DNA from: Alphaproteobacteria bacterium
GTDB lineage: Bacteria; Pseudomonadota; Alphaproteobacteria; UBA8366; GCA-2717185
Length of the DNA: 39,186 nt
Reading direction: 5' to 3'
NCBI GenBank assembly: GCA_040905865.1
Contig: JBBDQU010000033.1
Location: 1 to 39,186 of the forward strand
Part shown: positions 1 through 39,186 of the stretch, piece by piece
How the letters are laid out: each line of letters opens with the position of its first letter
Numbering within the stretch: position 1 is the first letter of the stretch
The notes under the pieces: model-generated
Database searches by the model: none
The model's input: only the letters and a program-made list of their open reading frames with translations
Told to the model about the DNA's origin: nothing
Translations under genes and position numbers: made by a program

Positions 1-73
1 CCCGGCATTCCGCGCCGAAATCCTCGCACGTTAACGATTCATGATTGTACCCTGTCGTAATGTCCGCGAGACA

Positions 74-102
74 TTTACAGGTCGGACGGCCCTTGATATA
101 CA
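74..102 (+). promoter_or_regulatory. Candidate sigma-70-type promoter of prs
   Basis: TTTACA (74-79, 5/6 to the -35 consensus) is followed after exactly 17 bp by TATACA (97-102, 4/6 to the -10 consensus). Transcription would start near 109, giving a leader of about 90 nt before prs. The leader contains a run of nine G (121-129). This is a prediction from hexamers and spacing only. Confidence 0.5.
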
Positions 103-198
103 AGCGCCGCGCTACCAAAAGGGGGGGGGTTGGCCTGAGAGGCCCGTCGCCCAGGGGCTGGCGGCGGCTTTGGGCAAGGCAACAATCCGGATTCTGGC

Positions 199-1137
199 AT
201 GAAGATACTCAGCGGCAACAGTAACAGGCCGTTGGCCGAAGCTATTGGCCAATATCTCGACACACCGCTGACGCGGGCGGCAATTCGCCGTTTCTCCGAC
301 ATGGAAGTCTTTGTCGAGATACTGGAAAACGTCCGTGGCGAGGACGTCTTCGTCGTCCAGTCCACCAGTTTTCCCGCGAATGACAACCTGATGGAACTGC
401 TGGTGACGATAGATGCGTTGCGGCGCGGATCGGCGCAGCGCATTACGGCGGTAATTCCCTATTTCGGCTATGCAAGGCAGGATCGGAAAACAGGCCCGCG
501 GACACCGATCTCGGCAAAGCTCGTCGCCAACCTGATCACCACCGCCGGCGTCGACCGGGTCCTGACGATGGATCTGCATGCGGGCCAAATTCAGGGATTT
601 TTCGATATCCCGACCGACAATCTGATCGCGGCGCCGGTGTTCCTGAAGGATATGGAGGCCGCGCGGGCGCAGAATGGCGACGAACTGGTCATCGTCTCGC
701 CCGATGTCGGCGGTGTCGTCCGGGCCCGCGCCATCGCAAGCCGCCTCGGCGCCGACCTGGCGATAATCGACAAGCGGCGGGAAAAGGCCGGCGACTCCGA
801 GGTGATGAATATCATTGGGGAGATTTCCGGCCGCCGCTGTATTCTGGTCGATGACATCGTCGATTCGGCCGGGACGCTGTGCAACGCGGCGGATGCTTTG
901 ATGCAGAAGGGCGCACTGGCGGTTGAGGCGTATACCACACACGGGGTGTTGTCCGGCGGCGCGGTTGCCCGGGTGACGGCATCGCCGCTGCAAAGCCTGG
1001 TGACGACAGACAGTATCGAGGCGACGGAAGAGATGATGGCGGCGCCCAATATGCGCCAGTTGACGATCGCACCGTTGCTTGCCGAAGCCATTCTGCGAAT
1101 TGCCGAGAACCGTTCAGTTTCAAGCCTTTTCGTGTGA
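199..1137 (+). CDS. prs: Ribose-phosphate pyrophosphokinase (PRPP synthetase)
   Basis: Makes 5-phosphoribosyl-1-pyrophosphate from ribose-5-phosphate and ATP, the cytoplasmic precursor of purines, pyrimidines, histidine, tryptophan and NAD. The 312-residue length is normal for bacterial Prs. The family signature is readable as [17 protein letters not shown], with Gly where many family members have Asp (DLHADQ). The PRPP-binding loop reads [12 protein letters not shown]. The N-terminal [13 protein letters not shown] is typical and fixes the ATG start, although the Shine-Dalgarno is weak. It is the first gene of a forward run with rplY, pth and ychF, an order common in alphaproteobacteria. A promoter candidate lies about 100 bp upstream. 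Nothing suggests damage. Confidence 0.97.
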
Positions 1138-1183
1138 TTCATGTTGACGTTTTGCGCTACAGCGCGTAGAGCGCCCTTCGCGT

Positions 1184-1210
1184 GACGCCGCCCCCCCTGG
1201 AGGAGGCGTC
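1184..1210 (+). other. Hairpin in the prs-rplY gap
   Basis: GACGCC (1184-1189) can pair with GGCGTC (1205-1210) around a C-rich loop, 27 bp before the rplY start. No T-run follows, so it is not a standard intrinsic terminator. It could be an RNA-stability or attenuator stem in the rplY leader, and it may have no function. Confidence 0.25.
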
Positions 1211-1236
1211 CTGGTTCGTTCAATCGGAGAATTCAA

Positions 1237-1884
1237 ATGGCTGAAATATTTACCCTCGGGGCCGTGCCTCGGGATCGGGCCGGTAAGGGGGCCGCCCGTG
1301 CCGTACGTCGTGCCGGCAAGGTGCCGTCCGTTGTCTATGGCGCCAAGAAAGACCCCAGAATGATTGCGATCGATCCTCTTGAATTGCGCATGAGCATGGA
1401 GCGCGGATCGTTCTTTTCCACGGTTTTCGATATCAAGATCGACGGCGGCGACACCGAACGGGTACTGCCGCGCGATATTCAACTGCACCCGGTAACGGAT
1501 GTGCCGCAACATGTCGATTTCCTGCGCGTTTCCGCGGCGACCAAGGTAACGGTCGAAGTCCCCTGTAACTTCCTGAATGAAGAGGAATGCCCGGGGCTCC
1601 GCCGTGGCGGCGTGCTCAACGTCGTCCGCTACGATATTGAAGTGCAATGCGCGGTCGATGCGATTCCGGCGTCTTTCGACATCGACCTCACCGGGCTCGA
1701 TATCGGCGACAGCATTCATTTCAGCCATGTTACGGTCCCGGAAGGCGTCGAGCCGACTATTACCGACCGTGACTTTACCATCGCCACCATCGCGGCGCCA
1801 AATGTCGAGACCGAGGAAGACGCCGAGGACGAAGGCGACGAGGACGACGACGCAGAAGAGAAAGCCGACGCCGAAGAGGACTAG
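1237..1884 (+). CDS. rplY: 50S ribosomal protein L25/general stress protein Ctc
   Basis: Binds 5S rRNA in the large ribosomal subunit. The 215-residue protein is the long Ctc/TL5 form: an N-terminal L25 beta-barrel (about residues 5-95, beginning with a GAVPRDRAGKGAAR-type segment and the VVYG turn) and a C-terminal Ctc beta domain (about 100-190). A strongly acidic tail of Glu, Asp and Ala occupies the last 25 residues; such tails are common in alphaproteobacterial Ctc proteins. GGAG lies about 10 nt before the ATG. It is followed by pth after only 4 bp, so the two are almost certainly cotranscribed. The pairing of L25 with peptidyl-tRNA hydrolase is a widespread translation-related arrangement. 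Confidence 0.96.
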   Translation: MAEIFTLGAVPRDRAGKGAARAVRRAGKVPSVVYGAKKDPRMIAIDPLELRMSMERGSFFSTVFDIKIDGGDTERVLPRDIQLHPVTDVPQHVDFLRVSAATKVTVEVPCNFLNEEECPGLRRGGVLNVVRYDIEVQCAVDAIPASFDIDLTGLDIGDSIHFSHVTVPEGVEPTITDRDFTIATIAAPNVETEEDAEDEGDEDDDAEEKADAEED

Positions 1885-1888
1885 GCTC

Positions 1889-2521
1889 ATGTTGCTGCTC
1901 GTGGGTCTGGGAAATCCCGGCCCGAAATACGAGAGGAACAGGCACAATATAGGCTTCATGGCGGTGGATGAAATTGTCCGCCGCCATTCATTTCAGCCCT
2001 ATCGCGCCCGGTTCCAGTCATTGGTCGCCGAAGGATCGCTCGACGGCGAAAGGGTGCTGGTCGTCAAGCCGACCACGTTCATGAATGAGTCCGGCCGTGC
2101 CGTCGGAGAGGCCTTGCGGTTCTTCAAGCTGGCGCCGGACGACGTCATGGTCATCCATGACGATCTGGACCTCGCGACGGGCAAGATCCGGATCAAGAAG
2201 GGCGGCGGCCATGCAGGCCATAACGGGCTGCGCAGCATCGATGCGCATATCGGCAAGGAGTATTACCGCATGCGCGTGGGTATCGGACACCCGGGCGACA
2301 AGGACCGGGTGCATGGTTATGTCCTGGGCGATTTCGCAAAGACGGAATCGGTTCTGGTCGACAAGGTCCTCGACGGTATTGCCGAATCTGCGCCCTGGCT
2401 GGGCAAGCGTACCTTCGATGCCTTCATGAGCCAGGTCGCCATGAAACTGAATCCGCCACGACCCAAGTCTGAAAGACCGGCGGAAGGCGCGGCTACGCCG
2501 GATTCCGGTCGGGAGTCCTGA
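1889..2521 (+). CDS. pth: Peptidyl-tRNA hydrolase
   Basis: Cleaves the ester bond between peptide and tRNA in drop-off peptidyl-tRNAs, recycling tRNA in the cytoplasm. The 210-residue protein has the full catalytic set: N9 in GLGNPGPKY, the catalytic H19 in RHNIGF, N66 in FMNESG, D91/D92 in HDDLDL and N112 in GHNG. The ATG at 1889 puts the universally conserved LVGLGNPG at the very N-terminus. A much longer reading frame opens upstream inside rplY, but it would add sequence foreign to the family, so it was not used. It sits 4 bp after rplY and 5 bp before ychF. The C-terminal extension, rich in Pro, Ala and charged residues, is unremarkable. Confidence 0.96.
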   Translation: MLLLVGLGNPGPKYERNRHNIGFMAVDEIVRRHSFQPYRARFQSLVAEGSLDGERVLVVKPTTFMNESGRAVGEALRFFKLAPDDVMVIHDDLDLATGKIRIKKGGGHAGHNGLRSIDAHIGKEYYRMRVGIGHPGDKDRVHGYVLGDFAKTESVLVDKVLDGIAESAPWLGKRTFDAFMSQVAMKLNPPRPKSERPAEGAATPDSGRES

Positions 2522-2526
2522 GAAAA

Positions 2527-3627
2527 ATGGGGTTCAACTGCGGTATTGTCGGCCTGCCCAATGTGGGGAAATCGACACTGTTCAATGCGCTGACCGAAAC
2601 GGCGCAGGCCGACGCGGCGAATTACCCGTTCTGTACGATCGAACCGAACACCGGGCGCGTTTCCGTGCCCGATGAACGGCTGCGCCGGATTGCGAAAATC
2701 AGCAAATCCGCACAGGTAATCCCGGCCTGGCTGGAATTCGTCGATATTGCCGGCCTCGTGCGCGGCGCGTCGAAGGGCGAAGGGCTGGGCAACAAGTTTC
2801 TGGGGCATATCCGCGAGGTCGCGGCCATCGTGCATGTGCTGCGCTGTTTCGACGACGGCGGGGTCACGCATGTCGAGGACAGTGTGGACCCGATCCGCGA
2901 CGCGGAAATCGTTGAAACCGAACTGATGCTGGCCGACCTGGAAAGCCTGGAAAAGCGTGTCGGGCCGATGGAGAAGCGGGCCAGATCGGGCGACAAGGAA
3001 GCGAAATCGCTGTTGCCGCTGATGCAGCGGACGCTGGCGGCGCTGCAGGACGGACAGCCCGCCCGGACGGTTCCGGTCAGCGATGACGAAGCGCCGGCGT
3101 TCCGGGCGCTGCAGTTGATCACCGCGAAGCCGGTTCTGTATGTCTGCAATGTCGACGAGGAAAGCGCCGCCGAAGGCAACGCCCTGTCGGCCCGTGTCGC
3201 GGACATGGCGGCGGCGACGGGGCAGAGCTGCGTGCTGGTGTCCGCTGCGATCGAAGCCGAAGTGGCGCAACTCGGTTCCGCCGAGGAAAAGGCCGAATAC
3301 CTGGAATCGCTCGGGCTGAGCGAAACCGGACTGGCTCGGGTGATCCGCGCCGGCTACGGGCTGCTCGACCTGATCACCTATTTCACGTCCGGACCGAAGG
3401 AAAGCCGGGCCTGGACCATCGCCAGGGGAACCCGCGCGCCGCAGGCCGCCGGGGTCATCCATACCGACTTCGAGAAAGGCTTCATCCGGGCGGAGACAAT
3501 ATCCTATGACGACTTCGTGATGCTGAACGGCGAACAGGGCGCCAGGGAGGCCGGAAAAATGCGGCTCGAAGGCAAGGAGTATATCGTACAGGATGGCGAC
3601 ATCATGCTATTCAGGTTCAACGTATAA
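2527..3627 (+). CDS. ychF: Redox-regulated ATPase YchF (OLA1 family)
   Basis: Member of the Obg-related OLA1/YchF NTPases, which prefer ATP to GTP and associate with the ribosome; the exact cellular role is not settled. In 366 residues one sees the P-loop GLPNVGKS (9-16), DIAG (73-76, G3) and NVDE (208-211). The last replaces the NKxD of GTPases and is the mark of ATP preference in this family. The C-terminal third is the TGS domain (about 280-366), including FEKGFIRAE and the closing VQDGDIMLFRFNV. It begins 5 bp after pth, with GGGAG overlapping the end of pth as the ribosome site. Confidence 0.96.
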   Translation: MGFNCGIVGLPNVGKSTLFNALTETAQADAANYPFCTIEPNTGRVSVPDERLRRIAKISKSAQVIPAWLEFVDIAGLVRGASKGEGLGNKFLGHIREVAAIVHVLRCFDDGGVTHVEDSVDPIRDAEIVETELMLADLESLEKRVGPMEKRARSGDKEAKSLLPLMQRTLAALQDGQPARTVPVSDDEAPAFRALQLITAKPVLYVCNVDEESAAEGNALSARVADMAAATGQSCVLVSAAIEAEVAQLGSAEEKAEYLESLGLSETGLARVIRAGYGLLDLITYFTSGPKESRAWTIARGTRAPQAAGVIHTDFEKGFIRAETISYDDFVMLNGEQGAREAGKMRLEGKEYIVQDGDIMLFRFNV

Positions 3628-3728
3628 GGCGCAAAACAGCAGATCCAGTCAGGCGCTCGGACGCGACGCACCGACGCGTTCTTCGCCACGAAACCGGCCT
3701 GAGTTCAGGCCCCTTACGGAGCAGGCGG

Positions 3729-4142
3729 ATGCCGATAAGAATCAGCGCAAAACAACTTGTCGCGGAAGCAAACGCGGAAATCGAAACCGTGCCGGTCGAA
3801 GCGGCGAAAAAGCTGCTCGGCGACGAAAATACCGTGTTCATCGACATTCGCGATGTGCGCGAACTGGCCCGTGAGGGCCGCATCCCCGGCGCCATGCATA
3901 TGCCGCGCGGGATGCTGGAATTCTGGGTCGATCCGGAAAGCCCCTATTACCGGGATGTGTTCGGGTCGGGGAAGAAGTTCATCTTCTTCTGCGCCGGCGC
4001 GCTGCGGTCCGCCCTGGCGACCCAGCAGGTGCAGCGCATGGGGCTGGAACCCGTCGCCCATCTGGAAGGCGGCTTCGGGGCCTGGCGTGACGCCGGCGGC
4101 CCGATCGAGGCGCCGGAACCGAAACCGGAAAAAAACAAGTAG
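3729..4142 (+). CDS. Rhodanese-like domain protein
   Basis: A single rhodanese domain in 137 residues, presumably a cytoplasmic sulfurtransferase; the physiological acceptor is unknown. The active-site Cys88 lies in FFCAGALRSA, matching the CxxGxRS-type loop, and D39-R41 (IDIRD) match the conserved DxRxxxE motif (DVRE follows). No signal peptide or membrane segment is seen. GGAG lies about 9 nt before the ATG. It is 101 bp after ychF on the same strand and runs tail-to-tail into mtnP with 3 bp between stop codons. The 3' end is A-rich on this strand (Lys/Asn codons), and the same bases form the T-tract of the mtnP terminator. Confidence 0.88.
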   Translation: MPIRISAKQLVAEANAEIETVPVEAAKKLLGDENTVFIDIRDVRELAREGRIPGAMHMPRGMLEFWVDPESPYYRDVFGSGKKFIFFCAGALRSALATQQVQRMGLEPVAHLEGGFGAWRDAGGPIEAPEPKPEKNK

Positions 4143-4156
4143 GGTTCAAAGAACCC
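4129..4156 (-). terminator. Intrinsic terminator of mtnP overlapping both stop codons
   Basis: On the minus strand GGGTTC-TTT-GAACCC (4156-4142) is a perfect 6-bp stem with a 3-nt loop. It is followed by TACTTG and then seven T (4135-4129). The stem covers the last base of the rhodanese stop codon and the mtnP stop; the T-run lies inside the rhodanese coding end. No T-run exists on the plus side, so it should act on the mtnP transcript only. The six bases between stem and T-run weaken the case. Confidence 0.5.
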
Positions 4157-5027
4157 GCCCGGCCACGGCGTCCAGTTTCGCGACAAGCGCCGGGTCGCGG
4201 GCCTCCGGCGCCGTAATGAGCGCGGTGTCCAGGCAGGTCTGGCAGCCGGCATGGCAAGACTCCCGCCGGTCCGACAGCTTCGGCGCAACGGCGCGCACCA
4301 GATCCCGGCCCTTGTCCGCGTTGTCGATCAGTACCCTGATGATGGCCTCGACGCTGACATCGTCATGGGTATCGTGCCAGCAGTCGTAATCGGTGACCAT
4401 GGCGACGGTCGCGTAACACATCTCCGCCTCGCGGGCGAGCTTGGCTTCGGGCATGTTGGTCATGCCGATCACGTCGCAGCCCCAGGACCGGTAGAGATTC
4501 GATTCGGCGCGGGTTGAAAACTGCGGCCCTTCCATCACGATATAGGTGCCGCCGCGGGTCGCCGCGATGCCGGCTTCGCGCGCGGCGGCTTCCAGCGCGT
4601 CGCCAAGCCGCGAACAGACCGGGTCGGCCATCGAAACATGCGCCACGCAGCCTTCGCCGAAAAACGACTTGGTCCGGGCGAAACTGCGGTCGATAAACTG
4701 GTCGACGATGACAAAGGCGCCGGGCGCCAGGTCCTCGCGCAGGGATCCGACCGCCGAGAGCGACAGGATTTCGGTGACGCCGGCGCGCTTCAGGGCATCG
4801 ATGTTGGCGCGGTAGTTGAGCGATGTGGGCGAATGCGGATGGCCGCGTCCGTGCCGGGGCAGGAACACCATCTGCTGGCCGTCCAGCGTGCCGAAGACCA
4901 GTTCGTCCGACGGCGCGCCGAACGGCGTCCTGATCGTCTCGCGGCGGACATCCTCAAGACCCGGAATGTCATACAGCCCGCTTCCGCCGATAACGCCAAT
5001 AACGGGAGGGCAGCCGGCTTCGCTCAT
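4146..5027 (-). CDS. mtnP: S-methyl-5'-thioadenosine phosphorylase
   Basis: Phosphorolyses 5'-methylthioadenosine, a by-product of polyamine synthesis, to adenine and 5-methylthioribose-1-phosphate. The 293-residue protein shows the PNP/MTAP family-2 pattern: IGVIGGSGLYDIPG at the N-terminus, the phosphate-binding RHGRGH motif, and the substrate region YIVMEGPQFSTRAES followed by GMTNMPEAKLAREAE. The C-terminal CHAGCQTC cluster is also typical of the family. GGAG lies 6 nt before the ATG. It is the last gene of a minus-strand run FAH-xthA-mtnP with gaps of about 20 bp. A related 6-oxopurine phosphorylase specificity is possible, but the motifs fit MTAP best. Confidence 0.93.
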   Translation of the reverse strand: MSEAGCPPVIGVIGGSGLYDIPGLEDVRRETIRTPFGAPSDELVFGTLDGQQMVFLPRHGRGHPHSPTSLNYRANIDALKRAGVTEILSLSAVGSLREDLAPGAFVIVDQFIDRSFARTKSFFGEGCVAHVSMADPVCSRLGDALEAAAREAGIAATRGGTYIVMEGPQFSTRAESNLYRSWGCDVIGMTNMPEAKLAREAEMCYATVAMVTDYDCWHDTHDDVSVEAIIRVLIDNADKGRDLVRAVAPKLSDRRESCHAGCQTCLDTALITAPEARDPALVAKLDAVAGRVL

Positions 5028-5046
5028 AAGTCGCTCCTGATATGCC

Positions 5047-5835
5047 TCAGCCCAGATCGACGATGACCGGGGCGTGGTCCGAAGGCTGCTCCCACCCGCG
5101 GGCCTCGCGGGCGACCTGGGCGCCGGTGACCGATGTCTTCAGCGGCGGCGTCACCCAGATATGGTCCAGCCGCCGGCCCCTGTCCGCCGCGCTCCAGTCG
5201 CGCGCCCGGTAACTCCACCAGCTGAACAGCGTTTCTTCCGGCGGAATGATGCAGCGAACCGCATCGACCCAGTCCACCGCGCCCTGCACCAGGCCCAGTT
5301 TCGCCACCTCGACCGGGGTGTGGGACACGACCTTCAGCAACTGCCTGTGCGACCAGACATCGGTTTCCAGCGGCGCGATGTTCAGGTCGCCGACCAGCAG
5401 CATCCTGTCCGTTGTTGCCCGATTTGCCGGAAACCAGCCGGTCATCTCGTCCAGGAAAGCCAGCTTGTGCCGGAACTTGTCGTTTTCGACAGGGTCCGGA
5501 ATGTCACCGCCGGCGGGAACGTAGAAATTATGCAACTCGATATCGCCGGGCAGGACGGCGGAGATATGCCGCGCGTCGCTTTTCCCGCACAGGTTCACGC
5601 GCTGCACGTTTTCCAGCGGCAGGCGGGACAGGATCGCGACGCCGTTGTAGCCCTTCATGCCGGCGAAGGCGACGTGATCGTATCCCATTTCGCGGATTCT
5701 CTTTTCCGGGAACAGGTCGTCATGCACCTTGGTTTCCTGCAGGCACAGGACATCCGGCCGGAATTCGGCCGTGAATTTCGCCACGCGCTCGATACGCAGG
5801 CGCACCGAGTTGATGTTCCAGGTCGCGATCCGCAT
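5047..5835 (-). CDS. xthA: Exodeoxyribonuclease III (AP endonuclease)
   Basis: Mg-dependent DNA repair nuclease with 3'-5' exonuclease and AP-endonuclease activity. The 262-residue protein carries the ExoIII active site: N7 (ATWNINS), E34 (LQETK), Y105, D150 and N152 (GDLNIAP), and the terminal D253-H254 pair in SDHAPV. LDHIW near residue 225 is also conserved. AAAGGA lies about 9 nt before the ATG. It lies 20 bp after the FAH gene and 19 bp before mtnP, so it is probably cotranscribed with both. No oddity is seen. Confidence 0.95.
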   Translation of the reverse strand: MRIATWNINSVRLRIERVAKFTAEFRPDVLCLQETKVHDDLFPEKRIREMGYDHVAFAGMKGYNGVAILSRLPLENVQRVNLCGKSDARHISAVLPGDIELHNFYVPAGGDIPDPVENDKFRHKLAFLDEMTGWFPANRATTDRMLLVGDLNIAPLETDVWSHRQLLKVVSHTPVEVAKLGLVQGAVDWVDAVRCIIPPEETLFSWWSYRARDWSAADRGRRLDHIWVTPPLKTSVTGAQVAREARGWEQPSDHAPVIVDLG

Positions 5836-5855
5836 GACGGCAAATTCCTTTGGTG

Positions 5856-6545
5856 TCAGGCGATCTTTACGGTGAGGTCGTCGAGCCCGTCGACATGGCC
5901 GACCAGCACGTCGCCGCGTTCGATCGCCGCCACGCCGTCGGGCGTTCCGGTGAAGATCAGGTCGCCGGATTTCAGCTCGATCAGCCCGGACAGGAAGGCG
6001 ATGGTTTCCGGGACGTTCCAGATCATGTCGGCCAGGTCGCCCTTCTGCCGCAGCTCGCCGTTCACGGTCAGGCTGATCGTGCCTTTTTCCAGCAGGCCGA
6101 CCTCGCTGACCGGATGCAGGCGGGTCGTCGGCGCGGACTGGTCGAAGCCCTTGGACAGGTCCCAGGGCCGCCCCATGTCCTTGGCGACTCCCTGCATGTC
6201 CCGGCGGGTCAGGTCCAGCCCGACGCCGTAACCGTAGATGCAGTCGTTGGCTTTTCCGACCGGAATATCCCTGCCGCCGCTTTTCAGCGCGACAACCATC
6301 TCGATTTCCGGGTGCAGGTTTCGGGTCGCGACCGGATACGGGACGTCGCCGCCGTTCGGCACCAGCGCATCCGCCGGCTTGGCGAAGAAAAACGGCGGTT
6401 CGCGGTCCGGGTCGTGCCCCATTTCGCGGGCATGGGCGGCATAGTTGCGGCCGACGCAGTAAATCCGCCGCACCGGGAACAGCGCATCGCTGCCCGCAAC
6501 CGGAAGGGTCGGGTTATCCCAGGTCTGAATGGCAAAATTGCTCAT
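5856..6545 (-). CDS. Fumarylacetoacetate hydrolase (FAH) family protein
   Basis: A 229-residue cytoplasmic FAH-fold enzyme. The N-terminus RIYCVGRNYAAHAREMG and overall length are those of fumarylpyruvate hydrolase/acylpyruvase-type members. The metal-binding acids are visible as E80 and E82 (HPEIEMV) and D111 (GLDLTRRD), and the FTGTPDGV motif lies near the end. The substrate is probably a small beta-diketo or acylpyruvate acid, but no aromatic-degradation genes are adjacent, so a general housekeeping or oxaloacetate-decarboxylase-like role is equally possible. A good GGAG lies 7 nt before the ATG. It heads the FAH-xthA-mtnP run. Confidence 0.88.
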   Translation of the reverse strand: MSNFAIQTWDNPTLPVAGSDALFPVRRIYCVGRNYAAHAREMGHDPDREPPFFFAKPADALVPNGGDVPYPVATRNLHPEIEMVVALKSGGRDIPVGKANDCIYGYGVGLDLTRRDMQGVAKDMGRPWDLSKGFDQSAPTTRLHPVSEVGLLEKGTISLTVNGELRQKGDLADMIWNVPETIAFLSGLIELKSGDLIFTGTPDGVAAIERGDVLVGHVDGLDDLTVKIA

Positions 6546-6672
6546 GTACTTCTCCTCAGCTGGTTCCGCGCGCCGGAATTCGGTGCGATTCGTCCCGGAC
6601 CGGCGATTTCAATACACCATCGGGCCGGTTCGTAAAACGGCTGAATGGGATGTTTCGGGCCGTGGGCGCGGA

Positions 6673-7470
6673 TTATGCGGCGCGAAAGCCCGGCTGTGCC
6701 ATGTTTCGGGCGCGGCAGCGGGCGCGGCACGCATCGCCATAGGCCCGGAACATGGCCTGCGACAGCGGCCATTGCAGCGGCCCCGGCGCTTCGGGATGCC
6801 ATTGCACGCCCAGCATGAAATTCTTTGCCGTGGGCATGCTGACGGCTTCGATCACGCCGTCGTCGCTGATGCCCTCAACCTTCAGTCCGGCGGCGGGCCG
6901 GTCGATCGCCTGCGCATGCAGGGAATTGACCATGACCTCGCTGGCGCCATCGGCAAGCTGCTGCAGATAGCCGCCTTTAGTCAGATGGACCGGATGGCGC
7001 GGCGCGTGACGTTCGCCGGAGGGCAGCGTCCGGTCCATGCGGTGTTCGTTCTTGCCGGGCAATTCGTGGACGAGGGGGTGCAGGGTACCGCCCAGCGCAA
7101 CATTGATTTCCTGGATGCCGAGGCAGACCCCGAACAACGGCAGTCCGGCATCAATGGCCTTGCGGACCAGCGGCAGGACGGTTGCATCCCGGCGCGGGTC
7201 GTGCAGGGTGCCCTTGCGGCTCGGCGGGCCGCCGTAATGGTGCGGTTCCACATTCGGCGCACCGCCGGTCAGGAACAACCCGTCCAGCCGGTCGACCAGC
7301 GCGTCGAAGTCATAGCGGTCGCCGAATGCGGGCAACAAGACGGCCATGCATTCCGCTGCGCTGAATATAGCTTCGATATAATTCCCGCCGGTGCGGTGCA
7401 TGCCACGCTCGTCTTCGATGGCGTAGTTGGTGGGAATACCCACAATCGGCAGTGATTCGTTACGACTCAT
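6673..7470 (-). CDS. Gamma-glutamyl-gamma-aminobutyrate hydrolase family protein (peptidase C26)
   Basis: Class-I glutamine-amidotransferase fold used as a hydrolase (PuuD-like family). From the ATG at 7470 it has 265 residues. The nucleophile is Cys116 in FGVCLGIQEINV; His225 and Glu227 in GVQWHPEA complete the triad. The substrate-side motifs LTGGAPNVEPHHYG and VNSLHAQAID are also typical. A TTG start 36 bp upstream (7506) is open but adds residues that do not align with the family, and its GGAGG is only 2 nt away. Putrescine-pathway genes are not nearby, so the true gamma-glutamyl substrate is unknown. 127 bp separate it from the downstream FAH gene. Confidence 0.87.
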   Translation of the reverse strand: MSRNESLPIVGIPTNYAIEDERGMHRTGGNYIEAIFSAAECMAVLLPAFGDRYDFDALVDRLDGLFLTGGAPNVEPHHYGGPPSRKGTLHDPRRDATVLPLVRKAIDAGLPLFGVCLGIQEINVALGGTLHPLVHELPGKNEHRMDRTLPSGERHAPRHPVHLTKGGYLQQLADGASEVMVNSLHAQAIDRPAAGLKVEGISDDGVIEAVSMPTAKNFMLGVQWHPEAPGPLQWPLSQAMFRAYGDACRARCRARNMAQPGFRAA

Positions 7471-7597
7471 GGGTTTAAGGATATCTTCCGGCGCGGATAT
7501 CGGCAAGACCTCCGGGCCGCTGGCAGGCTAAAATAATTGTGCAGTGCGGCATGCGCGGCGGCCTCACGGTGCCGCGACCCGCGCTTTTTTGGCGATC

Positions 7598-7645
7598 ATT
7601 GGCATTTATTGGCTTTTGTATGCATTTATTGGCATCCGTGGCATT
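7598..7645. repeat. Cluster A: five decamer repeats of type RTTRRCATYY
   Basis: Consecutive 10-bp units begin at 7598 (ATTGGCATTT), 7608 (ATTGGCTTTT), 7618 (GTATGCATTT), 7628 (ATTGGCATCC) and 7638 (GTGGCATTC, one base short). The period is one helical turn, so the GGCAT core is presented on one face of the DNA. A second cluster with the same unit lies at 7779-7808. Confidence 0.75.
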
Positions 7646-7778
7646 CAGCCGCTTCCTTCGTTACCGTCGCCGGCCCGGGCCTCGCCCGAACCAGTCTCTC
7701 CGGCGGGGCCGAATCCTCTCACGAGATGATTGAGGAAGGGTGTGGCGGGAAAGCCGCCCCCGCAAAAAAAGTCTCCCG

Positions 7779-7808
7779 TTATACATCGATTAACATCCGT
7801 TAACATCG
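7779..7808. repeat. Cluster B: three decamer repeats of type RTTRRCATYY
   Basis: Units at 7779 (TTATACATCG), 7789 (ATTAACATCC) and 7799 (GTTAACATCG) repeat with an exact 10-bp period. Unit 7789 and cluster A unit 7628 differ only in the two central purines (AA versus GG), so both clusters appear to be built from one motif. Confidence 0.75.
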
Positions 7809-8089
7809 GTCCCGTCACTCGCAGGCTGAATTGTCCTGTTCTGGAATACAATTGTTTTCGCAATCATTGCCGGCCATGCGGCTGACGCCGGAACGAACCG
7901 CGATCCGGCCTGCCAGTAAAATTGGAACCCGTAACCTATCACAAAAAGAACAAAAACGCAACATTCTCAATCAGCGTATTATATCCGGCGCTGCCCGGGA
8001 CGAACTGTAGGTCGCCGGGACCCGCCGGTCTCGTCTGGCCGAAGCGGATGTCCGCGTGTAAAACGGTGGCCTGAAACCAGGCCGGAGAC

Positions 8090-8437
8090 ATGACAATGCC
8101 CGAATTCCTGACCGGTGCGGCGGCGTGGCAGCGGATTGCCGTTGTGTTGCTTGCGGCGGTCGCGGCGCATCTGCTCGTGAGGCTGATCCGCACCGTTACG
8201 GTCCGGGCGATGACCAGCAGCCTGGCGGACCGGATCAACAAGACCCGCACCGTCATCAGCCTGATTTCCAGCGGGCTCGTGGTTACGTTGTATTTTTCGG
8301 CAATCGGCTTCGCACTGTCGGAATTCGGCGTGCCGGTGACGACCTGTTTTGCGAGCGCGTCCATCATCGGGCTGGCGGTCGCCTTCGGATCGCAGGGGCT
8401 GGTTCAGGATATGGCCACTGAATACCGGGGCCATTAG
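8090..8437 (+). pseudogene. Truncated MscS-family mechanosensitive channel
   Basis: 115 codons encode two membrane helices and the start of the pore helix (TM3) of a small-conductance mechanosensitive channel. The segment ASIIGLAVAFGSQGLVQD (about residues 90-106) is the diagnostic MscS pore motif. Intact channels continue into a beta domain with a TGxFxxxE-like segment; here the frame ends seven residues later in TEYRGH and a stop, and the ZIP gene begins 6 bp on. I cannot find the missing part in the neighbouring intergenic DNA, so this looks like a 3' deletion rather than a frameshift. GGAG sits 3 nt before the first ATG and 9 nt before an in-frame ATG at 8096, which may be the better start. 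Confidence 0.75.
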
Positions 8438-8443
8438 CGGGAA

Positions 8444-9229
8444 ATGGGAACGGAACCGAACATCATCTGGCTTGGTTTTGCGGGCAGCCTGAGTGCGGGG
8501 CTCGCAACGGGCGTCGGTGCGCTCGGCGTTTTCTTCATTCGAAAATTATCCGACCGGCTTGAGGACGCGATGTTGAGCGTGGCCGCCGGGATCATGCTGG
8601 CGGCGTCCTTCTTTTCCCTGCTGCTGCCCGCGATCGAACATGGCGAGGCGCAATTTCACAGCAGGGTACTGGCCGTCACGGTTGTCATTGCGGGACTGCT
8701 GTTGGGGGCGACTGTCCTGTTCCTGATGCATCGCTTCATGCCGCACGAGCATTTCATTGCGGGCCGCGAAGGGCCGGACCGCGCGACACTGAAACGGATT
8801 TGGCTTTTCGTCATCGCCATAACGATTCACAATTTCCCGGAAGGCATGGCCGTCGGCGTCGGGTTTGCGGGCGGCGATGTCGCGAACGGCATGACGCTTG
8901 CGACAGGCATCGGTATCCAGAACATACCCGAAGGACTCGCCGTGGCGGTGTCCCTGCTGACCGTGGGGTATACCCGGATGCGGTCCTTTCTGGTCGCGTT
9001 CGCAACCGGGCTGGTGGAGCCGGTCGGCGGGTTGTTCGGCAGCGTCGCGGTCTGGGCCGCGGCGCCGCTGATGCCGCTGACGCTGGGTTTTGCCGCCGGC
9101 GCCATGCTGTTCATCATCAGCGACGAGATCATCCCCGAAACCCACCGCAAGGGCTTTGCCAGCCTGGCAACCTTTTCGCTGATGGGCGGTTTCGCGGTGA
9201 TGATGTTCCTGGACGCGACCCTCGGGTGA
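8444..9229 (+). CDS. ZIP family divalent metal transporter
   Basis: Integral inner-membrane importer of zinc or related divalent metals. The 261-residue protein has about eight hydrophobic segments. The two metal-site motifs of TM4 and TM5 are intact: HNFPEG (129-134) and QNIPEG (159-164). Between TM3 and TM4 lies a short histidine-containing loop (HRFMPHEH), the usual variable metal-binding region. Overall it resembles ZupT/GufA-type ZIP proteins, but the second motif has Gln instead of His, as in several GufA members, so specificity is uncertain. It follows the truncated MscS gene by 6 bp and has only a weak ribosome site (GCGGGA). No Zur-like box was recognised. Confidence 0.9.
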   Translation: MGTEPNIIWLGFAGSLSAGLATGVGALGVFFIRKLSDRLEDAMLSVAAGIMLAASFFSLLLPAIEHGEAQFHSRVLAVTVVIAGLLLGATVLFLMHRFMPHEHFIAGREGPDRATLKRIWLFVIAITIHNFPEGMAVGVGFAGGDVANGMTLATGIGIQNIPEGLAVAVSLLTVGYTRMRSFLVAFATGLVEPVGGLFGSVAVWAAAPLMPLTLGFAAGAMLFIISDEIIPETHRKGFASLATFSLMGGFAVMMFLDATLG

Positions 9230-9307
9230 TCACGAACCGGACTGGTATCGATGTCCTGTTTACCGCCTTGGTGTAGCCGGATAGCATGAACGGCTTCGAA
9301 CTGGCGC

Positions 9308-9322
9308 ACAGGCGGCGCCTGT
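9308..9322 (+). other. Hairpin downstream of the ZIP gene
   Basis: ACAGGC-GGC-GCCTGT forms a perfect 6-bp stem with a 3-nt loop, 79 bp past the ZIP stop. The following bases are pyrimidine-rich (TTTCGATTTTC) but the T-run is not adjacent, so terminator function is only possible. Confidence 0.25.
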
Positions 9323-9370
9323 CCCGATCCGTTTCGATTTTCAATCGCGAATGAAGGCACTGGAGAGCAC

Positions 9371-10597
9371 ATGTCTGGCACGTACGTGACGCACCTGGAA
9401 TGTTCGATAACCGGCAAACGGTATGAGGCGGGCAAGGTGCACGGCCTGTCGGAGGCCGGCCGGCCGCTCCTGGTGCGCTACGATCTGGAACGGCTGGCGG
9501 CAGCGGTCAGCAAGGCCGACATCGCCGCATCCGATGCGCCGGGATTCTGGCGCTATGCGCCCTTCCTGCCGGTCGAAAAACCGGAAAACCGTATTTCCCT
9601 CGGAGAGGTGGTGACGCCGCTGATCCCGCTGGACCGTTCCGCCGCCGCACTGGGCGCCAGACCGGGCAAGGCCGTCGTGAAAGACGAAGGCCGCCTGCCC
9701 ACCGGGTCGTTCAAGGCGCGCGGGTTATGCCTCGCTGTTTCGATGGCGCGGGAATTCGGCCTGGATCATCTGGCGATTCCGACCAACGGCAATGCCGGCG
9801 CGGCCATGGCGGCCTATGCGCGGCGCGCGGGTATCCGGGCGACGGTGCTATGCCCGGCGGATACACCGGATATCAACATCCGTGAAATCCAGCTCCAGGG
9901 CGCGGCGGTCTGGAAGGTAAACGGGCTGATCAACGACTGCGGCAAGATCGTCGGCGACGGCAAGGGCCCGGTCGGCTGGTTCGATATTTCCACCCTGAAA
10001 GAGCCCTACCGGATCGAGGGGAAAAAGACCATGGGGCTGGAACTGGCCGAGCAGATGGGCTGGACGCTGCCCGACGTCATTTTCTATCCGACCGGCGGCG
10101 GCACCGGGCTGATCGGCATGTGGAAGGCGTTTGCCGAACTGAAGGAAATGGGCTGGATTACGGGCAGGATGCCGCGCATGGTCGCGGTGCAGGCGGAAGG
10201 CTGCGCCCCCATCGTCAAGGCATGGGAAGCCGGTGACGAACACGCGCCGCTATGGGAAAACGCGCATACGGTCGCGGCCGGAATCCGCGTGCCGATAGCC
10301 GTCGGCGATTTCCTGATCATCCGCGCGGTGCGGGAATCGAACGGATTCGCGATGGCCGTATCCGACGATGCAATTATCGAGGCCCGGGACATGATCGCGC
10401 GGGAAGACGGCCTGCTGCTGTGTCCGGAAGGGGCCGCAACGGCCGTCGCCTATCAGAAGGCGCTGGCGGACGGGCTGGTATCGCCGGACGAAACGGCCGT
10501 TCTGTACAACTGCGCGACGGGCCTGAAATATCCGATGCCGCCGGTGTCGGCGGCGCTCAACAAGGACGACGCAATCGATTATTCGGTTTTCGGCTAG
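9371..10597 (+). CDS. thrC: Threonine synthase
   Basis: PLP enzyme (fold type II) converting O-phosphohomoserine to threonine. The 408-residue protein has the PLP lysine K115 in TGSFKARG, the substrate loop PTNGNAGAA, and the PLP-phosphate loop PTGGGTGLIGMWKA. The N-terminus LECSITGKRY is the reduced zinc-ribbon-like leader seen in the shorter archaeal/plant-type threonine synthases. GGAG lies about 8 nt before the ATG. Hom and thrB are not adjacent, so the pathway genes are dispersed. A cysteate-synthase-like paralogue is the main alternative; the motifs do not settle this by eye. Confidence 0.88.
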   Translation: MSGTYVTHLECSITGKRYEAGKVHGLSEAGRPLLVRYDLERLAAAVSKADIAASDAPGFWRYAPFLPVEKPENRISLGEVVTPLIPLDRSAAALGARPGKAVVKDEGRLPTGSFKARGLCLAVSMAREFGLDHLAIPTNGNAGAAMAAYARRAGIRATVLCPADTPDINIREIQLQGAAVWKVNGLINDCGKIVGDGKGPVGWFDISTLKEPYRIEGKKTMGLELAEQMGWTLPDVIFYPTGGGTGLIGMWKAFAELKEMGWITGRMPRMVAVQAEGCAPIVKAWEAGDEHAPLWENAHTVAAGIRVPIAVGDFLIIRAVRESNGFAMAVSDDAIIEARDMIAREDGLLLCPEGAATAVAYQKALADGLVSPDETAVLYNCATGLKYPMPPVSAALNKDDAIDYSVFG

Positions 10598-10621
10598 ATG
10601 TCCGGTCCCGGTGCGGCCCGA

Positions 10622-10753
10622 TTAAAAATCGTAATCGAGAACCGGTTCGACGATGGCGGCGGCGGCCGTTTCCGGATCGCTGACGACACAGGAAACCGTG
10701 TTTGCCGGTTTATGGAAAAATGCCTGCACATCGGGTGTCATCGCCAACGCCAT
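10622..10753 (-). pseudogene. N-terminal remnant of an MBL-fold (ETHE1/persulfide-dioxygenase-like) hydrolase
   Basis: Read on the minus strand from an ATG at 10753, 43 codons begin MALAMTPDVQAFFHKPANTV and end EPVLDYDF before TAA. The pattern (D)VxAFFxxxTNTVSYVVxDP...AIIDxVLDYD is the characteristic start of the MBL-fold metallo-hydrolases related to ETHE1 and to the Blh/SdoA-type sulfur dioxygenases. The metal-binding HxHxDH region should follow within about 30 residues, but thrC ends 25 bp away and no continuation exists. No Shine-Dalgarno is visible. It is best read as a deletion remnant; a functional micro-protein is unlikely. Confidence 0.7.
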
Positions 10754-10808
10754 CCGAGGGGTCCGTCACTGTCCGCGTTCCGAATTCGGCAGGCGAACGT
10801 CGCGCCAG

Positions 10809-10835
10809 TTCATATACAGTAATTCATATATGAAT
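10809..10835. promoter_or_regulatory. Palindrome plus direct repeat upstream of the MscS-like channel gene
   Basis: ATTCATATATGAAT (10822-10835) is a perfect 14-bp palindrome, and TTCATATA occurs at 10809 and again at 10823, a 14-bp period. The cluster is 60-87 bp before the channel start. It is very AT-rich relative to its surroundings and looks like an operator or promoter core. No specific regulator can be named. Confidence 0.4.
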
Positions 10836-10895
10836 AGCACCGATATGATCGTCCGTGGCGTCATTGTGGGCCCGGCGCCATAACGCTAATCTCTC

Positions 10896-13187
10896 ATGAT
10901 GACATTCATTTCCATGATCCGGCTCATTGCCGTGCTTGCGCTGCTGTTCGTCTGCCCCGTTCACGCGCAGGAGGCAACCGGGCCGGAACCGGTCGCGACC
11001 GAGGAAATGGAGCGGTTGCTCGATACCCTCAAGGATGACAGCAGGCGCGAGGCCTTCGTAAGGGATGTCGAGGCGCTGGTCGCCGCGCAAAGGGCGCGCC
11101 AGGCCGAGGCCGAGAAATCCATGGGCACGCGGCTTCTGGAAACGATTTCGGCGAAGATGGACACCGCCGGAACCGAACTCGCCGGGCTGGCCAGGGAAAT
11201 CGGCGATATTCCGGCGCTGCTGTCCGCTGCGGCAACGTATTTTTCCGAGCCGGCGGAACGGGACAAATGGCTGTGGCTTGTGGCGCAACTCGCGCTGATT
11301 CTTGCCGCCGGCCTGGCGGCGGAATGGCTGGTGAAACGGATGCTGCGCCGGGTCCACCTGTCGATAGAATCCCATGATGGCGGCGACTTCTGGCTGCGCG
11401 CGTGTCTCGCCCTGCTGCGAACGGTGCTTGACCTGGTCAGCGTCGCCGCGTTCGTCGCGGCAGCCTATGCGGTGATGACACTGCTGGCGCCCGCGCAGGG
11501 CGGCAAGATCCTTGCGCTGGCCCTGATCAACGCGAATGTCCTGGCGCGCGTCATCCTGACGGTCGCGAAGATGTTCCTGGCCCCGCAAATCTCATCGATG
11601 CGGTTGCTGCCGATGAGCGACGAGACGGCGAATTACTGTCTGATCTGGATCCGGCGCCTGGTCTATGTCCTGGCCTACGGCTACTTCCTGACCGAGGTCT
11701 TGCCCGTTCTCGGCGCGTCCCCGGCAACCTACGCGACGATGGCGAAACTGCTCGGGCTGACAGTGGCGCTGATGCTGATCGTCCTGGTGCTGCAGGTCCG
11801 GATCGACATTGCCGACCGGATTCGTGGCGATGCAGGCTACGTCATAGGCCAGTTCCGCCGCCGCGCCGCCGAAATTTGGCACCTGGTCGCGATTCTCTAC
11901 ATCGTCGCCATTTTCGGCGTCTGGGCGCTGGAGGTGCGAGGCGGGTTTGACTACGTCATCCGCTCCACGGGATTCACGCTTGTCGTGATCGTTCTGTCGC
12001 ACGGGTTCGTGGTGCTGCTACGCAAAGGGTTGCGTCAGGTCTTTTCCCTGTCCGCGGAACAGAAAGCCCGATTCCCGGGGCTGGAAGCCCGGGCCAGCCG
12101 CTACCTGCCCTTACTGAACGGCGGCATAAAGTTCATTCTGTACGGCGCCGCCGTGCTGGCGATTCTCAATGTATGGGGTCTGGATGCGGTGGGCTGGGCT
12201 GCGACGCCGACGGGCAGCGCAATTGCCAGGGGGGTGGTCAATGTCGGGGTCATTGTTGCGATTGCGCTGCTGGCCTGGGAACTGATCAGCGCGGGGATCG
12301 AACGCTACCTCGCGGCGCGGGACGACGACGGAAAGGAAATCACGCGAGGACAACGCGCATTGACGCTGCTGCCGCTGCTGCGCAATGTCGTGATGATTGC
12401 GCTGGCGGTGCTGGTCACGCTGACGGTGCTGTCGGAAATCGGAGTCAATATCGGGCCGCTGATTGCCGGGGCGGGAATCCTGGGGCTGGCAATCGGTTTC
12501 GGCGCGCAGACCTTCGTCAAGGATGTGATTACGGGCTTCTTCATCCTGATCGAGGATTCCGTCGGCGTCGGTGATATCGTCGTTCTGGGCGGATACAAGG
12601 GCAAGGTGGAAGCGATCTCGATTCGCTCGATCCAGCTCCGCGACCTGCAGGGCGACGTTCACCGGATTCCATTCAGCGAGGTCACCTCGACGACCAATCG
12701 CAGCAAGATATTTTCCTTTGCCTTCTTCGATATCGGTATTGCGTATCGTGAAGACGTCGATCACTGCATGAACGTTATTCGCGAGGTCGGCGTAGAGATG
12801 CGTCAGGATGCGAATTTCGCGTCAATGATTACCGAGGATATCGAGATCATGGGCGTACAGAGTTTCGACGATTCCGCCGTGGTGATCCGCGCCCGGATCA
12901 AGGTGCAGCCGGGCAAGCAAGTCGGTGTGCAGCGTGCGTTCAACCGGCTGATCAAGAACCGGTTCGACATCGAAGGCATCGAGATTCCCTTCCCGCACCG
13001 GACGATCTATTTTGGCGTCGACAGCAAGGGGCATGCGCCGCCGGCGCATATTCATGTCGAGGATTCCGGTCAGCGCCGCGACGCGCGGCCGAAGGCGACG
13101 CTGGTCAAGGCGCCTGAAGGCGAGAGCGCGGATTTCGATGAGCAACCGGGCGCCATCGAAAGCGATACGAACAGGGACCCGTCCTGA
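10896..13187 (+). CDS. Large MscS-family mechanosensitive channel
   Basis: Inner-membrane channel of the MscK/YbdG-like large MscS group, opening on membrane tension during hypo-osmotic shock. In 763 residues: a signal peptide (about 1-24, ending PVHA|QE), a short helical periplasmic region rich in Glu, Arg and Ala (30-120), about eight to ten hydrophobic segments between 125 and 475, then the conserved MscS core (about 488-690). The pore helix reads AGAGILGLAIGFGAQTFVKDVITG (519-547 region), followed by the beta-domain motif GDIVVLGGYKGKVEAISIRS. The tail (690-763) is hydrophilic and disordered-looking. Start choice is uncertain: ATGs at 10896, 10899 and 10914 all give a plausible signal peptide, and no strong ribosome site distinguishes them. 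Confidence 0.92.
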   Translation: MMTFISMIRLIAVLALLFVCPVHAQEATGPEPVATEEMERLLDTLKDDSRREAFVRDVEALVAAQRARQAEAEKSMGTRLLETISAKMDTAGTELAGLAREIGDIPALLSAAATYFSEPAERDKWLWLVAQLALILAAGLAAEWLVKRMLRRVHLSIESHDGGDFWLRACLALLRTVLDLVSVAAFVAAAYAVMTLLAPAQGGKILALALINANVLARVILTVAKMFLAPQISSMRLLPMSDETANYCLIWIRRLVYVLAYGYFLTEVLPVLGASPATYATMAKLLGLTVALMLIVLVLQVRIDIADRIRGDAGYVIGQFRRRAAEIWHLVAILYIVAIFGVWALEVRGGFDYVIRSTGFTLVVIVLSHGFVVLLRKGLRQVFSLSAEQKARFPGLEARASRYLPLLNGGIKFILYGAAVLAILNVWGLDAVGWAATPTGSAIARGVVNVGVIVAIALLAWELISAGIERYLAARDDDGKEITRGQRALTLLPLLRNVVMIALAVLVTLTVLSEIGVNIGPLIAGAGILGLAIGFGAQTFVKDVITGFFILIEDSVGVGDIVVLGGYKGKVEAISIRSIQLRDLQGDVHRIPFSEVTSTTNRSKIFSFAFFDIGIAYREDVDHCMNVIREVGVEMRQDANFASMITEDIEIMGVQSFDDSAVVIRARIKVQPGKQVGVQRAFNRLIKNRFDIEGIEIPFPHRTIYFGVDSKGHAPPAHIHVEDSGQRRDARPKATLVKAPEGESADFDEQPGAIESDTNRDPS

Positions 13188-13260
13188 CCCCCGATGTTGC
13201 CTGTCTTATGCCTTTGCTGGAGATTTGGAGCGGCGCGCCCCCGGCAACCGCATTCCCGAA

Positions 13261-13290
13261 TTCGTGTTTGCGTCGAACCATAAACACGAA
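13261..13290. promoter_or_regulatory. Inverted repeat upstream of the histidine kinase
   Basis: TTCGTGTTT (13261-13269) and AAACACGAA (13282-13290) are perfect 9-bp inverted arms separated by 12 bp. They end 29 bp before a perfect TATAAT. The arrangement is compatible with a dimeric regulator site just upstream of the promoter; as an RNA hairpin it lacks a T-run. Confidence 0.45.
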
Positions 13291-13319
13291 CAAGTGAGTT
13301 TATGGGTGCGGCCAGACGG

Positions 13320-13355
13320 TATAATATATTGTTCCGCGACAGTTTTTCAAACTGT
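13320..13355 (+). promoter_or_regulatory. -10 box and downstream dyad of the histidine kinase gene
   Basis: TATAAT at 13320-13325 is a perfect -10 hexamer; no convincing -35 is found at 16-18 bp, so an activator may be needed. ACAGTTT-TTC-AAACTGT (13339-13355) is a perfect 7-bp dyad lying just after the predicted start point (about 13332). It may serve as an operator or a 5' UTR hairpin. The -10 lies inside the longest open frame of the kinase, which argues for the downstream start at 13428. Confidence 0.45.
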
Positions 13356-13427
13356 ACGCATAAACAAGTATCAACCAGCGTGTGGGATATTATCGCCAAG
13401 CATTCATGTCCCGCGGGGAATCTGACA

Positions 13428-14705
13428 ATGGCGCAGCGCGTAATCGCACTGGAATTACTGGCCAGCAAGGAATCGACCGGGAATGGATTCTTCGACGTTG
13501 CGGCGCGTGCGTTAACAATCGGTCTGGGGTGTCGCTGGGCGGGATTCGGACGCCTGCTGGCCGATGGCCATACTGTTGAAGTTATCGCCTTCTGGGACGC
13601 AAAAGGACCGTCCGCCACCTTTTCGTATCCTGTCGACAACAGCCCCTGTGGCGAAATTTACAATTCGACGCCCGACTACCCCTACCGCTTGTATGCCGAT
13701 TGTCTGACCGAACGTTTTTCCGGTCCGCCGCTTCTTGCGCAGATCGGCGCCGTTTCGTATCGCGGTGAGGCGATCTTCGATTCCGCAGGCCGGAATGTTG
13801 CGCACGCCTTCGCGATTGGCGATCGCCCCTTCGAAAACGACCTGTCGGCGGAAGAGTTTTTCAGACTGGTCGGCCAGCGGGCAGGCGCTGAATTCCATCG
13901 CCAAAGCGCGGAACAGGCGCTGCTGCGCTCGCGGGAGGAAGCAGTTGTGGCGAGCCGGACGAAATCGGAATTCCTTGCCAATATGAGCCACGAGTTTCGT
14001 ACGCCGCTTAATGCCGTGCTGGGATTTTCAGACCTTATGAAGACCGAAGCGTTCGGTCCGCTCGGCGATCCCCGTTACATGGAATATGTCGATGCGATCC
14101 AATCCAGCGGACAGCATCTTCTGGATGTCATTTCGAATATCCTGGACCTTTCCAAGGGCGAATCCGGATTCATGGCGCTGCACGAGGATCCGGTAAATGT
14201 CACCGAGGTGCTCGACATGTGTCTTTCGCTCGTCGCGGAGCGGGCGCGGTCCGGAAAAATTACCCTTCTGGCGGAGTATGGCCGCGACCTTCCGCCGCTG
14301 GTCGTCGATGGCGTGAAACTGAAACAGATCATCATCAATCTTCTGTCCAATGCGGTTAAGTTTACCCCCGCGGGCGGAACGGTAACGGTGCGCGCCAATG
14401 TCGGGGAAGACGGCAGGATGGTCTTCCAGGTAGCCGATACCGGCATCGGTATCGCCGCCAAGCAAATAGCCGTGGCGTTCGAACCTTTCCGCCAGGTCGA
14501 TGCATCGACCCGGACAGACGCCGAAGGCACCGGACTGGGCCTGCCCCTGGTGCGACTGCTGACGCGGTTGCATGACGGCAGTTTCGACTTTGAAAGTGTG
14601 CCGGGCGAAGGAACCGTCGCGACCGTCGGGTTTCCCGCGATTCGGACCCTTGAGCACCCCGCCGGGGAAAGAAACGATCAGACCCTTGTCGCCGCTTCCC
14701 GATAA
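13428..14705 (+). CDS. Orphan sensor histidine kinase with N-terminal GAF-like domain
   Basis: 425 residues from the ATG at 13428, with no membrane helices and no receiver domain, so a cytoplasmic kinase. Residues about 1-160 look like a GAF-type sensor. The HisKA domain has the H-box MSHEFRTPLN with phospho-acceptor His188. The ATPase domain shows the N-box LLSNAVKF, G1 DTGIGI and G2 GTGLGL. An upstream ATG at 13302 adds 42 residues not resembling the domain, and the TATAAT lies downstream of it; GGGGA precedes the chosen start by about 9 nt. No response regulator is adjacent, so the partner is unknown. Its last 28 bp overlap the convergent binding-protein gene. Confidence 0.85.
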   Translation: MAQRVIALELLASKESTGNGFFDVAARALTIGLGCRWAGFGRLLADGHTVEVIAFWDAKGPSATFSYPVDNSPCGEIYNSTPDYPYRLYADCLTERFSGPPLLAQIGAVSYRGEAIFDSAGRNVAHAFAIGDRPFENDLSAEEFFRLVGQRAGAEFHRQSAEQALLRSREEAVVASRTKSEFLANMSHEFRTPLNAVLGFSDLMKTEAFGPLGDPRYMEYVDAIQSSGQHLLDVISNILDLSKGESGFMALHEDPVNVTEVLDMCLSLVAERARSGKITLLAEYGRDLPPLVVDGVKLKQIIINLLSNAVKFTPAGGTVTVRANVGEDGRMVFQVADTGIGIAAKQIAVAFEPFRQVDASTRTDAEGTGLGLPLVRLLTRLHDGSFDFESVPGEGTVATVGFPAIRTLEHPAGERNDQTLVAASR

Positions 14706-15610
14706 CCGGGTTCGAGGCAGCGCTCCAGCGCATCCGGGGGCACCCCCGGGCCGCCGTATTTCCGCCGCAAGGCAAGGACGCTGCGGGTGCCTTCCATGTT
14801 GATGGGCAGGCCCGCCTTCAAAATCGAATGCGCTGAATGCAATTCGTCCGCCGCCCGCCGCGCGGCCTGCGCGGACAGGTTCATGTGCGGCAGGTGTCGG
14901 ACCAGCATTTCCGGCAGGTCGGCGGCGTTCTCCGGCGCCAGGACCCAGTCCACCCCCCGCAGCGTCGCGCGAATGAAACCGGTCACCGCTTCGCGATGCG
15001 CCGCCGCCCAGCGACGATCCGCGGTGAAGACGCCGCCCTGGTAATTGTCCCAGGGGTCCGGGTCCCCGCGCAGCCAGGTATAGCCGGCCGCCACGGCCGC
15101 CGCCGCATGCGCCTTGCCCAGCAGCCCGGCGGCGCAATCGCCGTTCCGCACCGCGTCCCAGCGCGCCGTGACGTTGCCGACCGGGATCAACTCATAATCC
15201 TGCATGCGCAGACCGTAATCTTCCAATAGCTGCCGCAGCATGAAGGAAAAGCCGGTGCTGACGGCGTCGACGGCGATACGCGCGCCTTTCAGCGCCGCGA
15301 ATGTCCCGCATTCCGGCCGGGCGATCAATGGGCGCGGGTCGGTGGCGCAGCCCAAGAAGACTATCAGGTCGGCCGGGTTTTCCGGCGTGGCGGCGCCCTG
15401 CCCCGCATTATAGGCAATGACGTTGTCGATGGCCGTCATCGCGATGTCGAACCCGCCGTCGATCAGCCCGACCATCTGCGCGACCGATCCCGCCGCGTTC
15501 TCGCAATGGACGGAAAGCCCTTCGGCGGCATAGAAGCCCCGTTCCTGCGCCGCCTGTATCGGCAGGGTTTCGGCGCCGGTAAAGGCGCAAACGGATATCT
15601 CGACGGGCAT
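14678..15610 (-). CDS. NMT1/THI5-like ABC-type substrate-binding protein
   Basis: 310 residues with the periplasmic-binding-protein type-2 fold of the SsuA/NMT1/THI5 group, usually serving uptake of sulfonates, nitrate or thiamine precursors. Visible family features are QAAQERGFYAAEGL at 20-40, the GGFDIAMTAIDNVIAYN loop (70-90) and the LKGARIAVDAVSTGFSF segment. There is no signal peptide or lipobox from the ATG at 15610, which has a good GGAGG 9 nt upstream; longer in-frame starts up to 15742 do not create one either. No permease or ATPase gene is nearby. It may be a cytosolic ligand-binding or enzyme-like derivative. It runs 28 bp into the kinase gene on the opposite strand. Confidence 0.78.
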   Translation of the reverse strand: MPVEISVCAFTGAETLPIQAAQERGFYAAEGLSVHCENAAGSVAQMVGLIDGGFDIAMTAIDNVIAYNAGQGAATPENPADLIVFLGCATDPRPLIARPECGTFAALKGARIAVDAVSTGFSFMLRQLLEDYGLRMQDYELIPVGNVTARWDAVRNGDCAAGLLGKAHAAAAVAAGYTWLRGDPDPWDNYQGGVFTADRRWAAAHREAVTGFIRATLRGVDWVLAPENAADLPEMLVRHLPHMNLSAQAARRAADELHSAHSILKAGLPINMEGTRSVLALRRKYGGPGVPPDALERCLEPGYREAATRV

Positions 15611-15680
15611 GCTGCTGTCCTCCGGTTGCCGGACGGGGCGTGTCTTGCGCGCGTCCGGCGTCCGGTCAAAAGGATAACGG

Positions 15681-16163
15681 TCAGTGCTTGTGGTGCATCT
15701 CCGCCGGTTTCCGGCTGCCGATGGGAGCCGCCATGAAATCAAGCGTCACTTCGCCGGCGGTTTCGAACACCAGCGTGACCGGAACGGCGGAATCCTTTTC
15801 TATCCCCTGTTTCAACTGCAGGAACATCAGGTGATTCCCGCCGGGTTCCAGTGTCACGGTTTCGCCGGCTGGAATGGCGATGCCATCCTCCAGCTGGCGC
15901 ATTTTCATGACGCCGTTATCCATGGTCATCGCGTGAATCTGCGCCTTTTCGGAAATCGGCGTGCGGAAGCCAATCAGCCTGTCGGCACTGCCGCCCTTGT
16001 TCTCGATGGTAACGAAGCCGGCGCCGGTCGGTGCCCTGGACGGTGTGGCGCGCGTCCAGGCGCCGGTAATGACGAGATCGCCGAGGCGGGCTTCCATATC
16101 CGCATGGACGAGGGTTGGCGCGAGCAGCATGACGGTCGCGGCCAGGAACGTGAATGTCTTCAT
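15681..16163 (-). CDS. Periplasmic copper chaperone PCu(A)C
   Basis: Delivers Cu(I) to the CuA site of cytochrome c oxidase, acting in the periplasm. 160 residues with a signal peptide (1-21, cleavage after LVHA). The full H(M)X10MX21HXM copper motif is present: H78, M89, H111 and M113 at exactly the right spacing. A His/Met-rich tail (PAEMHHKH) may add metal affinity. The ATG at 16163 is preceded by AGGT. A TTG two codons upstream is possible but unnecessary. It follows the DUF2946 gene by 58 bp on the same strand, a pairing often seen with copper handling. Sco and oxidase genes are not in the window. Confidence 0.93.
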   Translation of the reverse strand: MKTFTFLAATVMLLAPTLVHADMEARLGDLVITGAWTRATPSRAPTGAGFVTIENKGGSADRLIGFRTPISEKAQIHAMTMDNGVMKMRQLEDGIAIPAGETVTLEPGGNHLMFLQLKQGIEKDSAVPVTLVFETAGEVTLDFMAAPIGSRKPAEMHHKH

Positions 16164-16221
16164 TTTCAATACCTGTCATTTCAATTTTCGACAGCCGGCT
16201 ATCCGGCGTTTCAATGGAATT

Positions 16222-16587
16222 TCAGGAAAGAGGAGGCCCCCGGAGGAAAGGCCGAAAGCCAAACTGAAATGCGGCACGGAAAAAGTCGGCTCCACTGCCG
16301 GATCCGGCGGTTTCCGTCGGCGGGTTCGGCGCGGGAACCGTGGTTGCGGCGGACGCCAGTATCGGGCCGCCCATGCCGCAGAGTCCGGGACAGGGGCAGG
16401 GGTGGCGATCCTGCGGCGGGGTGGTCGGCGCCTCGTCGGCGGCGGCCACGCGGCAGATGAACGGGGCGTCATCGTCCGGCTGCGCGGCCCAGGCGAGAAC
16501 CGGCGCCAGCAGAACGGTCGCCATGGCAATGGCCACCGACAGCGAAAGCGGCCGCGCCGCCGCGCGGAGCACGGCGAAAAGCGTCAT
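16222..16587 (-). CDS. DUF2946 family protein, probable copper-related
   Basis: 121 residues from the ATG at 16587. An N-terminal hydrophobic helix (about 10-35, ending AWA) is a signal peptide or membrane anchor. The remainder has the DUF2946 signature: a Cys after the anchor (FICRVA), a compact CPCPGLCGM cluster, and a C-terminal FRPFLRGPP ending. The Cys/Met cluster suggests metal binding, and the family is frequently found next to PCu(A)C genes and TonB receptors; its biochemical function is not established. A start 30 codons upstream (16677) is open but hydrophilic and would destroy the signal-like N-terminus. It lies 58 bp upstream of the copper chaperone and is probably cotranscribed with it. 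Confidence 0.75.
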   Translation of the reverse strand: MTLFAVLRAAARPLSLSVAIAMATVLLAPVLAWAAQPDDDAPFICRVAAADEAPTTPPQDRHPCPCPGLCGMGGPILASAATTVPAPNPPTETAGSGSGADFFRAAFQFGFRPFLRGPPLS

Positions 16588-16711
16588 GGATACCTGCTGG
16601 TCCTGTCTTTGCGTGCGCACCGTAATTCCCGAAAACCTGAATTTCCCCAATCGACCAGTTTGCGCGCCGCGATGCAAGCGGCGAACTCACGGAAAAATCA
16701 TGTGGAACGGG

Positions 16712-16766
16712 TTGCGATCCCGGCCCATCTGTAGCGTATAGTGGCGGGCAGACAGGGGCGCGCCCC
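16712..16766 (+). promoter_or_regulatory. Weak promoter and GC palindrome before the CmcJ/NvfI gene
   Basis: TTGCGA (16712-16717) and TATAGT (16737-16742) are reasonable hexamers, but the 19-bp spacer is long. Downstream, GGGGCGCGCCCC (16755-16766) is a perfect 12-bp palindrome followed within a few bases by TTTCTTTTT. This resembles a short attenuator stem in the leader, although only a 4-bp stem with a CGCG loop can form. Confidence 0.3.
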
Positions 16767-16794
16767 CGATTTCTTTTTGAACGGAACCTTCGAG

Positions 16795-17628
16795 ATGAGC
16801 GATACCGCCATACTGACCAGCGAACAGACCGCAGTTGAGGGTGAACTGCATTACATAATCGGCGACGGGCCGTCGATCCGCTATATCGACTGGCCGGAAG
16901 AGGCGCACAAGGAACAACTGCCGCAATACGAACCCCATAAAGTGCGGATCGAAAACGGCCGCAAGGCGGCGGAACCCTTCGAGTTGCAGAAGCACGGCTT
17001 CGTTTTCCGCCAGCACCGGACCGCGGTGAAGAATTTCTTCGACGAACAGGATGTCCTGAACACCTATTACCCGGAAATCGAAAACCTGATCCGCAAGGAA
17101 AGCGGCGCGTCGCGCGTGGTGGTCTTCGATCACACGGTGCGGACGACCGATTCGTCCCATCATGCGGAACGCTGGATCCGCAGCACGGTAAAATCTGTCC
17201 ATAACGACTACACCGAACGCTCCGCGCCGCAGCGCGTGCGTGATATATTGCCGCCCGCCGAAGCCGATGCGGCATTGCAGCGGCGTTTTGCCATCATCCA
17301 GGTCTGGCGGGGCATCCAGCCGGTGGTCGAATCGGAGCCGCTGGCGATGTGCGACGGCCGCTCCATCCCGGCCAGCGGATTCATCCGGAACGAACGGCGC
17401 TACCGCGACCGTACCGGCGAAACCTATCATATCGCCCATAACCCGGCGCATAAATGGTATTACTTCCCGCTGATGAAGATCGACGAGGCGCTGGTATTCA
17501 AGGTGTACGACAGCGACGCGTCCGCCGGCGTGCAGTTTACGGCGCATACGTCCTTCACCGACCCGACATCGCCGCCGGACGCGGCGCCGCGCGAAAGCAT
17601 CGAAATGCGCGCCTTCGCGTTTTACTGA
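16795..17628 (+). CDS. CmcJ/NvfI family oxidoreductase (putative Fe(II)/2OG-type)
   Basis: 277 residues from the ATG at 16795. The sequence follows the CmcJ/NvfI pattern: YIDWPEE near 30, the HDFxFRQHRTAV-like stretch (KHGFVFRQHRTAVKNF), FDHTVRTTDS at 111-120, the probable iron-binding HND (H136, D138), then RFAIIQVWRGIQPVVESEPLA and HKWYYFPLM. Fungal members are natural-product oxygenases, and CmcJ belongs to cephamycin biosynthesis; bacterial members like this are uncharacterised. No biosynthetic cluster surrounds it. A GTG at 16741 is open upstream, but it lies between the predicted -10 and the palindrome. It converges with yajQ, leaving 36 bp between stops. Confidence 0.8.
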   Translation: MSDTAILTSEQTAVEGELHYIIGDGPSIRYIDWPEEAHKEQLPQYEPHKVRIENGRKAAEPFELQKHGFVFRQHRTAVKNFFDEQDVLNTYYPEIENLIRKESGASRVVVFDHTVRTTDSSHHAERWIRSTVKSVHNDYTERSAPQRVRDILPPAEADAALQRRFAIIQVWRGIQPVVESEPLAMCDGRSIPASGFIRNERRYRDRTGETYHIAHNPAHKWYYFPLMKIDEALVFKVYDSDASAGVQFTAHTSFTDPTSPPDAAPRESIEMRAFAFY

Positions 17629-17664
17629 AATACGGTCATTGCGGCGAACCGGACACGGGCCGGA

Positions 17665-18150
17665 TCAGTCGCGAAAATTCACGTATTGCAGGGGCTGTTC
17701 GATTTTCAGCTCCTTCACCAGCGCGATGGCCTGCTGCAGGTCATCGCGTTTCTTGCCGGAAACGCGCAACTCGTCGCCCTGGATCGCGACCTGAACCTTC
17801 ATCTTCGCCTGCTTCACCGCCTTGACCAGCTTCTGGGCGAGTTCGCGTTCGACTCCCTGCTTGATGAGGACAGTCTGGCGCACGGAATTGCCGCTGGCCT
17901 TTTCCGGTTCCTTGAATTCGAAGGCGCCGACCTCGACCTTGCGCTTCGCCAGGTATCCGCGCAGCAGTTCCTGTACCTGGCGCAGTTTCATTTCATCGTC
18001 GGCCGCGAGTAGCAGGGTCTCGTCCTTGCGCTCGATACTGCACGCGCTGCCCTTGAAATCGTACCGCGTGCCGATTTCCCGCATCGCACCCCCGACGGCG
18101 TTGTCGACTTCGGCAAGTTCGGTGCGGGATACAATATCGAAGGATGGCAT
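17665..18150 (-). CDS. yajQ: YajQ family nucleotide-binding protein
   Basis: 161 residues, the standard length. The conserved MPSFDIVS start, NAVGGAMREIGTRYDFKGS, and KRDDLQQAIALVKE near the end identify the family. In Xanthomonas, members bind cyclic di-GMP and act with a transcription factor; in E. coli the function is unclear. It is cytoplasmic. It lies 132 bp downstream of lolA on the same strand, with the imperfect palindrome (18187-18253) between them, so it may have its own transcript. The ATG has AGCTCC upstream rather than a classical Shine-Dalgarno. Confidence 0.95.
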   Translation of the reverse strand: MPSFDIVSRTELAEVDNAVGGAMREIGTRYDFKGSACSIERKDETLLLAADDEMKLRQVQELLRGYLAKRKVEVGAFEFKEPEKASGNSVRQTVLIKQGVERELAQKLVKAVKQAKMKVQVAIQGDELRVSGKKRDDLQQAIALVKELKIEQPLQYVNFRD

Positions 18151-18186
18151 TTTAAGCTCCGGACAGTGGCGATCGAGGCCCTATTC

Positions 18187-18253
18187 TAGATCAGATCGTG
18201 GTTTGTTGGAATCGCCTGTGGCGATGCAGGAGCTGTTAAAACCGGATGCTCTA
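18187..18253. repeat. Imperfect 67-bp palindromic element between lolA and yajQ
   Basis: A perfect core hairpin ATCGCC-TGT-GGCGAT (18211-18225) sits at the centre. The outer ends are related by symmetry: TAGATCAGATCGTGGTTT on the left against TAGAGCATCCGGTTTT read from the right on the other strand. This layout matches the dispersed palindromic intergenic units known in alphaproteobacteria (REP/RIME-like). Copy number elsewhere cannot be seen from this window. Confidence 0.5.
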
Positions 18254-18282
18254 AAGTGAGCGTCCCCTACAGATTTAACCGG

Positions 18283-18906
18283 TCAGTCGATGCCGGGTAA
18301 CGGTGGCGCCTGATACTCGAACAGCCTTTCGGGAATGGAGACGCCGAAACGCGGGTTGATCAGGGTGGTGTCCGTCAGCCCGCCCTGCGAATCGATCACG
18401 CGCCATTTGCGCAGTTCCAGCGGCGATTCGGTGAAGATCAGCATGACCTGCCCGGCATCCGGCTCGCTGGCCTGTTCCAGTTCGACCTGCAGCACGTTTT
18501 CGCCCTGCTGCAGGGATGTGACGCGCAGGTCTTCGCCGAAATTGAAGTTCGGTCGGAGGATGAAATAGGCCGGGGTTTTTTCAATCGGCATGTAGTTCGG
18601 CTGCCCCAGTTCGCGATCCACGTACATGAACCAGCTGCCGGATGCGACGATCAGGTAGGGCGACGGCGGATCGTATTCGAAACGCAGCTTGCCCGGCCGC
18701 TGCAGATACATGGAACCCTCAAGGTAGCTGCCGTCCGGGTTCGCCTGTACGAAGCGCGACTGGATCGTGCGGAGCGAGTTGAGATAGTCCTCGACCCTGT
18801 CAATCGTCGCCTGATCTGCGGCGCTCAGGGCCGTCCTTTGCTGGGCCGCTACGGGCATGGCCCCGAACAGAAGCAGGGCTGACACCGCCGCGCCGGCGCA
18901 TCCCAT
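18283..18906 (-). CDS. lolA: LolA-family outer-membrane lipoprotein carrier protein
   Basis: Periplasmic shuttle that moves lipoproteins from LolCDE to the outer membrane. 207 residues from the ATG at 18906: signal peptide (about 1-22, ending PVAA|QQ), then the LolA half-barrel with RIQSRFVQ-type (TIQSRFVQ) strand, a GxxxLQRPGKLRFEYDPP motif, and the closing segment LRKWRVIDSQGGLTDTTL. The frame is open further upstream into ftsK, but that would give an implausible N-terminus. The start lies 13 bp after the ftsK stop. The ftsK-lolA arrangement is standard in alphaproteobacteria. Confidence 0.92.
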   Translation of the reverse strand: MGCAGAAVSALLLFGAMPVAAQQRTALSAADQATIDRVEDYLNSLRTIQSRFVQANPDGSYLEGSMYLQRPGKLRFEYDPPSPYLIVASGSWFMYVDRELGQPNYMPIEKTPAYFILRPNFNFGEDLRVTSLQQGENVLQVELEQASEPDAGQVMLIFTESPLELRKWRVIDSQGGLTDTTLINPRFGVSIPERLFEYQAPPLPGID

Positions 18907-18919
18907 CGATAACCGGTGG

Positions 18920-21304
18920 CTAATCCGCCTGACCGCCGTGATCGCGGACCAGAACCTCCCGCCGCCCCACATGATTGGCCACACTGACGACGCCTTCCTT
19001 TTCCATCGTATCGATGATGTTGGCGGCACGGTTATAGCCGATCCGGAACTGGCGCTGGATAAAACTGGTCGACGCCTTGCCTTCGCGTGCAACGAATGCA
19101 ACCGCCTGATCATAAAGATCGTCGCCTGTCGCCCCTGGAGCATCGCCATATTCTTCACCGAATTCATCCGATTCCGAGTCCGTTATCGCTTCTATATAGG
19201 TGGGCGCGCCCTGGGATTTAAGGAATCGGACGACAGATTCCACTTCGGCGTCGTGCACGAAGGGGCCGTGGACGCGGGAAATCCGCCCGCCGCCCGCCAT
19301 ATACAGCATATCGCCCTGGCCCAGCAGCTGTTCGGCGCCCTGTTCGCCCAGGATCGTACGGCTGTCGATCTTGGAGGTGACCTGGAAACTGATCCGGGTC
19401 GGGAAATTCGCCTTGATCGTGCCGGTGATGACATCGACGGAAGGCCGCTGGGTCGCCATGATCAGGTGAATTCCGGCGGCGCGGGCCATCTGCGCCAGCC
19501 GCTGGATGGTGGCTTCGATATCCTTGCCCGCGACCAGCATCAGGTCCGCCATTTCGTCGACGACGACGACGATCATCGGCAGCGAGGACAGATCCAGCGG
19601 CTGTTCCTCGATCACCGGCTTGCCGGTTTCCGCGTCGAACCCGGTCTGCACCTTGCGGGTCAGGATTTCGCCCTTGCGGCGGGCTTCCTCCACCCGCTTG
19701 TTGTAGCCTTCGACATTGCGCACACCCAGCTTGGACATCGCGCGGTAGCGTGTCTCCATTTCCTGCACGGTCCATTTCAGCGCCACGACCGCCCGCTTCG
19801 GCTCGGTGACGACCGGGGCGATCAGATGCGGGATGCCGTCATAGATCGACAGTTCCAGCATCTTGGGATCGATCATGATGAACTTGCATTCTTCGGGCGA
19901 CAGCCGATACAGCAGCGACAGGATCATCGCATTCAGCCCGACCGATTTACCCGAACCGGTGGTTCCCGCGATCAGCAGATGCGGCATGCGCGCCAGGTCG
20001 ACGATCACGGGCGCGCCGCCGATATCCTTGCCCGCGACCAGCGGCAGTTTCGCGCGCGATTCCTCGAATGCCTTGGAGGCCAGAAGTTCGCGCAGATAGA
20101 CGGTCTCGCGCCGCGCGTTCGGCAGTTCGATGCCGATGACGCTCCGACCCGGCACCGTTGCGATGCGGACCGAGATCGCGCTCATCGAGCGAGCGATATC
20201 GTCGGCCAGTCCAATTACCCGACTAGTCTTGGTGCCGGGGGCGGGCTCCAGTTCGTACAGGGTGACGACCGGGCCCGGGCGGACCTTCTCGATTACGCCG
20301 CGGATGCCGAAATCCTCCAGCACGCCTTCCAGCAGCCGGGCGTTCTGCTGCAGCGATTCCTCGTCGATCTTCAGGTTTGTGCCGCCGGATTCCGCAGGAT
20401 CGTCCAGCAGGTCGAGCGGCGGCAACTGCATTTCCCCTTCGGGGCTCGCCAGGTCAAGGCTCCGCTGGCGCTGGGCGCTGGCGCGCTTTCCGGGCGCCGG
20501 GCGGCTCGGTTTTGGTTCGACAAGGTCGGGCCTGACCATGCGGGGCTCCTTCACCCGCTCGGTGCCATTGCCGTCCAGCAGCATCGGTTCGCGGCGCTCG
20601 CCCTTGCCCGTTCGCTGGACCATCGGATGCCGGACACGATGCAGCAATCCGCGCAGCGTTTCGCGCAACCCGCCGACGCGCTGCACCGTATGGCGCACGC
20701 CGCCGAGCAGTCCGGCGGTCCGCTGCGCGCCGCTGCGCCATTCCGCGCCGCTGAATCCGATGACGATAAACAGGATAGGCAGCGAAAGAATTGCCGCGGC
20801 GGCAAAGAGGAAGCGGATATCCATCGGCACGGAGAGATCGTGAAACAGCATGACAAGCTGCGCTGTCAGCCAGGTGCCGGCATATCCGCCAAGTCCGGCG
20901 GTCAGCGGCCAGGCCTCCGGTGCCTGGATGCCGGAAAGGGCGATTGCCGTTGTCAGAAGCCCCAGCGGCAGCAGGCCGACCCGCAGCCATGTACGCGACA
21001 GCGAATGATCCTGCCACAACCGCCAGCCCCAGCCTGCGGCGACCGGTACCAGCAGCCCGCCGGCAAGCCCGAGCGATTGCAGGACGATATCGCTGGCATA
21101 GGCGCCGGCATGGCCCATCAGGTTGCTGACATCCTGACCGGAAGCCGTATTCAGGGACGGATCGGAGGGCGAGTAGCTGATCAGGGCGGCGAACAGCGTG
21201 ACCGCCACGGCGACCAGCGTCAGCCCGGCGCCTTCGATCGCCTTGTCACGCATGTACTGTTCCACGCCAACGGGCAGGAATGCGGTTTTCCGATTTGTCG
21301 CCAT
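18920..21304 (-). CDS. ftsK: DNA translocase FtsK/SpoIIIE
   Basis: Septum-anchored ATPase that pumps chromosome termini and supports dimer resolution during division. 794 residues: about four N-terminal membrane helices (25-185), a Pro/Arg-rich linker (190-300, shorter than in E. coli), and the motor. Walker A is GTTGSGKS (447-454) and Walker B is MIVVVVDEMADLML (577-590). GRISRVHGPFV and the C-terminal gamma winged helix (about 725-790, with FIQRQFRIGYNRAANI) for KOPS recognition are intact. It lies 48 bp after dapC. A 1262-codon frame on the opposite strand spans it, but that is a codon-bias shadow. Confidence 0.97.
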   Translation of the reverse strand: MATNRKTAFLPVGVEQYMRDKAIEGAGLTLVAVAVTLFAALISYSPSDPSLNTASGQDVSNLMGHAGAYASDIVLQSLGLAGGLLVPVAAGWGWRLWQDHSLSRTWLRVGLLPLGLLTTAIALSGIQAPEAWPLTAGLGGYAGTWLTAQLVMLFHDLSVPMDIRFLFAAAAILSLPILFIVIGFSGAEWRSGAQRTAGLLGGVRHTVQRVGGLRETLRGLLHRVRHPMVQRTGKGERREPMLLDGNGTERVKEPRMVRPDLVEPKPSRPAPGKRASAQRQRSLDLASPEGEMQLPPLDLLDDPAESGGTNLKIDEESLQQNARLLEGVLEDFGIRGVIEKVRPGPVVTLYELEPAPGTKTSRVIGLADDIARSMSAISVRIATVPGRSVIGIELPNARRETVYLRELLASKAFEESRAKLPLVAGKDIGGAPVIVDLARMPHLLIAGTTGSGKSVGLNAMILSLLYRLSPEECKFIMIDPKMLELSIYDGIPHLIAPVVTEPKRAVVALKWTVQEMETRYRAMSKLGVRNVEGYNKRVEEARRKGEILTRKVQTGFDAETGKPVIEEQPLDLSSLPMIVVVVDEMADLMLVAGKDIEATIQRLAQMARAAGIHLIMATQRPSVDVITGTIKANFPTRISFQVTSKIDSRTILGEQGAEQLLGQGDMLYMAGGGRISRVHGPFVHDAEVESVVRFLKSQGAPTYIEAITDSESDEFGEEYGDAPGATGDDLYDQAVAFVAREGKASTSFIQRQFRIGYNRAANIIDTMEKEGVVSVANHVGRREVLVRDHGGQAD

Positions 21305-21352
21305 AGTCGTTCACCTTTCGATGCGCCGTCACGGCGCGGATCGTCACATCAT

Positions 21353-22561
21353 CTATTCGCCAAGATATTCGGCAATTCGGCGCAACCCCTCTTCCGCGGT
21401 CTCGAGATCGTGCACCAGCGCAACACGAAGATATTGTTTGCAGGCGTTTTCGCCGGTTACGGGATCGGTCTGCGCGTAATAGGCGCCCGGAATCGTCCGG
21501 ACCGCATGGTCCCGCCACAGATCATACGCCGCCGTTTCGCCGTCGCCCACGTCAAGCCACAGGAAAAATCCGGCAGGCGGCTTGTAGAACCCGGTGCGGT
21601 TGCCCAGAATTCGTTCAGCCATGTCGAACAGTTTCGCGTAATGCGCCCGTGTCGGGACGACATGATCTTCGTCACGCCACAGCGCGGCCCCTGCGGCCAG
21701 CAGCGGATTGGGGATCTGGGCCCCACCGGTCGCGCGCAGCATGTTGAATCCGTTCATGATATCGGCATCTCCGGCGACAAACCCGCAACGCAGGCCGGCC
21801 GCATTGGATCGTTTCGACAACGAATGGAACACCACCATATTATCCAGCGATCCGCCCAGCGCGACACAGGCCTCCAGCGCGCCTGTCGGCGGGTCGCCCC
21901 GGTAGATTTCGGAATAGCATTCGTCGAAAGCGACGATGAAATCGTATTCGCGGGCGAGCAGGATCAGCCCGGACAGGTAATCCAGATCGGCAAAGGTACC
22001 CTGCGGGTTCGCCGGGCTGCACAGGTAGAACAGCGCGATTCGCCGCAGTGTTTCCGGATTGAGCGCGGTGTAATCGGGCAGGAAATTCGTTTCCGCCGTC
22101 GCCGGCAGCATCAGCGTTTCCGCGCCCGCCATGACCGCCGCACCCTTGTAGACATGATACGCGGGGTTGCTCATCGCCACCAGCGGCGGGCCGTTCCGGG
22201 GCCATTCCGCCGGGCCAGGGACGGCGTATTGCGCCAGCTGAAAGAGGCCCTCCTTGGTGCCGGGCAACGCAATCAGGTGCCGCAGCGGGTCGATCATGTC
22301 CGCCGGCAGGCCGTAACGCCGGGTCAGCCAGTCCGCCGCCGCCCGATTGTATTCATCGGATCCGCGGATGGGCGGGTATTTGCGCCATTCGTCGCGGTTG
22401 CCGTGGACTTCCGCGGCCACGAAATCCGGCGCCGGCAATTGCGGCTCGCCAAGCTGCATCATGATCGGCGTCAGGCCCGGGCGGGGTTCGACGCCGTTCA
22501 AAAGCACGGCCAGCTTCTGGAACGGGTAGTCGAACAGGCTATCGATTCGGCTGTTCTTCAT
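21353..22561 (-). CDS. dapC: Class I/II PLP aminotransferase, DapC-like (succinyldiaminopimelate aminotransferase)
   Basis: Fold-type-I aminotransferase of 402 residues. The PLP lysine is K250 in HSLSKRSN, D213 in AFDECYSEIY pairs with the pyridine nitrogen, and SNPAYHVYKG and CSPANPQG are the usual loops. This subgroup is annotated in alphaproteobacteria as the N-succinyl-LL-2,6-diaminopimelate aminotransferase of lysine and peptidoglycan synthesis; dapD/dapE are absent here, so the substrate is inferred. The ATG at 22561 begins MKNSRIDSLFDYPFQKL, a family-typical start; a further 13 codons upstream are open. A good promoter lies at 22660-22688. It probably heads an operon with ftsK and lolA. 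Confidence 0.85.
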   Translation of the reverse strand: MKNSRIDSLFDYPFQKLAVLLNGVEPRPGLTPIMMQLGEPQLPAPDFVAAEVHGNRDEWRKYPPIRGSDEYNRAAADWLTRRYGLPADMIDPLRHLIALPGTKEGLFQLAQYAVPGPAEWPRNGPPLVAMSNPAYHVYKGAAVMAGAETLMLPATAETNFLPDYTALNPETLRRIALFYLCSPANPQGTFADLDYLSGLILLAREYDFIVAFDECYSEIYRGDPPTGALEACVALGGSLDNMVVFHSLSKRSNAAGLRCGFVAGDADIMNGFNMLRATGGAQIPNPLLAAGAALWRDEDHVVPTRAHYAKLFDMAERILGNRTGFYKPPAGFFLWLDVGDGETAAYDLWRDHAVRTIPGAYYAQTDPVTGENACKQYLRVALVHDLETAEEGLRRIAEYLGE

Positions 22562-22659
22562 GGCGATGCAGGCTCTGTTTGGTCCGGTCCGGTGTTGCAA
22601 GACGACAGGTTAGCTCGGTTTCTTGGTTCAAAGGCGCAGGAGTGAAACGTAACTCCCTG

Positions 22660-22688
22660 ATTCTATATACGGTCCGGTGGTAACTCAA
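22660..22688 (-). promoter_or_regulatory. Promoter of the dapC-ftsK-lolA run
   Basis: On the minus strand TTGAGT (22688-22683) and TAGAAT (22665-22660, 5/6) are separated by exactly 17 bp. Transcription would start near 22653, giving a leader of about 90 nt. The amtB terminator lies upstream, which isolates this unit. Confidence 0.6.
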
Positions 22689-22767
22689 CCCTGCAACGAA
22701 GGCCACCAATCCGGCGAATCCTGCATTTGGCGCGCGCCGCCGCAACCGAGAAACCGGGATTGCGCAC

Positions 22768-22796
22768 AAAAAAAGCGGGAGGCCGAAGCCCCCCGC
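22768..22796 (-). terminator. Intrinsic terminator of glnK-amtB
   Basis: On the minus strand GCGGGGGGC-TTCG-GCCTCCCGC forms a 9-bp stem (one G.U pair) closed by a UUCG tetraloop, immediately followed by seven T. It begins 24 bp past the amtB stop. This is the clearest intrinsic terminator in the window. Confidence 0.9.
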
Positions 22797-22819
22797 CAGG
22801 GTGGTGGAAACCGGAATGC

Positions 22820-24115
22820 CTACTGGACGACTTCGCCGTGCAGGTTGATATCGGTGCCTTCGACCTCGACTTCGTCCTCGACCCGCAGGCCGCAGATGGC
22901 GTCGACGACCTTCAGGATGATCGCGGTGGCGATGGCGGAGTAGACAATCGTCGCCAGGATGCCGACGAACTGCGTCCAGACCTGACCCGCGTTGCCTTCG
23001 AGAAGTCCCGCGGTTCCGCCGACGGCTTCGACCGCGAATACGCCTGTCAGCAGCGCGCCGATGATGCCGCCGACGCCATGCACGCCGAACACGTCCAGGG
23101 AATCGTCGTAGCCGCACATCCGCTTGAGCACCGTGGCGCCCCAGAAACAGCCGATGCCGGAAGCAATGCCGATGAACAGGGCGCCCATCGGCAGCACGAA
23201 ACCGGCCGCCGGTGTAATGGCCACCAGGCCGCCGACCGCACCGGACACGATGCCGAGGACGCTGGGCTTGCCGCGGACGACCCATTCGATGAACATCCAT
23301 GACAGGGCGGCTGCGGCTGTGGATATCTGCGTGACCGCCATGGCCATGCCGGCGCCATTATTGGCGCCCAGCGCCGAACCGGCGTTGAACCCGAACCAGC
23401 CGACCCACAGCATCGAGGCGCCGATAACGCTCAGAACGAGATTGTGCGGCGCCATGTTTTCGGCGCCGTATCCGCGCCGCTTGCCGATCATGATGGCGGC
23501 AACCAGGCCGGCGATACCGGCGTTGATGTGCACGACCGTGCCGCCCGCGAAATCGAGTACGCCCTCATCGGCAAGGAATCCGCCGCCCCAGACCCAGTGG
23601 ACGATCGGCGAATAGACGACGACGACCCAGATGCCCGAGAACAGGACCAGGGCCGAAAACTTCATCCGGTCGGCGAACGCGCCGGTGATCAGGGCCGGCG
23701 TAATGATGGCGAAGGTCATCTGGAAGGTCATGAAGACCGATTCCGGTATCGTCCCCTCCATCGAGTCCGCGCCCATTCCGTTGAGGAACATCTTGCTTAA
23801 ACCGCCGACAAACGCGTTCGCCGCGCCGCCGTCGGTAAAGGCGATGGAATAGCCGATGACCATCCACAGGACGGTCGACAGGCAGCAGATCGTGAAACTC
23901 TGCATCACCATGGTCAGCACGTTCTTCTTGCGGACCATACCGCCGTAGAAGAGCGCCAGGCCCGGGATCGTCATCAACAGCACCAGCGCCGTCGATGTCA
24001 GCATCCAGGCCGTATCGCCCGTATCCAGCGTAGCGTCCTGCGCCATGGCTGGACCCGCAAGCATGGCAATACCGGCGGCTAGCAGGTATCCGGACCTCTC
24101 TATTATTGTACGCAT
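22820..24115 (-). CDS. amtB: Ammonium transporter AmtB
   Basis: Inner-membrane ammonium channel. 431 residues: a signal peptide (1-24, ending PAMA|QD) as in many proteobacterial Amt proteins, then about eleven membrane helices beginning MLTSTALVLLMTIPGLALFYGGMVRKKN. The helix with DFAGGTVVHINAGIAGL carries the first pore His, and GVHGVGGIIGALLTG is the later conserved segment with the second. The C-terminal tail, which contacts GlnK in characterised systems, is present. GGAGAGGG lies 6 nt before the ATG at 24115; open frame further upstream was not used because it removes the signal peptide. Gene order glnK-amtB and its terminator support one nitrogen-regulated operon. Confidence 0.96.
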   Translation of the reverse strand: MRTIIERSGYLLAAGIAMLAGPAMAQDATLDTGDTAWMLTSTALVLLMTIPGLALFYGGMVRKKNVLTMVMQSFTICCLSTVLWMVIGYSIAFTDGGAANAFVGGLSKMFLNGMGADSMEGTIPESVFMTFQMTFAIITPALITGAFADRMKFSALVLFSGIWVVVVYSPIVHWVWGGGFLADEGVLDFAGGTVVHINAGIAGLVAAIMIGKRRGYGAENMAPHNLVLSVIGASMLWVGWFGFNAGSALGANNGAGMAMAVTQISTAAAALSWMFIEWVVRGKPSVLGIVSGAVGGLVAITPAAGFVLPMGALFIGIASGIGCFWGATVLKRMCGYDDSLDVFGVHGVGGIIGALLTGVFAVEAVGGTAGLLEGNAGQVWTQFVGILATIVYSAIATAIILKVVDAICGLRVEDEVEVEGTDINLHGEVVQ

Positions 24116-24141
24116 CAACCCTCTCCTTGCTTTTCCGTCTC

Positions 24142-24163
24142 GCGGCCGGTCTGTCCGGGCCGC
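24142..24163 (-). other. Hairpin in the glnK-amtB spacer
   Basis: GCGGCC (24142-24147) pairs with GGCCGC (24158-24163), with further CGG/CCG pairing inside, 27 nt before the amtB ATG. The spacer of 209 bp holds no gene. The stem could set the ratio of GlnK to AmtB by stabilising or processing the message, but this is a guess. Confidence 0.3.
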
Positions 24164-24324
24164 TGTCTGTCGCGGCGTACTGACTGTGAGCCTGCCACGG
24201 CGGTTACGTATTTCTGCTTCCCGAAATGCCGGGATATTTCCTGTGGTCACGGATTTGTGGAATGCCTGTGAAAATGCTGAAATAGTAGTCATTGTCGAAG
24301 ACATGCACATTTTCCGTGCGGCCA

Positions 24325-24756
<432 letters not shown>

Positions 24757-24835
24757 AAATCTCGGGATTGTTCTTAGCCATTTGAAATAATTACATAATT
24801 ATATTTCCTGCCAAATGATTGGGTGATGCGATAAC

Positions 24836-24866
24836 CCTATTTTGCACAAAAAATATGCAAAATAGG
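24836..24866. promoter_or_regulatory. NtrC-like enhancer within a 31-bp inverted repeat
   Basis: CCTATTTTGCA (24836-24846) and TGCAAAATAGG (24856-24866) are perfect 11-bp arms around 9 bp. Inside lies TGCACAAAAAATATGCA, which matches the NtrC pattern TGCAC-N7-GTGCA except for one base. Its centre is about 120 bp upstream of the predicted glnK start point, a normal enhancer distance. It is also about 100 bp upstream of the divergent ubiquinone hydroxylase gene. Confidence 0.65.
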
Positions 24867-24954
24867 AAAAATGCCGTAATTTTATGCGGTTCCCGATTCA
24901 GGATGATTATCGGCGAAACTGGACACCGCTGTTCGGGTAGGAGATGGTGCGTCT

Positions 24955-26199
24955 ATGGCGTCCCTGTCGAAACCGGATATGTCTGTAGAAGTTGTTGTCG
25001 CCGGCGGCGGAATGGCCGGCATGACGATGGGGCTCGCCCTGGCGAAAGCCGGAGTATCCACCGCCGTGATCGAAATGCAGCCGGCCGATGCCCTGCGCGA
25101 TGCCGGGTTTGACGGGCGCACATCCGCCATTGCATACGGATCGCAGCAGATTTTCGACGGCGTCGGAATCTGGCGCCACCTTGCCGCGCGCGCCGAACCG
25201 ATCCACGCGATCCGGATCGCGGACGGTACGCTGAACGAAGGACCGTCATCGCTTTTTCTGCATTATGACCGGCTCGACGTCGATAGCGATGCGCTGGGCT
25301 ATATCCTGGAAAACCGCGATATCCGGGATGCGCAATTATCCGTGGCGGCGACGACGAAGGCGTTTCATCTGCTGGCGCCGGCCCGGGTGGCCGGGGCGGC
25401 GCGGGGCCCGGGCGGAGTCGACGTGGAACTCGATGACGGCCGGCGGATCGCGGCGCGGCTGCTGATCGCCGCGGACGGCAGGAATTCGCCCCTGCGGCTG
25501 GCGGCGGGAATTCGCGCGACGCGGATCGATTATCCGCAAACCGCCATCGTCTGCACGGTGGCGCATGCCCGCCCGCATGCCGGCGTCGCGGTCGAACTGT
25601 TCCTGCCTGCCGGACCCTTTGCGATGCTGCCCATGACGGGGCAGCGCAGCAATATCGTATGGTCGGAAGGGACCGAACCGGCGCAGCATATCCTGGCGCT
25701 GGACGACGATGCCTTTTTTACCGAACTGCATCGCCGGTTCGGCGACTGGCTGGGTGAAATCCGCGTCGAGGGACCGCGGTTCGGCTTCCCGCTGGGGCTG
25801 ATGCATGCGGAACGCTATACGGACCGGCGGCTGGCGCTGATCGGCGAGGCGGCGCATGTCATTCATCCGATCGCGGGACAGGGGCTGAACCTGGGCCTGC
25901 GCGATGTGGCGGCGCTGGCGGAATCGATTGTCGATGCGCGGCGGCTGGGGCTGGATATCGGGTCGGGCGAGGTGCTGGCGCGCTACGAACGCTGGCGGCG
26001 TTTCGACAACGTCCTGATGGCGACGTCGATGGACGCATTGAACCGCCTGTTTTCCAACGATATCGGGCCGCTGCGGCTGGCGCGCGACCTCGGCCTCGCG
26101 GCGGTGAACCGCATGCCGCCGCTGAAGCGCTTCTTCATGCGCCATGCGATGGGGATTGTCGGCGATCTGCCGCGGCTGGCGCGCGGCGAACCTCTATGA
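24955..26199 (+). CDS. UbiH/UbiF/COQ6 family FAD-dependent ubiquinone hydroxylase
   Basis: Flavoprotein monooxygenase that hydroxylates the ubiquinone ring, associated with the inner face of the membrane. 414 residues with the three family fingerprints: the dinucleotide motif AGGGMAG (16-22), the DG motif LLIAADGRNSPLR, and the GD motif region IGEAAHVIHPIAGQGLNLGLRD. Alphaproteobacteria use UbiL, UbiM or UbiH in differing sets, and I cannot tell which position this enzyme hydroxylates. GGAG lies about 11 nt before the ATG. It is divergent from glnK across a 291-bp regulatory gap and overlaps the convergent DOPA-dioxygenase-like gene by 6 bp. Confidence 0.9.
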   Translation: MASLSKPDMSVEVVVAGGGMAGMTMGLALAKAGVSTAVIEMQPADALRDAGFDGRTSAIAYGSQQIFDGVGIWRHLAARAEPIHAIRIADGTLNEGPSSLFLHYDRLDVDSDALGYILENRDIRDAQLSVAATTKAFHLLAPARVAGAARGPGGVDVELDDGRRIAARLLIAADGRNSPLRLAAGIRATRIDYPQTAIVCTVAHARPHAGVAVELFLPAGPFAMLPMTGQRSNIVWSEGTEPAQHILALDDDAFFTELHRRFGDWLGEIRVEGPRFGFPLGLMHAERYTDRRLALIGEAAHVIHPIAGQGLNLGLRDVAALAESIVDARRLGLDIGSGEVLARYERWRRFDNVLMATSMDALNRLFSNDIGPLRLARDLGLAAVNRMPPLKRFFMRHAMGIVGDLPRLARGEPL

Positions 26200-26541
26200 A
26201 TTCCGGCGCAGCGCTTCCGTATTGACGGCCAGGACAGCGCCCATCCAGATGGCGTGGTCCGTATGGTCGGTGACCGTATCGCCGGTTTCCGGGTGGACCA
26301 GGACGGTCAGATGCCGCCGGTTCAGGGCGAGCCAGGGTACGAAACTGTCAAACTGTTCCGGGGCGAAGAGGACCTGATACATCGGCTGTGTATGGGGCCC
26401 CACATTCCCGTGGTGCCAGTTGCCGATCCGGAGATTCCTGAAACGGGCGGCGATATCCTCGCGCAGGGCCTGCGCGTCGGCCTCGTTTTCCGGTCCGAAA
26501 TAGATATGCGCGTGCCATTCCGTAATCGCGTTGCTGTCCAT
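26194..26541 (-). CDS. DOPA 4,5-dioxygenase family protein
   Basis: 115 residues, a small ring-cleaving-dioxygenase-like fold. The family pattern is clear: WHAHIYF at 9-15, GPHTQPMYQVLF around 48-59, and VLVHPETGDTVTDHTDHAIWMG near the end. The paired His residues are candidate metal ligands. Fungal homologues open DOPA in betalain/muscaflavin formation; bacterial substrates are unknown. It is the last gene of the minus-strand block that begins with the thioredoxin gene, 20 bp after DUF971. Its stop codon lies within the end of the ubiquinone hydroxylase gene. Confidence 0.88.
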   Translation of the reverse strand: MDSNAITEWHAHIYFGPENEADAQALREDIAARFRNLRIGNWHHGNVGPHTQPMYQVLFAPEQFDSFVPWLALNRRHLTVLVHPETGDTVTDHTDHAIWMGAVLAVNTEALRRNS

Positions 26542-26561
26542 GCGGATTTGTCTCCCGTTGC

Positions 26562-26942
26562 TCAGGGGTCGCGGGACAATCCCTGGCTTTCCAGTGCCGC
26601 CAGATAATCGGCCCAGAGCTGTTCCTTCTTTTCCGCCAGTTCCCGCAGATAGGCCCAGCTGAAAATGCCCGTGTCGTGCAGATCGTCAAAATGGACACGC
26701 ACCGCGTAATTGCCAACGGGTTCGATCTTCATGATACCGACATGGCGGCGACCGGCGACGAGCCGTTTCTGGTCGGGTCCATGTCCCTGTACCTCGGCGG
26801 AGGGGCTTTCGACCCGCATCAGTTCGGCGGGAAGGCGGCAGTTCATGCCGTCGTCGAAATCGATCTCCAGTACTTTCTCGTCGCTCCGGTAGCGGATTTC
26901 GGTTGGCCAATGCGCAACGGACGCGCCGGCGGTCGCGTTCAT
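26562..26942 (-). CDS. DUF971 (gamma-butyrobetaine-hydroxylase-like N-terminal domain) protein
   Basis: 126 residues with [41 protein letters not shown], and the closing [24 protein letters not shown], all diagnostic of DUF971. The domain is linked in other bacteria to Fe-S or iron-related functions (some are fused to Mrp/ApbC ATPases), but no role is proven for the free form. Four bases of its start (ATGA, 26939-26942) overlap the end of the Trm112-like gene, indicating translational coupling. Confidence 0.9.
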
Positions 26943-27139
26943 GCCTGCCCCTCGTCGTCCAGTTGCCGGGCTTCGTCGACCAGCATGATCGGGATGCCGT
27001 CGCGGATCGGATAGGCCAGCCCGGCCTGTTTGCTGATCAGTTCATCGGCGTCGGCGTCGTATTGCAGCGGTCCCTTGGTCAGGGGACAGACGAGAATTTC
27101 CAGCAGCTTCGGATCCACGCCGGATTTGCCTTCGGCCAT
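26939..27139 (-). CDS. Trm112/YcaR family protein
   Basis: 66 residues from the ATG at 27139. The sequence [17 protein letters not shown]...[18 protein letters not shown] matches YcaR-type Trm112-like proteins along its whole length. Only the first Cys of the ancestral zinc knuckle remains (CPLT instead of CPxC), which is common in proteobacterial members. Trm112 proteins act as partners of methyltransferases; the bacterial partner is not known here. GGAAG lies about 10 nt before the start; an open extension of 21 codons upstream is Arg-rich and foreign to the family. It is 16 bp after the Lon-domain gene and overlaps DUF971 by 4 bp. Confidence 0.9.
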
Positions 27140-27155
27140 GATGCGTCTTCCTTTC

Positions 27156-27812
27156 CTATTGCCTGGCGCCGTCCGAGGGGCCCAATGCCGCCATCTCGGC
27201 AATGGCTGTCAGCAGCGCCGAACGGCCCGGCAGGTCGGCGGCTTCCAGCAGCGCCTGTTTTTCCGGCGGGTCGAACGGGCACAGCATCGCGATCGACGTC
27301 ACCAGATATTCGTCGTCCGCCTTCTCGATCGCGGACCAGTTCGCTTCGATCTTCCGGGCGGTGAAGTAGTTGCGGACCGCGTCCATCAGGCGGACCCGGT
27401 CGATGGCGCCCTCCCCGGGCGGGGACAGGTCGGCCTTGAAGGGCGACCAGTCGACGAGGCATTTCCGGTAACCGCGCGTTGTCGGGATTTCCTCGACGAT
27501 ATTGAACCGGGCAACGCCCTTCAGCGACAGCAGGAACCGGCCGTCGTCGGTTTCCTCGAAATGCGTGATGCGCCCGGCGCAGCCTGTCGTGTAGACGACG
27601 GGGGTTTCGTGCTGGCCTTCGGCATTGGCTTCCGATGGCTGCACCATGCCGAACATCCGGCCCGCCGCCAGCGAATCGACGATCATGTTCACATAACGCG
27701 GCTCGAAGATATTCAGCGGCAGACGACCCCGGGGCAGCAGCAGGACGCCGGTCAGCGGAAATATCGGCAGCGTGGCCGGCAGCGCGTCGAATCCGGGGTC
27801 GAAGGCGCTCAT
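27156..27812 (-). CDS. Lon N-terminal (LON substrate-binding) domain protein
   Basis: 218 residues made of the LON/PUA-like substrate-binding domain alone, without ATPase or protease: [27 protein letters not shown] (a span from about residue 14), then a [23 protein letters not shown] strand pair, and a helical C-terminal half. Free Lon N-domain proteins are widespread in alphaproteobacteria; a role in substrate delivery is often assumed but unproven. Its ATG overlaps the thioredoxin stop by 4 bp (27809-27812). The open frame extends far upstream into the thioredoxin gene, but that portion is not family-like. Confidence 0.92.
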
Positions 27813-28726
27813 GAAAACAGGAGCGTCGATAACCGCCGGCGGCCGTCCGCGACCAGCGGGTCGGCGCCGCCAAGGGCGTCGAAGATTTCGATAAGCTGCC
27901 TGCGCGCCGCATCGTCGTTCCAGCCGCGGTTGCGCTGTACGATGGTCAACAGGTGATCGATGGCGTCCTCGGCGCGGCCGGTCGCGAAATAGGCCAGGGC
28001 CAGATCGTAGCGCGCCTGGTGATCCTTGTCGTCCGCCGCGAGGCGCTGTTCCAGGGCGGGGATTTCGCCGGCCGATTCGCCGGCTTTTTCCGCCAGATCC
28101 AGAATCGCCGTGACGCTCTTGATATCGGGGTCGTCGCGCTTCAGCGGCGGCACCTGCGCCAGCAGTTCCCGCGCCGCATCGGGCTGGTCCTGGCCGATCA
28201 GCACGCGCGCCATGCCGGCCACGGCTTTCAGGTTCTCGGGCTCGTGTCGCGCGATTTCGGCGAAAATCGCGCCGGCGGTGTGCAGATCCCCGGCTTCTTC
28301 CGCCTGCAGCGCCTGTTCCAGGGCCTCTTCGATGGGGGACGGTCCGACTTCGCCGCCGGCCGCCTTGACGACGCGTTCGATGAAGGCGTTGATCTGGCTT
28401 TCCGGCTGGGCGCCGACGAAGCCGTCCACGGGCTGCCCGTTGACGAAGGCAAAGACCGCGGGAATCGACTGGATCCGCATCTGCCCCGCGATTTCGCGGT
28501 TCTCGTCGATATTGACCTTCACCAGGGAAACGGCGCCGCGGGTATTGTTCACGGCCTTTTCGATGATTGGGCCAAGCTGCTTGCATGGTTCGCACCACGG
28601 CGCCCAGAAATCGACGATGACCGGCGCGGTCCGGCTGGCCTCCACCACATCGGCCATGAAGGTCGCCGCCGTCACGTCCTTGACCGGGGCTGCGGGTGGC
28701 GTGATTTCGCCAATGATCGGTTCCAT
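27809..28726 (-). CDS. CnoX-like thioredoxin with C-terminal TPR region
   Basis: 305 residues from the ATG at 28726 (GGAG 9 nt upstream). Residues about 15-125 are a thioredoxin domain with active site WCEPC (C45, C48), followed by cis-Pro in QSIPAVFAF. Residues 135-300 are TPR-like helices (ALQAEEAGDLHTAGAIF, YDLALAYFATGRAEDAIDHL). This is the architecture of YbbN/CnoX, a chaperedoxin that protects proteins from oxidation and hands them to GroEL/DnaK. The Glu between the cysteines replaces the usual Gly and should shift the redox potential. No signal peptide, so cytoplasmic. It heads the tightly coupled block with the Lon-domain, Trm112-like and DUF971 genes. Confidence 0.9.
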   Translation of the reverse strand: MEPIIGEITPPAAPVKDVTAATFMADVVEASRTAPVIVDFWAPWCEPCKQLGPIIEKAVNNTRGAVSLVKVNIDENREIAGQMRIQSIPAVFAFVNGQPVDGFVGAQPESQINAFIERVVKAAGGEVGPSPIEEALEQALQAEEAGDLHTAGAIFAEIARHEPENLKAVAGMARVLIGQDQPDAARELLAQVPPLKRDDPDIKSVTAILDLAEKAGESAGEIPALEQRLAADDKDHQARYDLALAYFATGRAEDAIDHLLTIVQRNRGWNDDAARRQLIEIFDALGGADPLVADGRRRLSTLLFS

Positions 28727-28808
28727 ACCTGAATTCTCCACGTGCATTATGAAGTGTTTAGATGACGTTTTTTGCGGCCGGTGACAAGTCCGTCCATGTT
28801 GCCGGCGC

Positions 28809-29348
28809 TCATCCCGACGATGCGGTGAGGGCCCCGAAATCGACGACCGACGGTTCGTGGCCTTCCGCCGCAAGAAACCGCATCAGCCCCGCCGGCGCAA
28901 CGGCAATGGTCATGTCGTTGCGCAACGGATGGGCATTGACCGGGTTCTGCGCCAGGACATCCTTGTCCAGTATAACGGAAACGGCGCCGTCCCGGTCATT
29001 GATTATGCCGAAGGGCGTCACCGAACCCGGCGCCACGCCAAGTTTTTCCATCAGCAGTTCGGGGCTCCCGAAAGACAGGTTGCCCCGGGCCGACAGCAGG
29101 CGGCGCAGCGCCTTCAGGTCAACCGGGCGGTCCTCCAGCACGGTGACCAGCCAGGTATTTTTCTTCTTGTCGCGCAGGAACAGGTTCTTCACATGGCCGC
29201 CGGGCAGGGCGCCGCGCAGGGCCCGCGCTTCCGGCACGGTGAAGACCGGCGGATGGCGATGCAGCGTATACGCCACGCCCAGCGCCTCCAGCCGCGCGAA
29301 CAGGCCGGCTTCGGTGACGGGAACGGTATCCGCGACGCGATGTTCCAT
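28809..29348 (-). CDS. Prolyl-tRNA editing protein ProXp-ala/YbaK family (PrdX-like)
   Basis: 179 residues of the YbaK/aminoacyl-tRNA deacylase fold. These free-standing proteins hydrolyse mischarged Ala-tRNA(Pro) in trans. The conserved Lys sits in HVKNLFLRDKKKNTWLV, followed by SFGSPELLMEKLGVAPGSVTPFGI, the typical ProXp-ala/PrdX signature, and NPVNAHPLRND near the C-terminus. The ATG at 29348 follows CAGGGCGC; an upstream in-frame TTG is less likely. It lies 82 bp upstream of the thioredoxin gene on the same strand and close to tRNA-Gly on the other strand. Confidence 0.9.
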   Translation of the reverse strand: MEHRVADTVPVTEAGLFARLEALGVAYTLHRHPPVFTVPEARALRGALPGGHVKNLFLRDKKKNTWLVTVLEDRPVDLKALRRLLSARGNLSFGSPELLMEKLGVAPGSVTPFGIINDRDGAVSVILDKDVLAQNPVNAHPLRNDMTIAVAPAGLMRFLAAEGHEPSVVDFGALTASSG

Positions 29349-29442
29349 GCGCCCTGTGATACATATTGGCGCGGCGGGCGGCAAGCCTTGCCGGAATTTT
29401 CGCGCCGGCGGGTGAATTGTGCGCCGGGCCCTTTCCGGGCGC

Positions 29443-29470
29443 TTGCATTGAGCGGATGATTGCGTATTAT
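29443..29470 (+). promoter_or_regulatory. Promoter of tRNA-Gly
   Basis: TTGCAT (29443-29448) and TATTAT (29465-29470, 5/6) are 16 bp apart and lie 32 bp before the tRNA. The predicted start is near 29477, giving a 25-nt leader. Confidence 0.55.
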
Positions 29471-29501
29471 GCCGCGCCGCTGGTACAGTGGCGGCAGCGA
29501 C

Positions 29502-29576
29502 GCGGGCGTAGCTCAGGGGTAGAGCGCAACCTTGCCAAGGTTGAAGTCGTGAGTTCGAATCTCATCGCCCGCTCCA
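29502..29576 (+). tRNA. tRNA-Gly (GCC)
   Basis: The acceptor stem GCGGGCG pairs with CGCCCGC (29566-29572), the discriminator is T and CCA is encoded (29574-29576). The D-arm carries the GCTCAGGGGTAGAGC pattern. The anticodon stem CAACC/GGTTG (29527-29531, 29539-29543) closes the loop TTGCCAA with anticodon GCC at 29534-29536. The T-arm is GTGAG-TTCGAAT-CTCAT. A short T-run (GTTTTCC) follows. No integrase or att duplication was found next to it. Confidence 0.98.
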
Positions 29577-29757
29577 GTTTTCCTTCGGGAATTGCAGCAA
29601 TACATCGCCGGTTTCCGGGACCTCTGACAACACACGGATATCCGGGACGTGAATCCCTTGTATTCGCTCAACCGACAAGCGGCATCATCCGCCGGGGCGG
29701 TCGCGGGATGTAGCGGCTTGCAGTCGTCGAATTCCGGACCCGGTTCCCGCAGTAACC

Positions 29758-30240
29758 CTACTTGAACTGTACCTTGATGATTTCGTAGTCCTTCTGGCCG
29801 CGCGGGGTGACGACCTCGACCGATTCGCCAACGCTCTTGCCGATCAGCGCACGGGCGATGGGGGCGGCGATGGACAGGCGGCCCTTGGTGACGTCGGCTT
29901 CGTGTTCGCCGACGATCTGATAGGTCGTTTCCTCGTCGGTATCTTCATCGGCAATCGTGACCGTGGCGCCGAACTGGACCCTTTTCCCGCTCAGCTTGCT
30001 GACATCGATGACTTCGGCGCGGCTGATCTTGTCCTCGATCTCCGCGATCCGGCCCTCGATGAAGCTCTGGCGTTCCCGAGCGGCGTGATATTCGGCGTTT
30101 TCCGACAGGTCGCCATGCTCGCGCGCGACGGCAATCGCCTTGATCACGGCGGGCCGCTCGACGGATTTTAGCAAGCGCAGTTCTTCCTGCATGTCATCGT
30201 AGCCGGAAGTGGTCATCGGGTATTTCTGTATCGTATCCAT
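29758..30240 (-). CDS. greA: Transcription elongation factor GreA
   Basis: Stimulates transcript cleavage by backtracked RNA polymerase. 160 residues: an N-terminal coiled coil with the acidic tip [16 protein letters not shown] (42-57) and a C-terminal FKBP-like domain ending [15 protein letters not shown]. The ATG at 30240 gives [21 protein letters not shown]; the internal Met9 matches the usual family start (xxxPMT) but the slightly longer start is normal. AGG lies about 9 nt upstream. It follows carB by 130 bp on the same strand, a common alphaproteobacterial order, and may have its own promoter in that gap. Confidence 0.96.
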
Positions 30241-30283
30241 TCGAATTACCTACTCGAATTCTGCCATGAAACCGTCGCTCCAT

Positions 30284-30328
30284 CGGCCCTGCTGTCTGCA
30301 AAGGGGCCGTTGGATATGCTAGCATATC
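30284..30328 (-). promoter_or_regulatory. Palindrome and stem in the carB-greA gap
   Basis: GATATGCTAGCATATC (30313-30328) is a perfect 16-bp palindrome about 75 bp before the greA start. Next to it CGGCCC (30284-30289) and GGGCCG (30304-30309) can form a stem. On the minus strand a TTGATG and CATATC pair with a 16-bp spacer overlaps the palindrome, so this may be a greA promoter with an operator. No known regulator is recognised. Confidence 0.35.
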
Positions 30329-30370
30329 ACAGGTCATCAAAGTTGTCGGAAACTTGAAAGCCGGGAAAAA

Positions 30371-33622
<3,252 letters not shown>

Positions 33623-33625
33623 GGC

Positions 33626-34798
33626 TCAGCGGTTCTCGTCCATCATCGTCACGAAGCGGTCAAACAGGTAGTGGCTGTCCTGCGGCCCCGGCGATGCTTC
33701 GGGGTGATGCTGGACGCTGAAGATCGGGCGGTCTTTCACCCGGATGCCTTCCACCGTGCCGTCGAACAGGGATTTATGGGTGATTTCGACACTGGCCGGC
33801 AGCGAGACCGGATCGACGACGAAGCCGTGGTTCTGGCTGGTGATTTCCACCTTGCCGGTCTGCAGGTCCTGGACCGGATGGTTGGCGCCGCGATGGCCGT
33901 GATGCATCTTCTCGGTCCGCGCGCCCAGCGCCAGCGCCAGTAACTGATGACCAAGGCAGATACCGAAGACCGGCGTGCCGGAATCGATCACGCCCCTAAT
34001 GGCCGGCACGGCGTATTCCCCGGTCGCCGCCGGGTCGCCCGGTCCGTTCGACAGGAACACGCCGTCCGGCTTGTGCCGCAGGATTTCCTCATGCGTTGCC
34101 GATGCCGGCACGACGGTCACGTCGCAGCCCAGGCTGGCAAGGCAGCGCAGGATATTGCGCTTGGCGCCATAATCGACCGCGACGACCCTGTAGCGCGGGT
34201 TTTCCAGCCGTCCGTAACCCTGGCCCAGCGCCCAGCGCGTTTCGTTCCAGGAATAGGTCTGGGTGCAACTGACCGTTTTGGCCAGGTCCATGCCCTCCAG
34301 CCCAGGCCAGCGGGACGCCTCGGTCCGGGCGGCGGCGATATCGAATTTTCCCGAGGGGGCGTGCACGACGATGCCCTGCTGCGCGCCCAGGTCGCGGATT
34401 CGCCGGGTCAGCCGCCTTGTATCCACCCCGGTGATCCCCACCAGGCCATGGTTGCGCATCCAGGCGTCGAAATTCTGGGTCGCGCGAAAACTGGACGGCT
34501 CGGTAATCGCGGCCCGCAACACGCAGCCCCGCACCGCAGGGGTGATGGTCTCGATATCGTCCGGATTGGCGCCGATATTGCCGATATGCGGGAATGTAAA
34601 GGCGATGATCTGCCCCGCATAGGACGGGTCGGTCATCGTTTCCTGATATCCGGTTATCGAGGTGTTGAAGCAGATTTCACCGCCGGCCTGACCCTCGGCG
34701 CCGATGCCGTAACCCCAGAAGATGCCGCCATCGGCCAGAATCAACGCTGCCGTGCTGCCTTCCGGCGGCGTGGCGGACGTCGGTATCTGTGTCGGCAT
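33626..34798 (-). CDS. carA: Carbamoyl-phosphate synthase small subunit (glutaminase)
   Basis: Hydrolyses glutamine and channels ammonia to CarB. 390 residues: the N-terminal CPSase_sm_chain domain (about 15-150, with LADGGIFWGYGIGA and FNTSITGYQETMTDPSY) and a class-I amidotransferase domain. The latter has nucleophile C281 in FGICLGHQ, H365 in QHHPEASPG and E367. The ATG at 34798 is followed by a short Pro/Ser/Thr leader. carAB is a two-gene unit with a promoter candidate at 34910-34938 and a leader of about 105 nt. Confidence 0.98.
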   Translation of the reverse strand: MPTQIPTSATPPEGSTAALILADGGIFWGYGIGAEGQAGGEICFNTSITGYQETMTDPSYAGQIIAFTFPHIGNIGANPDDIETITPAVRGCVLRAAITEPSSFRATQNFDAWMRNHGLVGITGVDTRRLTRRIRDLGAQQGIVVHAPSGKFDIAAARTEASRWPGLEGMDLAKTVSCTQTYSWNETRWALGQGYGRLENPRYRVVAVDYGAKRNILRCLASLGCDVTVVPASATHEEILRHKPDGVFLSNGPGDPAATGEYAVPAIRGVIDSGTPVFGICLGHQLLALALGARTEKMHHGHRGANHPVQDLQTGKVEITSQNHGFVVDPVSLPASVEITHKSLFDGTVEGIRVKDRPIFSVQHHPEASPGPQDSHYLFDRFVTMMDENR

Positions 34799-34909
34799 AG
34801 GGGTAACCGCGCTCGTGTGAGGGTTGACGGGACGTATAACGCTGATTCGCCACGAAGCTTTGCCCGGACAGGCAATTTCGCGCCGGTTGCGGATGTTCAG
34901 TTGGTCGGT

Positions 34910-34938
34910 GTTCTAAGCAAATCGCGGCCTGTGGTCAA
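34910..34938 (-). promoter_or_regulatory. Promoter of carAB
   Basis: Minus strand TTGACC (34938-34933, 5/6) and TAGAAC (34915-34910, 4/6) are spaced 17 bp. Just upstream (34944-34985) is an AT-rich stretch containing TTTAAAC/TTTAAT arms, which could act as an UP element. The start would be near 34903. No pyrimidine or arginine operator was identified in the leader. Confidence 0.55.
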
Positions 34939-35069
34939 GGTATTTCCATTAAATTGTTTGTTTAAAATCAATAACTTGCAAATTTCTGCCAAGTTGCCAA
35001 CTGGATTGTGATCGTTTACCGTCCCACTTCACGTCCCAGAACGTGGTCAATAACGAGGGGTGTTGAACG

Positions 35070-35519
35070 GTGCGCGAAGCGCTGAACGACGCATTGAAGG
35101 AAGCGATGAAGGCGCAGGACAAATGCGCCATCTCCACGATTCGGCTGATACGGGCCGCGTTGAAGGAGAAGGACATCGCGGTCCGCGGCAACGACGCCGC
35201 CGAGGCGGGCGACGCTGAAATCATGGCGATGCTCCAGACAATGGTGAAGCAGCGCCATGACAGCATCGCCATGTATGAAAAAGGCAATCGCCCCGAACTG
35301 GCCCAGCAGGAGCGCGACGAAATCGCGATCATCGAACGGTTTCTGCCGCGCCAGTTGGACGACGCCGAAATCGAGGCGGCGGTTGACGGCGTTATCGCCG
35401 AAACCGGCGCTGACGGTCTGAAATGGATGGGCAAGGTGATGGCGGCGTTGCGCGAACGCCATGCCGGGCAGATGGATTTTGGCAAGGCCGGCGCTATCGC
35501 CAAGAAACGCCTGGGCTGA
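35070..35519 (+). CDS. GatB/YqeY domain-containing protein
   Basis: 149 residues starting with GTG; GAGGGG about 9 nt upstream decides this start. The whole protein is the YqeY helical domain: LNDALKEAMKAQDKCAISTIRLIRAALKEKDI at the start region, the KQRHDSIAMYEKGNRPELAQQERDEIAIIERFLP core, and MGKVMAALRERHAGQMDFGKAGAIAKKRL at the end. The same domain forms the tail of GatB in the tRNA amidotransferase, so tRNA-related action is assumed, but the free protein is uncharacterised. It is divergent from carA and lies 80 bp before dnaG, the standard alphaproteobacterial neighbour. Confidence 0.93.
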   Translation: MREALNDALKEAMKAQDKCAISTIRLIRAALKEKDIAVRGNDAAEAGDAEIMAMLQTMVKQRHDSIAMYEKGNRPELAQQERDEIAIIERFLPRQLDDAEIEAAVDGVIAETGADGLKWMGKVMAALRERHAGQMDFGKAGAIAKKRLG

Positions 35520-35599
35520 CCGGCGACTTTACGTTGCCCGCTGGCGGTTCGGGCCTGCTATGATCTTGAAATGAACGCTGACGAGGCAGGTCCGGGATT

Positions 35600-37411
35600 A
35601 TGGCGTTTCCTAATCGACTGCTGGAGGATATCCGCGCCCGTACGGGGCTGGTGGATGTGGTGTCCAAACGGGTCAGGCTGACCCGCAAGGGCCGGGAACA
35701 CATAGGCCTGTGCCCGTTCCACAACGAAAAATCGCCCTCCTTCACGGTCAACGAGGAAAAGGGCTTCTATCACTGTTTTGGCTGCGGTGCGCATGGCGAC
35801 GTGATTTCCTTCGTGATGAACACCAGCGGCCTTTCCTTTCCCGAAGCGGTGGAACAGCTGGCGAATGATGCGGGGCTGGAAATTCCGGTGGAAACGCCGG
35901 AAGCGCGCGAACAGGCGCAGCGTCAGGCGGGACTGCACGAGGTCATGGAAACCGCCTGCGCATGGTACGAGGCGCAGCTTCGCGCGCCGGCGGGCCGGGG
36001 GGCGCTGGATTACCTGCGGGAGCGCGGGCTGCGCGAGGAAACGCTCCGCCGCTTCCGGCTGGGATTCGCGCCCGATGGCGGCGGCGGGATACAGGCCGCG
36101 CTGAAGGCCGCCGGCGCGTCGGAGATGGCGATGCTCGAGGCGGGGCTGCTGCGGCGTCCGGATGATGGCCGCGCGCCCTATCCCTTCTTTCGCGACCGGG
36201 TAATGTTTCCGATTACAGACCGGCAGAACCGGGTCATCGCCTTCGGCGGCAGGATGATGGGCGACGCCAGGGCCGCGAAATACATCAACTCCCCGGATAC
36301 CGCGCTGTTTGACAAGGGGCGCACGCTCTATAACTACGCCAATGCGCGCAAGGCCAGTTTCGAATCCGGGCAGATCGTCGTGACGGAGGGCTATATGGAC
36401 GTCATTGCCCTGTCGCAGGCCGGCATCGAATCGGCAGTTGCCCCGTTGGGGACAGCGCTGACCGAGGACCAGATCAGGGCGCTGTGGCAGCTTGCCCCGG
36501 AGCCGGTGCTGTGCTTCGACGGCGATACCGCCGGCCAGCGCGCGGCAGGGCGGGGCGCGGAACGGGCGCTGCAGTTGTTGCAGCCGGGCAAATCGCTGCG
36601 TTTCGCGATGCTTCCCGCCGGCGACGACCCGGACAGCCTTGTGGCGCGGCAGGGCGTCGGCGCCATGCGCCAGGTGCTTGAGGCGGCGCGCCCCCTTTCC
36701 GATGTTGTCTGGGATATCGAAGCGGGCGCCGTCGCGCCGGATACTCCGGAACGGCGCGCGGACCTTCAGGCGCGGCTGATGAAACGGGCCGATGCGATCG
36801 CCGATGCGACGGTGCAGGAATATTACAGGGCCATGTTCCGCGACCGGTTGTGGGCGGTCTTCCGGCAAAGACGCAGCGGCCAGGGCGTGCGGGGCGCGCC
36901 GGCGGCGCATCGTGGCAGCGGCGCCGGACTGCGGCGCAACCTGGGGGGAATGAACCGGCGCGCGCAGCAGGCGGTTCTTGCGGCAATGATCAATCACCCC
37001 GCATTGCGGGACGAATTCGCCGAGGCGCTCGGCGCCCTGACTTTTGACCCTGATCTTGACAAAGTCCTCCAGCGGCTTCAAAACCTGTTTGCTGAGCGTA
37101 TAGACCTTGATTTCGCCGCAATAAAAGCCCATTTCCACCAAAGTGGCGAGGAGCGCCTGCTTGAAGGTGTTCTGGAACGGCAGGTATATGTTTTGGCGCC
37201 TTTTGCCGCGCCCGGCGCAACGGTAGAGGGCGCGCGGGAGGGGCTGGGACATTTGATCGGCCGACGGGTGCAGGAACGTCTTAAAAGCGAAGTCGCGGCG
37301 CTGGGCCGGACTGCTGCGGAATCCGCATCGGTGGAAGATGAGGCGAGGGTATTTGCGGCGAGGCGCGACGCGATTGAAAGCGATCGACTGCTTGCCGATA
37401 TAGATGAATAG
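35600..37411 (+). CDS. dnaG: DNA primase
   Basis: Synthesises RNA primers for lagging-strand replication. 603 residues. The CHC2 zinc ribbon uses C38, H41, C59 and C62 (CPFH...CFGC). The TOPRIM catalytic core has E263 in TEGYMDVIAL and D307/D309 in CFDGDTAG. The C-terminal region (about 430-600) is the helicase DnaB-binding domain, preceded by an Arg/Gly-rich linker. The conserved MAFPNRLLEDIRARTGLVDVV start fixes the ATG. It is followed 70 bp later by rpoD, reproducing the dnaG-rpoD core of the macromolecular-synthesis operon without rpsU. Confidence 0.97.
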   Translation: MAFPNRLLEDIRARTGLVDVVSKRVRLTRKGREHIGLCPFHNEKSPSFTVNEEKGFYHCFGCGAHGDVISFVMNTSGLSFPEAVEQLANDAGLEIPVETPEAREQAQRQAGLHEVMETACAWYEAQLRAPAGRGALDYLRERGLREETLRRFRLGFAPDGGGGIQAALKAAGASEMAMLEAGLLRRPDDGRAPYPFFRDRVMFPITDRQNRVIAFGGRMMGDARAAKYINSPDTALFDKGRTLYNYANARKASFESGQIVVTEGYMDVIALSQAGIESAVAPLGTALTEDQIRALWQLAPEPVLCFDGDTAGQRAAGRGAERALQLLQPGKSLRFAMLPAGDDPDSLVARQGVGAMRQVLEAARPLSDVVWDIEAGAVAPDTPERRADLQARLMKRADAIADATVQEYYRAMFRDRLWAVFRQRRSGQGVRGAPAAHRGSGAGLRRNLGGMNRRAQQAVLAAMINHPALRDEFAEALGALTFDPDLDKVLQRLQNLFAERIDLDFAAIKAHFHQSGEERLLEGVLERQVYVLAPFAAPGATVEGAREGLGHLIGRRVQERLKSEVAALGRTAAESASVEDEARVFAARRDAIESDRLLADIDE

Positions 37412-37481
37412 GCCGACAACGGCGCACCAGACCTGCCAGTTCCTGGCTATGGCAGGCCGCATAAGGTGGAGATAGTACTGG

Positions 37482-39186
37482 ATGGCAACGAAAGCGACGA
37501 CATCGCAGGTTCAGGCACCGGAGATCGTGGAAGAAACCACTGACGGACCGCTGATGGACGGACTGGGCCAGGAAGTGAAGAAGCTTCTGGCGAAGGCCAA
37601 GGAACGCGGCTACATCTCGATTGATGAACTGAACGCGATTCTGCCGCAGGATCAGGTGTCTTCCGAGCAGATCGAAGACACAATGACCATGCTCTCCGAA
37701 ATGGGCATCAATGTCGTCGATGGCGAAGAGACCGAAGAGTCCGGCGACAAGGCGTCGGATTCACTGGAAGAATCCGGCCGCATAGCCGGCAATCTTCAGG
37801 ACGATGAAATCGGCCGGACCGATGATCCCGTCCGCATGTATCTGCGCGAAATGGGCAGTGTGGAACTGCTGTCTCGCGAAGGCGAAATCGCCATCGCCAA
37901 ACGGATTGAGGCCGGCCGCGAGAAAATGATCGGCGCGCTGTGCGAAAGCCCGCTGACCATGCAGGCGATCACCCATTGGCACGATGCGCTGATGGAAGGG
38001 AAAATGCTGCTGCGCGATGTCATCGACCTGGACGCGACCTATGGCGGCGGTCCTGACAGCGACGGCATCGTCTCCCCCGTCAATGGCGCGGTCCTGCCGG
38101 CCGCCGCGGATAGCGACGACGACGAAGATGACGACGACAGCGACGATGACGATGACGATGACGACGAGGAAGAAGCGTCGCTCTCGCTGGCGGCGATGGA
38201 GCAGGCGCTGAAGCCGGAAGTCCTCGAGCGGTTCGAAAGGATATCCACGGCCTACCTGAAACTGCACCGGGCGCAGGACAAGCGGCTGGCCGCGCTGCAA
38301 AAGGGCGAGGCGGTTTCGAAATCGACCGAGCGGACCTATGAGCGGCACCGCAAGGACCTGCTGGAGTCGATGGAACAGGTTCGCCTGAACAACGCCAAGA
38401 TCGAGCAGTTGATGCATCAGCTTTACGGATACAGCAAGAAGCTGACCGGGCTCGAAGGGCGGCTGATGCGCCTGTCGATGAATTGCGGCGTGAAGCGGGA
38501 GGATTTCCTGCAGCGCTATTACGGCCATGAAATGGATCCGCACTGGCTGAACGCGGTCTCGCGGGTCAAGGCCAAGGGCTGGAAGGAGTTCGCGACCAGG
38601 CATCGCGACGAAATCAAGGAACTGCGCGCCGCCATCGTCGAAATCGCGACCGAGGCCAATATGCCGATGGGCGAATTCCGCCGCATCGTGCAGACCGTGC
38701 AGCAGGGCGAACGCGAAGCCGCCCGCGCCAAGAAGGAAATGGTCGAAGCCAACCTGCGGCTGGTGATTTCGATTGCCAAGAAATACACCAATCGCGGGCT
38801 GCAGTTTCTCGACCTGATCCAGGAAGGCAATATCGGGTTGATGAAGGCGGTCGACAAGTTCGAATACCGCCGCGGCTACAAGTTCTCGACCTATGCGACA
38901 TGGTGGATCCGCCAGGCGATCACCCGGTCGATCGCCGATCAGGCGCGCACCATCCGTATCCCGGTGCATATGATCGAAACGATCAACAAGCTGGTCCGCA
39001 CCTCGCGCCAGATGCTGCACGAAATCGGTCGCGAGCCGGTTCCCGAGGAACTGGCGATCAAGCTGCACATGCCGCTGGAAAAAGTCCGCAAGGTCCTGAA
39101 GATTGCCAAGGAGCCGATCAGTCTCGAAACGCCGATCGGCGACGAGGAGGACAGCCATCTCGGCGATTTCATCGAGGACAAGAACG
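37482..39186 (+). CDS. rpoD: RNA polymerase primary sigma factor RpoD (3' end beyond the window)
   Basis: Housekeeping sigma-70; 568 codons are present and the frame is still open at the edge. Region 1.1 (about 25-90), region 1.2 ([17 protein letters not shown], 114-130), a long non-conserved region (about 150-370), region 2 with [29 protein letters not shown] and [18 protein letters not shown], and region 3 ([18 protein letters not shown] onward) are visible. The sequence ends at [10 protein letters not shown], so region 4 is missing only because of the cut. GGAG lies about 12 nt before the ATG. A very acidic stretch interrupts the non-conserved region. Confidence 0.97.
38109..38174 (+). repeat. 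Low-complexity acidic tract within rpoD
   Basis: Residues 210-231 are almost only Asp and Glu with two Ser, encoded by alternating GAC/GAT codons. The tract lies in the non-conserved region between regions 1.2 and 2.1, where proteobacterial RpoD proteins commonly have acidic loops. The simple-sequence DNA could change length by slippage. Confidence 0.8.

Follow-up and report, generated by a model that had tools for sequence, protein, structure and literature searches.

Phased decamer arrays in an apparently lineage-specific family of dispersed intergenic units of uncultured alphaproteobacteria

Introduction

The window (the whole stretch of 39,186 nucleotides of alphaproteobacterial DNA that was analysed) has two clusters of decamers repeated with a 10-bp period in a gene-poor interval. 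Are they a feature of this one place, such as the scar of a lost mobile element, or copies of something more widespread, and what would bind to them? The original prediction favoured cooperative protein binding on one face of the DNA, as at the arm sites of an integrase, and a possible attachment region.

Phased arrays in the window

Both clusters are located on the + strand (TRF rows 7598–7635 and 7776–7807). The predicted 10-bp spacing was confirmed, but the unit count and phase of the first cluster needed correction: of the five units placed at 7598–7645, four are exactly in phase, whereas the fifth (7638–7645) is one base off register. Module A (7599–7638, + strand; model E 2.3e-5, PWM 35.6 bits) consists of the decamers TTGGCATTTA at 7599, TTGGCTTTTG at 7609, TATGCATTTA at 7619 and TTGGCATCCG at 7629. 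A weak in-phase unit, TTGGCGATCA, lies ahead of it at 7589 (+ strand), and a T6 tract (7585–7590, + strand) occupies the position where most modules carry an A-tract. Module B (7780–7809, + strand; model E 3.3e-8, PWM 52.0 bits) contains exactly the three units described for the second cluster, TATACATCGA at 7780, TTAACATCCG at 7790 and TTAACATCGG at 7800, with an A7 tract (7764–7770, + strand) 10–16 bp ahead of its first decamer.

Four triple-unit chains were counted in 7507–8089, compared with at least one in only 1 of 3000 first-order Markov resamplings, the motif being taken from the same data. A motif-free lag-10 test gave a weaker signal: each half had 15 of 20 matches, whereas 300 resamplings averaged 9.4 and reached at most 16. 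The arrays of the window are real and beyond chance, but they are not local.

On the 5′ side of the arrays is a Peptidase_C26 (glutamine amidotransferase class I) gene (6673–7470, − strand), towards which the unit would be transcribed. Its orthologue in G001 is accompanied by an array at the corresponding place. The MscS-like gene on the 3′ side (8090–8437, + strand; a 115-aa ORF), which lies outside the unit, is truncated as predicted, after about 105 residues, and an intact 283-aa homologue is found in a different context in G003 (L002:1501–2352). A promoter-like stretch at 7926–7966 (− strand, 18.8 bits) faces the arrays; it is weak by sigma-70 rules and includes a LexA-box-like variant, GAAC-N7-CAAC, at 7948–7962. 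No strict sigma-70 match was found within 7400–8150 of the window. Elsewhere in the window, another AT-rich intergenic stretch, near 24800, contains a perfect 11-bp inverted repeat (CCTATTTTGCA / TGCAAAATAGG, 9-nt loop) at 24836–24866.

A dispersed family of modules

The exact pattern TTRRCATNNNTTRRCWT has 49 matches in the genome to which the window belongs (G000) and 0 for the reversed control; with one mismatch allowed, the numbers are 87 and 10. A sequence-only module model built from 52 copies out of G000 and G003 found 59 places in G000, 49 and 57 in its genus-mates G001 and G003, and 5, 23 and 15 in G002, G006 and G008, respectively, with no match in the other nine of the 15 genomes searched. 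A PWM, trained on 52 copies from the same genomes that it scored, detected 197 modules at 12 bits or more in 100 fetched loci, 94 of which have at least one, and 0 in equal-sized shuffled sequence. Instead of a single attachment scar, as had been proposed, the fetched loci of the window's own genome hold 30 module clusters. The window arrays thus appear to be one copy of a lineage-specific family of dispersed intergenic units in uncultured alphaproteobacteria. A literature search found no description of such units among the titles listed.

Some loci carry other repeats near the arrays. Another intergenic repeat, about 130 bp long and likewise dispersed, resembles the mosaic repeats of rhizobia and occurs at L075:4771–4908, L083:6333–6471, L080:4205–4329, L084:5087–5214 and L077:4787–4928. 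At L081:622–2309 there is a long tandem repeat with a period of about 66 bp and many copies of 73–82% identity, probably a repeat protein gene.

Module anatomy

A module consists of an A-tract and usually three phased decamers (TTRRCATNNN), three being the commonest in-phase unit count (110 of 197 modules). When the columns at −16 to −12 from the first decamer were measured in arrays found by the decamers alone, A was present in 70–96% of 30 B arrays and 56–81% of 16 A arrays. The A-tract was also seen in 29 of 71 modules from genomes outside the training set, compared with 1 of 71 random 12-mers, a count that is biased because the model that found those modules already includes the A-tract. 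The exact phase of the decamers and the fixed distance of the A-tract from the first of them make cooperative binding of a protein on one DNA face, as originally suggested, a good candidate reading of these sequences.

Two decamer classes, TTAACAT and TTGGCWT, coexist within one genome. The leading letters differ by species: TTAACAT in G000 (72 of 173 scored units), TTGGCAT in G001 (55 of 127) and G003 (64 of 169), and TTAGCAT in G006 (19 of 28).

The units have one to five modules, all oriented one way, and neighbouring modules less than 800 bp apart have an identical direction in 89 of 89 pairs. The pooled module spacing is non-random (jitter p 0.0005 for 71 spacings up to 160 bp), with a best period of 11.25–11.5 rather than 10.5 and uneven values by genome (0.05, 0.35 and 0.02). 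Because the period is not clean and the genomes are uneven, inter-module phasing was given no weight. The array strand agrees with the local GC skew in 30 of 82 cases (p 0.02), which was not used because it is confounded by gene direction, and replication polarity was dropped as an explanation.

In 24 units with a clear far end, the terminal inverted repeats have a mean of 6.17 compared with 5.89 after permutation (reached by 20 of 300 permutations; the longest is 8). Target-site duplications in these units were likewise close to the permuted value (6.08 and 6.02), and none was evident in the empty-site alignments.

The facing motif and the solitary TerS gene

Beyond the last module lies a promoter-like motif that faces the array (CTTGA...TATATTCCT on the reverse strand). 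It scores at least 10 bits in 81 of 100 module clusters; upstream stretches and shuffled sequences each reach this score in only 5 of 100. The same PWM reaches 10 bits in 53 of 100 cases on the opposite strand of the same stretch because this DNA is AT-rich and partly self-complementary. A plain sigma-70 score gave 69 of 98 on the array-facing strand against 34 of 98 on the other. In some units, including that of the window, where it is weak, the facing motif is the LexA-box-like variant GAAC-N7-CAAC. All five matches of an exact LexA-like box in G003 are at array loci, and five other genomes have none; lexA itself in G000 has GAAC-N7-GAAC.

The space between the last module and the facing motif contains either short variable DNA without a gene or one gene of a single type, a solitary SF6/SPP1-type terminase small subunit (TerS). 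The distance is 18–203 bp in 69 of the 81 motif-bearing clusters and exceeds 350 bp in 11, ten of which hold TerS; the eleventh is the weak second cluster of L165. Most module clusters are without TerS. Empty and TerS-bearing units share promoter and leader, and the leaders of L117 (empty) and L172 (TerS) are near-identical.

The protein matches Terminase_2 (E 2.1e-13), PHROG 51 (E 1.6e-18) and the SF6 small terminase (HMM E 2.8e-11 to 3zqp). When residues 1–130 of the G003 copy were modelled (pLDDT 79.9), the DNA-binding domain had a fold like that of 4zc3, with an rmsd of 1.3 over 56 columns (Foldseek E 0.08); the best chain overall had an E of 0.008 and none was below 0.001. Among solved structures, SF6 small terminase is the nearest.

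The TerS genes are convergent with the modules, and in most copies the 3′ end touches or overlaps them. An opposite-strand module was found within 400 bp of the stop codon in 10 of 16 TerS genes. No module above threshold was found near the other six, of which L115 is cut by a contig end, L153 and L163 have variant repeats by eye, and L071, L125 and L141 have none. The G006 TerS at L153:4499–5026 has at its end three coding copies of a 15-bp repeat (GAAAATGTTAACCCC-like), in which the same core is differently spaced.

Among five close TerS copies, dN/dS over the first 110 codons is 0.11–0.38, and these copies appear to be under purifying selection. Against the divergent L080 and L172, the values are 0.36–0.76, and two further copies, L077 and L171, look damaged by eye. 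At E ≤ 1e-6, the TerS subfamily occurs in five of six array-bearing and none of five array-less genomes within the family; G005 has a weak match (E 8.4e-4), and in G008 (62% complete), which has arrays, TerS was not found.

A phage origin of the arrays was rejected on three grounds. A tblastn search with a 110-aa TerS query against 50,697 phage records gave no match at 1e-3. TerS relatives elsewhere, in viral and genome contigs, showed no excess of period-10 repeats over chance at their 3′ ends: 8 of 99 loci reached rank p ≤ 0.05, and four of the eight came from the window's own genus. None of 77 viral stretches with the triple pattern had a TerS inside the stretch.

Proposed function of the units

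Based on these sequence features, we propose that the arrays are the recognition end of short intergenic units and that the decamers are candidate protein-binding sites, most likely for the TerS of the family itself, a reading to which we give a probability of roughly 0.43. TerS made from the gene-bearing units would form a helix-turn-helix oligomer that wraps bent, helically phased decamer DNA, both at its own unit and at the empty ones. Most immediately, this would probably create a polar block or mark of nucleoprotein on the downstream side of the unit promoter. The empty units have both ends in common with the TerS units and may be non-autonomous derivatives or products of internal deletion.

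The proposal is favoured by the copy number and lineage limits of the family, the 89-to-0 polarity, the A-tract and facing motif, the co-occurrence with TerS and its presence in the long units, the match to SF6, the purifying selection on close copies, the orthologous pairs that differ in TerS (see below), and the shared leader of L117 and L172. It is weakened by the six of 16 TerS genes without a module, the TerS-less G008, the relatives elsewhere without period-10 repeats beyond chance, the 77 viral stretches without TerS, the dN/dS of divergent copies, the weak motif of the window, the unclean spacing, and the lack of target duplications or inverted ends. Moreover, the two decamer classes that occur side by side in a genome need not be due to a single protein. 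The SF6 DNA-binding domain is described as nearly sequence-independent (PMC4737164), which counts against a simple one-protein-one-motif reading. Wrapping is a proposal for the pac DNA of SPP1-like phages, in which it is favoured by AT-runs and by bending (PMC4737164).

A further step would be that the units form a class of dispersed element derived from phage with TerS as its only gene, in which the solitary TerS proteins seed and maintain tens of pac-like arrays across the chromosome. From these arrays, as fixed polar starts, host DNA would be packaged by a resident machine that is phage-like or gene-transfer-agent-like. Contig C85 of G000 has a phage-like cluster (L208:14887–17635 and L209:100–9659) with a large terminase subunit (TerL, phrog_38), an endolysin, a tail fibre and a portal protein (PF12236). 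This TerL looks vertically kept and perhaps gene-transfer-agent-like, because several genomes from a different family in the order have it at 59–66% identity. It is located at 16–18 kb, and the modules of C85, among the matches listed, are at 87.5–87.7 kb only. The TerL of G000 occurs in four of six array-bearing and none of five array-less genomes of the family, numbers that are small and come from related genomes; G012 and G020, from another family, have TerL and no array by the module model. On these counts, packaging of host DNA from the arrays is possible but unproven, and we consider this extension quite doubtful. If packaging were guided by the sites, they would indicate the places from which chromosomal DNA exits the cells of a group of uncultured bacteria.

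Even if a packaging role is false, the units are a family of dispersed elements whose binding motif appears to have shifted genome-wide from species to species. An orphan TerS is easily mistaken for prophage debris; here, close copies appear to be selected and lie beside tens of matching phased sites. The many natural sites and the species-specific letter changes offer a setting in which to test the unsettled question of how TerS recognizes DNA.

Flanking genes and regulation

The same arrays could instead be operators of a winged-helix response regulator or another transcription factor of the OmpR/TorR type, forming a lineage-specific regulon to which the TerS units are bystanders. We regard this explanation as somewhat unlikely. 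Half-sites in 10-bp direct repeats suit such factors, the positions of the arrays are kept between orthologous loci, and, of the 98 clusters for which a 5′ gene was called, 60 have the start of this gene beside the array, so that the facing promoter could then drive it. However, the arrays lie behind a gene stop in the other 38 and between convergent genes in 18 of 80 clusters with both flanks called (directions from a home-made gene caller), and they are downstream, not upstream, of the facing promoter-like motif. Sites of promoter operators or response regulators upstream of target promoters were rejected on these directions. In addition, no common function was seen in the first 25 of 93 Pfam families of the flanking genes, the TerS in 10 of 11 long units would require a separate cause, and the decamer letters change genome-wide by species. 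At one locus, an IS1595-type transposase gene (L077:6197–7150) lies between two array clusters.

Comparison between genomes

Among G000, G001 and G003, 21 orthologous locus sets were found, and in 20 of them both the 5′-side gene and its relative orientation agree; at a cut-off of 45% identity, no orthologous pair with G006 or G008 was found. Of 18 orthologous pairs that were aligned, 11 have homology that extends from the 5′ gene through the first module and ends 18–39 bp past the start of that module's first decamer, so the repeats are not the unconserved, randomly decayed sequences that would have spoken against the original prediction. In the pair of the window and G001, the homology ends 46 bp before the first unit, and an array is still kept at the same place. 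Two genera have the decamers, A-tract and facing motif in common, while beyond the first module the DNA often cannot be aligned even between genomes of one genus. Many of the gene borders that the units occupy are conserved, and the genes on either side may point in either direction.

Orthologous loci differ in how many modules and units they contain, one clear example being an additional complete module of about 72 bp. Three orthologous pairs (L066/L165, L067/L164 and L080/L114) have TerS at one member only. Two sites were tested for the absence of whole units. At the first, G003 and G001 carry a unit, and in G000 the two genes are 7 bp apart; loss in G000 is at least as likely as insertion because the other two genomes share the unit. 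At the second, G008 has about 32 bp where G006 carries a unit; in G004, this site, which is flanked by the L234 and L238 matches, is occupied by about 1.6 kb of different DNA (C242:10940–12544). The originally suggested link to mobile or phage DNA is therefore retained in part: the units are dispersed and multi-copy, present or absent at the two tested sites, and, where they bear a gene, associated with a phage-type TerS, but the reading as a single attachment scar was rejected.

Such variation would also fit neutral intergenic repeats, functionless, inherited and spread by recombination. The absence of units at two sites, the other intergenic repeats at some loci and the inter-module spacing without a clean helical period agree with this explanation. 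We consider it unlikely, because the decamers, A-tract and facing motif are shared by two genera though the DNA past the first module often cannot be aligned, because the polarity is 89 to 0, and because the close TerS copies appear to be under purifying selection.

RNA elements and recombination sites

The facing promoter-like motif, followed on the transcript strand by the decamers and then a T-tract, would also suit small non-coding RNA genes or leader peptides, with the decamers acting in the transcript. The ten stretches folded had z values of −1.83 to 1.51, flanking inverted repeats were not above permutation in 158 modules, and Rfam at the gathering threshold found only a tRNA in 14 sources. 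These three results speak against a structured RNA element or a terminator hairpin and, together with the exact 10-bp phase, which points to duplex DNA, make RNA genes or leader peptides improbable.

No integrase was named among 69 of 87 proteins beside the arrays of the window's own genome. In the complete PHROGs table of these 69 flanking proteins (E ≤ 1e-10; 19 families, about half of them nameless), no family is called a recombinase, terminase or capsid protein, and the first 25 of the 93 Pfam families include no recombinase. A single tail-fibre-like protein is found at L083. The occurrence of arrays at many unrelated intergenic sites, with no recombinase named among the flanking proteins scanned, counts against a recombination site. 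Arm-type sites of a tyrosine recombinase or an integrated-element scar, suggested by contiguous decamers resembling the P′1–P′3 arm sites of lambda and by the end of homology shortly after the first module in 11 of 18 pairs, are hardly credible given the 69 of 87 flanking proteins without a named integrase, the 30 clusters in one genome and the lack of evident target duplications in the empty-site alignments or the 24 units.

Comparison with known systems

The units that would be recognized by TerS share features with three known systems. SaPIs and other PICIs encode their own TerS, which redirects packaging, as the gene-bearing units here encode theirs. They differ in size and content: the present units are roughly 150–900 bp, and no integrase, regulatory or replication module was named among the flanking proteins scanned.

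Like MITEs, RU and RIME elements, the units are short, intergenic, multi-copy and lineage-specific and have longer gene-bearing relatives. Unlike MITEs, they have no detected terminal inverted repeats or target duplications (24 units), their gene is not a transposase, and they are polar, with one promoter-like end and one that resembles a protein-binding site.

The third system is the pac site of SPP1 and SF6 with its TerS. The SPP1 pac site is described as carrying direct repeats where the TerS gene starts, together with AT-runs, by which bending is favoured (PMC4737164). Here, the repeats lie instead where TerS ends, on its 3′ side, the decamers are strictly phased, relatives of TerS elsewhere are without them, and the units have no adjoining TerL and occupy dozens of dispersed chromosomal sites. 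As in the phages, however, TerS has a like DNA-binding domain (3zqp and 4zc3, above), and in 10 of the 16 cases it is encoded beside its putative site, with a module within 400 bp of the stop codon.
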